From contig NZ_OBDO01000003.1 of the NCBI RefSeq assembly GCF_900215145.1, positions 124,001-188,000 of the forward strand: 64,000 nucleotides of DNA. Reading direction: 5' to 3'. Below are positions 1 through 64,000 of this stretch, in pieces; positions within the stretch are counted from its first letter, which is position 1, and the number at the start of each line of letters is the position of its first letter. Source of the stretch: Geodermatophilus sabuli. GTDB taxonomy: Bacteria; Actinomycetota; Actinomycetes; Mycobacteriales; Geodermatophilaceae. Made by a program: the position numbers and the translations under genes. The notes below the pieces were generated by a model, which saw nothing but the letters and a program-made list of their open reading frames with translations, had not been told where the DNA came from and searched no databases.

Positions 1-1413
1 CCGCGGGTGACCGCACTGCGCGCCGAGCTCCAGGCCGAGGGCCTGGACCGGGTCGTGCTGTGCGGCATGGGCGGCTCCTCGCTCGCCCCCGAGGTGATCT
101 GCCGGACGGCCGGTGTGCCGCTGGTCGTGCTGGACAGCACCGATCCCGGCCAGGTCGCCGCGGCGTTGACCGACCTCGCCCGCACGGTCGTGGTGGTCAG
201 CTCCAAGTCCGGCGACACGGTGGAGACCGACAGCCACCGGCGGGCCTTCGTGGACGCGTTCGCCGCCGCGGGGCTGGACGAGCAGCAGATCGGGGCGCGG
301 TTCGTCGTCGTCACCGACCCCGGGTCCCCGCTGGCGGAGACGGCGGCGGCGATGGGCGCCCGCGCGGTCTTCCTGGCCGACCCGACCGTGGGTGGCCGCT
401 ACAGCGCCCTGTCGGCCTTCGGGCTCGTCCCCGCGGCGCTGGCCGGCGCCGACGCCGGCGCGCTGCTGGAGGAGGCCGCCGAGCTGGCCGAGCACCTGAC
501 CGAGCCGGACAACCCCGCCCTGGAGCTGGGGGTCGCGCTCGGCGGGGGTTTCCGCACCGGCCGGGACAAGGTCGCGCTGGTCGACGGCGGCTCCGGCACC
601 ACCGGCTTCGGCGACTGGGCCGAGCACCTCATCGCGGAGTCCACCGGCAAGCAGGGCCGCGGCCTGCTGCCGGTCGTGCTCGACGCCCCCGACGCCCCCG
701 GCGCCACCGACCCGGACACCCTGCTGGCCGTGGTCGGCGGCGACCCGCTCGGGCCGGGTCCGTCGATCGGCGTCACCGGTCCGCTGGGCGCCCAGTTCCT
801 CGGCTGGGAGTACGCGACCGCCGTCGCCGGCCACTTGCTCGGCATCAACCCGTTCGACCAGCCGAACGTGACCGAGAGCAAGGAGAACACCCGGCGGCTG
901 CTGGAGGGCGGGCTGCCCGACGAGAAGCCGGTGGCCACGATCGGCGCGGTCGAGCTCTTCGACTCCGGCGACCTGCTCGACCAGGTCGACCTCAGCCAGC
1001 TCGACGGCGTCCGCCTGGCGCTGGACGCGCTGATGGCCGCCGTCCCCCCGCGCGGGTACCTCGCGGTCATGGCCTACCTGGACCGGGCTCGCGACGCCCG
1101 CGCCGCGGAACTGCGCGGGGTCCTGGCCGCCCGCACCGGGCACGCGGTCACCTTCGGCTGGGGCCCGCGGTTCCTGCACTCCACCGGCCAGTACCACAAG
1201 GGCGGGCCGCAGACCGGGGCGTTCCTGCAGCTCACGGGTGAGCTGGACGCCGACCTCCCCGTGCCCGACCGGCCGTACGGCTTCGGCGCCCTGCAGGCCG
1301 CCCAGGCCGCCGGCGACCGCCAGGCACTGGCCGACCGAGGCCGCCCGCTGCTGCACCTGCACCTGACCGATCGCGTGGCCGGCGTCGGCCAGCTGCTCGA
1401 CGCGCTGCGCTGA
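1..1413 (+). CDS. pgi: Glucose-6-phosphate isomerase, 5' end outside window
   Basis: Interconverts glucose-6-phosphate and fructose-6-phosphate in the cytoplasm. The frame is open to the window edge, so the GTG at 7 is probably internal; about 470 codons are visible against roughly 530-550 for the family. Numbered from that GTG, the sugar-phosphate-binding SIS signatures are GMGGSSLAPEV (about 20-30), LDSTDP (42-47) and SSKSGDTVET (65-74). Further on come the catalytic Glu segment AEHLIAESTGKQGRG, NPFDQPNVTESK and the C-terminal HSTGQYHKGGPQ with its His and Lys. The form resembles the PGI found in actinobacterial transketolase/transaldolase clusters. zwf follows after about 120 bases on the same strand, and opcA and pgl come next, so this is the tail of a pentose-phosphate operon. 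Tkt and tal would be expected upstream, outside the window. Confidence 0.93.
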   Translation, partial: PRVTALRAELQAEGLDRVVLCGMGGSSLAPEVICRTAGVPLVVLDSTDPGQVAAALTDLARTVVVVSSKSGDTVETDSHRRAFVDAFAAAGLDEQQIGARFVVVTDPGSPLAETAAAMGARAVFLADPTVGGRYSALSAFGLVPAALAGADAGALLEEAAELAEHLTEPDNPALELGVALGGGFRTGRDKVALVDGGSGTTGFGDWAEHLIAESTGKQGRGLLPVVLDAPDAPGATDPDTLLAVVGGDPLGPGPSIGVTGPLGAQFLGWEYATAVAGHLLGINPFDQPNVTESKENTRRLLEGGLPDEKPVATIGAVELFDSGDLLDQVDLSQLDGVRLALDALMAAVPPRGYLAVMAYLDRARDARAAELRGVLAARTGHAVTFGWGPRFLHSTGQYHKGGPQTGAFLQLTGELDADLPVPDRPYGFGALQAAQAAGDRQALADRGRPLLHLHLTDRVAGVGQLLDALR

Positions 1414-1535
1414 CCGGTGTCGGCCAGGATCGCAGTCCGAGGGGAACGGTCCACGGCCGCACCCCCGATCCACCCGCCGCCCGGTCCACCGCCGCGCCGG
1501 ACGGCGAGCCCGCACCCCGACCTCGAGGACGGACG

Positions 1536-3053
1536 ATGATCTCCAACCCGCTCCGGGACCCGCGGGACCGGCGGCTGCCCCGCGTGCCCGAGCCGTGCGC
1601 GCTCGTGGTGTTCGGCATCACCGGCGACCTGGCCCGCAAGAAGTTGCTCCCCGCGGTGTACGACCTGGCCAACCGGGGGCTGCTGCCGACCAACTTCGCC
1701 CTGCTGGGCTTCGCCCGGCGGGACTGGGGCGACGAGGACTTCGCCGAGCTGGCCCGCGACGCCGCCCGCAAGGCCGCCCGCACGCCGTGGCGCGAGGAGG
1801 TCTGGGAGCGGCTGGCCGGCAGCGTCCGGTTCGTGCAGGGCTCGTTCGACGACGACAACGCCTTCGACCAGCTCGCGGCGACCCTCGGCGAGCTGGAGGG
1901 CACCCACGGCATCGGCGGCAACGCGGCGTTCTACCTGTCCATCCCCCCGGCGATGTTCCCCATCGTGCTCAAGCAGATGCAGCGGACCGGCATGGCCGAC
2001 AGCACGCCCGACCGCTGGCGCCGGGTCGTGGTGGAGAAGCCGTTCGGTACCGACCTGGCCTCCAGCCGCGAGCTCAACGCGCTGGTCGACTCGGTGTTCA
2101 CCGCCGACGACGTCTTCCGCATCGACCACTACCTGGGCAAGGAGACCGTCCAGAACCTGATGGCGCTGCGGTTCGCCAACACCCTGTTCGAGCCGGTGTG
2201 GAACGGCCACCACGTCGACTCGGTGCAGATCACGATGGCCGAGGACGTCGGGATCGGCGGGCGGGCCGGGTTCTACGAGGAGACCGGCGCCGCCCGGGAC
2301 GTGCTGCAGAACCACCTGCTGCAACTGCTGGCGCTCACCGCCATGGAGGAACCGGTCGAGTTCTCCGCCGAGGAGATCCGCACCGAGAAGCTCAAGGTGC
2401 TGCGGGCCATCTCGCTGCCGGAGGACCTCGGCACCTTCGCCGTCCGCGGGCAGTACGAGCAGGGCTGGCTGGCCGGGCAGCGCGCGTCCGGCTACCGGCA
2501 GGAGGAGGGCGTCGACCCGGAGTCGACCACCGAGACCTACGCCGCCGTGCGGCTGGGCGTCGAGACCCGCCGCTGGGCGGGCGTGCCGTTCTACCTGCGC
2601 ACCGGCAAGCGCCTGCCGCGGCGGGTCACCGAGATCGCGCTGGTCTTCAAGCAGGCGCCGCACCTGCCCTTCGCCGCCACCGACACCGAGGAGCTGGGCA
2701 ACAACCAGCTGGTCGTGCGGGTCCAGCCGGACGAGGGCGTCACCCTCAAGTTCGGGTCGAAGGTGCCCGGCAGCGTCATGGAGGTCCGCGACGTGTCGAT
2801 GGACTTCCTCTACGGCGAGCAGTTCACCGAGGCCAGTCCCGAGGCCTACGAGCGCCTCCTGCTCGACGTCCTCCTCGGCGACGCCACGCTCTTCCCGCGC
2901 AACGCCGAGGTGGAGGCGTCGTGGGCGGTCATCGACCCGCTCGAGGAGTTCTGGGCCGGGACGACGCCGCACCCGTACCGGGCCGGCGAGTGGGGCCCGC
3001 GTGCCGCCGACGAGATGCTCGCCGCCGAGGGACGCCGGTGGCGACGCCCGTGA
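1536..3053 (+). CDS. zwf: Glucose-6-phosphate 1-dehydrogenase
   Basis: Oxidises glucose-6-phosphate to 6-phosphogluconolactone with NAD(P)+, the entry step of the oxidative pentose phosphate pathway. The protein is 505 aa, normal for the family. The dinucleotide-binding GITGDLA lies at residues 27-33, EKPFG near 167-171, and the catalytic RIDHYLGKE at 195-203. The ATG at 1536 is preceded by a GAGGACGG-type ribosome site, and the protein gains no conserved sequence by starting earlier. It lies between pgi and opcA on the same strand. OpcA is the actinobacterial and cyanobacterial partner needed for full activity of this enzyme. Confidence 0.97.
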   Translation: MISNPLRDPRDRRLPRVPEPCALVVFGITGDLARKKLLPAVYDLANRGLLPTNFALLGFARRDWGDEDFAELARDAARKAARTPWREEVWERLAGSVRFVQGSFDDDNAFDQLAATLGELEGTHGIGGNAAFYLSIPPAMFPIVLKQMQRTGMADSTPDRWRRVVVEKPFGTDLASSRELNALVDSVFTADDVFRIDHYLGKETVQNLMALRFANTLFEPVWNGHHVDSVQITMAEDVGIGGRAGFYEETGAARDVLQNHLLQLLALTAMEEPVEFSAEEIRTEKLKVLRAISLPEDLGTFAVRGQYEQGWLAGQRASGYRQEEGVDPESTTETYAAVRLGVETRRWAGVPFYLRTGKRLPRRVTEIALVFKQAPHLPFAATDTEELGNNQLVVRVQPDEGVTLKFGSKVPGSVMEVRDVSMDFLYGEQFTEASPEAYERLLLDVLLGDATLFPRNAEVEASWAVIDPLEEFWAGTTPHPYRAGEWGPRAADEMLAAEGRRWRRP

Positions 3054-3105
3054 CCACCCGGTCCCGGCCCGCCACCCCCTCCCCCGACCGATCCGAGGAG
3101 ACCTC

Positions 3106-4203
3106 ATGACGACCCTGTGGGACACCACCGGCTCCGCGGTGGTCAAGGAGCTGGCCGCGCAGCGGCGCACCGGCGGCGCCGTGCTCTCCGGCGTCGCCCT
3201 CACCCTGGTGGTCGTGGCCGACGAGGGCCGGGTCGCCGAGGCCGAGGAGGCCGCGACCGCCGCCGCCGAGCAGCACCCCTGCCGGCTGCTCATCGTCGTC
3301 CGCCGCCAGATCGAGGCACCCTCGCCCCGGCTGGACGCCGAGGTGCTCATCGGCGGCCGCCTCGGTCCGGGGGAGGCGGTGGTCATGCGGATGTACGGCC
3401 GGCTGGGGCTGCACGCCGAGTCGGTGGTGCTGCCGCTGCTGGCCGCCGACGCGCCGGTGGTCACCTGGTGGCACGGCGCCCCGCCGGAACGGCTGGCCAC
3501 CGACGCGCTCGCCGTCATCGCCGACCGGCGGATAACCGACACCTCCCTGGCCGACGACCAGCTGGCCGCCCTGCGCACCCGCGCCGCCGACTACTCCCCG
3601 GGTGACACCGACCTGGCCTGGACCCGCAGCACGCCCTGGCGGGCCACGCTCACCTCGACGGTGGACTCGGTGTCCGGTCGCCGCGGGGACGTCGTCCGCG
3701 TGCGCGGGGGCCGGGTCGAGGGCGAGCCGGGGAACGCGACCGCCGAGCTGCTCGCCGGCTGGCTGAGCGCCCGGTGTGGCTGCGAGGTCACCGTCACCGA
3801 GGGCGACCGGCGGCCCGGGCCGAGCGGCGTCTGCTCCGTCGTCCTCCAGCTCGACCAGGACGAGGAGGTGCGGGTCACCGCCGACCGTCGCGGCGGGGCG
3901 CTGATCGCCCAGCCGTACCGGCCCGAGGCGACCGTGGCGCTGCCCGACCGCCAGCTCGGTGACCTGATCGGTGAGGAGCTGCGCCGGCTGGATCCCGACG
4001 AGCCCTTCGCCGAGGCCCTGGAGGCAACGACCGGGGTGCACGGCCTCGCCGACCGCTCTCCCGTCCGCGAGCACGTCTGGTTCGACCCCGCGGAGGTCCG
4101 GGGCGGCGACGGCGAGCCGCTGCCGACCGTGCCCCTCGACTCGCAGGGCTCCGACGACGCGGCCGAGCACGGCGAGCACGACACCCAGGAGGTGAGCCGG
4201 TGA
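3106..4203 (+). CDS. opcA: Glucose-6-phosphate dehydrogenase assembly protein OpcA
   Basis: OpcA is an allosteric or assembly partner of glucose-6-phosphate dehydrogenase. The 365-aa protein starts at the ATG at 3106, with GAGGAG at 3095-3100 in front. The open frame continues further upstream to 3001, but that part overlaps zwf and is low-complexity. The sequence has the family's order: an N-terminal MTTLWDTTG start, VVVADEGRV, a WWHGAPP motif near residue 120, and a C-terminal half with EVTVTEGDRRPGPSGV. The stop overlaps the pgl GTG by four bases (GTGA), which indicates translational coupling. Its place directly between zwf and pgl is the typical arrangement. Confidence 0.94.
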   Translation: MTTLWDTTGSAVVKELAAQRRTGGAVLSGVALTLVVVADEGRVAEAEEAATAAAEQHPCRLLIVVRRQIEAPSPRLDAEVLIGGRLGPGEAVVMRMYGRLGLHAESVVLPLLAADAPVVTWWHGAPPERLATDALAVIADRRITDTSLADDQLAALRTRAADYSPGDTDLAWTRSTPWRATLTSTVDSVSGRRGDVVRVRGGRVEGEPGNATAELLAGWLSARCGCEVTVTEGDRRPGPSGVCSVVLQLDQDEEVRVTADRRGGALIAQPYRPEATVALPDRQLGDLIGEELRRLDPDEPFAEALEATTGVHGLADRSPVREHVWFDPAEVRGGDGEPLPTVPLDSQGSDDAAEHGEHDTQEVSR

Positions 4204-5015
4204 GCTTCTCGCCGGGTGACCGGATCGCCGCGGCGCTGCCCGACGACGGCCGGCCCGTCCCCGACGTCGTCGTCGAGCCCGACGCCGACCACCTCGCCCG
4301 CGCCGTCGCCTCCGCGCTGGTCGCGCGGCTCGCGGCCGCCCAGGCGGTGCACGACACCGCGACGGTGGTCCTGACCGGCGGCGGCATCGGCACCGCCGTC
4401 CTCGAGCGGGCCGCCGCGCTGGCGGCCGAGCCGGAGCGGGAACGGGTCGACTGGACGGCGGTGGACGTCTGGTGGGGCGACGAGCGGTTCGTACCCGCCG
4501 GCAGCGAGGAGCGCAACGAGACCGGCGCCCGCCGGGCCCTGCTGGACCCGGTCGGCGTCCCGGCCGAGCGGGTGCACGCGATGCCCGCCTCGGACGCCGG
4601 GTTCGCCGAGCCCGAGGAGGCCGCCGCCTGGTACGCCGAGCAGCTGGCCGCAGCCGCCCCGGAGGGTGCGGCGTTGCCCCGCGTCGACGTGCTGCTGCTC
4701 GGCATGGGCCCCGAGGGACACGTGGCGTCGATCTTCCCGGACTCCCCCGCCGCCTCCGACGACCGGCTCGTGGTCGCGGTGCGCGACTGCCCCAAGCCGC
4801 CCCCCACCCGGATCAGCCTCGGCTTCGCCGCGATCAACGCCGCCGAGGAGATCTGGCTGCTCGTCTCCGGTGAGGGGAAGGCACCCGCCGTGGCGGCGGC
4901 CCTGCGGGCCGGCGCCGGGCCGCAACAGCTCCCCGCCGCCGGGGTGCACGGCCGCCGGGCCACCCGGTGGTTGCTGGACGCCGCCGCGGCCGGGGAGCTC
5001 GACGCCGCCCGGTAG
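4200..5015 (+). CDS. pgl: 6-phosphogluconolactonase
   Basis: Hydrolyses 6-phosphogluconolactone, the product of Zwf, to 6-phosphogluconate. The 271-aa protein carries the NagB/PGL-fold signatures: VVLTGGGIGTAVL near residues 60-72, VDVWWGDERFVP near 89-100, and LLLGMGPEGHVASIFPD near 164-180. The GTG start at 4200 overlaps the opcA stop, so translation is coupled. It is the last well-known gene of the operon; a short ORF and a hairpin terminator follow. Confidence 0.96.
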   Translation: MSFSPGDRIAAALPDDGRPVPDVVVEPDADHLARAVASALVARLAAAQAVHDTATVVLTGGGIGTAVLERAAALAAEPERERVDWTAVDVWWGDERFVPAGSEERNETGARRALLDPVGVPAERVHAMPASDAGFAEPEEAAAWYAEQLAAAAPEGAALPRVDVLLLGMGPEGHVASIFPDSPAASDDRLVVAVRDCPKPPPTRISLGFAAINAAEEIWLLVSGEGKAPAVAAALRAGAGPQQLPAAGVHGRRATRWLLDAAAAGELDAAR

Positions 5016-5188
5016 CCCGCACCGCGCGCGAGGTCGAGCGACGCGCTGCCCAGGCCCCCGGGACCTGGTCCCCTGGTCCGCGCGGGACACGGCGCGCACA
5101 CTGCCCGACGTACCCGAGCACAAGGCACCAGTGGATCCCGACGACGGCGCCATCGCGCCGCCCCGTCGGCGCCAGCGCGGAGAGCCCC

Positions 5189-5362
5189 ATGACCATACCC
5201 ACCCTCGCCGTCGGCCAGCCCGTCCCCGACGTGCTGCTCCCGCTGCCGGCCCGTCCGCCGGCGCCGCCCGTGTCGCGGCACCGCGGCTGTTACTGGGACC
5301 ACGAGCAGGGCGCCTGGCGGGCCCACGCCCCGCTCCCCCTCCCCCGCCCGGCCCCGGAGTGA
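5189..5362 (+). CDS. Small hypothetical protein (57 aa)
   Basis: A 57-codon ORF starting at the ATG at 5189, with GGAGAG at 5180-5185 as a plausible ribosome site. The protein begins MTIPTLAVGQPVPDVLLPLP, is rich in proline, and contains GCYWDHEQGAWRAH. I do not recognise a family. It lies 173 bases after pgl and ends two bases before a strong hairpin terminator, so it fits as the last gene of the pentose-phosphate transcript. The short length and proline-rich, high-GC composition mean it could be spurious. Confidence 0.4.
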   Translation: MTIPTLAVGQPVPDVLLPLPARPPAPPVSRHRGCYWDHEQGAWRAHAPLPLPRPAPE

Positions 5363-5364
5363 CG

Positions 5365-5405
5365 ACCGCCCGGTGTCCGAGCGGACGGCTCGGGCACCGG
5401 GCGGT
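5365..5405. terminator. Bidirectional hairpin terminator between pgl operon and rbpA
   Basis: Arms 5365-5381 and 5389-5405 pair over 17 bases with one G-U-type mismatch around a 7-base loop. It sits between convergent transcripts, the 57-aa ORF on + ending at 5362 and rbpA on - ending at 5421. No long T-run follows, as is usual in high-GC actinobacteria. Confidence 0.75.
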
Positions 5406-5420
5406 GAGCGTCGGAGTCGG

Positions 5421-5762
5421 TCAGGCGCCGCGGCGGGCGCGCAGCTTGGCGAGCGCCTCCTCGAGCAGCGCGTCGCCGTCGGCGTCGCTGCGCCGCTCCC
5501 GCACGTACGCGAGGTGGGTCTTGTAGGGCTCGGTACGGGGGGCCGGCGGCGGAGCCGCCTGGTCCTGCCCGGCGGGGAGGCCGCACCGAGGGCAGTCCCA
5601 CAGCTCGGGCACCTCGGCGTCGAAGGCGAAGGCAACCAGGGTCTCGTGCCCCTGCGTGCACCAGTAGCCCACCCGGTGACGCGGCGCGGCCTCACCGCGC
5701 TCGGCCTCACCCATCGGCCCTGCACCCACCCGGGTGCCCCGGATCGCGTTCCCACCAGCCAC
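5421..5762 (-). CDS. rbpA: RNA polymerase-binding protein RbpA
   Basis: RbpA is an actinobacterial transcription factor that binds RNA polymerase and the principal sigma factor and stabilises the open complex. The 113-aa protein has the family layout: a basic N-terminal tail (AIRGTRVG), the core YWCTQGHETLVAFAF...WDCPRCG with its cysteines at about 34-60, and a C-terminal sigma-interacting segment EPYKTHLAYVRERRS followed by an ALLEEALAKLR helix. Length and order match known RbpA. The gene follows secG on the same strand, its usual neighbour in this phylum, with a 192-base gap that holds a terminator-like hairpin, so it probably has its own promoter. Confidence 0.96.
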   Translation of the reverse strand: MAGGNAIRGTRVGAGPMGEAERGEAAPRHRVGYWCTQGHETLVAFAFDAEVPELWDCPRCGLPAGQDQAAPPPAPRTEPYKTHLAYVRERRSDADGDALLEEALAKLRARRGA

Positions 5763-5915
5763 GAGCGCCCCCTGTGTCCCCAGCGGTCTGCGGCGACCTC
5801 TGCCGCGCGGGCAGTCTAGGGCCTGGAGAGCGCGATCCTGGTCACGTTTTGTGCCACGGAACGAGGTCGTCCCGAAATGGTGGGGTCTGTCCCGGGGCTC
5901 CGGCCCCTGCTGGGT

Positions 5916-5941
5916 CCCGTCGCGAGCTCGCGAGCGATGGG
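5916..5941. terminator. Hairpin downstream of secG, member of a repeated element family
   Basis: CCCGTCGC (5916-5923) pairs with GCGATGGG (5934-5941), one G-U included, around a 10-base GAGC-rich loop. It lies just past the secG stop. The same architecture recurs after whiA and uvrB (see findings). Confidence 0.6.
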
Positions 5942-5954
5942 GGGCGGGCCTGCC

Positions 5955-6188
5955 TCAGGCCTTGAGCAGGATCCCGATGCCGATCACGCAGACGGCCCAG
6001 ACCAGCCCGGTGAAGACGGTGAGCCGGTTGAGGTTCTTCTCGACCACCGAGGAACCGGACAGCTGCGAGGAGACCGCACCGCCGAACATCGAAGACAGGC
6101 CACCACCCTTGCCCCGGTGCAGGAGGATCAGCACCACGAGGAGCACGCTGGTGAGCACCAGCAGGAGGTTGAGGACCAGCTCGATCAT
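5955..6188 (-). CDS. secG: Preprotein translocase subunit SecG
   Basis: SecG is the small accessory subunit of the SecYEG protein-export channel in the plasma membrane. The 77-aa protein has two membrane segments, residues 2-23 and about 52-74, separated by the conserved cytoplasmic loop HRGKGGGLSSMFGG and then SVVEKNLNRLT. Length and loop are typical. It lies between rbpA and the glycolytic genes, a conserved actinobacterial arrangement, although here an extra solute-binding-protein gene separates it from tpiA. Confidence 0.96.
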   Translation of the reverse strand: MIELVLNLLLVLTSVLLVVLILLHRGKGGGLSSMFGGAVSSQLSGSSVVEKNLNRLTVFTGLVWAVCVIGIGILLKA

Positions 6189-6279
6189 GACTCGAGGGTA
6201 ACCGACCGGCCGCGCCCGCCCGGCCGACGCGGCCGGGACCCGCCCTCAGTCGGGGGACGCGTCACCCGGCGGGCGCCGC

Positions 6280-8070
6280 TCAGCGGACGCCGGCGGTCGC
6301 CAGGTCGTAGCCGGTGTAGGCCGCCATCACCACGCCGTTGCGCAACCGCTGCCCCGCGAGCAGCTGCACCCGCGTCTCCGCGAGGGGCACGTAGGCACCG
6401 GTCGCCGTGGCCGCGGCCGCGACGTCCCGCCAGGCCGTCCGTGCGCCCTCACCGGCGGTGCGCGCGGTGTCGATCAGCGCGTCGACCTCGGGGACGGTCA
6501 GCCGCGCGAAGTTGGTGTTGCCCACCGGGCTCACCGACCGGCCGTCGACCAGCGGCACGAGGAACGAGCCGGGCGTCGGGAAGTCGGCCGTCCAGGTGGC
6601 GAGCACGATGCCGAACCCGTTGGCCGCGACGTTGTCGGGGTTCCCGACGTCGGTGGCGTAGAAGCCCGGCGCGGCCAGCGGCCGGACCTCGACCTCGATG
6701 CCGATCGCGCCCAGCTGGCCGGCGATCTCCTCGGCGACGGCCACGCTGGTCGCGGCGTCGGGCACGGCGAGCACGGTGTGGAAGCCGTCCGGCTGGCCGC
6801 AGGCGCGCAGGTGCTCGCGGGCGGCGTCCGGGTCCGGCTGCGGATCGGACTCCTCCGGGCCGCCGACCAGCCCGCGCGGCCACAGCTGCGAGGTGCGCAC
6901 GGCGTTGACCGACCCGCCGAGCTGCTCCTGCACCGCCCGCCGGTCCACGGCCGCGACGACCGCGGCCCGGCACTCCGGGTTGTCCATGGGCGCGACGTTG
7001 GTGGGCAGCGCGAGCAGCCTCACCACCCCGCTGGTCACCTCGTCGACGCGGTCGCCCAGCGGGACGTCGCCGCCGGTGCCCTCGGCGAGCCGTGCCGTCG
7101 TCGGCGCCTGGACGCCGGTGCCGGAGACGTCGACGTCCGCGGAGCCGGCCAGCAGCGCCTGGTCCCGCTCGACCCCGGTCAGCCCGGTGCGGACGAGGAC
7201 CTGGTCGGGCAGGGCGGTGCGGACGTCGTCGCTCGCCGGGTCCCACTGGGGGTTGCGGTCGAGCAGGATGCCCGTCGCGGCGTCGACGGAGGTGACCGCG
7301 TAGGGCCCGGAGGACACCGGGTCACGGCCGTAGTCGGCGGCGGTGTCGTTCTCGATCGGCACCGGGCTGCTGGACGGGAGCGCCATCACGTAGGGGAAGT
7401 CCGGTTCGGCGGTGCGCAGCCGGAAGGTGATCGTGCGGTCGTCCGGGGTCTCGATCGCGGCCAGGCCCAGCTTGTCGGGGGCCTCGTCCTGGTAGGGGCC
7501 GGCATAGGGGTTGCCCGGGTCGTCGAGCAGCTCCACCACGTGGGTGGGGCCGCCGACGATGACGTCGGATGCGAAGGAGCGCTCGATGCCGTACTTGACG
7601 TCGCGGGATGTGATCGTCCGGCCGTTCTCGAACCGGGCGCCCTCGCGCAGGGTGAAGGTCCAGGTCGTCCCTCCGTCGGGTGTGGTCCCGAGGTCGGTCG
7701 CCAGATCGGGCACCAGCCCGTCGGTCGCGCCCGGCTCCGTGGAGTAGGTCACCAGCGTGCGGGCGTAGAGCCGCATGAGGTTCCACACCGCGGGCAGGTA
7801 CGAGCGTTGCGGGTCGAGGCTGTCGAGCTCACCGGCCACCACCCGCAGCGTCCCGCCGGTCGCGTCGGACGGTGCCCGGACACCGGTGAGCCCGGCGTCC
7901 GGGCCGCCGCCCGACACGGGGACGCCCGTCTCGTCGTCCCCGCGGCCGCTCCAGGTGACGGCCCCCACGACCACGAGGACGACGGCGGCGGCGATCCCGA
8001 GGACGCGGCCGCGGGTGCCCCGGGCCCAGGCCGGGACCCGCCCCGCCGACCGCTCCTGCGTGCTGTCCAC
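6280..8070 (-). CDS. Family 5 ABC-type solute-binding protein, membrane-anchored
   Basis: This is an extracellular substrate-binding protein of the oligopeptide/dipeptide/nickel class (SBP_bac_5). The 596-aa protein has a short cytoplasmic N-terminus, one hydrophobic segment at about 26-44 (VLGIAAAVVLVVVGAVTW) and no lipobox cysteine, so it appears tethered by an uncleaved signal anchor. The mature part contains the usual landmarks: LDSLDPQRSYLPAVWNLMRL, TTWTFTLREGARFENG, TSRDVKYGIERSF and later CRAAVVAAVDR. No permease or ATPase gene is adjacent, so the transporter it serves is unknown. It sits between tpiA and secG on the same strand, about 30 bases from tpiA, which suggests cotranscription with glycolytic genes. 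Confidence 0.85.
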   Translation of the reverse strand: MDSTQERSAGRVPAWARGTRGRVLGIAAAVVLVVVGAVTWSGRGDDETGVPVSGGGPDAGLTGVRAPSDATGGTLRVVAGELDSLDPQRSYLPAVWNLMRLYARTLVTYSTEPGATDGLVPDLATDLGTTPDGGTTWTFTLREGARFENGRTITSRDVKYGIERSFASDVIVGGPTHVVELLDDPGNPYAGPYQDEAPDKLGLAAIETPDDRTITFRLRTAEPDFPYVMALPSSSPVPIENDTAADYGRDPVSSGPYAVTSVDAATGILLDRNPQWDPASDDVRTALPDQVLVRTGLTGVERDQALLAGSADVDVSGTGVQAPTTARLAEGTGGDVPLGDRVDEVTSGVVRLLALPTNVAPMDNPECRAAVVAAVDRRAVQEQLGGSVNAVRTSQLWPRGLVGGPEESDPQPDPDAAREHLRACGQPDGFHTVLAVPDAATSVAVAEEIAGQLGAIGIEVEVRPLAAPGFYATDVGNPDNVAANGFGIVLATWTADFPTPGSFLVPLVDGRSVSPVGNTNFARLTVPEVDALIDTARTAGEGARTAWRDVAAAATATGAYVPLAETRVQLLAGQRLRNGVVMAAYTGYDLATAGVR

Positions 8071-8101
8071 CTACCCGCTTCCCCCTACGGGCCGGCGGCG
8101 G

Positions 8102-8956
8102 TCAGCTGCCGTCGGCTGCTGTCCGACAGATCTGCACGAACTCGTCGGCGTCCAGGCTGGCACCACCGACGAGCGCGCCGTCGACGTCCGGCCCGGCCAG
8201 GATCCCGACCGTGTTCGCGGCCTTCACCGACCCGCCGTAGAGGATACGGACGACGGCGGCCGCCTCCGGGCCGAAACGCTCGGCGAGCCGTGACCGGATG
8301 GCACCGCACACCTCCTGCGCGTCCTCGGGTGTGGCCACCTCGCCGGTGCCGATGGCCCAGACCGGCTCGTAGGCGATGACCACCCCGCCGCCGGACCCGG
8401 CACCCCCGCTGCCGGCGCCGTCGCCGGGTGCGAGGAGCTGCTCGGCGGTCAGCCCCTCCAGCGCGGCGTCGAGCTGCGTGGTGCAGTGCGACACGTGCGT
8501 GCCGGCCCTGCGGACGTCGAGCCCCTCCCCGACGCAGAGGATCGGGACCAGGCCGTGCCGCAGCGCCGCCTGCACCTTGCTCGCGACGACCGCGTCGTCC
8601 TCACCGTGCAGCGCCCGGCGCTCGGAGTGTCCGACGACGACGTACCGGCAGGCCAGGGCCGCCAGCATCGCGCCGCTGACCTCGCCGGTGTAGGCGCCGG
8701 AGTCGTGGGCGGAGAGGTCCTGCGCGCCGTAGCCGACCTCGAGCTTGTCGCCGGTCACCAGCGTCTGCACGCTGCGCAGCGCGGTGAACGGCGGCAGGAC
8801 GACGACCTCGGCGGCCTCGAGCTCGGGCTCCTTGAGGGAGAACGCGAGCTTCTGCACCAGGCCGATGGCCTCGAGGTGGGTGAGGTTCATCTTCCAGTTG
8901 CCGGCGATCAGCGGGCGCCGCCCCTCCCGGCGCGCCGGTGTGGTCTTCCGTGCCAC
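8102..8956 (-). CDS. tpiA: Triosephosphate isomerase
   Basis: Interconverts dihydroxyacetone phosphate and glyceraldehyde-3-phosphate. The 284-aa protein contains GNWKMN near residues 19-24 with the active-site Asn and Lys, VVGHSERR with the electrophilic His, [11 protein letters not shown] with the catalytic Glu, and YGGSVKAAN for phosphate binding. A GTG start at 8956 is chosen because GGGGAG lies just upstream and the protein then starts [12 protein letters not shown], close to the first conserved residues. The open frame goes on further but overlaps pgk. A lightly repetitive [14 protein letters not shown] insert sits between the His and Glu motifs. It is eleven bases downstream of pgk in the gap-pgk-tpiA operon. 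Confidence 0.97.
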
Positions 8957-8967
8957 GTCCGCTCCCC

Positions 8968-10160
8968 TCAGTCCGCCAGCACCGCGAGGCCCGGCAGTTC
9001 CCGGCCCTCGAGGTACTCCAGCGACGCCCCGCCGCCGGTGCTGATGTGCCCGTAGGCGGCCTCGTCGAGACCGAGCTGGCGCACCGCCGCGGCGGAGTCC
9101 CCGCCACCGACGACCGACAGCCCGTCGACGGCGCCGACGGCCTCGGCCACGCCGCGGGTGCCTGCCTGGAACGGCGCGAGCTCGAAGACACCCATCGGGC
9201 CGTTCCAGAACACGGTGCGCGCGTCGCCGAGGGTCGCCCCGAACAGCTCGACGGTGCGCGGCCCGACGTCCAGGCCCAGCTGCTCGCCGGGGATCGCTTC
9301 CACGGTCACCGTGGTCGTGGAGGCCTCGGCGCTGAACTCCGGCGCGCAGACCACGTCGAGCGGCAGCACGATGCGGTCCCCCGCCTCGGCCAGCAGGCGC
9401 CGGCAGGTCTCGACCTGGTCCTCCTCGAGCAGCGACTTCCCGACCCCGTGGCCCTGGGCGGCGAGGAAGGTGAAGCACATCCCGCCGCCGACCAGCAGCC
9501 GGTCGACCTTGGGCAGCAGCGCCTCGATGACGGCGAGCTTGTCGCTGACCTTCGAGCCGCCGAGGACGACGACGTAGGGCCGCTGCGGGTCCTGCGTCAG
9601 CCGGGTGAGGACGTCGAGCTCCCGGGCGACCAGACGGCCGGCGACGTGCGGCAGGCGCTGGGCGACGTCGAACACCGAGGCGTGCTTGCGGTGCACCGCG
9701 CCGAAGGCGTCGTCGACGTAGACGTCGGCCAGCGCCGCCAGCCGGTCGGCCAGCGCGCCCCGCTCGGCGTCGTCCTTGGACGTCTCGGCCGCCTCGAACC
9801 GGACGTTCTCCAGCAGCAGGACGTCGCCGTCGCCCAGGGTGGCGGCCTTGGCCTGCGCGTCGTCGCCCGCCACGTCGGCGGCCAGGGGCACCGTGACGCC
9901 GAGCAGCTCGCCGAGCCGCTCGGCGACCGGGGCCAGCGAGAACTGCGGGTCCGGCGCCCCCTTGGGCCGGCCGAGGTGGGCGGCCACGACCACGCGGGCG
10001 CCGGCGTCCCGGAGCGCCTGCAGCGTGGGCAGGCTGGCCCGGATCCGGCCGTCGTCGGTGATGGCGCGGGTGCTCTTGTCGACGGGGACGTTCAGGTCGG
10101 CGCGCACGAGCACGCGCCGACCCGAGACCCCCTCGGCGAGCAGGTCGTCGAGGGACCGCA

Positions 10161-10161
<1 letters not shown>
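8968..10161 (-). CDS. pgk: Phosphoglycerate kinase
   Basis: Transfers phosphate from 1,3-bisphosphoglycerate to ADP. The 397-aa protein has RADLNVPVD near residues 19-27, [24 protein letters not shown] and the C-terminal GGGDSAAAV nucleotide-binding motif. The ATG start at 10161 shares its A with the gap TGA stop (TGATG), so translation is coupled. The longer open frame upstream is overlap with gap. This is the middle gene of gap-pgk-tpiA. Confidence 0.97.
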
Positions 10162-12488
<2,327 letters not shown>

Positions 12489-12551
12489 CTACTGCCCTTC
12501 GTGCCGGTTCCCGCACCTGAGGTTCCGGTAACCGGCCATGGATTTCCATGC

Positions 12552-13532
12552 CTAGCGCGCCCCCACGGCCGACTGCAGCGCCGCCGCGAGGCGGGCCGGG
12601 TCGTGCCGCGGTGCCCCGTCGAGCTCGGCGACAGGAGCCAGGACCAGCTCCGCACCGCACTCGCGCACCGCAGACAGGAGACCACAGCGGTCAACAACCG
12701 AGTCGACATCGGCGATCACAGTGTGCAGCGCCACTCCGCCGAGATGGGCGCGGAGCACCGTGAGGTGCTCCTCCGGCGAGAAGCCGTCGGTCTCCCCCGG
12801 CTGCGGCTCCAGGTTCAGCACGACCACCACGCGGGCGGGGCTGTCGGCCAGCGCCGCCCGCAGCCGCGGGACCAGCAGGTGCGGCAGCACCGAGGTGTAC
12901 CAGGACCCGGGGCCCAGCGAGACGACGTCCGCGGTGGCGATCGCGTCGAGCACCGCCGGGTTCACCGGCGGGTCCGGCGGCGAGACGATGATGTCCCGGA
13001 CCCGGCCAGGCGTGCTGGCGATCGCCACCTGGCCGCGGATGGTGCGGGTCCGCGAGGGGTCGTCGGGGTCGGTGCTCTCCACCCGCGCCACGAGGTCCAG
13101 CGGGACGTCGGCCATGGGCAGCACCCGGCCGCGGGCGCCGAGCAGCCGGCACAGGTCGTCCAGCGCCCGCACGGTGTCGCCGCCGTGCAGCTCGATCAGC
13201 CCGGTGAGCACGAGGTTGCCCACGGGGTGGCCGGCCAGCACACCGGTGCCACCGAAGCGGTGCTGGAGCAGCCGGCTCATCTCGCGGGTGTGCTCGCCGT
13301 CGTCGGCGAGCGCGGTGAGCGCCATGCGGAGGTCCCCCGGCGGCAGGACGGGCATCTCGCGGCGGATGCGCCCGGAGGAGCCGCCGTCGTCGGCCACGGT
13401 GACCACCGCGGTGAGGTCGTCGGTGAGCCTCCGCCACGCGCCGAGGGCGGCGGCCAACCCGTGGCCGCCGCCGAACGCGACCACGCGCGGCGCTCGCCGC
13501 GGGACCGGCGGCACGGTGTCCCCGGCCCCCAT
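12552..13532 (-). CDS. yvcK: YvcK/CofD-like gluconeogenesis factor
   Basis: A cytoplasmic protein of the CofD-like family that binds UDP-sugars and influences cell-wall precursor supply and growth on gluconeogenic carbon. The 326-aa protein has [18 protein letters not shown] near residues 15-32, [16 protein letters not shown] near 45-60, [16 protein letters not shown], and the conserved [16 protein letters not shown]. The start ATG at 13532 overlaps the rapZ stop by one base (TGATG), which shows coupling. No F420 biosynthesis genes are nearby, so CofD itself is unlikely; the rapZ-yvcK-whiA context fixes the assignment. Confidence 0.95.
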
Positions 13533-14503
13533 CACTCGCGGCCCAGGTCGCGGTGCTGCACGGCGACGTCGATGCCGTCGGCGGACAGCCGCCGGGCGAA
13601 CTCCTCCGCGATCGCGACGCTGCGGTGCTTGCCGCCGGTGCAGCCCACGGCGAGCGTCAGGTACCGCTTGCCCTCCCGCCGGTAGCCGGGGATCAGCAGC
13701 CGCAGCACGTCGGTGTAGCGGTCGAGGAACGGCGCGGCGGCCTCCTGGCTGAGGACGTAGTCGCGCACGTCCGGGTCCTGGCCGGTGTGCGGTCGCAGCT
13801 CCGGCAGCCAGTGCGGGTTGGGCAGGAACCGGGCGTCGACCACGAGGTCGGCGTCCAGCGGCAGCCCGTACTTGAACCCGAAGCTGAGCACGGTCGCCGT
13901 GAGCGGCGGCGTCTGGCCCTCGCGGGCGAAGGCGTTCTCCAGCGTGGCGCGCAGCTGGTGCACGTTGAGGTCGCTGGTGTCCACCCACAGGTCCGCCTCG
14001 CCGGCGATGCCGGTGAGCAGCGCCCGCTCGGTGGAGATGCCGTCGATGAGCGTGCCGCTGCCCTGCAGCGGGTGCTCCCGGCGGACCGACTCGTACCGGC
14101 GCACCAGCACCTCGTCGCGGGCGTGCACGTACACGACCCGCGGGCGGTGACCGGCCTCGGCCAGGATGCGGATCGCCTCCTGCAGGTCGCTGGAGAACGC
14201 CCGGCTGCGGACGTCGACGACCGCGGCGAACCGGCGGACGTCGCCGCGGGCGCCCAGCTCCACCATCGGCAGCAGCAGCGCCGGCGGCAGGTTGTCCACG
14301 ACGAACCAGCCGAGGTCCTCCAGCACCCGGCCGGCGCTGTTCTTGCCCGCCCCGGACAGGCCGGTCACGACGACGACGTCCAGCGGCTGGGTCTCGGTCG
14401 ACGTCGGGTCGATCGGCGGGGGGACGTCGGTGTGCGGGTGGCCCGAGGTGCCCGGCGGTGTGCCGAGGGCGCCCGCCCCGTGGGCACGGGTCAGCTCACT
14501 CAC
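13532..14503 (-). CDS. rapZ: RNase adapter/nucleotide-binding protein RapZ
   Basis: RapZ-family P-loop protein (YvcJ in Bacillus). In enterobacteria it directs RNase E to small RNAs of glucosamine metabolism; the actinobacterial role is less defined. The 323-aa protein starts at the GTG at 14503, which has GGGGAGG in front, and begins VSELTRAHGAG. The P-loop is GLSGAGKN at 48-55, and DLGWFVVDNLPPALL follows. The C-terminal half contains SFGFKYGLPLDADLVVDARFLPNPHW and AVGCTGGKHRSV. In the P-loop the usual Ser/Thr after the Lys position is Asn, which is unusual. It precedes yvcK with a one-base overlap. Confidence 0.95.
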   Translation of the reverse strand: MSELTRAHGAGALGTPPGTSGHPHTDVPPPIDPTSTETQPLDVVVVTGLSGAGKNSAGRVLEDLGWFVVDNLPPALLLPMVELGARGDVRRFAAVVDVRSRAFSSDLQEAIRILAEAGHRPRVVYVHARDEVLVRRYESVRREHPLQGSGTLIDGISTERALLTGIAGEADLWVDTSDLNVHQLRATLENAFAREGQTPPLTATVLSFGFKYGLPLDADLVVDARFLPNPHWLPELRPHTGQDPDVRDYVLSQEAAAPFLDRYTDVLRLLIPGYRREGKRYLTLAVGCTGGKHRSVAIAEEFARRLSADGIDVAVQHRDLGRE

Positions 14504-14560
14504 GCGTCCTCCCCGCTGGCGCTCGTCGGACGCGTTCGTGGCACTGCCCTGCCCCTGCGT

Positions 14561-14574
14561 GAGCTCGCGAGCTC
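14561..14574. terminator. GC-rich palindrome at the uvrC 3' end
   Basis: GAGCTCGCGAGCTC is a perfect 14-base palindrome two bases beyond the uvrC stop. Flanking CGTG and CACG extend the possible stem with small bulges. It may terminate or attenuate uvrC transcription before rapZ. Confidence 0.4.
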
Positions 14575-14576
14575 GT

Positions 14577-16652
14577 TCACGAGGCCACCAGCCCGACCTC
14601 GGCGGTGGACCCGGCGGCCGACTGCGGCGTGCCGCGCTCGGCGGGGCCGGCCGGGGCCGTGGTGCTCTCCACGACCTCGTCGGCGGGCCCGGCGGCCATG
14701 GCGTCCAGGGGGTCCGCCGCGTCACCGGAGGACCCCGTCTCCGGCCGTGTCACGGCGGCCAGGACCGCCTCCGCCGTCCGCCGGCCGATGCCGGGCACGG
14801 CCACCAGCTCCTCGACGGTGGCCGCCCTCAGCCGTTTGAGTGATCCGAACTGCTTCATCAGCGCCTTCCGCCGCGTCTCCCCGAGACCGGGGACGTCGTC
14901 CAACAGGGAGACCAGCATGCTGGTGGAGCGCTTCTGCCGGTGGTAGGTGATCGCGAACCGGTGCGCCTCGTCGCGCACCCGCTGGAGCAGGTACAGCGCC
15001 TCGGAGGTGCGCGGCAGGATCACCGGGTCCGTCTCGCCGGGCAGCCACACCTCCTCCATGCGCTTGGCCAGGCCGCAGACGGCGACGTCGACGATGCCCA
15101 GCTCGTCCAGGGACCGCGCGGCGGCGGCCACCTGGGGCGCGCCGCCGTCGACGACGAGCAGGTTGGGCGGGTAGGCGAACCGGCGCGGCCGCCCCTCCTC
15201 CGCCGCGATGCCCTGCTCGTCCTTGCGGTCGGTCTCCTCCTTGAGGTGGCGGGCGAACCGCCGGCGGACCACCTCGGCCATCGCCGCGGTGTCGTCGGTT
15301 CCGTTGGTGACGGAGAACCGGCGGTAGTCGGACTTCTTCGCCAGGCCGTCCTCGAAGACGACCATGCTGGCCACGACGTTCGTGCCCTGGACGTGCGAGA
15401 CGTCCATGCACTCGATCCGCAGCGGGGCCTCGGGCAGCTCCAGCGCCTCCTGCAGCTCGCTGAGGGCGAGCGACCGGGCGGTGAGGTCGCTGGACCGCTT
15501 GACCCGGTGCCGGGCGAACGCCTCCTTGGCGTTGCGCTCCACCGTCTCCAGCAGCGCCCGCTTGTCCCCGCGCTGGGGCACCCGCAGGGACACCCGCGAC
15601 CCGCGCAGCTCGCTGAGCAGCTCGGCGTAGACGTCGGCGTCGGCGGGCAGCTCCGGGACGAGCACCTCCCGCGGCACCGCCTCCCCCGCCTCTGCGGACT
15701 GCTCGGCCCCGGCGCCGGAGCCCCCGTACACCTGCAGGAGGAACTGCTCGACGAGCTCGCCGGTGGTGACCTCCTCGACCTTGTCGACGATCCACCCGCG
15801 CTGGCCGCGCACCCGCCCGCCGCGCACGTGGAAGACCTGCACCGAGGCCTCCAGCTCGTCCTGGGCGAAGGCCACGACGTCGGCGTCGGTGCCGTCGCCG
15901 AGGACGACGGCCTGCTTCTCCATCGCCCGCTTGAGCGCTCCCAGGTCGTCGCGCAGCCGGGCGGCCTTCTCGTACTCCATCGCCTCGGCGGCGGCGGCCA
16001 TCTCGCGCTCCAGCCGCTTCACCATCTGCTCGGTGCGGCCGGCCATGAAGTCGCAGAAGTCGTCGACGATCTCGCGGTGCTCCTCGGCGGAGACCCGGCC
16101 GACGCAGGGTGCGGCGCACTTGCCGATGTAGCCGAGCAGGCAGGGCCGGCCGATCTGCCCCGCCCGCTTGAAGACGCCGTTGGAGCAGGTGCGCGCCGGG
16201 AAGACCCGGGTGAGCGTGTCGAGCGTCTCGCGGATCGCCCAGGCGTGCGCGTAGGGCCCGAAGTAGCGCACGCCCTTCTTCTTGGGGCCGCGCATGACCT
16301 GCAGCCGCGGGTACTCCTCGTTCAGCGTCACGGCCAGCGACGGGTAGCTCTTGTCGTCGCGGTACCGGACGTTGAACCGGGGGTCGAACTCCTTGATCCA
16401 GTTGTACTCGAGCTGGAGCGCCTCCACCTCGGTGCCGACGACGGTCCACTCGACGCTGGCCGCCGTCGTCACCATCTGCCGGGTGCGGGGGTGCAGGCCC
16501 GCGACGTCGGCGAAGTAGCTGTTCAGCCGCTGCCGGAGGTTCTTGGCCTTGCCGACGTAGACCACCCGCCCGCTGGGGTCGCGGAACTTGTAGACCCCTG
16601 GGTCCTCCGGGATGCTGCCGACCGCCGGTCGGTACGTGGACGGGTCGGGCAT
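14577..16652 (-). CDS. uvrC: Excinuclease ABC subunit C
   Basis: UvrC makes the two incisions around bulky DNA lesions in nucleotide excision repair after UvrA and UvrB load. The 691-aa protein starts with the GIY-YIG nuclease domain ([20 protein letters not shown], Lys and Tyr near 18-35). It continues with the RNase H-like half ([38 protein letters not shown]) and ends with a helix-hairpin-helix pair ([19 protein letters not shown]). A C-terminal tail of about 50 residues rich in Ala, Gly and Pro goes beyond the core. uvrA and uvrB are also in this window but at separate loci. It heads the cluster uvrC-rapZ-yvcK-whiA. Confidence 0.97.
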
Positions 16653-16807
16653 GGCCCCCAGGTTAGGTGGGCCGGACGACGGTTCGCCCGGGTACCGGGG
16701 CGGCCGGGGTCACCGGGACGACATCGGTGTGATTCCCCGGCCGTTGACACGCTCCCGCCGTCGGCTCCACCCTGTCCGGTGCACGGGGGCGCGAGGAAGG
16801 CCCACCG

Positions 16808-17701
16808 ATGGGTGCCCACGTCCGCTCCGGCGCGCTCGAGATCTGGACCGAGCAGGTGGGGCAGGGCCCCGACGTGCTGCTGATCGGTGGGCTCGGCGAC
16901 ACCGTCGAGTCCTGGCAGTTCCAGCTGGACGGGCTGGCCGACCGGTACCGGCTGACCGCGTTCGACAACCGGGGCGCGGGGCGCACGGCGATGCCGGCCG
17001 GTCCGGTGACGGTGGCGGCGATGGCCGACGACGCCGCCGCGGTGCTGGACGCGCACGGCATCGCGTCGGCGCACGTGGCCGGCTTCTCCGGCGGCAGCAT
17101 CATCGGCCAGGAGCTGGCGGCGCGGCACCCGGACCGGGTGCGCAGCCTGGTCCTGCAGAGCACCTGGGTGGTGCCCGACCCCTACCTCCGTGCGTGGGGA
17201 CGGTTCATCGAGTGGCTGATCGACGCCGCGCCGGACGAGCGGACGTTCCTCGAGCACTTCTTCCTGAGCATCTACACGCCCAGGGCGCACAACGACGGCA
17301 CCGTCGCCGCCATCATCGACGAGGTCGTCGACTTCCCCCACAAGCAGTCGTCGGACGACCTGCACCGCTTCCTGAGCGCCTTCTGGGCCCATGACGGAAC
17401 CGGCTCACTGCCGACGATCACCGCGCCCACGCTCGTACTGGCCGGCGGCATCGACCCGACGGCGCGCCCGGAACTCGGTCGCGCGGTCGCCGACGCCATC
17501 CCGGGCGCGCGCTTCGAGGTCTGGGAGACCGAGTCGCACCAGCCGTTCCAGGAGGTGCCGGACCGGTGGAACGCCCGCGTGGCCGCGTTCTGGGACGAGG
17601 TCGAGGCCGGCTCCGGGACCCCGGCCCCGCGCACGGCCGCGGACCACGCCGCGGACAGCGCCCACCCGTCGCCGGACCGGCCGCAGACGCGGTCGGGCTG
17701 A
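16808..17701 (+). CDS. Alpha/beta-fold hydrolase
   Basis: A soluble esterase/haloperoxidase-like hydrolase of 297 aa. It shows DVLLIGGLGDTVESW (oxyanion region near residues 21-35), FDNRGAGRT, the nucleophile elbow GFSGGS near 95-100, a late Asp (LAGGIDPTARPE) and the catalytic His in ESHQPFQE near 263. The ATG at 16808 follows GGAAGG with good spacing. The last 30 residues are a polar Ala/Pro-rich tail. It is divergent from uvrC and convergent with uspA, 15 bases apart, so it is probably monocistronic. The substrate cannot be told from sequence. Confidence 0.85.
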   Translation: MGAHVRSGALEIWTEQVGQGPDVLLIGGLGDTVESWQFQLDGLADRYRLTAFDNRGAGRTAMPAGPVTVAAMADDAAAVLDAHGIASAHVAGFSGGSIIGQELAARHPDRVRSLVLQSTWVVPDPYLRAWGRFIEWLIDAAPDERTFLEHFFLSIYTPRAHNDGTVAAIIDEVVDFPHKQSSDDLHRFLSAFWAHDGTGSLPTITAPTLVLAGGIDPTARPELGRAVADAIPGARFEVWETESHQPFQEVPDRWNARVAAFWDEVEAGSGTPAPRTAADHAADSAHPSPDRPQTRSG

Positions 17702-17716
17702 GCCGGGCGGGCGACG

Positions 17717-18127
17717 TCACCCCCCGTTCCGCGGCGGGCCCTTCACGGCGAGGACCGGACAGTCGACGTCGAGCAGGATCCGCTGGGCGGCGCTGCCCAT
17801 GAGCAGCTTCCCGACCGCCGAGCGCCGGCGCAGCCCGATCACCAGCAGGTCCGCGTCGGTCTCCGCGACGGCGGCGGCCAGCTCCTCGGCCACGTCGCGG
17901 CCCACCGGCTGGCGGAGCTCGAAGGGCACGCCGGACACCGTCAGGTCCGCCTCCAGCTGCCGCAGCGGGGGGCCCTGGAGGTACTCCTCGTCGACCAGCG
18001 CGTCACCGCGCGAGCTGTTGACCACGACCAGCCGCGCGCCCCGCCGCTGTGCCTCGGCGACCGCGTGCTCGAGCGCCGCCTGACCCCGGGGGTTGGGGAC
18101 GACGCCGACGACCACGACCCCGCTCAC
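17717..18127 (-). CDS. Universal stress protein, UspA family
   Basis: A single-domain 136-aa UspA protein. [19 protein letters not shown] at the N-terminus is the first strand and loop. The C-terminal [22 protein letters not shown] is the ATP-binding G-2x-G-9x-GS signature, followed by CPVLAVK. The GTG at 18127 overlaps the tctA stop by four bases (GTGA), so it is translated as the last gene of the tctCBA operon. This makes it likely to sense or modulate that transporter, perhaps through ATP or acyl-phosphate status, which is inference. Confidence 0.9.
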
Positions 18128-19692
18128 GAGCCCTCCCCTCCCTCGCGGTTGGCCGCCGCGGTCTCGTGGTGGCGCAGCTCGCCCGTCTCCTGGAGCTCCT
18201 CCGGCGTCGACCGGCGCCCGCGGACGACGCGCAACACGATCGGCACGACGAGGGCGAGGAACGACAGCAGCAGCACGATCCGGCTGAACCAGGTGTCGAC
18301 CAGGACGCTGAGGTCGCCGCCGCTGATGGCCAGCGCCCGCCGGAGGTTGGTCTCGGCGATCGGCCCGAGGATCAGGCCGATGATCGCCGGCGCCACGGGC
18401 CAGCCGTAGCGCCGCATGACGAACCCGAGCCCGCCGAGCAGCAGCAACAGCACCAGGTCGAGCGGGTCGGCGTTCACCGCGTAGCACCCGAGCGAGGCGA
18501 ACAGCAGGATGCCCGCGTACAGGTAGGGCCGCGGGATGCGCAGCAGCTTCACCCACACGCCGGCCAGTGGCAGGTTCAGCACCAGCAGCATCGTGTTGCC
18601 GATGAACAGGGCCGCGATCAACGTCCAGACCAGTGTCGACTCGGTGGTCAGCAGGGTCGGGCCCGGCTGGATGCCGTAGCCCTGGAACGCGGCCAGCAGG
18701 ATCGCCGCGGTGGCCGACGTCGGCAGCCCGAGCGTCAGCAGCGGGACCAGCACGCCGGCCGCCGCGGCGTTGTTCGCCGCCTCCGGGCCGGCCACCCCCT
18801 CGATGGCGCCCTTGCCGAACTCCTCGGGGTGCTTCGTGAGCCGCCGCTCGGAGGCGTAGGAGAGGAAGGTCGGGATCTCGGCACCGCCGGCCGGCAGCGC
18901 CCCGAACGGGAACCCGAGCGCGGTGCCACGCAGCCACGGCGCCCAGGAGCGGCGCAGGTCCGAGCGGGTCATGTAGGGGCCGGACGCGTCCATCACCTGC
19001 ACGGGCCCGTGCCGCAGTCGGGAGGCGACGTACAGCGCCTCCCCGACGGCGAAGAGGGCCACTGCCACGACGACGACATCGATGCCGTCGGACAGCTGCG
19101 GGACGCCGACGGTGAACCGCTCCTGACCGGTGAGCACGTCGGTGCCGACCAGCCCGAGGTAGAGCCCCAAGCCCAGGGAGGCCAGGCCGCGCAGCGGGGA
19201 CGCACCCAGCACCGTGGCCACCGCGACGAAGGCGAACACGGCCAGCGCGAAGTAGTCCGCCGCGGTGATCCCGATGGCGAGGTCCACCACGGTGGGCGCG
19301 ACCAGCGCGAGCAGCAGGGTGCCGATCGTCCCGGCCACGAAGGACCCGATGGCCGCGGTCGCCAGGGCCGCGGCCCCGCGGCCGGCCTTGGCCATCTTGT
19401 TGCCCTCGAGCGCCGTCATGATCGAGCTGGCCTCGCCGGGGGTGTTGAGCAGGATCGACGTCGTCGACCCGCCGTACATGCCGCCGTAGTAGATGCCGGC
19501 GAACATGATGAACGCGCTGGTCGGCTCGAGGACGTAGGTGACCGGCAGCAGCAGCGCCACGGTCATGGCCGGGCCGATGCCGGGGAGGACGCCGACCGCC
19601 GTCCCCAGCAGCACCCCGATGAACGCGAACAGCAGGTTGATCGGGGTGAGGGCGTCGGCGAAGCCGGCGGCGAGATCGGTGAGGGCGTCCAT
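18124..19692 (-). CDS. tctA: Tripartite tricarboxylate transporter large permease TctA
   Basis: The large integral-membrane component of a TTT-family secondary transporter, which uses an ion gradient and a periplasmic or lipid-anchored binding protein to import carboxylates. The 522-aa protein is polytopic with about eleven to twelve hydrophobic segments. It contains the family signature [19 protein letters not shown] near residues 31-50, [21 protein letters not shown] near 66-86, and a second copy-like [14 protein letters not shown] further on. It is preceded by tctB with its start codon directly after the tctB stop, and coupled to uspA downstream. The substrate, citrate or another di- or tricarboxylate, is not predictable. 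Confidence 0.95.
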
Positions 19693-20271
19693 CTAGAACC
19701 AGCTCGTCGCCAGCTCGAGGAACGTCCCGCCGGGCAGCGCCACGTTGAGCGCCTTGACGAACACGATCCAGACGACGACCGAGGTGATCCCCCCGGCGAG
19801 CAGCGGCCGGACGATGCCACGGGCCCCGAGGGCCCAGGCGATCGTGCCGAACATCAGGGTGACCGCCAGCGGCCAGCCGATCACGTTGATGAGGAGGGCG
19901 TGGGCGAGGAAGGCTGCGGCGATGATGCCGACCGCGCGCCAGTCGGTGCCGGCCGTGAGGTCGACGTCCTCGCTCTCGTCGGCGGGACCGCGGTCGCCGA
20001 GGAACACCCGCACGCCGAGGGCCACAGCGGTGACGATGATCAGGCCGCCGACGAGGTAGGGGAAGAACCGCGGCCCGACGTTGCTCGCCGACCCGGGGAC
20101 GGCGATGCTGCCGGCGTCCACGACCAGGTAGACCCCGAGGACGCCGAGCAGGACGGTCAGGGCGAGCTCGCCGTTGTTGCGGCCGGCCCGCGCCGCCGCG
20201 GTCTCCGGGGGGCCGGTGGCCGGCGACCCCACGTCGCCCGGCGGGGCCGGCACGGGCTCGGGCGCGGTCAC
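19693..20271 (-). CDS. tctB: Tripartite tricarboxylate transporter small permease TctB
   Basis: The small membrane component of the TTT transporter. From the GTG at 20271 it is 192 aa, with a proline-rich cytoplasmic N-terminus and four hydrophobic segments. These begin at about residue 35 (LALTVLLGVLGVYLVVDA) and include PYLVGGLIIVTAVALGV, VGIIAAAFLAHALLI and two close C-terminal helices. NVGPRFFPYLVG is the characteristic TctB motif. The GTG start overlaps the tctC stop by four bases, and tctA follows without a gap, so the three subunits are coupled. Confidence 0.9.
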   Translation of the reverse strand: MTAPEPVPAPPGDVGSPATGPPETAAARAGRNNGELALTVLLGVLGVYLVVDAGSIAVPGSASNVGPRFFPYLVGGLIIVTAVALGVRVFLGDRGPADESEDVDLTAGTDWRAVGIIAAAFLAHALLINVIGWPLAVTLMFGTIAWALGARGIVRPLLAGGITSVVVWIVFVKALNVALPGGTFLELATSWF

Positions 20272-21251
20272 TGGATCAGGCCGATCTGTACCAGGATCTC
20301 GCGCACCCGCGCCTCCTCCGCGGCCAGGAACTCCGCGTAGTCGTCCCCGGTGAGCAGGAGGTCGTCCCAGCCGTTGTTCTCCAGCGCCTCGGCCCACTCG
20401 TCGCTGTCGTGGGTGTCGACGACCAGCGCGATGAGGTCCTCCCGCGCGCCGGCGGTCATGCCGGGGCGGGCCATGACGCCACGCCAGTTGGAGACCTCGA
20501 CGTCGAAGCCCGACTCGATCAGCGTGGGGACGTCGGGCACCTGGTCGCTGCGCTCGGCGGTGGAGACCGCCAGCCCCTTGAGGTCTCCGGAGGCCACCTG
20601 GGGCCCGTAGTCGGCGGTGCCGGAGATGCCGGCCGTCACCTGGCCCCCGAGCATCGCCGACAGCGACTCGCCGCCACCGGAGTACGGGATGTAGTTGACC
20701 TGGGCCGGGTCGATGCCGGCGGCCTGGGCGAGCAGGCCGGCGAGGATCTGGTCGGTGCCGCCGGCGGAGCCACCGGCGATCGGCGTGGCGGCCGGGTCGG
20801 CCGCCCAGACCTCCACGAAGCCGGCGATGTCGTCGAAGGGCGCGTCGGGCGGGGCGGCGATCAGCTCCGTCTCACCGATGAGCCGGGCGATGGGGGTGAC
20901 GTCGGTGAGCCGGGTGGAGGAGTCGTTGGTGTCGACGGCGCCCACCATGACCAGGCCCATCATCATCAGCAGGGCGTCGTCGTCCTCACGGCCGAGCTGG
21001 CCCAGGCCGATCACCCCGCCGGCGCCCTCGACGTTGAACACCTGCACGTTGCGGGCCAGGCCGCTCTGCTGGATGACCCGTTGCATCACCCGCGCCGTGG
21101 TGTCCCAGCCGCCGCCGGGGCTGGCCGGCGCCATGATCCGCAGTCGGGAGAGGTCGCCGGGTTGGACCACCGTGCCGGCGCAGCCGGCCAGCCCGCCGAG
21201 GACCGGCGCGGCGACCACGCCGGCGAGGAACGACCTGCGGCTCAGCGGCAT
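20268..21251 (-). CDS. tctC: Tripartite tricarboxylate transporter substrate-binding lipoprotein TctC
   Basis: Extracytoplasmic receptor of the TTT system. The 327-aa protein starts with a twin-arginine-type signal ([21 protein letters not shown]); the Cys at residue 24 fits a lipobox LAGC, so it is probably a Tat-exported lipoprotein. The mature part has [17 protein letters not shown], the loop typical of Bug receptors, then [17 protein letters not shown] and [20 protein letters not shown]. It is the first gene of the tctCBA-uspA operon. The upstream region carries an octanucleotide tandem repeat. Confidence 0.94.
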
Positions 21252-21326
21252 GCCGGGACCCCCTCCGGGGGCGAGGAACGAGAGGACTCACCGTAACCCC
21301 GGACCGGGCGAACGGCCTGTTCGCCC

Positions 21327-21390
21327 CGACGGCGCGACGGCGCGACGGCGCGACGGCGCGACGGCGCGACGGCGCGACGGCGCGACGGTC
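21327..21390. repeat. Octanucleotide tandem repeat (CGACGGCG)n
   Basis: Seven perfect head-to-tail copies of CGACGGCG run from 21327 to 21382, with an eighth, degenerate copy to 21390. The repeat starts 76 bases upstream of the tctC start codon. Its far end overlaps the stop codon of the small membrane-protein gene. Such short repeats can gain or lose units by slippage. Confidence 0.9.
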
Positions 21391-21688
21391 AGGCTGCCGG
21401 GCGGGACCGCCGCACCGCGGCGACCGACGCCCCGTGTGCGGCGACGGCGGGCGCGGCGCGCCGCGCGAGGCGCACGACCCGGCGGGCCAGCGCCCATGTG
21501 GAGAGGAGCGCGACCCCACCGGCGACGACGCTCAGCACCATCGGCACCGCGTCGCCGGTGGCCACGAGCACGGAGGCCACGAGGGCGCCCAGCAGCACCA
21601 GGGTGGAGCGGATCCCCGGGCCCGGGCGGTCCGTCACCGAACCGCAGCCGGAGAGGTCCGGGTCGCAGTCGGGCGTGAGCGCGCTCAT
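21389..21688 (-). CDS. Small predicted membrane protein, unknown function
   Basis: From the ATG at 21688 the protein is 99 aa. It has a polar acidic N-terminus ([20 protein letters not shown]) and two hydrophobic segments at about 28-45 and 47-65, joined by a short GDAVP turn, then a basic tail (RRVVRLARR). I do not recognise a family. The frame is open upstream to 21781, but that part looks non-coding. No strong ribosome site is visible, so the start is uncertain. It lies between the uvrA terminator and the repeat upstream of tctC. Confidence 0.5.
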
Positions 21689-21793
21689 CGCCGGTGGCTC
21701 GCGTGGTGCGGGACAGCGCCCATGCGCGTCTCCTCCTCGGTGGCCGCACCACGCCAGGACCATGGGAGTGATGCCGGTCACACGGACCGTACG

Positions 21794-21834
21794 GGAACGG
21801 CCACCCCCCGCTCAAGCGATGGGGTGGCCGTTCC
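21794..21834. terminator. Hairpin terminator after uvrA
   Basis: Perfect 14-base arms GGAACGGCCACCCC (21794-21807) and GGGGTGGCCGTTCC (21821-21834) enclose a 13-base loop, 16 bases beyond the uvrA stop codon. Confidence 0.85.
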
Positions 21835-21849
21835 GAGGTGCGGCCTGCG

Positions 21850-24741
<2,892 letters not shown>

Positions 24742-24908
24742 GTGTTCCCTGTCGGTCGCTGGAGCGTGGAATGCGGTGTGCGCGGCGCCGGCTCTACCCG
24801 GTGCCGATGTCCCTTCGGAGACAAGCCGTCGCGCTGTGTGCCTGTTCCCCCGGCCGGGCCTCGACCCGCGTGATGCCGGTCATCCGCCCCCGCCGGCACC
24901 CGGGTGGG

Positions 24909-26345
24909 TCAGCCGGGTGCCGCGGGGACGGGCTCGGTGGGGTCGAAGACCGGCGCGTACCGGCGCCACGGCTGCTGGCGCTCCAGCTCTCCGGCGAGCC
25001 AGAGTAGTCGCGCCTCGGCGGCCGGGGGGCCGGCGACCTGGACCGCCAGGGGATGCCCCTCGGGACGGACCCCGGCCGGCAGCACCAGTGCGGGCAGGCC
25101 GGCGAGGTTCCAGGCCGCGGTCCACGGGGCCCACCGCGCGTTGGCCGTGACGTTGGCCAGGAAACCGCGCTCGTGCCACGGGCGGGCGGACAGCGGCGGG
25201 CCCGTCGTCACGGGGGTGAGCAGCACGTCGACGTCGTCGAAGAAGGCGGTCATCCGCTCGCGGAACCGTTCTGCGGTGGCCGGCCGGACCAGGCCGGCCG
25301 CGCGGACGACCCGCCCGATGCGGGCGTGCGTGCGGCTGCGCGGCTGCAGGTCGGCGAGGGCGATGCCGAGGTGCGCGGCGTCGTCGGCGGCGCCGGCCAT
25401 CCAGCGCGCGACCGCGCCGGCCGCCGCGGCGGGCGTGACCGGCGGGTCGCGCCGGACCACGGTGTGCCCGGCGGCGGTGAGCGTGGCGACGGTCCGCTCC
25501 ACGGCGGCGCGGGCCCGGGCGTCGGCGCGGACGCCTGGGAGTGGCGACCGGGTGGAGACGGCGATGCGCAGCGGGCGGCCGGGCCCGGCCGGGGGCGCCG
25601 GCTCCTCCCCCGCCATCACCGCGTGTGCGAGGGCGAGGTCGGCCACCGTCGTGGCCAGCGCCCCGTTGACCGCCATGCCCGACCAGTCGTCGGCGCCGAT
25701 CCCGCCCGGCACCACCCCGCGGCCGGGTTTGAGGGTCACCAGCCCGCAGGCCGCCGCCGGCAACCGCAGGGACCCCATGCCGTCGTTGCCGTGGGCCAGC
25801 GGCACCGAGCCGGAGGCGACCGCCGCGGCACTGCCCCCGGAGCTGCCGGCCGGGGAGCGTGCGGTGTCCCAGGGGTTGCGGCTCACCGCGCCGGGACCGT
25901 CGGTGGAGGCGTAGAGGCACAGCTCGGGCGCCCGGGTGATGCCGACGACGACGGCGCCCGCCGCGCGGAGCCGGGCGACGACGGGGTGGTCGGCGCTCGC
26001 GGGGCGGACGGGGCAGGCCGGCGACCCGTCGGTGCAGGCCTCGCCGGCCACGGCGACGTTGTCCTTGACCGCGACCGGCACCCCGGCCAGCGGCAGCGAG
26101 CCGCGGCGCGGGTCGGCGTCGACGGCGGCGGCCTCGGCGAGCGCGGCGTCCCGGCGGACCACCCGGAAGGCCCCCACCCGGGCCTCGACCGCGTCGAGGT
26201 GCGCGAGGTGGGCGCGCACCACCTCGACCGCCGTCAGCTCCCCCGACCGCACGCGTGCGGCCAGCTCAGTGGCCGGGAGGCCCACGACCGTGCCGGCCCC
26301 ACCATCGACCCGGGCGCCGACCGACAGACCTCCGCTAGCGTCCAT
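24909..26345 (-). CDS. Amidase (amidase signature family)
   Basis: A 478-aa amidase-signature hydrolase that would cleave a C-N amide bond with a Ser-cisSer-Lys triad. The Lys is in GVPVAVKDNVAVAGE near residue 92. The Gly/Ser-rich signature is PAGSSGGSAAAVASGSVPLA, and the nucleophile segment GNDGMGSLRLPAAACGL has Met where a Gly or Ser is usual. The ATG at 26345 is chosen because the longer frame overlaps the divergent gene. Only 48 bases separate it from that gene, so the promoters overlap. GatA is unlikely because gatB and gatC are absent and the protein is shorter in the C-terminal region. Confidence 0.88.
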   Translation of the reverse strand: MDASGGLSVGARVDGGAGTVVGLPATELAARVRSGELTAVEVVRAHLAHLDAVEARVGAFRVVRRDAALAEAAAVDADPRRGSLPLAGVPVAVKDNVAVAGEACTDGSPACPVRPASADHPVVARLRAAGAVVVGITRAPELCLYASTDGPGAVSRNPWDTARSPAGSSGGSAAAVASGSVPLAHGNDGMGSLRLPAAACGLVTLKPGRGVVPGGIGADDWSGMAVNGALATTVADLALAHAVMAGEEPAPPAGPGRPLRIAVSTRSPLPGVRADARARAAVERTVATLTAAGHTVVRRDPPVTPAAAAGAVARWMAGAADDAAHLGIALADLQPRSRTHARIGRVVRAAGLVRPATAERFRERMTAFFDDVDVLLTPVTTGPPLSARPWHERGFLANVTANARWAPWTAAWNLAGLPALVLPAGVRPEGHPLAVQVAGPPAAEARLLWLAGELERQQPWRRYAPVFDPTEPVPAAPG

Positions 26346-26393
26346 GCCGGGACCGTAACCGCGGCCACCGACACTCTCGAACGGAGTCCAGGG

Positions 26394-27062
26394 ATGAGCT
26401 CGGGGACCTACACCGGCGACGTCGAGGTGGGCGGGCCCGCCGACGTCCGGGAGCTGCCGGGGCTGACGATCAGCAAGATCGCGGTCAGCGAGATGGCCAA
26501 CAACGCCTACCTGCTGCGCTGCACCGCGACCGGCGAGGCGCTGCTCGTCGACGCCGCCGCGGAGCCCGAGACGCTGCGCGCGTTCATCGGCGACGCGCCG
26601 CTGCGCACCGTCGTCACCACGCACGGGCACTGGGACCACCACCGCGCCCTCCCCCAGGTCGTCGAGGCGACCGGCGCCACCACCGTGGCCCACCCGGCCG
26701 ACGCCGGCGACCTGCCCGTGCCGGTGCAGCGGCCGGTCGAGCACGGGGACACGGTGCGCGTCGGCGACCAGGTGCTCGAGGTGGTCCACCTGCGCGGTCA
26801 CACGCCCGGCAGCATCGCCCTCGTCTGGCGCGGCCCCGAGGACGCCGGCACGCACGTCTTCACCGGCGACAGCCTCTTCCCCGGCGGGGTCGGCAACACC
26901 CAGCAGGACGCGCAGCGCTTCGCCAGCCTCATCGACGACGTCGAGCAGCGGCTGTTCGGCACGCTGCCCGACGACGCGTGGGTGTACCCGGGGCACGGCA
27001 AGGACACCACGATCGGCGCCGAGCGCCCGCACCTGCCGGAGTGGCGCGCCCGCGGCTGGTGA
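26394..27062 (+). CDS. Metallo-beta-lactamase-fold hydrolase, glyoxalase II-like
   Basis: A 222-aa zinc hydrolase with the HxHxDH motif as THGHWDHH (76-83). Further metal ligands are in the segments LRGHTPGSIAL, GDSLFPGGVGNT and VYPGHGKDTTIG. The order and size match the single-domain glyoxalase-II-like group that hydrolyses thioesters, but the substrate is unknown. The ATG at 26394 follows GGAGTCCAGGG. It is divergent from the amidase, and its 3' end is one base from the stop of a convergent NTF2-like gene. Confidence 0.9.
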   Translation: MSSGTYTGDVEVGGPADVRELPGLTISKIAVSEMANNAYLLRCTATGEALLVDAAAEPETLRAFIGDAPLRTVVTTHGHWDHHRALPQVVEATGATTVAHPADAGDLPVPVQRPVEHGDTVRVGDQVLEVVHLRGHTPGSIALVWRGPEDAGTHVFTGDSLFPGGVGNTQQDAQRFASLIDDVEQRLFGTLPDDAWVYPGHGKDTTIGAERPHLPEWRARGW

Positions 27063-27063
27063 G

Positions 27064-27492
27064 TCAGCCGGCGGGCAGGTGCCCCAGCTGGGTCAGCACC
27101 GTCAGGTTGTCCCAGGTCACCCACCACTCGGCGATCCGGCCGTCGGCGACCCGGAGGACACCGGCGAAGTCGAACGTGGCCCGCTTCCCCGACGGGGGGA
27201 ACGGCCCCAGCTGTCCTGTCTGCGTGCCCTCGTAGGTGGCCCAGACGGCGGCCCAGTCGCCGTCCACCAGGACCCGGGTGAACGTCTGGGTGTTGTCGGG
27301 GAAGGCCGCGGCGTCCTGCCGGAGGACGTCCCGGAACTGCTCCCGGTCGGCGACGGGCAGCTGCGGGGTCGCCTCGCTGCGACGGACGAAGTCGGCGGCG
27401 AGCAGCTCGTCGAGCAGGTCCAGCTGGCGCGTGTTGATCGCGTCCTCCAGCCGACGCACCAGGGTCCGGATCTCCTCGGCACGGCTGACCAT
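27064..27492 (-). CDS. SnoaL/NTF2-like protein
   Basis: A 142-aa single-domain protein of the SnoaL-like polyketide-cyclase/ester-cyclase group. The pattern is EIRTLVRRLEDAINTRQLDLLDELLAADFVRRS, then the central strands VLVDGDWAAVWATYEGTQTG and the C-terminal DFAGVLRVADGRIAEWWVTWDN. These match the cone-shaped NTF2-like fold. Members are often small-molecule binding proteins or uncharacterised isomerases, and the function here is unknown. No operon partner is evident. Confidence 0.8.
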   Translation of the reverse strand: MVSRAEEIRTLVRRLEDAINTRQLDLLDELLAADFVRRSEATPQLPVADREQFRDVLRQDAAAFPDNTQTFTRVLVDGDWAAVWATYEGTQTGQLGPFPPSGKRATFDFAGVLRVADGRIAEWWVTWDNLTVLTQLGHLPAG

Positions 27493-27678
27493 CGTCGTGA
27501 CCTCCCGTCGGCACCGCGGCTGCGGTCGCGGCCTGCCTAGCCGCTGCGGCGGGCAGCCACCAGACGGCGGTGCGCCGACGGCCGGTGCACCGCCGGGCGA
27601 CCCGGCGAGCCCTCACCCGACCGGCGTCACTCCGTCGCCGGCCCGGCCGGTGACCGGCTGCCACCGGCCGGCTGAGGG

Positions 27679-27966
27679 CTACTCCTCGTCGTCCTCGAAG
27701 GCGGCGACCAGTTCGTCGGCGGTGCAGGCGACGTGCAGCGGCACGATCGACACCGTCCACCCCGGACGCCGCTCGTCGACGTCGAGCGCGAGGTCCCACG
27801 CCGCACGGGCGCTGAGCGGGCCGAAGCAGGCGTCGTCCCCGTCCTCGGCGACGGCGACCTCGACCAGCCAGGTGTCGGAGAGGTCGGCCGCCAGTTCGGC
27901 GAAGTCGGGGTCGGTGCCGTCCTCGGGCTCGGGCGAGTCGGCCGCGACGGGGTAGATGAGCGCCAT
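27679..27966 (-). CDS. Hypothetical acidic protein (95 aa)
   Basis: A 95-aa acidic soluble protein beginning MALIYPVAADSPEPEDGTDPD and ending ELVAAFEDDEE. The middle part WLVEVAVAEDGDDACFGPLSARAAWDLALDVDERRPGWTV looks like a folded alpha/beta domain. I do not recognise a family. It lies 17 bases downstream of the SDR gene on the same strand and may be cotranscribed with it. Confidence 0.6.
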   Translation of the reverse strand: MALIYPVAADSPEPEDGTDPDFAELAADLSDTWLVEVAVAEDGDDACFGPLSARAAWDLALDVDERRPGWTVSIVPLHVACTADELVAAFEDDEE

Positions 27967-27983
27967 GGCTCACCCTCTCAGAG

Positions 27984-28745
27984 TCACAGTTGGATGCCGC
28001 GCGTGAGGGCACCGTCCACGACGAGGTTCGTGCCGGTCGTGAAGCTGGAGACCGGGCTGGACAGGAAGACGACCGCCTTGGCCATCTCCTCCGGCTTCCC
28101 CATCCGGCCGGTGGGGTTCAGCGCCAGCGAGTCGGCGAAGAGCTCCGGCTGCCCCCGCTCGATGCCCTGCCAGAAGCCGCCCTCGAAGTAGGTGTTGCCG
28201 GGGGAGACGACGTTGGCCCGGACGCCGCGGCCGGCGAGCTGGAACGCCAGGCCCGAGATGTAGCCGACGATCGCGGTCTTCATCGTCCCGTACGGGCCGG
28301 AGGCGAAGTCGGACTCGCGGCCGGAGACGCTGGAGATCGCCACGATCGAGCCGCGCCGGCTGGCCTCCAGGTGCGGCAGGGCGGCGGTGACCAGCCGCAC
28401 CGTGTGCATGAGGTCGACCTCGAAGGAGGCGTACCAGTTCTCCTCCCCCGGGCCGGCCGCCAGGGCGCTGACGTTGGCGACGACGGCGTCCAGGCCACCC
28501 AGCCGGCCGGCGGCGTCCTCCACCCAGGAGGTGAGCGCCGCGCCGTCACGCACGTCGAGCCGGACGCCGGTGGCGCGCCCGCCGCGCTCGGCGACGGCCT
28601 TCTCGGTCGCCTCGATCTCGGCGGTGTCGCGGGCGCAGAACTCCACGACGGCACCCTCGTAGACGAACGCGTCGACGATCGCGCGTCCGATGCCACGGGT
28701 GCCGCCGGTGACGAGCACGCGGGAGCCGGTCAGCTGCAGGTCCAC
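27984..28745 (-). CDS. Short-chain dehydrogenase/reductase
   Basis: A 253-aa classical SDR. The cofactor motif TGGTRGIG is at 13-20, an Asp in VRLDVRD near 64 marks the second binding site, and the catalytic set is Ser139-Tyr152-Lys156 (AISSVSGRESDFASGPYGTMK region). The usual NNAG is NVSA here. The C-terminal PEEMAKAVVFLSSPVSSFTTG and NLVVDGALTRG are typical. The FabG-like overall shape gives no substrate. It is 20 bases downstream of the acetamidase/formamidase gene on the same strand, so the two could form an operon with the hydroxy-acid oxidase. Confidence 0.88.
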   Translation of the reverse strand: MDLQLTGSRVLVTGGTRGIGRAIVDAFVYEGAVVEFCARDTAEIEATEKAVAERGGRATGVRLDVRDGAALTSWVEDAAGRLGGLDAVVANVSALAAGPGEENWYASFEVDLMHTVRLVTAALPHLEASRRGSIVAISSVSGRESDFASGPYGTMKTAIVGYISGLAFQLAGRGVRANVVSPGNTYFEGGFWQGIERGQPELFADSLALNPTGRMGKPEEMAKAVVFLSSPVSSFTTGTNLVVDGALTRGIQL

Positions 28746-28764
28746 GGGGTTCCTCCTGGAGGGG

Positions 28765-29766
28765 TCAGAGCAGGGTCGCTGCGCGGCGGCGCAGGTCGTC
28801 GTGCAGCCCGCCGTAGGCCGTGGCCCGAGGCAGGAGGGACTTGCGGGCCTTCACCACGGCGCTGTAGTTGGCGTCGACCACGTTGGCGATGGGCACCTCG
28901 CTGATCTGCGAGAGCAGCTGGTAGGCGTCCATCGGGTGCAGCCCGTAGAGCTCGCCGAACCAGCGCACCAGCTCCACCTGACCGATCCGCCAGGCGTCCT
29001 CCAGCGGCCGGCTGGAGCCGACGGTCATCCAGTGCGTGTCGTCCTCGAGGCGCGGCCACAGCGGCGCCCCGCCCTTGACGAGCTCGACGATCAGGGTGGT
29101 GGTCATCGCGCCCTCGACGGCGGTCCCGCACGCCTCGCCCTCACCCTGCCGGTAGTGCCCGTCGCCGACGGAGAACAGCGCTCCCTCGACGTTCACGCCG
29201 AGGAAGCAGGTGGCGCCCGGGCGCATCTGCGGGGTGTCCATGTTGCCGCCGAAGCGCTCGGGGACCAGCGAGCTGCGGACCTCACCGCCGGGCGGGGCCA
29301 CTCCGACGGTGCCGAGCATCGGCTCGACCGGGAGGGCGATCTGCAGGTCGGTGTGCTGCGCGGCGAAGGTGACGGTGTTGGCGGCGCGGTCCAGCTCGTA
29401 GATCCAGGTGGTGTCCGGGAGGGGGTCCTGCAGTGTCGCCGTCCGGTCGGTGCTGGTGAGCCCGCCGAAGAACGGGATCGCCGCCGAGGCACCCCAGTCG
29501 CGGGCCGGCTCCATGGCCACGAAGTGCAGCGCGAGGGTGTCCCCGGGCTCGGCGCCCTCCACGTGGAAGGGGCCGGTCTGCGGGTTCACGAAGCGCAGGT
29601 CGACCTTCTCGCTGGACAGGTCGGTGGTCTTCTGCAGCGCCCCGCAGAAGGCGTCGTCGGACCACAGGCGCAGCGCCGTCCCGGGGGTCACGCGGCGCAG
29701 CGGGGCCACGCCGCCGAAGGTGAACGCGTACTGCTCGAACGTGGGCACGACCTCGACGACGTCCAT
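28765..29766 (-). CDS. Acetamidase/formamidase family protein
   Basis: A 333-aa metal-dependent amidohydrolase of the FmdA/AmdA family, expected to hydrolyse formamide, acetamide or a similar small amide to ammonia and an acid. It contains SSEKVDLRFVNPQTGPFHVEGAEPGDTLAL near the N-terminus, FGGNMDTPQMRPGATCFLGV and the key GDGHYRQGEGEACG near residues 203-216. The ATG at 29766 gives MDVVEVVPTFEQYAFTFGG; the frame extends upstream only over the neighbour. It sits between the SDR and the FMN-dependent oxidase, all on the - strand with gaps of about 20 bases. Confidence 0.88.
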   Translation of the reverse strand: MDVVEVVPTFEQYAFTFGGVAPLRRVTPGTALRLWSDDAFCGALQKTTDLSSEKVDLRFVNPQTGPFHVEGAEPGDTLALHFVAMEPARDWGASAAIPFFGGLTSTDRTATLQDPLPDTTWIYELDRAANTVTFAAQHTDLQIALPVEPMLGTVGVAPPGGEVRSSLVPERFGGNMDTPQMRPGATCFLGVNVEGALFSVGDGHYRQGEGEACGTAVEGAMTTTLIVELVKGGAPLWPRLEDDTHWMTVGSSRPLEDAWRIGQVELVRWFGELYGLHPMDAYQLLSQISEVPIANVVDANYSAVVKARKSLLPRATAYGGLHDDLRRRAATLL

Positions 29767-29789
29767 GCCGCACCCTAGGAACCCGCAGC

Positions 29790-31025
29790 TCAGTCCGGCA
29801 ACCACTCCGCCCCGGGCCGCAACCGGACCCGGTCCGGGGTCAGCTCCGCCACCGACGGGACGCCGAGCAGCTGCAGCGTGCGGGCGATCTCCGCGGCCAG
29901 GATGTCGGTGGCCCGCTGCACCCCGCGCTCGCCGCCGGCCATGAGCCCGTACAGGTAGGCCCGGCCGACGAGACAGGCCCGCGCCCCGAGGGCCACCGCC
30001 GCCACGACGTCGGCCCCGTCGAGGATGCCGCCGTCCAGGTAGACCTCCGCGCGGTCGCCGACGGCGGCGACGACCGCGGGCAGCTCGGCCAGCGGCGTGG
30101 GCGCGCGGTCCAGCTGCCGGCCGCCGTGGTTGGAGACGACGACCGCGTCGGCGCCGGCGTCCACGACCGCTCGGGCGTCGTCGGCCGTCTGCACGCCCTT
30201 GACCACCAGCGCGCCGGACCAGCGCGCCCGCAGGTCCGCGACGTCGGCGAGGGTCGCGGCCGGCTCGAAGACGCGGTCGGCGAGCTCGGCGACCGTGCCG
30301 CCCCAGGAGCGCAGCGAGGCGAACTCCAGGGGCTCGGTGGTGAGCAGGTCGACCCACCAGCGCGGGTGGACGGCGGCGTTGGCCATCGTCTTCAGGGTGA
30401 GCGCCGGCGGGATGGTGAAGCCGTTGCGCACGTCGCGCAGCCGCGGCCCGGCGACCGGGGTGTCGACGGTCAGCACCAGCGCCTCGTAGCCGGCCGCGGC
30501 CGCCCGCTCCACCAGCCCCTCGCTGGCCTCGCGGTCGCGCCACAGGTAGAGCTGGAACCACTTGCGCGCGCCGGGCGCCGCGTCGGCCAGCGCCTCGATC
30601 GTCGTCGTCCCCATGGTCGACAGCGCGTGCGGGATGCCGACCCGCTGCGCCACCCGCCCCACGGCCGGCTCGCCCTCGGTGTGCATCAGCCGGGTGAAGC
30701 CGGTCGGGGCGAAGACCAGCGGCAGCGCGGAGGGGCGGCCGAGGACGGTCGTGGACGGGTCGACGACGGAGACGTCGCGCAGCACGCTGGGGCGGAACTC
30801 CAGGCGCGCGAACGCCTCACGGGAGCGCCGCAGGCTGGTCTCGGCACCCGCGGCGCCGTCGGTGTAGTCGAAGACCGCGCGCGGCACCCGCCGCCGGGCG
30901 ATCTCCCGCAGGTCGCCGACGGTCGCGGCCGCGGCCAGTCGGCGGTCGGTCGCGTCGCCCGGCAGCCGGCGCGGCCGGATCAGCTCGCGCAGCTCCGACC
31001 AGCGGGGCACCCGGCGATCGACCAC
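29790..31025 (-). CDS. FMN-dependent alpha-hydroxy-acid oxidase/dehydrogenase
   Basis: A 411-aa TIM-barrel flavoprotein of the lactate dehydrogenase/glycolate oxidase family. It shows RRRVPRAVFDYTDGAAG near 45-60, LPLVFAPTGFTRLMHTEGE near 101-119, the FMN-contacting Lys in VVKGV near 276, and the catalytic SNHGGRQLD at 298-306 with His300, followed by LDGGILDG and VGRAYLYGL. It would oxidise an alpha-hydroxy acid such as lactate or mandelate to the keto acid; which one is not predictable. It heads the possible oxidase-formamidase-SDR operon and is divergent from the PHB-depolymerase-like gene. Confidence 0.9.
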   Translation of the reverse strand: MVDRRVPRWSELRELIRPRRLPGDATDRRLAAAATVGDLREIARRRVPRAVFDYTDGAAGAETSLRRSREAFARLEFRPSVLRDVSVVDPSTTVLGRPSALPLVFAPTGFTRLMHTEGEPAVGRVAQRVGIPHALSTMGTTTIEALADAAPGARKWFQLYLWRDREASEGLVERAAAAGYEALVLTVDTPVAGPRLRDVRNGFTIPPALTLKTMANAAVHPRWWVDLLTTEPLEFASLRSWGGTVAELADRVFEPAATLADVADLRARWSGALVVKGVQTADDARAVVDAGADAVVVSNHGGRQLDRAPTPLAELPAVVAAVGDRAEVYLDGGILDGADVVAAVALGARACLVGRAYLYGLMAGGERGVQRATDILAAEIARTLQLLGVPSVAELTPDRVRLRPGAEWLPD

Positions 31026-31151
31026 GTCGTCCTCCTCCGTCTCGGTGTGTGGCCCACCCTGCCAGCCCCGCGGGACCCGTGTGACGGGAGGGACGACGCG
31101 CCCGCCGCCGTCGCGCGCTGGACGCGAACGGCGGTTAACGTCCCCGTGACC

Positions 31152-31165
31152 GTGACGTGCGTCAC
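31152..31165. promoter_or_regulatory. CRP/GlxR-like palindrome upstream of the PHB depolymerase-like gene
   Basis: GTGACGTGCGTCAC fits GTGA-N6-TCAC, the core of cAMP-receptor-protein sites (GlxR in actinobacteria). It ends 35 bases before the ATG at 31201 and lies in the gap between divergent genes. Confidence 0.45.
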
Positions 31166-31200
31166 CGTCGATGCCGCACCAGAGAACAGGACGGGTCCCG

Positions 31201-32439
31201 ATGCTCTACACCGCCTACGAGATCAACCGCCGGGCGGGCGCCCCCGTGGTCGCTGCCTCCGGGCTCACCGCCCGCGCGCTGTCGGCGCTCCCGCCCCGGC
31301 TCGGCGGTGCCCCACCGGTGCGGCACCTGAGGGCGGCCTGCGACATCGTCGCGAGATCGCGGCCCACGCACGACCGCCCCGAGTACGGCATCGACGCGGT
31401 GCTGACCGGTGGCCGCAGCGCGGCGGTCTCCGAGCACCCGGTCAGCTCCACCCCGTTCGCCACGCTGCTGCACTTCCGCAAGCCGACGGTGACCGGGCAG
31501 CCTCCGGTGCTCGTGGTGGGGCCGATGTCGGGGCACTTCACCACCCTCATCCGGCCGACCATCCGCACCCTGCTCGCCGACCACGACGTGTACGTCCTGG
31601 ACTGGCACAACGCCCGGGACGTCCCGGCGTCGGAGGGGCCGTTCGGGTTGGACGAGTACATCGAGCACGTCATGGACGCGCTGCGGCTGCTCGGGCCGGG
31701 GGCGAACGTCGTGGCCGTCTGCCAGCCCGCCGTCCCGGTGCTCGCCGCCGTCGCGCTGCTCGCCGCGGCGGACGACGACGCCCAGCCCGCCACGCTCACC
31801 CTCATGGCCGGGCCGATCGACACCCGCGTGAACCCGAACCGGATCAACGAGACGGCCGGCAAGCAGCCGCTGTCGGTTTACGAGCGGCGGCTGATCACCA
31901 CCGTGCCGCGGCGCTACGCCGGCGCCGGCCGGCGGGTCTACCCGGGCGTCGTCCAGCTGACGGCGTTCATGTCGATGAACCCCCGCCGCCACCTCGGCGC
32001 CCACGCGCAGCTCTACCGCGACCTGGTCACCGGCAACGCGGAGCGGGCGGCCTCGACCCGCGCCTTCTACGACGAGTACGGCGCGGTCATGGACGTCCCG
32101 GCCGAGTTCTACCTCGAGACGGTGGGCCGCATCTTCCAGGAGCACCACCTGGCCACCGGCCGGTTCACCTGGCGCGGGCAGCCGGTCGACCCGGCGGCGA
32201 TCCGGCGGACGGCGCTGCTGACCGTCGAGGGCGCCCGCGACGACATCTGCTCCCCCGGCCAGACCGAGGCCGCGCACGACCTGTGCTCCGGCATCCCGGC
32301 GGCGCACAAGCGACACCACCTGCAGGAGGGCGTCGGCCACTACGGCGTCTTCAGCGGGTCCCGCTGGGAAGCCGAGGTGTACCCGGTGCTGCGCGACTTC
32401 GTCGCCGAGCACGCCGGCGAGCAGGCCGCCACCGGCTGA
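31201..32439 (+). CDS. phaZ: Polyhydroxyalkanoate depolymerase, intracellular type
   Basis: A 412-aa alpha/beta hydrolase of the intracellular PHB depolymerase family, which mobilises stored polyhydroxybutyrate. The ATG at 31201 gives MLYTAYEINR, like the family's MLY-AYE start; an in-frame ATG at 31171 would add ten poorly placed residues. The nucleophile is Cys174 in VCQPAVPVLAA, a hallmark of this group in place of Ser. Asp347 or Asp348 (ARDDICSPGQT) and His380 (GVGHYGVFSG) complete the triad. No synthase gene is in the window, so the polymer link rests on family membership. The gene is convergent with the S9 peptidase, with a shared terminator between. Confidence 0.87.
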   Translation: MLYTAYEINRRAGAPVVAASGLTARALSALPPRLGGAPPVRHLRAACDIVARSRPTHDRPEYGIDAVLTGGRSAAVSEHPVSSTPFATLLHFRKPTVTGQPPVLVVGPMSGHFTTLIRPTIRTLLADHDVYVLDWHNARDVPASEGPFGLDEYIEHVMDALRLLGPGANVVAVCQPAVPVLAAVALLAAADDDAQPATLTLMAGPIDTRVNPNRINETAGKQPLSVYERRLITTVPRRYAGAGRRVYPGVVQLTAFMSMNPRRHLGAHAQLYRDLVTGNAERAASTRAFYDEYGAVMDVPAEFYLETVGRIFQEHHLATGRFTWRGQPVDPAAIRRTALLTVEGARDDICSPGQTEAAHDLCSGIPAAHKRHHLQEGVGHYGVFSGSRWEAEVYPVLRDFVAEHAGEQAATG

Positions 32440-32457
32440 CCCCGGGCGCCCCATCGA

Positions 32458-32515
32458 GGTGTGGGGAGCAGTTCCCCCGGCCTGGCGCCCAGGACGGGGA
32501 GTTGCTCCCCACACC
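32458..32515. terminator. Bidirectional terminator between phaZ and S9 peptidase genes
   Basis: Arms 32458-32477 and 32496-32515 are 20 bases each with two mismatches (GGTGTGGGGAGCA paired to TGCTCCCCACACC at the base), around an 18-base loop, between convergent stops at 32439 and 32526. Confidence 0.8.
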
Positions 32516-32525
32516 GCAGGGAGGC

Positions 32526-34589
32526 TCAGCCGAGGCGGGTGGCGCGCACGGTCAGCGGCTCGCGGCCCGCACCGTCGTCGTCCGGGAGTGGCTCGGCGTC
32601 CACGACGTCGTCGGTCAGCTCGTCCAACCCCGGGCCCGGGTCGGTGCCCGCGGACAGCCAGCGGTCGCACCACCGCAGCACGTGCTCCATCCGCGCCAGC
32701 CGGTGCCGCGGGCGACCCGTCCGGCTCAGCTCGTGCCCCTCCCCGGGGAACAGCAGCAGCTCCGACGGGACGCCGCGACGCTTCAGCTCGACATAGAGCC
32801 GCTGCGCCTGCTCGACCGGGCAGCGCCAGTCCTGCTCGGCGTGCACCACCAGGGTCGGCGTGGTGATCTCCCCGGCCCGGGCCAGCGCGCTCTGCTCGGA
32901 CAACCGCGCCGGATCCGTGCCCAGGTGGGCGTCGACGAGGTACCACCCGATGTCGGACGAGCCGACGAAGCCCACCGGGTCGAGAAAGGCGCGCTCCACG
33001 ACCGCCGCGGCGAACCGCGGCGACCGGCCGATCAGCACCGCGGCCAGGTAGCCGCCGTAGGAGCCGCCCATGACGCCGACCCGGTGCGGGTCCAGCGCGG
33101 GGTCCTCCAGAGCGGCATCGAGGAAGGCCAGGACGTCGGCGGCGTCGACGGTCCCCCAGGCGCCGTGCAGAGCCCGCCCGTGCGCCTGCCCGTAGCCGGA
33201 CGAGCCGCGCGGGTTGCACCGGACGACGGCGTACCCGGCCGACACGAGGACCTGCACCTCGTCCAGCAGGGACCAGCCGTACTGCCGGTAGGGCCCGCCG
33301 TGCAACGCCAGCACGACCGGGTGCGGGCCGGGACCGTCGGGCCCGGTGACCCAGCCGTGCACCGGGTACCCGTCGGGCGCGGCCACGGTCAGCTCGCGCA
33401 TCCGGTGCAGCCGCCCGGTGGCCCCGAGGGCGCGGCCGAAACCGGTGAGCAGCCGCCGGCGTCCCGGCGTGATCGCGATCAGCTCCCCGGCCGAGCGGTC
33501 GTGCGCCACCGTCGCGACGACGACCCCGCCGCCGACGGCCACCCCTCGCACGGTGAACGGCCCGTCGACCAGGGCCTCGGCCGGCCCGCCGTCCAGCGGC
33601 ACCCGCAGCAGCTCGACCGCCCCACGCCGCTGCACGCCGAGGTGGACCGCACCGCCGGCCAGCACGGTCGCCGGGGTCTCGTCGCCGCGCTCGGTGTGCT
33701 CGGGGTCGAGCACCGGCTCCACGGCGCCGCCGGCGGCCGGCACCCGGCACAGCGTGGTGCTGCGGGCGAACTCGTCGAGCCCGTCGGGGCCGAGGTCGGG
33801 GCGGGCGGTGAGCCAGATCGTGGTGCCCGGGGCGTCGTAGGCGGGCAGGGAGCAGTCGGCCCGCCCGTCGGTGACCCGCCGCAGCGTCCCGCCCCCGGCG
33901 GGCACGGCGTACACGTCCCGGACCAGGTCACGGTCGGCCCGCGGGTGCCGGGCCGACACGAACGCCAGCTCGGTGCCGTCGGGGCTCCAGGTGACGTCGG
34001 TGTCGTCGTGCGGCCCGTCGGTGACCTGGCGCGGCTGCGGCAGCGGCGTCCCGTCGTCCTCCCCGGCGGGCGGCAGGTCCAGGACGAAGACGTGGCTGCG
34101 CTGGTCGACGACGAAGCCGACGCCGTCCAGCCGGTACTTCAGCGTGCTGATCACCCGGGGCGGCTCGGCCTCGGGCGCGACGGCCGGGTCGGTGCCGTAG
34201 CGCCCCGGCTCCGGCACGCGGGCGGTGTAGGCCAGCCGGCGGGAGTCCGGCGCCCACACCGGGGCGCCGGCGCCGAGCGGGTGGTCGGTGAGCCGCCGGG
34301 GCGCTCCGCCGGCGGTCGGCAGGAGGTGGACCTGCGGGTGCCCGCCCGGGTCGGCGCCCAGGTAGGCCAGCCAGCGACCGTCCGGGGAGAACGACGGCGC
34401 GGTGTCCCGGTGACCGGCGGTCAGCGCGCGGGCCGGTGCCGACCCGTCGGTCGGGACCGCCCACAGCCGGCTCCGGTACGCGTCCTCGCCGAGGTCGAGC
34501 CGGGTGACGGCGACGACGGCGATGCGGCCGTCCGGGGAGACGGTGGGGACGCCCGGCGTGCGCAGGAGCTCGAGGTCGTTCGGGCGCAT
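32526..34589 (-). CDS. S9 family prolyl oligopeptidase/acylaminoacyl-peptidase
   Basis: A 687-aa serine peptidase with an N-terminal beta-propeller (repeated SPDGRIAVVAV, SFSPDGRWLAYLG, TWSPDGTELAFVS) and a C-terminal alpha/beta-hydrolase domain. The nucleophile is in GVMGGSYGGYLAA near residue 510, Asp in HAEQDWRCPVEQ, and His in GEGHELSRTGRPRHR. It lacks a signal peptide and is probably cytoplasmic, degrading short or N-acylated peptides. The ATG at 34589 starts directly before the first propeller blade. No operon partner is seen. Confidence 0.92.
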   Translation of the reverse strand: MRPNDLELLRTPGVPTVSPDGRIAVVAVTRLDLGEDAYRSRLWAVPTDGSAPARALTAGHRDTAPSFSPDGRWLAYLGADPGGHPQVHLLPTAGGAPRRLTDHPLGAGAPVWAPDSRRLAYTARVPEPGRYGTDPAVAPEAEPPRVISTLKYRLDGVGFVVDQRSHVFVLDLPPAGEDDGTPLPQPRQVTDGPHDDTDVTWSPDGTELAFVSARHPRADRDLVRDVYAVPAGGGTLRRVTDGRADCSLPAYDAPGTTIWLTARPDLGPDGLDEFARSTTLCRVPAAGGAVEPVLDPEHTERGDETPATVLAGGAVHLGVQRRGAVELLRVPLDGGPAEALVDGPFTVRGVAVGGGVVVATVAHDRSAGELIAITPGRRRLLTGFGRALGATGRLHRMRELTVAAPDGYPVHGWVTGPDGPGPHPVVLALHGGPYRQYGWSLLDEVQVLVSAGYAVVRCNPRGSSGYGQAHGRALHGAWGTVDAADVLAFLDAALEDPALDPHRVGVMGGSYGGYLAAVLIGRSPRFAAAVVERAFLDPVGFVGSSDIGWYLVDAHLGTDPARLSEQSALARAGEITTPTLVVHAEQDWRCPVEQAQRLYVELKRRGVPSELLLFPGEGHELSRTGRPRHRLARMEHVLRWCDRWLSAGTDPGPGLDELTDDVVDAEPLPDDDGAGREPLTVRATRLG

Positions 34590-34628
34590 GATGCGGCCAC
34601 GCGGACCCGACGGACGGCGTCCGCGGGG

Positions 34629-35729
34629 TCAGCCGCGGTGGCGGTCCCCCTCCGTTCCGTGGCCGTCGGCCCTGGTCGCGCGCCGCTCGGCGTCTGCCAG
34701 CGCCTCCGGCCCGTGCGACGGGATCTCGCCCGCGATCTCGGGCTCGGTCGGGGACTCCGAGGTGAACTGGCCGCGGGTCTTGATGAGGCTGGCCACCGTC
34801 GCGACGATCAACACGCCGACGATGATCGTCAGGGACAGCCAGATCGGGATCTCCGGCACCGACTCGATGTGCTCACCGCCGTTGATGAACGGCAGCTCGT
34901 TGGTGTGCAGCGCCTCCATGATCAACTTCACGCCGATGAAGGCCAGGATCACCGCCAGGCCCAGCGACAGGTACACCAGCCGCTTGAGCAGCCCGCCCAG
35001 CAGGAAGTACAGCTGCCGCAGCCCCATGAGGGCGAAGACGTTGGCCGTGAAGACGATGAAGGGCTCCTTGGTCAGCCCGAAGATCGCCGGGATGCTGTCC
35101 AGGGCGAACAGCAGGTCGGTGGTCCCCAGCGCCAGGAACACCACGATCATCGGCGTCCAGTACTTCTTGCCGTCCTGGGTGACGCGGATCTTGCTGCCGC
35201 GGAAGTCCTGGGTGATGGGCAGCACCCGGCGCATCCGCCGGATGAAGGCGTTCTCCTCGTAGTCCTCGTCCTCGCCGCGGTGCCGGACGAGGTTGATCGC
35301 CGTGTACACCAGGAAGGCACCGAAGATGTAGAAGACCCAGGTGAACCGCTCGATGACCGCGGCGCCGAGCAGGATGAAGACGCCCCGCAGGACCAGCGCG
35401 ATGATGATGCCGACCATCAGGGCTTCCTGCTGCAGGTTCCGCGGCACCTGGAAGCGAGCCATGATGATCACGAAGACGAACAGGTTGTCGACCGAGAGGC
35501 TGTACTCGGTCAGCCAGCCCGCGTAGAACTCGGTCGCGAACTGGGCGTTCGTCACCGCCAGCAGCACCACGCCGAAGATCAGCGCCAGGCCGACGTAGAA
35601 GCTCACCCACAGGCTGGCCTCCTTCATGGAGGGCTCGTGCGGGCGGCGGGCGACGATGGCGAGATCGGCGAGCAGCAGGACCGTGAGCCCCACGAACGTC
35701 GCGACCTCGAACCAGACGGGGAGATCCAC
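34629..35729 (-). CDS. TerC family integral membrane protein (second copy)
   Basis: A 366-aa TerC/Alx-type membrane protein with about nine hydrophobic helices. TerC proteins act in manganese export or metal protection, including metalation of secreted proteins in some bacteria. The conserved core LLFALDSIPAIFGLTKEP and VFTANVFALMGLRQLYFLL are present, as is LTEYSLSVDNLFVFVII. It starts at a GTG (35729) as VDLPVWFEVATF. It is a paralogue of the adjacent 35845-36951 gene with the same order of motifs, but no riboswitch is visible in its own short leader. A strong hairpin separates the two. Confidence 0.92.
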   Translation of the reverse strand: MDLPVWFEVATFVGLTVLLLADLAIVARRPHEPSMKEASLWVSFYVGLALIFGVVLLAVTNAQFATEFYAGWLTEYSLSVDNLFVFVIIMARFQVPRNLQQEALMVGIIIALVLRGVFILLGAAVIERFTWVFYIFGAFLVYTAINLVRHRGEDEDYEENAFIRRMRRVLPITQDFRGSKIRVTQDGKKYWTPMIVVFLALGTTDLLFALDSIPAIFGLTKEPFIVFTANVFALMGLRQLYFLLGGLLKRLVYLSLGLAVILAFIGVKLIMEALHTNELPFINGGEHIESVPEIPIWLSLTIIVGVLIVATVASLIKTRGQFTSESPTEPEIAGEIPSHGPEALADAERRATRADGHGTEGDRHRG

Positions 35730-35756
35730 GGGCTACGACTCTACGGGCCCCGCTCC

Positions 35757-35792
35757 GGGCCCGCCGACCGCCGCTCGGCGGGCGGCGGGCCC
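35757..35792. terminator. Strong hairpin between the two TerC genes
   Basis: Arms 35757-35773 and 35776-35792 pair over 17 bases with one mismatch and a 2-base turn. It lies between the stop of the upstream TerC gene (35845) and the GTG of the downstream copy (35729). It may terminate most transcription or protect the upstream mRNA end. Confidence 0.7.
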
Positions 35793-35844
35793 TTCCCCGC
35801 GCGTCGCCGCCCGCCGCGCCGTCAGCCAGCGCGCCCAGGCGCCG

Positions 35845-36951
35845 TCAGCCCTGCGTGGATCCCACGCCGCGGCCCACCGGGTCCCCGGCGGGCCGGCGGT
35901 CCGACGCCGGCAGTTCGTCGCCGTCGGCCGCGCCGGTGACCTCCGGGCCGGCGGGGGCGGTGGAGCGCTCCACGCCGCGGTTCCCGTCGCGCCGGTTCCT
36001 GGCCAGGCTGGCCACGGTCGTGACGACCAGCGTGAGCAGGATGACCACCAGCGACAGCCAGGTCGGGATCTCCGGGATCGCGGTCACGTGCTCACCCCCG
36101 TTGATGAACGGCAGCTCGTTCTCGTGCAGGGCGTGGATCACCAGCTTGACGCCGATGAACCCGAGGATGACCGCCAGGCCGTAGGACAGGTAGACGAGCT
36201 TGTCGAGCAGGCCGTCGAGGAGGAAGAACAGCTGCCGCAGGCCCAGCAGCGCGAAGGCGTTGGCGGTGAAGACCAGGTAGGTCTCCTGGGTGAGCCCGAA
36301 GATCGCCGGGATCGAGTCGACGGCGAACAGGATGTCGGCGCTGCCGATGGCGACCAGCGCGATGGCCAGCGGGGTGATGTACCGCTTGCCGCCGATCTTC
36401 GTCGTCAACCGGTCCGAGTGGTAGTCGTCGGTGGTCGGCAGCAGCCGGCGGGTGAGGCGGAGGACGCCGTTCTCCTTGAACTCCTCCTCGTGGGTGTGCC
36501 CGCCCTTGGCCTGCAGCCAGGCGGTGTAGATCAGGAACGCACCGAAGACGTAGAAGATCCAGCTGATGTTCTCGATGGCCGCGGCCCCGACGAAGATCAG
36601 CGCCGTGCGCAGGACGAGCGCGAAGGCGATGCCGAACAGCAGCACCTTCTGCTGCAGTTCCCGGGGCACCGCGAAGCTGCTCATGATCAGCACGAAGACG
36701 AAGAGGTTGTCGACCGAGAGGCTCTTCTCGGTGACGTAGCCGGCGAAGTACTCGCCGCCGAACTGCGGACCCGCGAACCACAGGACCAGCAGGCCGAAGA
36801 CGACGGCGATGCCGACGTAGACCGCCGACCAGATGGCCGACTCGCGCAGGGTGGGTGCGTGCGGGGTGCGGACGTGGCCGACGAAGTCGAACACGAGCAT
36901 GCCGACGATCGCGGCGACGGTGACCGCCCACACCCAGAAGGGGACGTCCAT
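35845..36951 (-). CDS. TerC family integral membrane protein under Mn2+ riboswitch
   Basis: A 368-aa TerC paralogue with about nine membrane helices. Its core is ILFAVDSIPAIFGLTQE, then LVFTANAFALLGLRQLFFLLDGL, and EKSLSVDNLFVFVLIMSSF near the N-terminal third. The likely role is Mn2+ export or Mn-dependent membrane homeostasis. The start at ATG 36951 (MDVPFWVWAV) is chosen over ATG 36960 because the Shine-Dalgarno GGAGG at 36962-36966 is 10 bases from 36951 but only 1 base from 36960, and the paralogue begins VDLPVWF. Its leader carries a yybP-ykoY-type aptamer whose switch hairpin covers that Shine-Dalgarno. Confidence 0.93.
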   Translation of the reverse strand: MDVPFWVWAVTVAAIVGMLVFDFVGHVRTPHAPTLRESAIWSAVYVGIAVVFGLLVLWFAGPQFGGEYFAGYVTEKSLSVDNLFVFVLIMSSFAVPRELQQKVLLFGIAFALVLRTALIFVGAAAIENISWIFYVFGAFLIYTAWLQAKGGHTHEEEFKENGVLRLTRRLLPTTDDYHSDRLTTKIGGKRYITPLAIALVAIGSADILFAVDSIPAIFGLTQETYLVFTANAFALLGLRQLFFLLDGLLDKLVYLSYGLAVILGFIGVKLVIHALHENELPFINGGEHVTAIPEIPTWLSLVVILLTLVVTTVASLARNRRDGNRGVERSTAPAGPEVTGAADGDELPASDRRPAGDPVGRGVGSTQG

Positions 36952-36960
36952 GAACTGCAT

Positions 36961-37087
36961 ACCTCCGGTACTGGCGTACGTCAGTGACCGGAGGTCTCTC
37001 CCACCGCCGGCTCGGCCGGCGACCGGCAGGGCCGGAGGTCATGGGACCTCGTGTTGACGACTCTGCCGCGCGGGGATACTCCCCTCC
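36961..37087 (-). promoter_or_regulatory. yybP-ykoY (Mn2+) riboswitch with Shine-Dalgarno-sequestering platform
   Basis: Read on the - strand, the aptamer runs from GGAGG-GGAGTAT (37087-37076), through AGTCGTCAA and a GC-rich arm, to GAGA-CCTCC (ending 36990). GGAGTA and AGA next to the closing GGAGG/CCTCC helix, and the internal GTCGTCA, are hallmarks of yybP-ykoY RNAs. CCTCCGGT (+ strand 36987-36994) can instead pair with ACCGGAGG (+ strand 36962-36969), which contains the terC ribosome site. Mn2+ binding should favour the aptamer helix and free the ribosome site. Confidence 0.88.
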
Positions 37088-37227
37088 ACGTGCGGACCCG
37101 GCGGCGGGCAGGCGTCATCGACCGCAGACACCGTGGATCCACTGGGTGCAACGCCGGGAGACCCGCCGGAGTTCCCCGTTCCGCGAATCCGCTGCGGGCA
37201 GCGCCTCGGCCGGTGGCCCGCCCGGCC

Positions 37228-37270
37228 GGTCTCCCTGCAGGTCCCGCCGTGAGCGGGCGGGGCAGGGCCC
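37228..37270. terminator. Short GC hairpin near the yjbR-like 3' end
   Basis: CTGCAGGTCCCGCCGTGAGC followed by GGGCGGGGCAGGG forms a short CCCGCC/GGCGGG hairpin. It resembles the repeated terminator-like element found after secG, whiA and uvrB. Confidence 0.4.
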
Positions 37271-37273
37271 CCG

Positions 37274-37630
37274 TCAGGCCGGCGCCGGCGGGCGCCGGCT
37301 CCTCGGCAGCGCCGCGACGGCGGCGTCGTAGGAGGCGTCGACCAGCTCGCGGATCTCGTCGTCGGGAACCGGGCCGGTCCAGTCCACCGAGTTCCAGCCG
37401 TACCGGCCCACGTAGGCACTGGTGGTGATCGCGCTGGGATACCGCGCGCGCCACTCGGCGGCCTCCGCGGCGTCCCGGCCGCACTTGACGCTGACCCCGC
37501 CGCTGTCCAGGCCGATGAAGGCGAACGCCTTCCCGCCCGCCTTGGCCACGAGCTCGGCTTCACCCCAGGGGTGTGTCTCCTCGGCCCCCGGCTTGCCCAG
37601 GCAGTGGGCGACCAGCTCCTCGAGTTGCAC
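37274..37630 (-). CDS. MmcQ/YjbR family DNA-binding-fold protein
   Basis: A 118-aa protein of the MmcQ/YjbR family, a small CyaY-like or 'double wing' fold often annotated as DNA-binding with no proven function. It begins VQLEELVAHCLGKPGAEETHPWGEAELVAK and carries FAFIGLDSGGVSVKCGRDAAEAAEWRARYP and SAYVGRYGWNSVDWTGPVPDDEIRELVDASY, the typical C-terminal signature. The GTG at 37630 has AAGGGAG five bases before it and is preferred to an ATG at 37675, which adds 15 unconserved residues. It lies between uvrB and the TerC riboswitch. Confidence 0.85.
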   Translation of the reverse strand: MQLEELVAHCLGKPGAEETHPWGEAELVAKAGGKAFAFIGLDSGGVSVKCGRDAAEAAEWRARYPSAITTSAYVGRYGWNSVDWTGPVPDDEIRELVDASYDAAVAALPRSRRPPAPA

Positions 37631-37675
37631 GGCGCTCCCTTCTGGGACGAACCGGAACGGCATCGCTCCCGGCAC

Positions 37676-37752
37676 CCGCGCCGAGCCTGCGAGGCAGCAA
37701 GGACCCCCTACCCCATCCCTCGCACGCTCGCGGTGGGAGCCCGCAGAGGGCC
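37676..37752. terminator. Terminator-like repeated element after uvrB
   Basis: Read on the - strand it is GGCTCCCACCGCGAGCGTGC followed by GAGGGATGGGGTAGGGGGTCC. This closely parallels the element beside the whiA stop, including the GGGGGTCCTT flank. It lies immediately past the uvrB stop codon. Confidence 0.5.
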
Positions 37753-37754
37753 AT

Positions 37755-39872
37755 TCAGGCGTGCGCCGCGTCGAACTGGCGGAGCTCCTTCTTCAGCTCG
37801 GCCAGCTCGTCGCGGAGGCGGGCCGCCACCTCGAACTGCAGCTCCCGGGCGGCGGCCAGCATCTGCTCGTTCATCTGCGTGATCAGGTCCGCCAGCTCGT
37901 TGCGCGGCAGCCCTTGCACGTCGATCGAGCCGGCCTTGCCCTTGGCGGTCCTCGACGACAAGCCGGGCACCGGGGCCTTGCCGCGGGACTGCTGCCGGCC
38001 CGAGCCGCCGATCAGCTCGGCGGACTCGGAGTCCTCCGCCTCCCGGTAGATGCCCTCGAGGATGTCGACGATCTTCTTCCGGAGGGGCTGCGGGTCGATG
38101 CCGCGCTCGGTGTTGTAGGCGATCTGCTTCTCGCGCCGCCGGTTGGTCTCCTCGATGGCGTGCGCCATCGACGGGGTGATCTTGTCGGCGTACATGTGGA
38201 CCTGACCGGAGACGTTGCGCGCGGCCCGGCCGATCGTCTGGATCAGCGAGGTGCCCGACCGCAGGAACCCCTCCTTGTCGGCGTCGAGGATCGCCACCAG
38301 GGACACCTCCGGCAGGTCGAGGCCCTCGCGCAGCAGGTTGATGCCGACCAGGACGTCGTACTCGCCCTGACGCAGTTCCCGCAGCAGCTCGACCCGGCGC
38401 AGGGTGTCGACCTCCGAGTGCAGGTAGCGCACCTTGATGCCGAGCTCGAGCAGGTAGTCGGTGAGGTCCTCGGCCATCTTCTTGGTCAGCGTGGTGACCA
38501 GGATGCGCTCGTCCTTCTCCGTTCGGGTGCGGATCTCGTGCACCAGGTCGTCGATCTGGCCCTTGGTCGGCTTGACCACGACCTCCGGGTCGACCAGGCC
38601 GGTCGGGCGGATGACCTGCTCGACGACGTCGCCCTGCACCCGGCCCAGCTCGTAGGGGCCGGGTGTGGCCGACAGGTAGACCGTCTGCCCGATCCGGTCG
38701 GTGAACTCCTCCCACTTCAGCGGGCGGTTGTCCATCGCCGAGGGGAGCCGGAAGCCGTGCTCGACCAGCGTGCGCTTGCGGCTCATGTCGCCCTCGTACA
38801 TGCCGCCGATCTGCGGCACGGTCACGTGCGACTCGTCGATGACCAGCAGGAAGTCGTCGGGGAAGTAGTCGATGAGGCAGGCGCCGGCGCTGCCGGGGGC
38901 GCGGCCGTCGATGTGCCGCGAGTAGTTCTCGATGCCGGAGCAGAACCCGACCTGCCGCATCATCTCGATGTCGTAGGTGGTGCGCATGCGCAGCCGCTGG
39001 GCCTCCAGCAGCTTGCCCTGCCGCTCCAGCTCGGCCAGCCGCTGCTCCAGCTCGGCCTCGATGGAGGCGATGGCCCGCTCCATGCGCTCGGGACCGGCGA
39101 CGTAGTGGGTGGCCGGGAAGACGAACAGCTCGTCGACCTCGCGCACCACCTCGCCGGTCAGCGGGTGCAGGTAGTACAGCCGCTCGACCTCGTCGCCGAA
39201 CATCTCGATGCGGCAGGCGAGCTCCTCGTACACCGGGAACACCTCGATGGTGTCGCCCCGGACCCGGAAGGTGCCCCGGGTGAAGGAGAGGTCGTTGCGG
39301 GTGTACTGCTCGGTGACCAGGGTGCGCAGCAGCTCGTCGCGGTCGCGCTCCTCCCCCACCTTGATCTTCAGCGCCCGGTCGACGTACTCCTCCGGGGTGC
39401 CCAGGCCGTAGATGCAGGAGACGGTGGAGACCACGACGACGTCGCGCCGGGTGAGCAGGCTGTTGGTCGCCGAGTGCCGCAGCCGCTCGACCTCCTCGTT
39501 GATCGAGGAGTCCTTCTCGATGTAGGTGTCGGTCTGCGGGACGTAGGCCTCGGGCTGGTAGTAGTCGTAGTACGAGACGAAGTACTCGACCGCCGCGTCG
39601 GGCATCAGCTCGCGGAACTCGTTGGCCAGCTGCGCGGCGAGGGTCTTGTTCGGCGCCATCACCAGCGTCGGGCGCTGCACCTGCTCGATGAGCCAGGCCG
39701 TCGTGGCCGACTTGCCGGTGCCGGTGGCGCCGAGGAGGACCGTGTCCTCCTCCCCCGCGTTCACCCGCTCGGCGAGCGCCGTGATCGCGGCGGGCTGGTC
39801 GCCCGAGGGCTCGAACTCGCTGACGACGCGGAAGCGCCCTCGGGTGGGCCGGAGATCGGTGGTCGAGCGCAC
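37755..39872 (-). CDS. uvrB: Excinuclease ABC subunit B
   Basis: The damage-verifying helicase-like subunit of nucleotide excision repair. The protein is 705 aa from the GTG at 39872 ([30 protein letters not shown]). It has Walker [16 protein letters not shown] near residue 42, the beta-hairpin segment [21 protein letters not shown], the DEAD-like LVIDESHV, helicase motifs [15 protein letters not shown] and QTIGRAARN, and the C-terminal UVR domain near 665-700 that contacts UvrC. The frame extends 150 codons upstream, but that part is poorly conserved leader. It is divergent from glgX across 440 bases that hold a candidate sRNA. Confidence 0.97.
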
Positions 39873-39968
39873 GGGGACGACGGTACGACGGGGGTGTGAC
39901 AGGACGGTGCCCGTGCGACGCCGGTGCACCGGCGGGGCGCACGGGACCGATCGACTGGCCCCCGGTGC

Positions 39969-39997
39969 TTGCCCCGGGGTACGGGGCCCCCTAGCGT
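39969..39997 (+). promoter_or_regulatory. Candidate sigma-A-type promoter for a small RNA
   Basis: TTGCCC (39969-39974) and TAGCGT (39992-39997) are separated by 17 bases and fit the TTGNNN and TANNNT elements of actinobacterial housekeeping promoters. Predicted transcription start is about 40003-40005 on the + strand. Confidence 0.5.
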
Positions 39998-40002
39998 CCC
40001 GG

Positions 40003-40130
40003 TCGCAGGAGCGGTCACCGTCGAGGACCAGCGCCACCCGGGCAGCGCCCGGGCGAGGTCGGACCCCGGCGCCGCTGCCCGGCCGGACCTGCGCACGACG
40101 CCCCCCGCGGAGCTCCGCGGGGGGCGTCGT
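40003..40130 (+). ncRNA. Candidate small RNA (about 128 nt) between uvrB and glgX
   Basis: The interval runs from the predicted start of the 39969 promoter to the end of a perfect palindrome. No ORF with a plausible ribosome site and ATG or GTG start is seen inside. It also contains the nested inverted repeat CCCGGGCAGCGCCCGGG. It could equally be an attenuated leader of glgX, whose ATG is 182 bases downstream. I do not recognise a known RNA family. Confidence 0.4.
40095..40130. terminator. Perfect 36-bp palindromic terminator
   Basis: ACGACGCCCCCCGCGGAG is followed directly by its exact reverse complement, giving an 18-bp stem with no spare loop. It lies in a divergent intergenic region, so it must end a transcript that starts inside that region, or attenuate glgX. 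Confidence 0.8.
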
Positions 40131-40311
40131 CGTCCGCGGGTGAGCGAGATCTCCCCCAGGCCTGCCGGCGCGAGGTGTGCGCGGCGCCCGGAGGGGGCAA
40201 CGGTGGGCACGGGGTGCCACGTGTGCCCCGACCTCCTCACCGACGCCCCGCGGCGGGGAGGCCACCGGCCCCCGGCGTCCCGGGGGCGCCAGCGCAGGAG
40301 GACCCCGCACG

Positions 40312-42422
<2,111 letters not shown>

Positions 42423-42426
<4 letters not shown>

Positions 42427-44771
42427 CGGTGTCCGGACCCCTCGGCGAGGACCGACGACGCGGCGTCCCGACGGCGACCTACCGGCTGCAGGTGACGTCG
42501 GACTTCACCCTCGACGACGCCGCGTCGGTGGCCGGCTACCTGGCCGACCTCGGGGTCAGCCACGCGTACTCCTCACCGCTGCTGCGCGCGGCGTCGGGCA
42601 GCACGCACGGCTACGACACCGTCGACCACGAGCACGTCGACGAGTCCCGCGGCGGGCGGGAGGCCTTCGACCGGCTGGTCGGTGCCCTCCACGAGCACGG
42701 GCTCGGCCTGGTGCTGGACCTGGTGCCCAACCACATGGGCGTGGCCGACCCGGCGGAGGCGCCGTGGTGGTGGGACGTGCTGGAGCACGGGCGCGCCAGT
42801 GCCCATGCAGCTGCCTTCGACATCGACTGGGACTTCGGCGGCGGCAAGGTGCGCCTGCCGGTGCTGGGCTCGGCGGACGACGTCGAGAAGCTCGAGGTGG
42901 TCGGCAGCGAGCTGCGCTACTACGACAACCGCTTCCCGATCGCGCCCGGCACCGCGGAGGGCACGCCGCAGGAGGTGCACGCCCGTCAGCACTACGAGCT
43001 GGTCGACTGGCGGCGCGCCGACGCCGACCTGAACTACCGGCGCTTCTTCGCGATCAACACCCTCGCCGGGCTGCGCGCCGAGGACCCCGAGGTCTTCGCC
43101 GCGACCCACCGGATGGTGCTGGAGCTGGTCGAGGCAGGCGCGGTCGACGGGCTGCGGATCGACCACCCCGACGGCCTGGCCGACCCCAAGGGCTATCTCG
43201 ACCGGTTGGCCGAGGCCTCCGGGGGCCGGTGGACGGTCGTGGAGAAGATCCTCGAGCCCGGGGAGGACCTGCCGGAGAGCTGGGCGACCGCCGGAACGAC
43301 GGGTTACGACGCGCTCGCCGAGGTCGACGGCGTCCTGGTCGACCCGGCCGGTGAGGCGCCCTTGACCGCGCTGGACACCGAGCTGTCGGGCCGGGCGGTC
43401 GACTACGCCGAGCTGGTGCACGGCTGCAAGCGGGAGGTGACCGACGGGATCCTCGGCTCGGAGGTCGCCCGCCTGGTGCGGGTCATCGGCGAGCTGCCCG
43501 GCGTCGACCGCGCGCAGCAGACCGAGGCGCTGGCCGAGCTGCTGGCGGGCTTCCCGGTCTACCGCACCTACCTGCCCGACGGCGCCGAGCACCTGACCGC
43601 GACCGTGGCGGCGGTGCGCGAGCGGCGCCCGGACCTGCGCGACGCGGTCGACGCCCTGCACCCGGTGCTGGCCCAGGCCGGCACCGAGGCCGCGACCCGG
43701 TTCGAGCAGACCAGCGGCCCGGTCATGGCCAAGAGTGTCGAGGACAGCGCCTACTACCGGTGGGCGCGGTTCGTCGCCCTCAACGAGGTGGGCGGCGACC
43801 CCGCGCGGTTCGGCAGCTCGGTGGCGGAGTTCCACGAGGCGCAGGTCCGCCGCGCCGAGCGCAAGCCGCAGTCGATGACCACGCTGTCGACGCACGACAC
43901 CAAGCGCAGCGAGGACGTCCGCGCCCGGCTGGCGGTGCTCGCCGAGCAGCCCGGCGAGTGGACGCAGCTGGTGCGCCGGCTGCTGCACCGGCACCCGCTC
44001 GCCGACCGTCCGATGGCGCACCTGGTGTGGCAGAACCTGGTCGGCGCGTGGCCGCTGTCGCGGGAGCGGGCGCACGCCTACGCGGAGAAGGCCGCCCGCG
44101 AGGCCGGGACGTCGACGACGTGGACCGATCCGGACGAGGAGTTCGAGGCGCGGCTGCACGAGCTGGTGGACGCCGCGTTCGACGACGAGGCCACGCACGG
44201 CGCGATCGAGGACGTCGTCGCGCGCATCGCCCCGTTCGGCTTGTCCAACTCGTTGTCCCAGAAGCTGCTGCAGCTGACGATGCCCGGCGTCCCCGACGTC
44301 TACCAGGGCACCGAGCTGTGGGACTTCTCCCTGGTGGACCCGGACAACCGCCGTCCCGTCGACTACGACCTGCGCCGCCGGCTGCTGGCGTCGCTGGACG
44401 CCGGTGAGGTCCCGGCCGTCGACGAGACCGGCGCGGCGAAGCTGCTGGTGGTCTCCCGCACGCTGCGTGCCCGGCGTGAGCACCCGGAGTGGTTCGCCGG
44501 GTACCGGCCGGTCGAGGCGACCGGCTCGGCCGCCGACCACGTGGTCGCGTTCGACCGCGGGTCCGACGAGCAGGGCGGCGCGGTCACGGTGGCGACGCGC
44601 CTGCCGGTGCGCCTGGCCGCCGCCGGCGGCTGGGGGGACACCGCCCTGCAGCTGCCGAACGGCGCGTGGCGGGACCTGCTCACCGGCGGTCGGTTCGTCT
44701 CCGACGCCGCGGGGATGCCCGTCGGCGCGGTGCTCGAGCGGTTGCCGGTCGCCCTGCTCGTCCGGAACTGA
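42423..44771 (+). CDS. treY: Maltooligosyltrehalose synthase TreY
   Basis: Isomerises the reducing-end alpha-1,4 bond of maltodextrins to alpha-1,1, giving maltooligosyltrehalose. The 782-aa protein begins [23 protein letters not shown], where PTATYRLQ is the family start. It has [12 protein letters not shown] (region I), [17 protein letters not shown] (region II with the Asp), [10 protein letters not shown] with Glu, and [13 protein letters not shown] near the C-terminal third. [25 protein letters not shown] is typical of TreY. Start GTG 42423 overlaps the glgX stop; GTG 42429 is an alternative. treZ, its usual neighbour, is 3.7 kb away. Confidence 0.96.
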
Positions 44772-44781
44772 GACCAATGTC

Positions 44782-44816
44782 ACGTCGCCGCGGGACGACG
44801 GCTCCCGCGGCGACGT
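44782..44816. terminator. Terminator after treY
   Basis: Perfect 14-base arms ACGTCGCCGCGGGA (44782-44795) and TCCCGCGGCGACGT (44803-44816) around a 7-base loop, ten bases beyond the treY stop. It separates glgX-treY from the downstream riboswitch and rpf gene. Confidence 0.8.
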
Positions 44817-44903
44817 CACCAGCGGTTCCGCGCCCACCCCGGACGGGGATCGGGGACGGGACCCCGGGCCTCCCGGGACGCGAGCTGCCCCGCCGTGACC
44901 TGA

Positions 44904-48283
<3,380 letters not shown>

Positions 48284-48433
48284 CGCCTTCCCCTCCCCTG
48301 GCCGACCGCTGCGCACGTCACGGTTGACCGTCGGGTGTGCGGGCATGATCTGCCCCGTTCCCCGGCCCGGGCCAGACCCCCGGCCCCGCTGCGCAGTCCC
48401 CCGCCGAGCAGTCCCCGCATGGAGGCGTCCCGC

Positions 48434-50209
48434 ATGTCCGCACCCGTCGAGTTCTCCGTCTGGGCCCCGCTGCCGAAGCGCGTCCGGCTCCAGGTCGACG
48501 GCGCGGTGCACGACATGCGCCGGGACGACGGCGGCTGGTGGCGAACGGAGGTCGAGGCCGCGCCGGAGGCGGACTACGGGTTCCTGCTGGACGACGACGG
48601 GGACGGGGAGGAGGCCGGGGCGAAGGTCTACCCGGATCCACGCTCGCGCCGCCAGCCCGCGGGTGTGCACGGGCTGTCCCGGCGCTTCGACCCGGCCGCC
48701 CACGGCTGGGGCGACGACGCCTGGACCGGGCGCCCGCTGGCCGGTGGTGTCGTCTACGAGATGCACGTGGGCACGTTCACGCCGGAGGGCACCCTCGACG
48801 CGGCCGCCCGGAAGCTGGACCACCTGGTGGAGCTGGGCGTCGACTTCGTCGAACTGCTCCCGGTCAACGGCTTCAACGGCACGCACAACTGGGGTTACGA
48901 CGGCGTCCTCTGGTACGCGGTGCAGGAGGAGTACGGCGGACCGGCGGCCTACCAGCGCTTCGTCGACGCCGCCCACGCGCGCGGACTGGGCGTCATCCAG
49001 GACGTCGTCTACAACCACCTCGGCCCGTCGGGGAACTACCTGCCGCTGTTCTTCCCGGTCTTCGCCGAGAGCGGCGCCAACACCTGGGGCAACTCGGTCA
49101 ACCTGTCCGGGCCGGACTCCGACGAGGTGCGCCGCTACATCATCGACAACGCCCTCATGTGGCTGCGCGACATGCACGTCGACGGGCTGCGGCTGGACGC
49201 CGTCCACGCGCTGGTCGACGAGCGGGCCACCCACGTGCTGGAGGAGATGGCCCAGGAGGTGGACCGCCTCTCGGTCGCCGAGGGCCGGCCGCTGACGCTC
49301 ATCGCCGAGAGCGACCTCAACGACCCGCGCCTGGTCACCCCGCGGGTGGCCGGCGGCATGGGGCTCACCGCGCAGTGGAGCGACGACTTCCACCACGCCC
49401 TGCACAGCACGCTGACCGGCGAGGGGCAGGGCTACTACGCCGACTTCGCCGCCGCCGGCGTCGCCGGCCTGGCCAAGACGCTCACCGGGGCGTTCTTCCA
49501 CGACGGCGCGTGGTCGAGCTTCCGCCGCCGCCACCACGGCCGGCCGGTCGACGCGAACGTGCTGCCCGGCTGGAAGTTCCTCGCCTACCTGCAGGACCAC
49601 GACCAGATCGGCAACCGGGCCGTCGGCGACCGGATCTCCGCCTCCCTCACCCCCGACCTGCTCGCCGTCGGCGCGACCCTCGTGCTCACCAGCCCGTTCA
49701 CCCCGATGCTGTTCATGGGCGAGGAGTGGGGCGCCTCGACGCCGTGGCAGTTCTTCACCAGCCACCCCGAGCCGGAGCTGGGCAAGGCCACCGCCGAGGG
49801 GCGGATCGGCGAGTTCGCCGAGCACGGCTGGGACGCCGACGTCGTGCCCGACCCGCAGGACCCGGAGACCTTCACCCGGTCCAAGCTGGACTGGAGCGAG
49901 CCGGAGCGGGAGCCGCACTCCCGGCTGCTGGGCGTGCACCGGGCGCTGCTGGCGCTGCGCCGCGCGCACCCGGACCTCGTGGACCCGGACCTGTCGCGGG
50001 TCCAGGTCACCTGGGACGACGCCGACCGCTGGCTGGTCGTGCACCGCGGCTCGCTGCGGGTCACGGTGAACCTGGCCGACCAGCCCCGCGAGATCGACCT
50101 GGACGGCCCCGCCGTCGACGTCCTCTTCGCCACCGGCGAGCTCCCCGGCCTGGACGGCGCGACGGTGACCCTGCCGGCGCAGAGCGCCGCCGTGATCAGC
50201 ACCCGCTGA
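48434..50209 (+). CDS. treZ: Maltooligosyltrehalose trehalohydrolase TreZ
   Basis: Releases free trehalose from the product of TreY. The 591-aa GH13 protein has an N-terminal CBM48-like domain ([19 protein letters not shown]), then [13 protein letters not shown] near residue 110. The catalytic regions are [24 protein letters not shown] with Asp, [11 protein letters not shown] with Glu, and [13 protein letters not shown] 48434 has GGAGG eight bases upstream at 48421; an in-frame ATG at 48419 lacks that. A RibD-like gene begins one base after its stop codon. Confidence 0.96.
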
Positions 50210-50210
50210 C

Positions 50211-50960
50211 GTGCGGCGCCTGCTCCCCGAGCCGGCCGAACTCGACGACGACGCGCTCGCCGCGGCCTACCGGGTCCCCCCGGGCCGATTCCTGCGCAGC
50301 AACTTCGTCGCGTCCCTGGACGGAGCCGTCACCGTCGACGGCCGCAGCGGAGAGCTCGGGTCCCCCGGCGACCGGCGCGTGTTCGCGCTGCTGCGCGCGC
50401 TGGCCGACGTCGTCCTCGTCGGCCACGGCACGGCCGCGGCCGAGGGCTACCGGCCGGTGACCGCCGACACCCGCGTCGCGACCCTGCGCGCCGCGCTCGG
50501 CCGGCCGGCGGCGGCACCGATCGCGGTGGTGTCCCGCCGGGCGTCGCTGTCGCCCGGCGACCGGCTCGCCGTCGACTCCACGATCCTGGTCACCGGCGCG
50601 TCCTCCGATCCCGACCGGCGGGCCGCGCTAGCCGATGCGGGGGTGACCGTGCTGGTCTGCGGCGAGGACGACGTCGACCTGCCGCTCGCCCTGGACCGGC
50701 TGGCCGACCTCGGCCACGAGCAGGTGCTGTGCGAGGGCGGTCCGCAGCTGTTCCGCGCCGCGCTGCGGGCCGGGGTCGTCGACGACCTCGCCCTCACGCT
50801 GTCCCCCGCGCTGGTCGGCGCCGGTCAGCCGCACCTGCTCGGCGAGCCGCTCGCCGACCTCGTCCCGCTCGAGCTGCGGCACGTGCTCGAGGAGGACGGC
50901 GTCCTGTTCACCCGCTACGCGGTCGGCGGACCGCCGATGAACCGGACGACGTCGCCGTAG
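50211..50960 (+). CDS. RibD C-terminal-domain pyrimidine reductase-like protein
   Basis: A 249-aa protein with the dihydrofolate-reductase-like fold of RibD C-terminal domains, annotated in actinobacteria as pyrimidine reductase family. LRSNFVASLDGAVTVDGRSGELGSPGDRRVF near 28-58 is the substrate-binding signature, and DVVLVGHGTAAAEGYRP and VLCEGGPQLFRAAL carry NADPH-site motifs. No other riboflavin gene is nearby, so the role may be separate from flavin synthesis. GTG 50211 follows the treZ stop by one base, which suggests coupling. Its last 46 bases overlap the 3' end of the convergent vapC. Confidence 0.86.
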   Translation: MRRLLPEPAELDDDALAAAYRVPPGRFLRSNFVASLDGAVTVDGRSGELGSPGDRRVFALLRALADVVLVGHGTAAAEGYRPVTADTRVATLRAALGRPAAAPIAVVSRRASLSPGDRLAVDSTILVTGASSDPDRRAALADAGVTVLVCGEDDVDLPLALDRLADLGHEQVLCEGGPQLFRAALRAGVVDDLALTLSPALVGAGQPHLLGEPLADLVPLELRHVLEEDGVLFTRYAVGGPPMNRTTSP

Positions 50961-51316
50961 CCGGTGAGGCGGGCGTCCGCGGTCAGCAGGACGGCGTCCT
51001 CCGCCACGGCCTGGGCGACGAGGAGACGGTCGAACGGGTCACGGTGCACGTCGGGGAGGTGTTCGACAGCAGCGGCGTGGTCCGCCGTCACCGGCAGGTG
51101 GTCGAGCACCAGCTCGCGGGCCACCCGACGCGACCAGGTCCGGACGTCTGAGCCGAGGGACAACTTGCCGAGCCGCTGCTTGATGGCCAGCTCCCAGATG
51201 CTGGCCGCCGACGCCATCCGCAGGTCGGCGTCGGCCAGGAGCTCCTCCGCTGCGCCGAGCCGTTCCGGTGTGGCCGCGGCCCACACCAGCACGTGGGTGT
51301 CGAGGAGAACCCTCAC
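50915..51316 (-). CDS. vapC: PIN-domain ribonuclease toxin VapC
   Basis: A 133-aa PIN-domain protein, the RNase toxin of a type II toxin-antitoxin pair. Acidic residues expected for the metal site are visible in MRVLLDTHVLVW (Asp6), SIWELAIKQRLGKL (Glu42), PFDRLLVAQA (Asp near 94) and LLTADARL (Asp near 113). The ATG at 51316 overlaps the antitoxin stop by four bases (ATGA), the normal arrangement. The 3' end runs 46 bases into the convergent RibD-like gene. Confidence 0.92.
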   Translation of the reverse strand: MRVLLDTHVLVWAAATPERLGAAEELLADADLRMASAASIWELAIKQRLGKLSLGSDVRTWSRRVARELVLDHLPVTADHAAAVEHLPDVHRDPFDRLLVAQAVAEDAVLLTADARLTGYGDVVRFIGGPPTA

Positions 51317-51549
51317 TCCTCGCCCTCGATGGCGCGCTGCAGGTCCGCCGGCAGCGGGTCGTCGAAGTCGTCTGCGATCCAGACCCGGCCACGGTCGAAG
51401 CCGAAGTTCGGCCTCCGGCGAACCGGCCCGACGAGCCGGGCCACCACCCGACCCCTGTTGGTGATCTCCACCTCTTCCCCGGCGGCGACCCTCTCGAGAA
51501 GCCGGGACAGGTGCGTCTTCGCCTCGTGCACCCCGACGGATGTAGTCAC
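51313..51549 (-). CDS. vapB: Phd/YefM-type antitoxin VapB
   Basis: The antitoxin partner, with VTTSVGVHEAKTHLSRLLERVAAGEEVEITNRGRVVARLV as the Phd/YefM DNA-binding fold and a toxin-wrapping C-terminus (WIADDFDDPLPADLQRAIEGEE). From GTG 51549 it is 78 aa. ATG 51567 would add six residues, but a TAGACT -10 element at 51557-51562 lies only seven bases before the GTG. A leaderless transcript starting at 51549 is therefore the best reading. The T/A-rich patch around 51541-51567 is the probable autoregulatory site. Confidence 0.88.
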   Translation of the reverse strand: MTTSVGVHEAKTHLSRLLERVAAGEEVEITNRGRVVARLVGPVRRRPNFGFDRGRVWIADDFDDPLPADLQRAIEGEE

Positions 51550-51563
51550 ATCACTTAGTCTAC

Positions 51564-51661
51564 TCATGGCGAACCAGCGAACTCGCTGTCGCGGCGGAAG
51601 CCGCGGTGCACCAGGACCATGTCGTGGACGCCGGCGAGGGGGCGGAGGAGGTCTCGGTCAT
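51564..51661 (-). pseudogene. Possible remnant of a hemerythrin-domain gene start
   Basis: On the - strand an ATG at 51661 opens MTETSSAPSPAS. A different frame of the same stretch reads LLRPLAGVHDMVLVHRGFRR and then a stop. VHDM-VVHR-FRR is how many actinobacterial hemerythrin-HHE proteins begin. This suggests a decayed, frameshifted 5' remnant truncated by the vapBC locus. Confidence 0.25.
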
Positions 51662-51784
51662 GGCGACGAGCCTGTCCGGGCGCTCGGGACGGCGGCACCC
51701 ACACCGCACCCACACCACCGCCGACCGGAGGCCGCGGGCTGTACTGAGCTGCCGGGCGTCGGCCTCGGCTGCTTGACTGCGGGC

Positions 51785-52858
51785 ATGGACCTGCCCGTGC
51801 TGCCGCCGGTGAAGCCGATGCTGGCCAAGGCCGCGACCAAGCTGCCCACCACCGAGGGTCTCTACTACGAGCCCAAGTGGGACGGCTTCCGCTGCATCGT
51901 CTTCCGCGACGGCGACGAGGTGGAGCTGGGCAGCCGCAACGAGCGCCCGCTGACCCGCTACTTCCCCGAGGTCGTCGAGGCGGTCAAGGCCGCGCTGCCG
52001 GAGCGCTGCGTGATCGACGGCGAGATCGTCGTGCCGCAGGGCGACCGGCTGCACTTCGAGGCGCTGCTGCAGCGCATCCACCCCGCCCAGTCGCGGGTGG
52101 ACCTGCTGGCCGAGCAGACGCCGGCGTCCTTCGTCGCCTTCGACCTGCTGGCGATCGGCGACGAGTCGCTGATGGAGGTGCCGTTCGGCGAGCGGCAGGC
52201 CCGGCTGCGCGAGGTGATCGGGAAGGGCACGGAATCGGTGCACGTCACCGCCATCACCCAGGACGCGGAGGTCGCGCAGCGCTGGTTCCAGGAGTTCGAG
52301 GGCGCCGGGCTGGACGGCGTCGTCGCCAAGCCCGCCGACCTGCCCTACGGCCCGGACCAGCGGCTCATGACGAAGGTCAAGCACGTGCGCACGGCCGACT
52401 GCGTGGTCGCCGGGTTCCGCTGGCACAAGAGCGGGCCGATCGTGGGCTCCCTGCTGCTCGGGCTCTACAACGACGCCGGCGACCTCCAGCACATCGGCGT
52501 CGCGGCGTCCTTCCCGATGGCCCGCCGGGCCGAGCTGGTCGAGGAGCTGGCTCCCTACCGCGCCCAGGCGCTGGACGGCCACCCGTGGCAGGACTGGGCG
52601 AACGCCGAGACCAATGGCGAGGGCGAGCACCGGATGCCCGGGGCGCAGAGCCGCTGGAACGCCGGCAAGGACCTCTCGTGGGTTCCGCTGCGGCCGGAGC
52701 TGGTGGTCGAGATCAAGTACGACCAGCTGGAGGGGCGCCGACTGCGGCACACCGGGCAGTTCCTGCGCTGGCGGACCGACCGGGAGCCGCGCAGCTGCAC
52801 GTACGACCAGCTGGAGGTGCCGGTGCGCTACGACCTGGCCGAGGTGTTCGCCGGCTGA
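51785..52858 (+). CDS. ligC: ATP-dependent DNA ligase, LigC type
   Basis: A 357-aa ATP-dependent DNA ligase of the minimal LigC class, with a nucleotidyltransferase domain and an OB fold and no extra nuclease or polymerase domain. The adenylated Lys is Lys31 in EPKWDGFR. Downstream motifs include GSRNERPLTRYFPEV, IDGEIVVPQG, FVAFDLLAIG, GLDGVVAKPADLPYGP and KHVRTADCVVAGF. In mycobacteria LigC works with PolD-type primase-polymerases, and such a gene lies 1.9 kb downstream here. ATG 51785 is the first start after the intergenic gap. The last seven codons are repeated twice more beyond the stop. Confidence 0.93.
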   Translation: MDLPVLPPVKPMLAKAATKLPTTEGLYYEPKWDGFRCIVFRDGDEVELGSRNERPLTRYFPEVVEAVKAALPERCVIDGEIVVPQGDRLHFEALLQRIHPAQSRVDLLAEQTPASFVAFDLLAIGDESLMEVPFGERQARLREVIGKGTESVHVTAITQDAEVAQRWFQEFEGAGLDGVVAKPADLPYGPDQRLMTKVKHVRTADCVVAGFRWHKSGPIVGSLLLGLYNDAGDLQHIGVAASFPMARRAELVEELAPYRAQALDGHPWQDWANAETNGEGEHRMPGAQSRWNAGKDLSWVPLRPELVVEIKYDQLEGRRLRHTGQFLRWRTDREPRSCTYDQLEVPVRYDLAEVFAG

Positions 52859-53012
52859 CAGCCGCGGGAGCATCGGAGCGAGCGCCAGCGAGCGAGGAGC
52901 GGACCGCGGCGCGGAAGCCGGCCGAGGTGTTTGCCGGCTGACAGCCGCGGGAGCATCGCAGCGAGCGCCAGCGAGCGAGGAGCGGAAGCCGGCCGAGGTG
53001 TTCGCCGGCTGA
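52838..53012 (+). repeat. Triplicated 3' end of the ligase gene
   Basis: The 21-base GCCGAGGTGTTCGCCGGCTGA occurs at 52838-52858 (real stop), 52921-52941 (one T/C change) and 52992-53012. The first two are followed by the same block, CAGCCGCGGGAGCATCG and then AGCGAGCGCCAGCGAGCGAG. The spacing is 83 and 71 bases; copy 1 has a 12-base insert. The three copies end AEVFAG-stop in three different reading frames. Confidence 0.92.
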
Positions 53013-53129
53013 CCATCCCGGGAGTGACTGGAGTGGCGCGGCGAGCAGAGTGACCGTCGGCGGGTGACCTGAGGCGGACCGCGGGACAGGCGCCTGCGGT
53101 CCCGGCCCCGTGCTCCTAGGCTCGCGATC

Positions 53130-54686
53130 ATGCGCCTGTCCCGCGGCCTCGTCGCCGTCGTCTCCGGACTGCTGTTGGCGGTGTCCGGGTGCACCTCCTC
53201 GGACCCGGGGTCGCCGGACTCCTCCGCCGCGTCGACGACGCCGGCGGCGCCGGAGGCCGAGGAGATCGCCTGGAGCGACTGCGACGAGCAGATCCAGTCG
53301 GTGATCGCCGGCACCCCCGGCAGTGAGCGCGACATCCTCTTCGAGTGCGGCAGCACCCAGGTGCCGATCACCTACGCCGAGCCGCAGGGCGAGAAGCTGA
53401 CGATCTTCCTGGTGCGCGCCCGGCTGGCCACGCAGACCGACCGGATCGGCTCGCTGGTGATCAACCCCGGCGGGCCCGGTGGCTCCGGCGCCGACGCGGC
53501 GATCCAGCGCGCGCTGACGATGCCGGAGAACGTGTTGAACCGCTTCGACCTGGTCGGCTTCGACCCGCGCGGGGTGGGGCTGTCCACGCCGGCGGTGGAG
53601 TGCGTCCCCGACGAGCTGAAGGACCGCGTCCTCGCCGCCGAACCGCGCCCGGTCAGCGACGAGCAGCTCGACGACTCGTTCGCGCTCGCCCAGGAGGTCG
53701 TCGACGGGTGCACCGACGAGTACGGGGACGCGCTCGGCACCTTCAACACCACCGACACCGCGCGCGACCTGGACCTCCTGCGCGAGGGGCTGGGTGACGA
53801 GCAGCTGACCTTCCTCGGCTGGTCCTACGGCACGACGCTCGGCTCCACCTACGCGGAGCTGTTCCCCGACCGGGTGCGGGCGCTGGCGCTCGACGCCGCC
53901 GTCGACCCCGACAACGACCCGCAGGCCGACGCCGAGGCGAGCGCGGCGGGGCTGGAGGCCGGTTTCGACGCCTTCGCCGCCAACTGCACCAGCCTGGTCG
54001 CCGGCTGCCCGATCGGCGCGGAGCCGCGCCGGTTCGTCGACGAGCTGCTCGCCCAGGCCGCGCAGGCGCCGATCCCGAGCGCGCGGGCGGGCGAGACGAG
54101 GCAGGCGACCCCCGGGGTGGTCCTCACCGCCGTGCAGGCCGGGCTGTACAACACCAGCGCCTGGCCGCAGCTGGCCCAGGGCCTCGCGGCGGCGCGCAAC
54201 GGTGACGCCCAGGGGCTGTTCTCCCTGGCCGACGCGTACAACGGCCGGCTGCAGGACGGCACCTACTCCAACCTCATCGACGCCAACCTGGCCGTCACCT
54301 GCGCTGACCGCGATCCGGACACCCAGCTGGCCGAGGACGAGATCCGGGCGCTCGCGGCCGACTGGGGCCAGCGGTACCCGCTCTTCGGCGCCGGCTCGGC
54401 GGCGAGCCTGTACACGTGCTCGGGGTGGGAGGCCGAGCGCACGCCGTTGCCGGCGCGGGACGCCGCGGGCGCCGCGCCGATCCTCGTCGTCGGCAACACC
54501 GGTGACCCGGTCACCCCACTGCCGGGCGCGGAGGACATGGCGGCGGACCTGACGTCGGCGGTCCTGCTGGTCTGGCAGGGCCTCGGGCACACCTCGTACC
54601 CCAAGACCGGCTGCGTCAACGACGTGGTCAACGCCTACCTGGTCGACCTGGTCGTGCCCGCCGACGGCGCGACGTGCCCGCTGTGA
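53130..54686 (+). CDS. Secreted TAP-like alpha/beta-hydrolase lipoprotein (S33 family)
   Basis: A 518-aa exported hydrolase with a lipobox LAVSGC (Cys21), then a Ser/Pro-rich spacer. The catalytic domain is like Streptomyces tripeptidyl aminopeptidase: INPGGPGGSG at 111-120 (oxyanion), FDLVGFDPRGVGLST, nucleophile Ser232 in GWSYGTTLGS, Asp459 in GNTGDPVTP and His487 in GLGHTSY. It would be anchored outside the membrane and remove peptides or hydrolyse esters. It sits between ligC and the polD-type gene on the same strand but has no functional link to them that I can see. Confidence 0.92.
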   Translation: MRLSRGLVAVVSGLLLAVSGCTSSDPGSPDSSAASTTPAAPEAEEIAWSDCDEQIQSVIAGTPGSERDILFECGSTQVPITYAEPQGEKLTIFLVRARLATQTDRIGSLVINPGGPGGSGADAAIQRALTMPENVLNRFDLVGFDPRGVGLSTPAVECVPDELKDRVLAAEPRPVSDEQLDDSFALAQEVVDGCTDEYGDALGTFNTTDTARDLDLLREGLGDEQLTFLGWSYGTTLGSTYAELFPDRVRALALDAAVDPDNDPQADAEASAAGLEAGFDAFAANCTSLVAGCPIGAEPRRFVDELLAQAAQAPIPSARAGETRQATPGVVLTAVQAGLYNTSAWPQLAQGLAAARNGDAQGLFSLADAYNGRLQDGTYSNLIDANLAVTCADRDPDTQLAEDEIRALAADWGQRYPLFGAGSAASLYTCSGWEAERTPLPARDAAGAAPILVVGNTGDPVTPLPGAEDMAADLTSAVLLVWQGLGHTSYPKTGCVNDVVNAYLVDLVVPADGATCPL

Positions 54687-54741
54687 GCCGGCGGGGCCCT
54701 ATGGTGCGCCGGATGAACGCGCAATCCGGGTCCGGTCGGTG

Positions 54742-55809
54742 ATGGCGTCGGCCAAGGACGCCGTCGTCCTCCAGGTGGACGGGCACGAGGTGCGGGTCTC
54801 CAGCCCGGAGAAGCCGTACTTCGCCGACCGCGGCATCCGCAAGATCGACGTCGTCGAGTACTTCATCAGCGTCGGCGACGGGATCCTGAACGCGCTGCGG
54901 GACCGGCCGACGACGCTGGAGCGCTGGCCGGGCGGGGTGTTCGAGGGCGCGCGCCTGTCCACCCGCGTCGACAACACCGGCGACGCGTTCTACCAGAAGC
55001 GGGTACCGAAGAACGCCCCCGACTGGGTGCCGACCGCGCACATCACCTTCCCCAGCGGGCGCACCGCCGACGAGATCGCGCCGGACTCCGTCGCCGTCGT
55101 CGCGTGGTGCGCCAACCTGGGCACGCTCACCTTCCACCCGTGGCCGGTGTCGAAGTCCGACGTCGAGCAGCCCGACCAGATCCGCATCGACCTGGACCCG
55201 CAGCCGGGCACCGACTTCGCCGACGCGGCGTGGGTGGCCCCGCACGTGCGGGAGCTGCTGGCCGAGTTCGGCATGCAGGGCTGGCCGAAGACTTCCGGCG
55301 GGCGCGGGGTACACGTCTACGTGCCCATCCAGCCGCGGTGGACCTTCCCGGAGGTGCGCCGGGCGGTCATCGCCTTCGGCCGCGAGCTCGAACGGCGCCT
55401 CCCCGATCGCGTGACGATGTCGTGGTGGAAGGAGGAGCGCGGCGAGAAGATCTTCATCGACTACAACCAGATGGCCCGAGACCGCACGATCGCCTCCGCC
55501 TACTCCATCCGCGCCAGGCCGCACGCCCCGGTCTCGGCCCCCGTGGACTGGGACGAGCTGCCCGACGTCTCCCCGTTCGACTTCGACGTGCGCACCATGC
55601 CGGCCCGGTTCAAGGACGTCGGTGACAAGCACGCCGGTCTGGCCGACCACGCGTTCGGCATCGAGCCGCTGCTGGAGCTTGCTGAACGCCAGGCCAAGGA
55701 CGACGGATTGGGCGACCTGCCCTATCCGCCGGACTACCCGAAGATGCCGGGTGAGCCGATGCGGGTCCAGCCGAGCCGCGCCAAGCGTTCTACCAGCGAA
55801 AACGAGTGA
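54742..55809 (+). CDS. LigD polymerase-domain-like protein (PolD/archaeo-eukaryotic primase family)
   Basis: A 355-aa stand-alone version of the LigD polymerase domain, an archaeo-eukaryotic-primase-type polymerase that fills gaps with ribonucleotides or deoxynucleotides during end joining. It has SPEKPYFADRGIRKIDVVEYF near the N-terminus, IRIDLDPQPGTDFADA with the metal-binding Asp pair, TSGGRGVHVYVPI, and WWKEERGEKIFIDYNQMARDRTIASAYSIRARPHAPVS. The ATG at 54742 is chosen over the GTG at 54739, which only adds one residue. Together with ligC it forms a LigC/PolD repair pair; no ku gene is in the window. Confidence 0.92.
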   Translation: MASAKDAVVLQVDGHEVRVSSPEKPYFADRGIRKIDVVEYFISVGDGILNALRDRPTTLERWPGGVFEGARLSTRVDNTGDAFYQKRVPKNAPDWVPTAHITFPSGRTADEIAPDSVAVVAWCANLGTLTFHPWPVSKSDVEQPDQIRIDLDPQPGTDFADAAWVAPHVRELLAEFGMQGWPKTSGGRGVHVYVPIQPRWTFPEVRRAVIAFGRELERRLPDRVTMSWWKEERGEKIFIDYNQMARDRTIASAYSIRARPHAPVSAPVDWDELPDVSPFDFDVRTMPARFKDVGDKHAGLADHAFGIEPLLELAERQAKDDGLGDLPYPPDYPKMPGEPMRVQPSRAKRSTSENE

Positions 55810-55978
55810 TCGGCACGCTTTTCTAGTGCTAGCACAGCGCTCACTCGCCCGATAACCTGCCGCCGTGGCGATCCGGCTGGTGACACGACCGTCCTCACCA
55901 CGGCTCAGGGACCGACGACTGGTCGACCAGGAACTGGCGCACTCCGCGGCGCCGCGTACCTGGCGTCCCAGGCCTGGT
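55810..55978. other. Gap with palindrome and possible truncated gene start
   Basis: A comparatively T-rich stretch contains the perfect palindrome GTGCTAGCAC at 55827-55836, of the kind used by TetR-type repressors. TAACCT at 55852-55857 lies seven bases before a GTG at 55865. That GTG opens VAIRLVTRPSSPRLRDRRLV, which runs into the antisense of the IclR gene and is not recognisable. It may be the operator and 5' end of a lost gene. Confidence 0.3.
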
Positions 55979-56770
55979 CTAGTCGCCCTCGACGGCGGCG
56001 TCGCGAAGCGCCCGAGAGATGCCCCGCGCCGTGGCCTGGACGGCCGGGGACAGGGCGGCCGGCAGAGCTGACCCGGCCTGCACGACGATCGACACTGCTG
56101 CCACGACGCTGCCCTCGGCGCCACGGACCGGCGCGGCGACCGACAACGTCTCCATCGACACCTGCCGGTCGTTGACCGCGAACCCGTGCGCCCGCACGTC
56201 GCCCAACAGCCGGCGCAGGGCCTCCGGGGACGTGATGGTGAGCGCCGTGTACTCGTCCAGCGGACCGGCGAGCACGGCCTCCTGTACCTCGGGAGGCGCG
56301 TGGGCCAGCAGGACCCGGCCGACCCCCGTCGCATGCAGCGCGAACCTCCCGCCGACCCGGGTGAACACCGGGACCGCGCTGCGGCCGGCGATGCGTTCGA
56401 CCCAGACGGACTCGAGTCCCTCGCGGACGGCCAGCTGCACGTTCTCCTGCGTGACGGCGTAGAGGTCCTCCATGAACGGCAGGGCCAGCTCGCGTAGCCC
56501 GAGGCCGCGGGGAGCCAGCGAGGCGATCTCCCACAGCCGCAGCCCGACGTGGAAGGCGCCTCCCGCATCCCGCTCCAGCAGGCCGCACTCGACGAGGTCT
56601 CCGACCAGGCGGTGCGTCGTCGTCAACGGCAGGCCTGTCCGTCGGGCCAGCTGGGTGAGCGTCAGTGAGGGGCGCTCGGGGGTGAAGGCGGCGAGCAGCT
56701 GCACGGCCCGCCGGATCACCGGACCTGTCTCGCCCCGTCCGCGGCTCCCGGTCGTCTCGCCGTCGGTCAC
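55979..56770 (-). CDS. IclR family transcriptional regulator
   Basis: A 263-aa IclR regulator with an N-terminal winged helix (VIRRAVQLLAAFTPERPSLTLTQLARRTGLPLTTTHRLVGDL) and a C-terminal effector-binding domain (RELALPFMEDLYAVTQENVQLAVREG, LHATGVGRVLLAH, and VAAVSIVVQAGSALPAALSPAV). IclR proteins usually control catabolic genes next to them and bind a pathway metabolite. Here the neighbours are a truncated P450 and a frameshifted reductase. GTG 56770 (VTDGETTGSRG) is preferred to 56854, which would reach back toward the P450 fragment. The start is not certain. Confidence 0.9.
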   Translation of the reverse strand: MTDGETTGSRGRGETGPVIRRAVQLLAAFTPERPSLTLTQLARRTGLPLTTTHRLVGDLVECGLLERDAGGAFHVGLRLWEIASLAPRGLGLRELALPFMEDLYAVTQENVQLAVREGLESVWVERIAGRSAVPVFTRVGGRFALHATGVGRVLLAHAPPEVQEAVLAGPLDEYTALTITSPEALRRLLGDVRAHGFAVNDRQVSMETLSVAAPVRGAEGSVVAAVSIVVQAGSALPAALSPAVQATARGISRALRDAAVEGD

Positions 56771-56825
56771 GGTGCCATCCGGGGCACAGGTGACGGCCGG
56801 GCCGGCTCCCACGCGCCGCGCAGCG

Positions 56826-57056
56826 CTACGCGGGCTCGACACGGACGGGCACACTGGCCCAGCCCTTCAGCGTGTTGTTCAACCTGGGCACCGGCGGACC
56901 AGCCAGCTCCATCCGCCGGACCCGGCGGGCCAGCGCGGTGAGCACGAGCTCGGCCTCCAGCCGCGCGACCGGCTGGCCGACGCACTGGTGGATCCCCATC
57001 CCGAACGCCACGTGCCCGGCCGCGCGGCGGCGGACGTCGAGCGCACCGATCCGGGA
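56826..57056 (-). pseudogene. Cytochrome P450, C-terminal fragment only
   Basis: The last 70 or so codons of a P450 survive. The heme-ligand signature FGMGIHQCVGQPVARLEAE contains the invariant Cys, preceded by DVRRRAAGHVA. The end is RLNNTLKGWASVPVRVEPA and a TAG stop at 56826. The upstream 300-odd codons (I helix, ExxR) are missing; near 57056 the sequence changes into an unrelated reading frame on the other strand. A 61-codon ORF could still start at GTG 57011 but could not make a functional P450. The C-terminal wording resembles CYP199-like aromatic acid demethylases, a weak inference. Confidence 0.8.
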
Positions 57057-57188
57057 CTACCGCGGGAACACCTGCCGGCGGACTGGCCCGCGGACCGCTC
57101 GGTCGACGCGTACCGGCGCCACAGCCGGGTCCTGAGCACGCGCGCGCAGCAGGCGCTCGTCCAGGAACTGCGGACGCCGCCCCGCTGA
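57057..57188 (+). pseudogene. C-terminal fragment of an unidentified protein
   Basis: On the + strand about 43 codons read LPREHLPADWPADRSVDAYR and on to LVQELRTPPR, then TGA at 57188. The composition looks coding, but it has no start of its own and abuts the truncated P450. It could be the end of a methyltransferase or hydrolase; I cannot tell. It probably marks a deletion junction. Confidence 0.3.
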
Positions 57189-57499
57189 GCACGCGAGCCG
57201 CGGACGGCCGGTCCGGCGGTGGGCGCATCGATCGTCAGCCGACGTTGCTCATCTCGGCGGCGACCGTCGTGTCATCGCAGTGACCGACGACGCCGCTGAC
57301 GACCGTCTCGTCGATCCACGCGGCGCTCAGTCCGCCGCACCTTCCGAAAACCGGAAGGAGCATCCACGAAGCCCGTGGCTGCGGTCACCCTCGTGGTCGG
57401 TGGTGACCATCCCGCCCACCCGGTAGGCGCTTGCCGCGCGACCGGAGCACCGAAGCCAGAACGGAGACGGCCGTGCCCAGCACATCCGAGGAGAGGTCC
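57189..57499. other. Intergenic region with a palindromic operator candidate
   Basis: No convincing gene is seen. The most notable element is CCTTCCGAAAACCGGAAGG (57340-57358), seven-base arms around AAAAC, about 140 bases before the reductase start. Ribosome site GAGGAGAGG at 57489-57497 belongs to the reductase. Confidence 0.4.
57340..57358. promoter_or_regulatory. Palindrome, candidate IclR-family operator
   Basis: CCTTCCG-AAAAC-CGGAAGG is a perfect 7-base inverted repeat upstream of the reductase gene, in a locus with one IclR regulator. It resembles IclR-type sites only in size and spacing. Confidence 0.35.
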
Positions 57500-58434
57500 A
57501 TGCGCCTGCGGGTCGATGCCCGCACCACCGGTGCCGAGGGGATCGTGGTCCTCGACCTGCGCGACCCCTCCGGCGCCGACCTGCCGGCATGGTCGCCGGG
57601 CGCGCACATCGATCTCGTGCTGGCAGATGGGCTGATCCGCCAGTACTCGCTGTGCGGCGTCCCTGGCGACCGCTCCGTCTGGCGGATCGCCGTACTGCGC
57701 GAGCCAGAGAGCCGGGGCGGCTCCGAGCACGTCCACGAGAAGTTGCACGAGGGCGGGGAGGTCGACGTCCGCGGCCCCGGAACAACTTCCCGCTGGAGCC
57801 GTCGCCGCGCTACCTGTTCGTCGCCGGCGGCATCGGGATAACCCCGATCCTGCCCATGCTCTTCGCCGCAGAGTCCGCAGGTGCCGACTGGGAACTCCAC
57901 TACGGCGGCCGCAGCCGCCGGTCCATGGCGTTCCTGGAGCACCTCGAGGAGACCGCCGGAAACCGGGTCAACCTGCACCCGCAGGACGAGGTCGGCCTCA
58001 TCGACCTGGAGAAGATCCTCGGAACCCCCAGGCCGGAGACGCTGGTCTACTGCTGCGGACCGGAGCCGCTCCTGAAGGCCGTCGAGCAGAGCTGTGCGGC
58101 GTGGCCCGAGCCCAGCCTCCACATGGAGCGGTTCAGCCCCAAGGAGCTCGGCGCGCCCCCGCGCACCGACTCGTTCGAGATCGAACTGGCCACCAGCGGG
58201 CTCACTCTCACCGTCCCGCCCGACCGGTCCATCCTCGATGTCGTCGAGGAGGCCGGGATCGCCGTCCTCTCCTCCTGCCAGGAGGGCACCTGCGGCACCT
58301 GCGAGAGACCGGTGCTCGAGGGCGACGTCGACCACCGCGACTCCCTGCTCACGCCGGCCGAGCAGGCCACCAACGACACCATGTTCATCTGCGTCTCCCG
58401 AGCCGCCTGCCCTCGACTCGTCCTGCAGCTCTGA
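57500..58434 (+). pseudogene. PDR/VanB-type ferredoxin reductase, frameshifted
   Basis: An FMN/2Fe-2S oxidoreductase of the phthalate dioxygenase reductase class, which passes electrons from NAD(P)H to an oxygenase or P450. The gene begins MRLRVDARTTGAEGIVVLDL at 57500 with GAGGAGAGG in front. The flavin domain (WSPGAHIDLVL, RQYSLCGVP) is read to about 57775. There the frame shifts: one C appears missing from the run at 57775-57778, where five would restore GPRNNFPL. The rest reads VAGGIGITPILPML (NAD), YCCGPEPLL and a C-terminal ferredoxin with SSCQEGTCGTCE and a last Cys in FICVSRAAC. It is either a true pseudogene or a homopolymer sequencing error. Restored length would be about 311 aa, normal for the family. 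Confidence 0.85.
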
Positions 58435-58531
58435 AGCCCGCCCCTGACCCACCTGGCATGGCTACCCCGCCCGCCACATTCCCCGCACCGCCACTCGTCG
58501 AGACCTACGTTCAGGGGCGGCCCTGGGACAG

Positions 58532-59320
58532 TCAGCGGCCGGCGAGCCTCCGCTCGACCACCGCGACCTGCTCCGGGGAGCCGATCAGCTCTCCGATGGC
58601 GTCCTGCTCGGCCTGGAGTCCCTCCGCGAGGCCGACCCGTCCGGCGAGGTCCATCAGCCGCTTGACGTGGCGCGTCGCCCGACGGCTGTGGCCGGCGATC
58701 TCGTGTGCCAGCGCGAGTGCCGCCGCAAGCGGATCGGCGGCCTGGCGGGTGGCCAGCCCGAGCGCCACGGCCTCCTCGCCGGTCACCTCTCGGCCGGTGA
58801 GCGCCAACTCCTTCGCCACGTCACGGCCCACCAGCTCGGGTAAGACCTGCGTCCCGGTCATGTCCGGAACGATGCCCCACCGGATCTCCATGACCGACAG
58901 CCGTGCGTCCGGGGCGACGATCCGGATGTCGGCACCGAGGGCGATCTGCAGGCCACCACCGAACGCGACCCCGTGCACCGCTGCAACGACCGGCGCCGGG
59001 ACGAGCGACCACACGTGCGCGGCCTGCTGCCCACGGGTCCGCGCCGCTCCCAGCCGGGAGCGCGGGGCGTCGACGCGCGATCCTGGCCGGTCGCGCATGG
59101 CGGCGAACTCGCCGAAATCGAGGCCGGCGCAGAAGGCCCGCCCCTCGCCACTGAGGACGACGGCACCGACATCCTCGTGGTCCACCAGTTCCGACCCCGT
59201 GGCGACCAGGGCCTCGAACATTGCCGAATCCAGCGCGTTGAGCTTCTCCGGGCGGTCCAGCCTGACGTGGGCGACCCCGTCGGTCACGTCCCAGCTCACT
59301 CGCCGGGGTCCGTCGTCCAT
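58532..59320 (-). CDS. Enoyl-CoA hydratase/isomerase family protein
   Basis: A 262-aa crotonase-fold protein. The oxyanion-hole segments are LSGEGRAFCAGLDFGEF near 59-75 and VHGVAFGGGLQIALGADIRI near 112-131. The second acidic site is in MEIRWGIVPDMTGTQVL, where the crotonase Glu position looks like Asp. The ATG at 59320 has GAGGAG upstream, and the longer open frame is non-coding. It would hydrate or isomerise an acyl-CoA in a degradation pathway. It is convergent with the frameshifted reductase, so it is transcribed apart from it. Confidence 0.9.
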   Translation of the reverse strand: MDDGPRRVSWDVTDGVAHVRLDRPEKLNALDSAMFEALVATGSELVDHEDVGAVVLSGEGRAFCAGLDFGEFAAMRDRPGSRVDAPRSRLGAARTRGQQAAHVWSLVPAPVVAAVHGVAFGGGLQIALGADIRIVAPDARLSVMEIRWGIVPDMTGTQVLPELVGRDVAKELALTGREVTGEEAVALGLATRQAADPLAAALALAHEIAGHSRRATRHVKRLMDLAGRVGLAEGLQAEQDAIGELIGSPEQVAVVERRLAGR

Positions 59321-59666
59321 GGCTGCTCCTCTGCCCGTCGTGGCGGCACAGGCGATTCCCCCGCAGCACGGCATGCAACAGGAAAGGTGCGGTCCGCGGT
59401 CCGCGGGCGGCACTGGGCCGTTTGTCTGCGCTGACCGTAGCGGGGACCCGGTTCCGCCGGGGGCGAGCCGGCGGCCCGGGCCCTGGGCTGACCGACGGCC
59501 GTCGTGGTGCGAACAGGACACTTTCAGGGATCGCACGTGCCGGTTCCAGCTTGGCTCGCAGCCGACGCCCGGGTCATCGGCGACGCATCGACCATGCGGT
59601 GCCTCGCCAGCCGAGCAGCTGGCGAGGCATCGGTGCGTGGGCCCACTCACGCGGGCGGGTGGGCCG
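59321..59666. other. Intergenic region of about 350 bases
   Basis: No gene is seen between the enoyl-CoA hydratase start and the beta-propeller stop. It holds the promoter region of the former and, at 59600-59629, the terminator of the latter. Confidence 0.6.
59600..59629. terminator. Terminator after the beta-propeller gene
   Basis: Perfect 11-base arms TGCCTCGCCAG (59600-59610) and CTGGCGAGGCA (59619-59629) around an 8-base loop, about 40 bases past the stop at 59667 on the - strand. Confidence 0.8.
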
Positions 59667-60860
59667 TCAGCGATGGCCGCCTTGCGCGGAGTGGCCGCGG
59701 TGCAGGCCCGACACGACCGCGATGCTGTTGATCGCATTGCCGCCCACCCAGATCTCGCGGCCGACGGGAGCGGCCACCGTGGTGTATCGGTACTCCGTGG
59801 TGCGCGTGCTGAACACCGTCTCAGAGGTACCGGCGACGGGGTCGATCTCGACGATGTCGAAGCCGGGGATGCAGGAGTCGGGGACATCGAACCCCGTGAC
59901 AGCGCATGCCTGGACCTGCTCCGGAGTCACCGGCACGTACTCCTGACCGGTCGTCAGCAGCGTTCCGGCTTCGGTCCAGCGCAGGTTGTCGGGTAGGAAG
60001 TCCATCTGAGCCAGCTCAGTCGGATCACCGCCGGCCGTCGGGATCGACACGACGCGCTGCTTCATCGTCTCCGCCGTGTAGAGCGTGGCACCGTCCTCGG
60101 ACACCTCGATGCCGTTCGGCCCGAACAGTTGACTGCCCGGCACCTCCGCCCAGCCGGACTCACGGTGCCAGGTCCAGAGCGAGCCGCTCGGCTCCCCGGA
60201 GAACAGCTGAGGGAACAGTGGCGACCTGGAGTCCCAGAACTTGGTCATCGCGATGCCGCCGTCGGGCAGCGCCACCACGCTGTTTGGGATGGCACCTTCG
60301 GGAGCCACGACGCAGCCGCGCCAGGAGATCGTCGGCTGCTTCCCACGCACGTCCAGGCTGAAGACCTCGATGGACTCGCGGCCACCGTGGTACACGACGT
60401 ACAGGTCGAAGGTCCGTTCGCCGGTCTGCACTGTGTTGATGCCGTGCGTCGCAGGAAGCGCCTCATCCGGCGGGGCGGTGCATCCCGGGAAAGCCTCCAG
60501 GTCGGGGGTGTACGCAATGTCCTCCTCGGCGGGCCAGAGCGGCGTCACCTCCTCGTTCCGGGTGTTGACCAGGTTCATCCCACCGGGGTGGTCGGCGCCG
60601 GTGACCGCGCTGATGACCACCCAACTGGTCCCCGGGAGCGCGATGATGTCCTCCGGAGGCTGGTGCGTGTCGATGAACGACAGTTCCGGCCCGTGGGAGG
60701 GACCGCTTCCGCCGCCCTGGCTCCCTGGCGCCCCGCCGCTGCCGAAGCCCGTGGTCGCCAGCAGAGCGGGAAGGGCGACGCATGCGGCGACCACGGGGCG
60801 CAGCCGCTTCCGTGCGGCCGCGCCGCTGGGCAGGTGTCGGTCGGCTGTACGTTTCGTCAC
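59667..60860 (-). CDS. Secreted SMP-30/paraoxonase-like beta-propeller protein
   Basis: A 397-aa exported protein starting at GTG 60860, with GGAGG five bases upstream. A hydrophobic signal at about 20-40 (RPVVAACVALPALLATTGFG) leads into a Gly/Ser linker. The rest reads like a six-bladed propeller of the gluconolactonase/strictosidine-synthase/paraoxonase type: SVVALPDGGIAMTKFWD, GSQLFGPNGIEVSEDGATLYTAETMKQRVVSIP, and MDFLPDNLRWTEAGTLLTTGQ, where PNGI and PDNL carry the calcium-binding Asn residues. Cys pairs in the mature part may form disulfides. The substrate is unknown; a lactonase or arylesterase role is a guess. Confidence 0.8.
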   Translation of the reverse strand: MTKRTADRHLPSGAAARKRLRPVVAACVALPALLATTGFGSGGAPGSQGGGSGPSHGPELSFIDTHQPPEDIIALPGTSWVVISAVTGADHPGGMNLVNTRNEEVTPLWPAEEDIAYTPDLEAFPGCTAPPDEALPATHGINTVQTGERTFDLYVVYHGGRESIEVFSLDVRGKQPTISWRGCVVAPEGAIPNSVVALPDGGIAMTKFWDSRSPLFPQLFSGEPSGSLWTWHRESGWAEVPGSQLFGPNGIEVSEDGATLYTAETMKQRVVSIPTAGGDPTELAQMDFLPDNLRWTEAGTLLTTGQEYVPVTPEQVQACAVTGFDVPDSCIPGFDIVEIDPVAGTSETVFSTRTTEYRYTTVAAPVGREIWVGGNAINSIAVVSGLHRGHSAQGGHR

Positions 60861-61324
60861 GGTTCCTCCGTCAGTCGGGGAAATAACGGGGAAACGGTAT
60901 TTGGACGCAGGGACCGGCTCGGGCGTCGGCGGGCCAGTGGCCTGTCCATGCCGCAGCCTCGATTCACCGACGGCGGGCGCGGTGTATCGGCGCGGGAATG
61001 CGAGGATGCCTCTCTGAGCTGGGAAGAAAAGACTTGTCGAAGGTTCGTGTCGCCAGGGTGACGTCCCGCTGAGTGGTGGAGTAGTCATCATCGTGCTGGT
61101 CGGCGGTGCGGTGACTGCGACGCAATCAGAGCTGGCTGCTTGGCCTCCTTCGCCCCCGGTCCGATCGGTCAAGTGCGTCCGCCGACAGGCGTGATCACGG
61201 CGCTCGGCGTGGCTGATCGTCACCATCCGTGCCTCCGCCGGGCCGCCTGGTACCTCGACCGCCGGGACACCCGACCACGCTCACTACGCATCCGCTGACC
61301 TACTGGCAGGCGCTCCCGAACGTG
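60861..61324. other. Intergenic region of about 460 bases before the IS remnant
   Basis: It is less GC-rich near 60880-60910 (AATAACGGGGAAACGGTATTT), which probably holds the propeller-gene promoter; TACCGT on the - strand is a candidate -10 box. No gene or family is recognised in the remainder. Confidence 0.5.
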
Positions 61325-61739
61325 CTTCGGAACGACGGCAGGTGGCGGTGGCAGATCAGGGCGCGGGCCAGTGGTAGAAGGCCGAGGTGGATGTCAGCAC
61401 GGAGCTCGTAGCGGATGCGGAGTCGCTTGAAGGCGTGCCGCCAGGCGAAGCCGCGTTCGACGACCCAGCAGCGGCGGCCCAGGCAGGAGCCGTGGAGGAC
61501 GCCGCGGCGGGCGATTCCCGTGGTGAACCGTCGACCGCGCAGCGGTCCAGGTCCAGCGCATCGGCGCCGCGCGGCTCGGCCGGCAGATGCACGTGCAGGG
61601 CCGCCCAGACACCGGCGTCAGTCCGGTCCCGCAGCCGCTGCCCGCAGGTCACCGCCGACGATGGGGCGGGCGCGCCGAGCTCATCCTGAAACGATCTCTT
61701 GGCGTGCGACTCAATGGCATCGAAGATGACTGCCGTCAT
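61325..61739 (-). pseudogene. IS5-family transposase remnant with internal deletion
   Basis: Two parts of an IS5-type (IS427-like) DDE transposase survive on the - strand. The N-terminal part reads CGQRLRDRTDAGVWAALHVH and then ALDLDRCAVDGS (about 61690-61540, first Asp near the end). The C-terminal part reads GIARRGVLHGSCLGRRCWVV, then ERGFAWRHAFKRLRIRYELR and IHLGLLPLARALICHRHLPS (about 61530-61325, with the DDE Glu in VVERGFAW). The centre, which should carry the second Asp, is gone, and the two parts are in different frames. No clear terminal inverted repeats were found. Confidence 0.8.
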
Positions 61740-62209
61740 GGCAGGTCGAATCGCTGCACGCGCTCGGGCTTCATCTGGAGATGAATGAGTGGTCCAGAGC
61801 ATCCGTCGCATGCGGGCTCGATGCCGACAGCGTCCGCACCGAGAATTCGAAAGAACCCGTCGAAAGGTGGCCTCACCAAGATGTGAACGACCCGCACGCC
61901 GCCGACTGCGGCTCGACGGAGGACATCCTCGACGAGGAGCAGATCGACTCCACGTCGTCGTGCAGCTGCTTCAACAGCCATGAACAGGAGTTCAGCAGGA
62001 GCTGGCGGTCCGGCATTTCGGACGTGCAGTTGATAGGCGCCGACAAGACGGTGTCCATCCTCTGCCACCCGAGCCGTTGACCAGTCGAGGGGCGCCTGAG
62101 CTGGGTCGTGACCTGACAGGGGCCCGTCGCCGGCGAGGAGTCCGACCGCGTCCAGCAGGGAACGCAAGGGCGGACCGTCCTCGGGTGCAGCGGAGCGAAT
62201 GCAGACCAT
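61736..62209 (-). CDS. GNAT-like acetyltransferase (possible)
   Basis: A 157-aa protein starting at ATG 62209, with a strong GAGGAGG five bases before it. MVCIRSAAPEDGPPLRSLLDAVGLL is a typical N-terminal GNAT strand-helix. AARRRGVDLLLVEDVLRRAA then HILVRPPFDGFFRILGADAVG resembles the acetyl-CoA-binding motif A and motif B. The central part is short for the family. Its stop lies at the edge of the transposase remnant, so the C-terminus may have been altered by the insertion. The function is unknown. Confidence 0.5.
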   Translation of the reverse strand: MVCIRSAAPEDGPPLRSLLDAVGLLAGDGPLSGHDPAQAPLDWSTARVAEDGHRLVGAYQLHVRNAGPPAPAELLFMAVEAAARRRGVDLLLVEDVLRRAAVGGVRVVHILVRPPFDGFFRILGADAVGIEPACDGCSGPLIHLQMKPERVQRFDLP

Positions 62210-62412
62210 GCGTCCTCCTCGGGGACTGACCTGACGTGATCTCGTCGTTGGTCGGGTCGCACCCGAGCAGCTCCGACCGCTCCAAGACGTCCCGCTGCCC
62301 TCCTCCGACGATCGGTCAGGGCACGAACGGGCGCATCGGCCTGGTGCGTCCCTGCCGGCGGTGTGACCGGGCGCCGCCCGGCGCCCGCGCTCGGGGAGAG
62401 GACGGAGTCCTT

Positions 62413-63363
62413 CTACTCCGGCGGGGTGAAGGTGGAGGTGCGCTGCAGACCGGCGGCGCGGCCCTTGCCGGCGATGACCAGCGCCATCTTGGCGCTGGCC
62501 TCGTCGATCATCTCGTCGCCGAGCATCGCCGAGCCCTTGGCGCCGCCGGCCTCCGAGGTGGACCACTGGTAGGCGTCGAGGATCAGCTCGGCGTGGTCGT
62601 AGTCGGCCTGGGACGGCGCGTAGATCTCGTTCGCCGCGTCGATCTGGCCGGGGTGCAGCACCCACTTGCCGTCGAAGCCGAGCACCGCCGAGCGCTGGGC
62701 CACCTCGCGGAACGCGTCGACGTCGCGGACCTGCAGGAACGGGCCGTCGATGGCCTGCACCCCGCGGGCGCGGGCGGCCATGAGGATCTGCATGAGGATG
62801 TAGTGGAACGGGTCGCCGGCGTAGTCCGGGTGCAGCGCGCCCACCACGAGTGACTTCATGTTGATCGAGGCCATGAAGTCGGCCGGGCCGAAGATGATCG
62901 TCTCGATCCGCGGGCTGGCGAACGCGATCGCGTTGACGTTGATCAGGCCCTGGGCGTTCTCGATCTGCGCCTCGATGCCGATCCGGCCCACCGGCAGGCC
63001 GGTGGCCTTCTCGACCTGGGTGAGCAGCAGGTCCAGCGCCTGCACCTGGGCGGCGTCGACCACCTTGGGCAGCATCAGGCAGTCCAGGTTCGCCCCGGCG
63101 CCGCCGACGACCTCGATCACGTCGGAGTAGGTCCACTCCGTCGTCCAGTCGTTGACCCGGACGGTGCGGATCTTCTCCCCCCAGCCGCCCTCGTTCAGCG
63201 CCGCGACGATGTTCTTCCGCGCGCCGGGCTTGGCCAGCGGCGCGCAGGCGTCCTCCAGGTCCAGGAACACCTGGTCGGCGGGCAGGCCCTTGGCCTTCTC
63301 CAGGAACCGGGGGTTGCTGCCCGGTACGGCCAGGTTGGAACGGCGGGATCGGAGCTCGGCCAC
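62413..63363 (-). CDS. HpcH/HpaI (CitE-like) CoA-ester lyase
   Basis: A 316-aa TIM-barrel lyase of the CitE/malyl-CoA lyase family, which cleaves or condenses beta-hydroxyacyl-CoA esters such as malyl-CoA with Mg2+. The start is MAELRSRRSNLAVPGSNPRFLEKA. Metal and substrate sites are VFLDLEDACAPLAKPGAR near 33-50, GIEAQIENAQGLINVNAIA with the Glu near 135-141, and GFDGKWVLHPGQIDAANEIY near 230-249. It is a free-standing lyase with no citrate-lyase alpha or gamma subunit nearby, so a malyl- or methylmalyl-CoA role is more likely than citrate cleavage. Its start lies about 100 bases from the next gene. Confidence 0.92.
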   Translation of the reverse strand: MAELRSRRSNLAVPGSNPRFLEKAKGLPADQVFLDLEDACAPLAKPGARKNIVAALNEGGWGEKIRTVRVNDWTTEWTYSDVIEVVGGAGANLDCLMLPKVVDAAQVQALDLLLTQVEKATGLPVGRIGIEAQIENAQGLINVNAIAFASPRIETIIFGPADFMASINMKSLVVGALHPDYAGDPFHYILMQILMAARARGVQAIDGPFLQVRDVDAFREVAQRSAVLGFDGKWVLHPGQIDAANEIYAPSQADYDHAELILDAYQWSTSEAGGAKGSAMLGDEMIDEASAKMALVIAGKGRAAGLQRTSTFTPPE

Positions 63364-63462
63364 AGTGCCTCCAGGGATGCGACGGTCGTGCGGACGTGAG
63401 CGGTGGTGAGAATTGGGCCGGCCAGGCGGGCAGGCAGCGGAATCAATGGGCGGATGGCGCGG

Positions 63463-63834
63463 CTAGGAGCGAGCTTCGCGGTCCGTGACCGTGGGCTCCG
63501 CCCCGACCACCGGACGTATCGCGACTCGCCCCATACGGAGATCGACGTCGACGAGGCCGTCCCGTTCGGCGGCCGCGACCATCCGCAGCGTGAACCCGTG
63601 CCGCCGCAAGGCGTGCACGGTCGTCTCCGACCGGCCGCGAATCCACTCGCGGAGTTCGCTCTGCGCCCGGGGGCGCGCCCGTGTCGAAAGGGCGCCGCCC
63701 GACGCCGGGCCGCCCGTCAGCTGGACGATGCAGTAGCCGTGGTGGCGGCAGGGCACCAGGTCACCGGGCTCCGGTCGGAAGGTCCGGGCCTCGTAACTGA
63801 GCACCGTGCCGCAGCGCAGCGTCGCTGTGAACAT
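63463..63834 (-). CDS. Hypothetical protein (123 aa)
   Basis: A 123-aa basic protein beginning MFTATLRCGTVLSYEARTFRPEPGDLVPCRHHGYCIVQLTGG. Its three Cys and two His (C8, C29, H31, H32, C35) could bind zinc. The C-terminal half SELREWIRGRSETTVHALRRHGFTLRMVAAAERDGLVDVDL looks helical. I do not recognise a family. The ATG at 63834 has AGGAGGACTGACTGC-type sequence in front. Confidence 0.6.
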   Translation of the reverse strand: MFTATLRCGTVLSYEARTFRPEPGDLVPCRHHGYCIVQLTGGPASGGALSTRARPRAQSELREWIRGRSETTVHALRRHGFTLRMVAAAERDGLVDVDLRMGRVAIRPVVGAEPTVTDREARS

Positions 63835-63913
63835 GCAGTCAGTCCTCCTACGCCGCGGACGCGGTCAGCGTCCGGTATTCCTGTGTCTCCATTCCGCGCT
63901 GCCGTCCCCGTTC

Positions 63914-64000
63914 TCAGTGCTGGAGAGCGGGGTCAGCGGTCTTCCGGTCCGGCTTCGGGAGCGCTGCCACGATGTCCTCCACGCGATCGCGGGCGTCGCC
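63914..64000 (-). CDS. 3' end of an unidentified gene, cut by window edge
   Basis: On the - strand 28 codons are open from the window edge, reading GDARDRVEDIVAALPKPDRK and TADPALQH before TGA at 63914. Composition and codon bias look coding, but too little is visible to name a family. Confidence 0.3.
   Translation of the reverse strand, partial: GDARDRVEDIVAALPKPDRKTADPALQH

Follow-up and report, generated by a model that had tools for sequence, protein, structure and literature searches.

Solved yybP-ykoY aptamers are built around a four-way junction (PMC6754395), and a review describes their four helices (PMC9495176). TerC proteins, whose genes stand behind such elements, have a role in Mn2+ export and in the metalation of exoenzymes (PMC10550928). 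RNA-seq studies of Corynebacterium and Streptomyces are reported to have detected yybP-ykoY riboswitches (PMC8164766), and the association of yybP-ykoY with terC in Actinobacteria is already known from C. glutamicum (PMC3890552). Here we analyze the leader of a terC gene in a 64-kb stretch of DNA (the window). We consider it probable that this leader is a variant of the yybP-ykoY Mn2+ riboswitch that lacks helix P2, has a three-way junction and turns terC on at translation.

The leader lies on the minus strand upstream of terC, at 37090-36951, and reads 5' to 3' GTGGAGG-GGAGTA-TCCC-CGCG-CGGCAG..GTCGTCAACAC..CGG..CTGCCG-P4 hairpin-GGGA-GAGA-CCTCCGGT-CACTGACGTACGCCAGT-ACCGGAGG-TATGCAGTTC-ATG. 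As the initial annotation had noted, it carries the hallmarks of the family, GGAGTA (37082-37077), GTCGTCA (37061-37055) and AGAGA running into CCTCC (36994-36990). The 5' strand of P1.1, GGAGG (37083-37087), is assigned a partner at 36990-36994 from the sequence and from the swap test described below. It is followed by the conserved loop L1, GGAGTA (37077-37082), and by the 5' strand of P1.2, TCCC (37073-37076), whose pairing with GGGA (36999-37002) is backed by covariation and pair counts. A 4-nt linker, CGCG (37069-37072), stands at the place of helix P2 of the four-way form, as judged from linker lengths in model matches. The P3 arm (37024-37068) contains a lower stem (37068-37063/37029-37024) and a TCG/CGG helix (37060-37058/37034-37032), all placed by pair counts and folding, together with an upper stem (37050-37045/37040-37035) that lies outside the structure used for pair counts. 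The arm holds the L3 loop TCAACAC (37051-37057). The P4 hairpin (37003-37023) shows changes on both sides in 8 of 8 modelled pairs, and the 3' side of L1, GAGA (36995-36998), is placed by its conservation in 27 leaders. L1, L3 and the AGA beside P1.1 match the solved aptamers (for L3, the L. lactis and X. oryzae sequences given in PMC6754395), and A37055 aligns by eye with their Mn2+-sensing adenosine.

The switch strand CCTCCGGT (36987-36994) belongs to two helices. Bases one to five make up the 3' strand of P1.1, and all eight form the anti-Shine-Dalgarno; the strand is exactly complementary to ACCGGAGG (36969-36962), which contains the Shine-Dalgarno GGAGG of terC and was placed by sequence and alignment. 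Folding predicts a sequestering hairpin at 36962-36994, with 8 bp, a 1-nt bulge, 4 bp and an 8-nt loop. Because aptamer and hairpin both need the strand 36994-36987, the two are mutually exclusive, as originally proposed. Within the window the combined aptamer pattern occurs at a single place, as three nested matches, and none of 100 dinucleotide shuffles contains it. Similarly, CCTCCGGT followed at 4 to 30 nt by ACCGGAGG occurs once in the window and in none of 100 such shuffles. A search of 36900-37300 found no intrinsic terminator-like site, which bears out the earlier description of a leader without a terminator, and no sigma-70-like site.

The gene behind the leader encodes a TerC protein of 368 residues (35845-36951, minus strand; PF03741 by Pfam). 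The initial annotation had argued for a start at 36951 (ATG, 36949-36951) over an upstream ATG only 1 nt from GGAGG (36958-36960), and the relatives agree with it. The codon aligned with 36951 is ATG, TTG or GTG in 27 of 27 leaders of alignment A1, whose leaders were cut from a TerC alignment, so that their ends are aligned by construction while start codons at those ends are not guaranteed. In contrast, the upstream codon is unconserved, with an in-frame start at that place in none of the 26 other leaders; one of them (L030) has an ATG there, followed by a stop codon two codons on. A second terC (34629-35729, minus strand; PF03741), 51% identical to the first, lies in tandem and has no leader match of its own, the whole genome containing one match to the leader models R1 and R2, built from 27 and 100 leaders, respectively.

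Of 41 genomes searched for the TerC protein, 39 contain it, the window's own among them, and 30 terC loci were analyzed, one best TerC match per genome. The leader is present at 27 of these 30 loci. Within the genus, each of the 24 genomes with a TerC match (own included) has the leader before its best match, one further genome (G021) giving no TerC match, and the leader is present at three of six loci from other families of the order. The three loci without it (L025, L026 and L028) show no GGGGAGTAT within 300 nt of the best-match terC; the genome of L025 carries the leader before a different terC (L044). L1 GGAGTA is identical in all 27 leaders, and so is CGTCA of L3, which includes the putative metal-sensing adenosine.

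We scanned sampled genomes of the phylum, presumably Actinomycetota. R1 gave matches in 57 of 296 genomes (E<=0.01), at 66 places, from which 65 loci were taken; the place left out (G239:C49) lies at a contig end. One of the 65, L099 (E 0.0022), was dropped as unlike the motif on inspection, its genome being unmatched by R2. A short-pattern scan of named genomes gave at least 80 loci, and among those listed 77 belong to Actinomycetota, judged from names and taxonomy, many of them to Streptomyces, Microbacterium and Cellulomonas; the others are two Chloroflexi MAGs and one Halotalea. R1 matches all 80 listed pattern loci. Together with the 64 remaining R1 loci these make 144. R2 gave matches in 98 of 396 genomes (E<=0.001), whereas the Rfam yybP-ykoY model RF00080 at the same E matched 14 of the same genomes, one over its cut-off, a comparison that is uneven since stricter filters drop weak matches and R2 was trained on part of the genomes. 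The R2 matches were inspected in part.

The motifs hold in this wider set. GGGGAGTA is present in 57 of the 64 R1-found loci, for whose selection the pattern was not required, and in 137 of the 144, of which 80 were selected by a pattern requiring it. The L1 of the yybP-ykoY family, GGGGAGUA, is found in all 27 leaders, that of the window included, and in the 64 R1-found loci it appears in exact form in 57 and in a loose form in every one. L3 is of the CGTCA type in 59 of the 64 and TCGACAYAC in two, and two of the other three read GGTCA. The 80 pattern-derived loci had been chosen for their L3 and L1 motifs and are left out of these 64-locus counts.

Covariation backs P1.2, P3 and P4, both in RNAalifold and in pair counts, the latter made in the MAFFT alignment A2. 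There, 96.7% of cells are paired, whereas slid versions reach 39.9-62.7%; both sides vary in 16 of the 27 pairs, a count reached by none of 500 shuffles. In P1.2, for example, TCCC/GGGA changes to TTCC/GGAA. P1.1 is invariant in A2, but it varies in the swap test and in the phylum-wide sets. In the wide alignment A4 its outer modelled pair is GC in 55, AU in 43 and other in 2 sequences, although the wide-set alignments were fitted to the model.

If the 3' strand of P1.1 is shared by both helices, the 5' strand of P1.1, the switch strand and the ribosome site are expected to vary in concert, and the three strands do so. CCTCC goes with GGAGG and CCTTC with GAAGG, and longer co-changes are seen, for example, in single loci, CCTCGAACA/TGTTCGAGG in L083, CTTTCGACTGTC/GACAGTCGAAGG in L100 and CCTTCGCG/CGCGAAGG in L092. 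We quantified this with a swap test, in which a 12-nt switch strand was paired with the ribosome-site stretch (28 nt at most) of its own leader or of others. The 140 TerC leaders, including one duplicate locus that clustering removed, were reduced to 92, 61 or 22 representatives, the last below 50% identity. Starts came from a rule favoring a Shine-Dalgarno for 114 leaders, five of which show none by that rule, and from the TerC alignment for the other 26, whose Shine-Dalgarno score was assigned by hand.

Own partners paired at -15.0 kcal/mol compared with -11.6 for swapped partners in the 92 set, -14.1 compared with -10.8 in the 61 set and -14.9 compared with -12.0 in the 22 set, and none of 20000 permutations reached the own value in any set, although clustering removes shared descent only in part. 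P1.1 pairing likewise favors the own partner (0 of 20000 permutations in each set). Taken singly, 73 of the 92 leaders pair better than the mean of their swapped pairings and 19 do not; own pairing is weak in some leaders (L054, L093, L108 and L125). When the switch strand was split into parts of 5 and 7 nt, no permutation of 20000 did as well for either part in the 92 set, and 1 and 10 did in the 61 set; the effect is weak in the 22 set (927 and 1651 of 20000). Reversed control strands gave z values of 0.0 (22 set), -2.6 (92 set) and -2.3 (61 set), so composition explains a little of the effect in the two larger sets. The joint change of P1.1, its 3' strand and the ribosome site agrees with a two-way switch.

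To see how the two folds compare along the growing transcript, we computed folding energies with and without a forced aptamer; these cover secondary structure only, with docking energy outside the model. For a transcript ending at 36990, the free fold, which retains P1.1, has -53.2 kcal/mol compared with -49.0 for the forced aptamer, a gap of 4.2 kcal/mol. Other folds beat the forced aptamer by 5.4, 6.1 and 4.5 kcal/mol at ends 36984, 36978 and 36970. With 36962 transcribed, the sequestering fold is ahead, by 10.5 kcal/mol at 36962, 8.2 at 36951 and 15.7 at 36930, which makes off the default state. The forced aptamer is preferred at no length, which implies that the switch needs the docking energy of Mn2+ or kinetic control.

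On this basis, we propose that the aptamer can form as RNA polymerase passes 36990, which would leave it a window of time before the ribosome site emerges. Enough Mn2+ would dock L1 on L3 and hold P1.1; the 3' strand CCTCC would then be unavailable, the ribosome site free and terC translated. Without Mn2+, CCTCC plus GGT would zip with ACCGGAGG once that has been made, and terC would stay untranslated. The TerC protein would then export Mn2+ or hand it to secreted enzymes. That the ligand is Mn2+, that it acts in the on-direction and that translation is the controlled step is the most likely reading, given the solved relatives, the E. coli mntP riboswitch (PMC9603457) and the role of TerC (PMC10550928).

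The same aptamer might instead act mainly on transcription, through Rho-dependent termination or pausing, with the Shine-Dalgarno hairpin secondary. The L. lactis switch does act on termination (PMC11087558), and L053, L055 and L090 show, by eye, terminator-like hairpins with T runs. However, the window leader contains no terminator-like site, only 4 of 144 leaders have a T5 in the 100 nt downstream, and in 73 of 92 TerC leaders the switch strand prefers the ribosome-site stretch of its own leader over the average of the others. We therefore regard control at transcription as unlikely, and control of terC at translation is retained as the preferred reading.

The initial annotation had named the absence of an RF00080 match above threshold as a refutation of its reading, and such a match is indeed absent: the window contains none at the cut-off. 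The leader does not reach the 45 bits that mark membership of RF00080, which gave no match at E<=10 in 381 nt around the leader and none in the whole genome. The only Rfam match above cut-off in the window is to a different family, a c-di-AMP riboswitch (RF00379) at 45011-45113 on the plus strand, with 41.2 bits (cut-off 38). With permissive filters and E<=5, RF00080 matched none of 20 model-positive loci. As RF00080 misses nearly all of the leader set, Rfam was rejected as sole arbiter. The initial reading is otherwise largely upheld.

A likely cause is the missing P2, a three-way junction replacing the four-way junction that the window leader lacks. The gap between P1.2 and P3 is 4 nt in the window, and the corresponding linker measures 2-10 nt in 68 of 70 R1-aligned matches, a count that includes the false match L099 and one locus twice (L030 = L043). 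The two exceptions, L037 and L031, have linkers of 15 and 12 nt, and both are RF00080-positive. The absence of P2 was not taken as excluding the yybP-ykoY kind, because a three-way yybP-ykoY element has been reported in S. pneumoniae, as described in a review (PMC9495176).

Of 13 loci searched with RF00080, two gave weak matches lying on the leader, L022 (17.1 bits, E 0.0068 in 301 nt), aligned by shortening P2, and L009 (16.0 bits), aligned with part of the leader only, both below the cut-off of 45. Conversely, R1 recovers two of seven RF00080-positive loci, L037 (23.5 bits, E 0.014) and L031 (22.4 bits, E 0.023). L037 is itself a weak RF00080 match (19.5 bits), in which a P2 hairpin is visible by eye, and it shares GTCGTCAGTACGG with members of the window's genus such as L003, the window reading GTCGTCAACACGA instead. 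Matches of R2 and RF00080 coincide in G286 and G401, and also in G066 when a weaker RF00080 match is counted. These cross-matches suggest a visible though weak link of the leader to the family, and from its sequence the leader appears to be a P2-less, divergent form of the yybP-ykoY kind that falls outside RF00080 as modelled. Two weaker R2 matches (L239 and L240) carry an insertion that is possibly a P2 hairpin, and four-way and three-way junction types may coexist within one family of bacteria.

We also asked which genes follow the leader, using tblastn with few queries and Pfam for a sample, so that the labels below fall short of a full annotation. Among the loci examined, TerC is the most frequent next gene, followed by P-type ATPases and GDT1; exchangers and membrane metalloproteases occur at a few. 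The 65 R1 loci comprise TerC (43), P-type ATPase (12), HtpX of family M48 (3), GDT1 (2) and five others, namely an M50 peptidase (L084), two contig ends (L039 and L087), an unknown protein (L057) and the false L099. At L055 and L053 the ATPase label comes from an ORF well downstream. The 80 listed pattern loci comprise TerC (71), one P-type ATPase and eight others: a Na/Ca exchanger family protein, a Usp protein, an AMP-binding enzyme, three proteins of 277-325 residues, a 79-residue ORF without a match and one contig end. A further 20 R2 loci, mostly second matches within a genome, were labelled by tblastn as GDT1-like (11), P-type ATPase (2), TerC (2), M50 (1) or left unlabelled (4). At most of these loci the leader thus stands before TerC or other cation-handling genes, in keeping with yybP-ykoY elements as leaders of Mn2+/Ca2+ homeostasis genes, and in the window before TerC.

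Several of these groups deserve separate mention. HtpX follows the leader variant at L090, L101 and L102 and an M50 peptidase at L084 and L223. In B. subtilis, HtpX co-purifies with a TerC protein (PMC10550928, Table 1), and the open-licence literature searched yielded no paper joining a manganese riboswitch and htpX. The proteins at L057, L104, L136 and L148, with 277-325 residues and no Pfam match, have N-termini similar by eye and come from Microbacteriaceae where named; their place behind the leader makes them candidates for a Mn2+ function. The leaders of the GDT1 type (L061, L085, L222, L224, L225, L228, L230-L233 and L236-L238) carry a different, longer L3, TCGACACAC, TCGACATAC or TCGACACGC, nearer to the X. 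oryzae type than to the 7-nt L3 of TerC leaders. P2 seems, by eye, to be absent from them too.

These genes bear on the identity of the ligand, which could be another divalent ion (Ca2+ or Cd2+) or pH acting on the same fold. The genes that follow encode, among others, P-type cation ATPases and, in one case, a Na/Ca exchanger family protein, the S. pneumoniae element binds Ca2+ too (PMC9495176), and pH affects the E. coli mntP element (PMC9603457). Against this, the L3 adenosine and its neighbors are kept, and two B. subtilis TerC proteins have Mn efflux activity (PMC10550928), so that we think a ligand other than Mn2+ distinctly unlikely. It is very improbable that the leader is a conserved hairpin hiding the ribosome site, as a thermometer or protein site and with no aptamer, for although the hairpin belongs to the most stable fold of the whole leader, conservation is higher in the region upstream of it, which covaries in the manner of a junction, and the L1 and L3 motifs precede several unrelated cation genes.

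The P2-less variant is perhaps the common form of the switch in the phylum. We lean towards a broader view, in which the P2-less, three-way-junction Mn2+ riboswitch would be the main form in Actinomycetota and would mostly have escaped counting, since the reference model is built for a four-way junction. The switch would govern a Mn2+ envelope regulon made up of TerC, P-type ATPases, GDT1 and cation exchangers, together with HtpX and M50 as membrane metalloproteases and an unnamed protein family of Microbacteriaceae. If so, Mn2+ control would be added to about a quarter of the sampled phylum genomes (98 of 396, with 14 for RF00080). The compact aptamer would also let the need for P2 in Mn2+ docking be tested, and the leader variant points to unstudied Mn2+ genes, HtpX included. 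We found no description of the P2-less form, its spread or the coupled three-strand change in the open-licence literature searched.

With respect to known systems, the leader has the same L1, GGGGAGUA, as the yybP-ykoY elements of RF00080 (L. lactis, X. oryzae, E. coli alx and mntP, B. subtilis ykoY), and its L3, UCG-UCANNNC/CGG, is the 7-nt form as in L. lactis. It also shares with them P1.1 as the switch helix, its place before TerC and other Mn2+ genes and the on-direction expected of it. Unlike them, it lacks P2 and is hardly recognized by RF00080. After GGGGAGUA, P1.2 of the leader usually begins with U or C, whereas the RF00080 consensus is GC, and some leaders keep the G. The E. coli mntP riboswitch is a four-helix form, unlike the leader. 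In it, Mn2+ turns on translation initiation (PMC9603457), as we propose here. The S. pneumoniae mgtA element is described in a review as having a three-way junction, as here (Martin 2019, via PMC9495176), and it controls a P-type ATPase, a class of gene also found behind the leader variant; the likeness is drawn from the review's description. Finally, terC of C. glutamicum (cg2157) is, as here, an actinobacterial terC behind a yybP-ykoY leader; RF00080 recognizes that leader with 49.1 bits, and its transcription start has been observed (PMC3890552).
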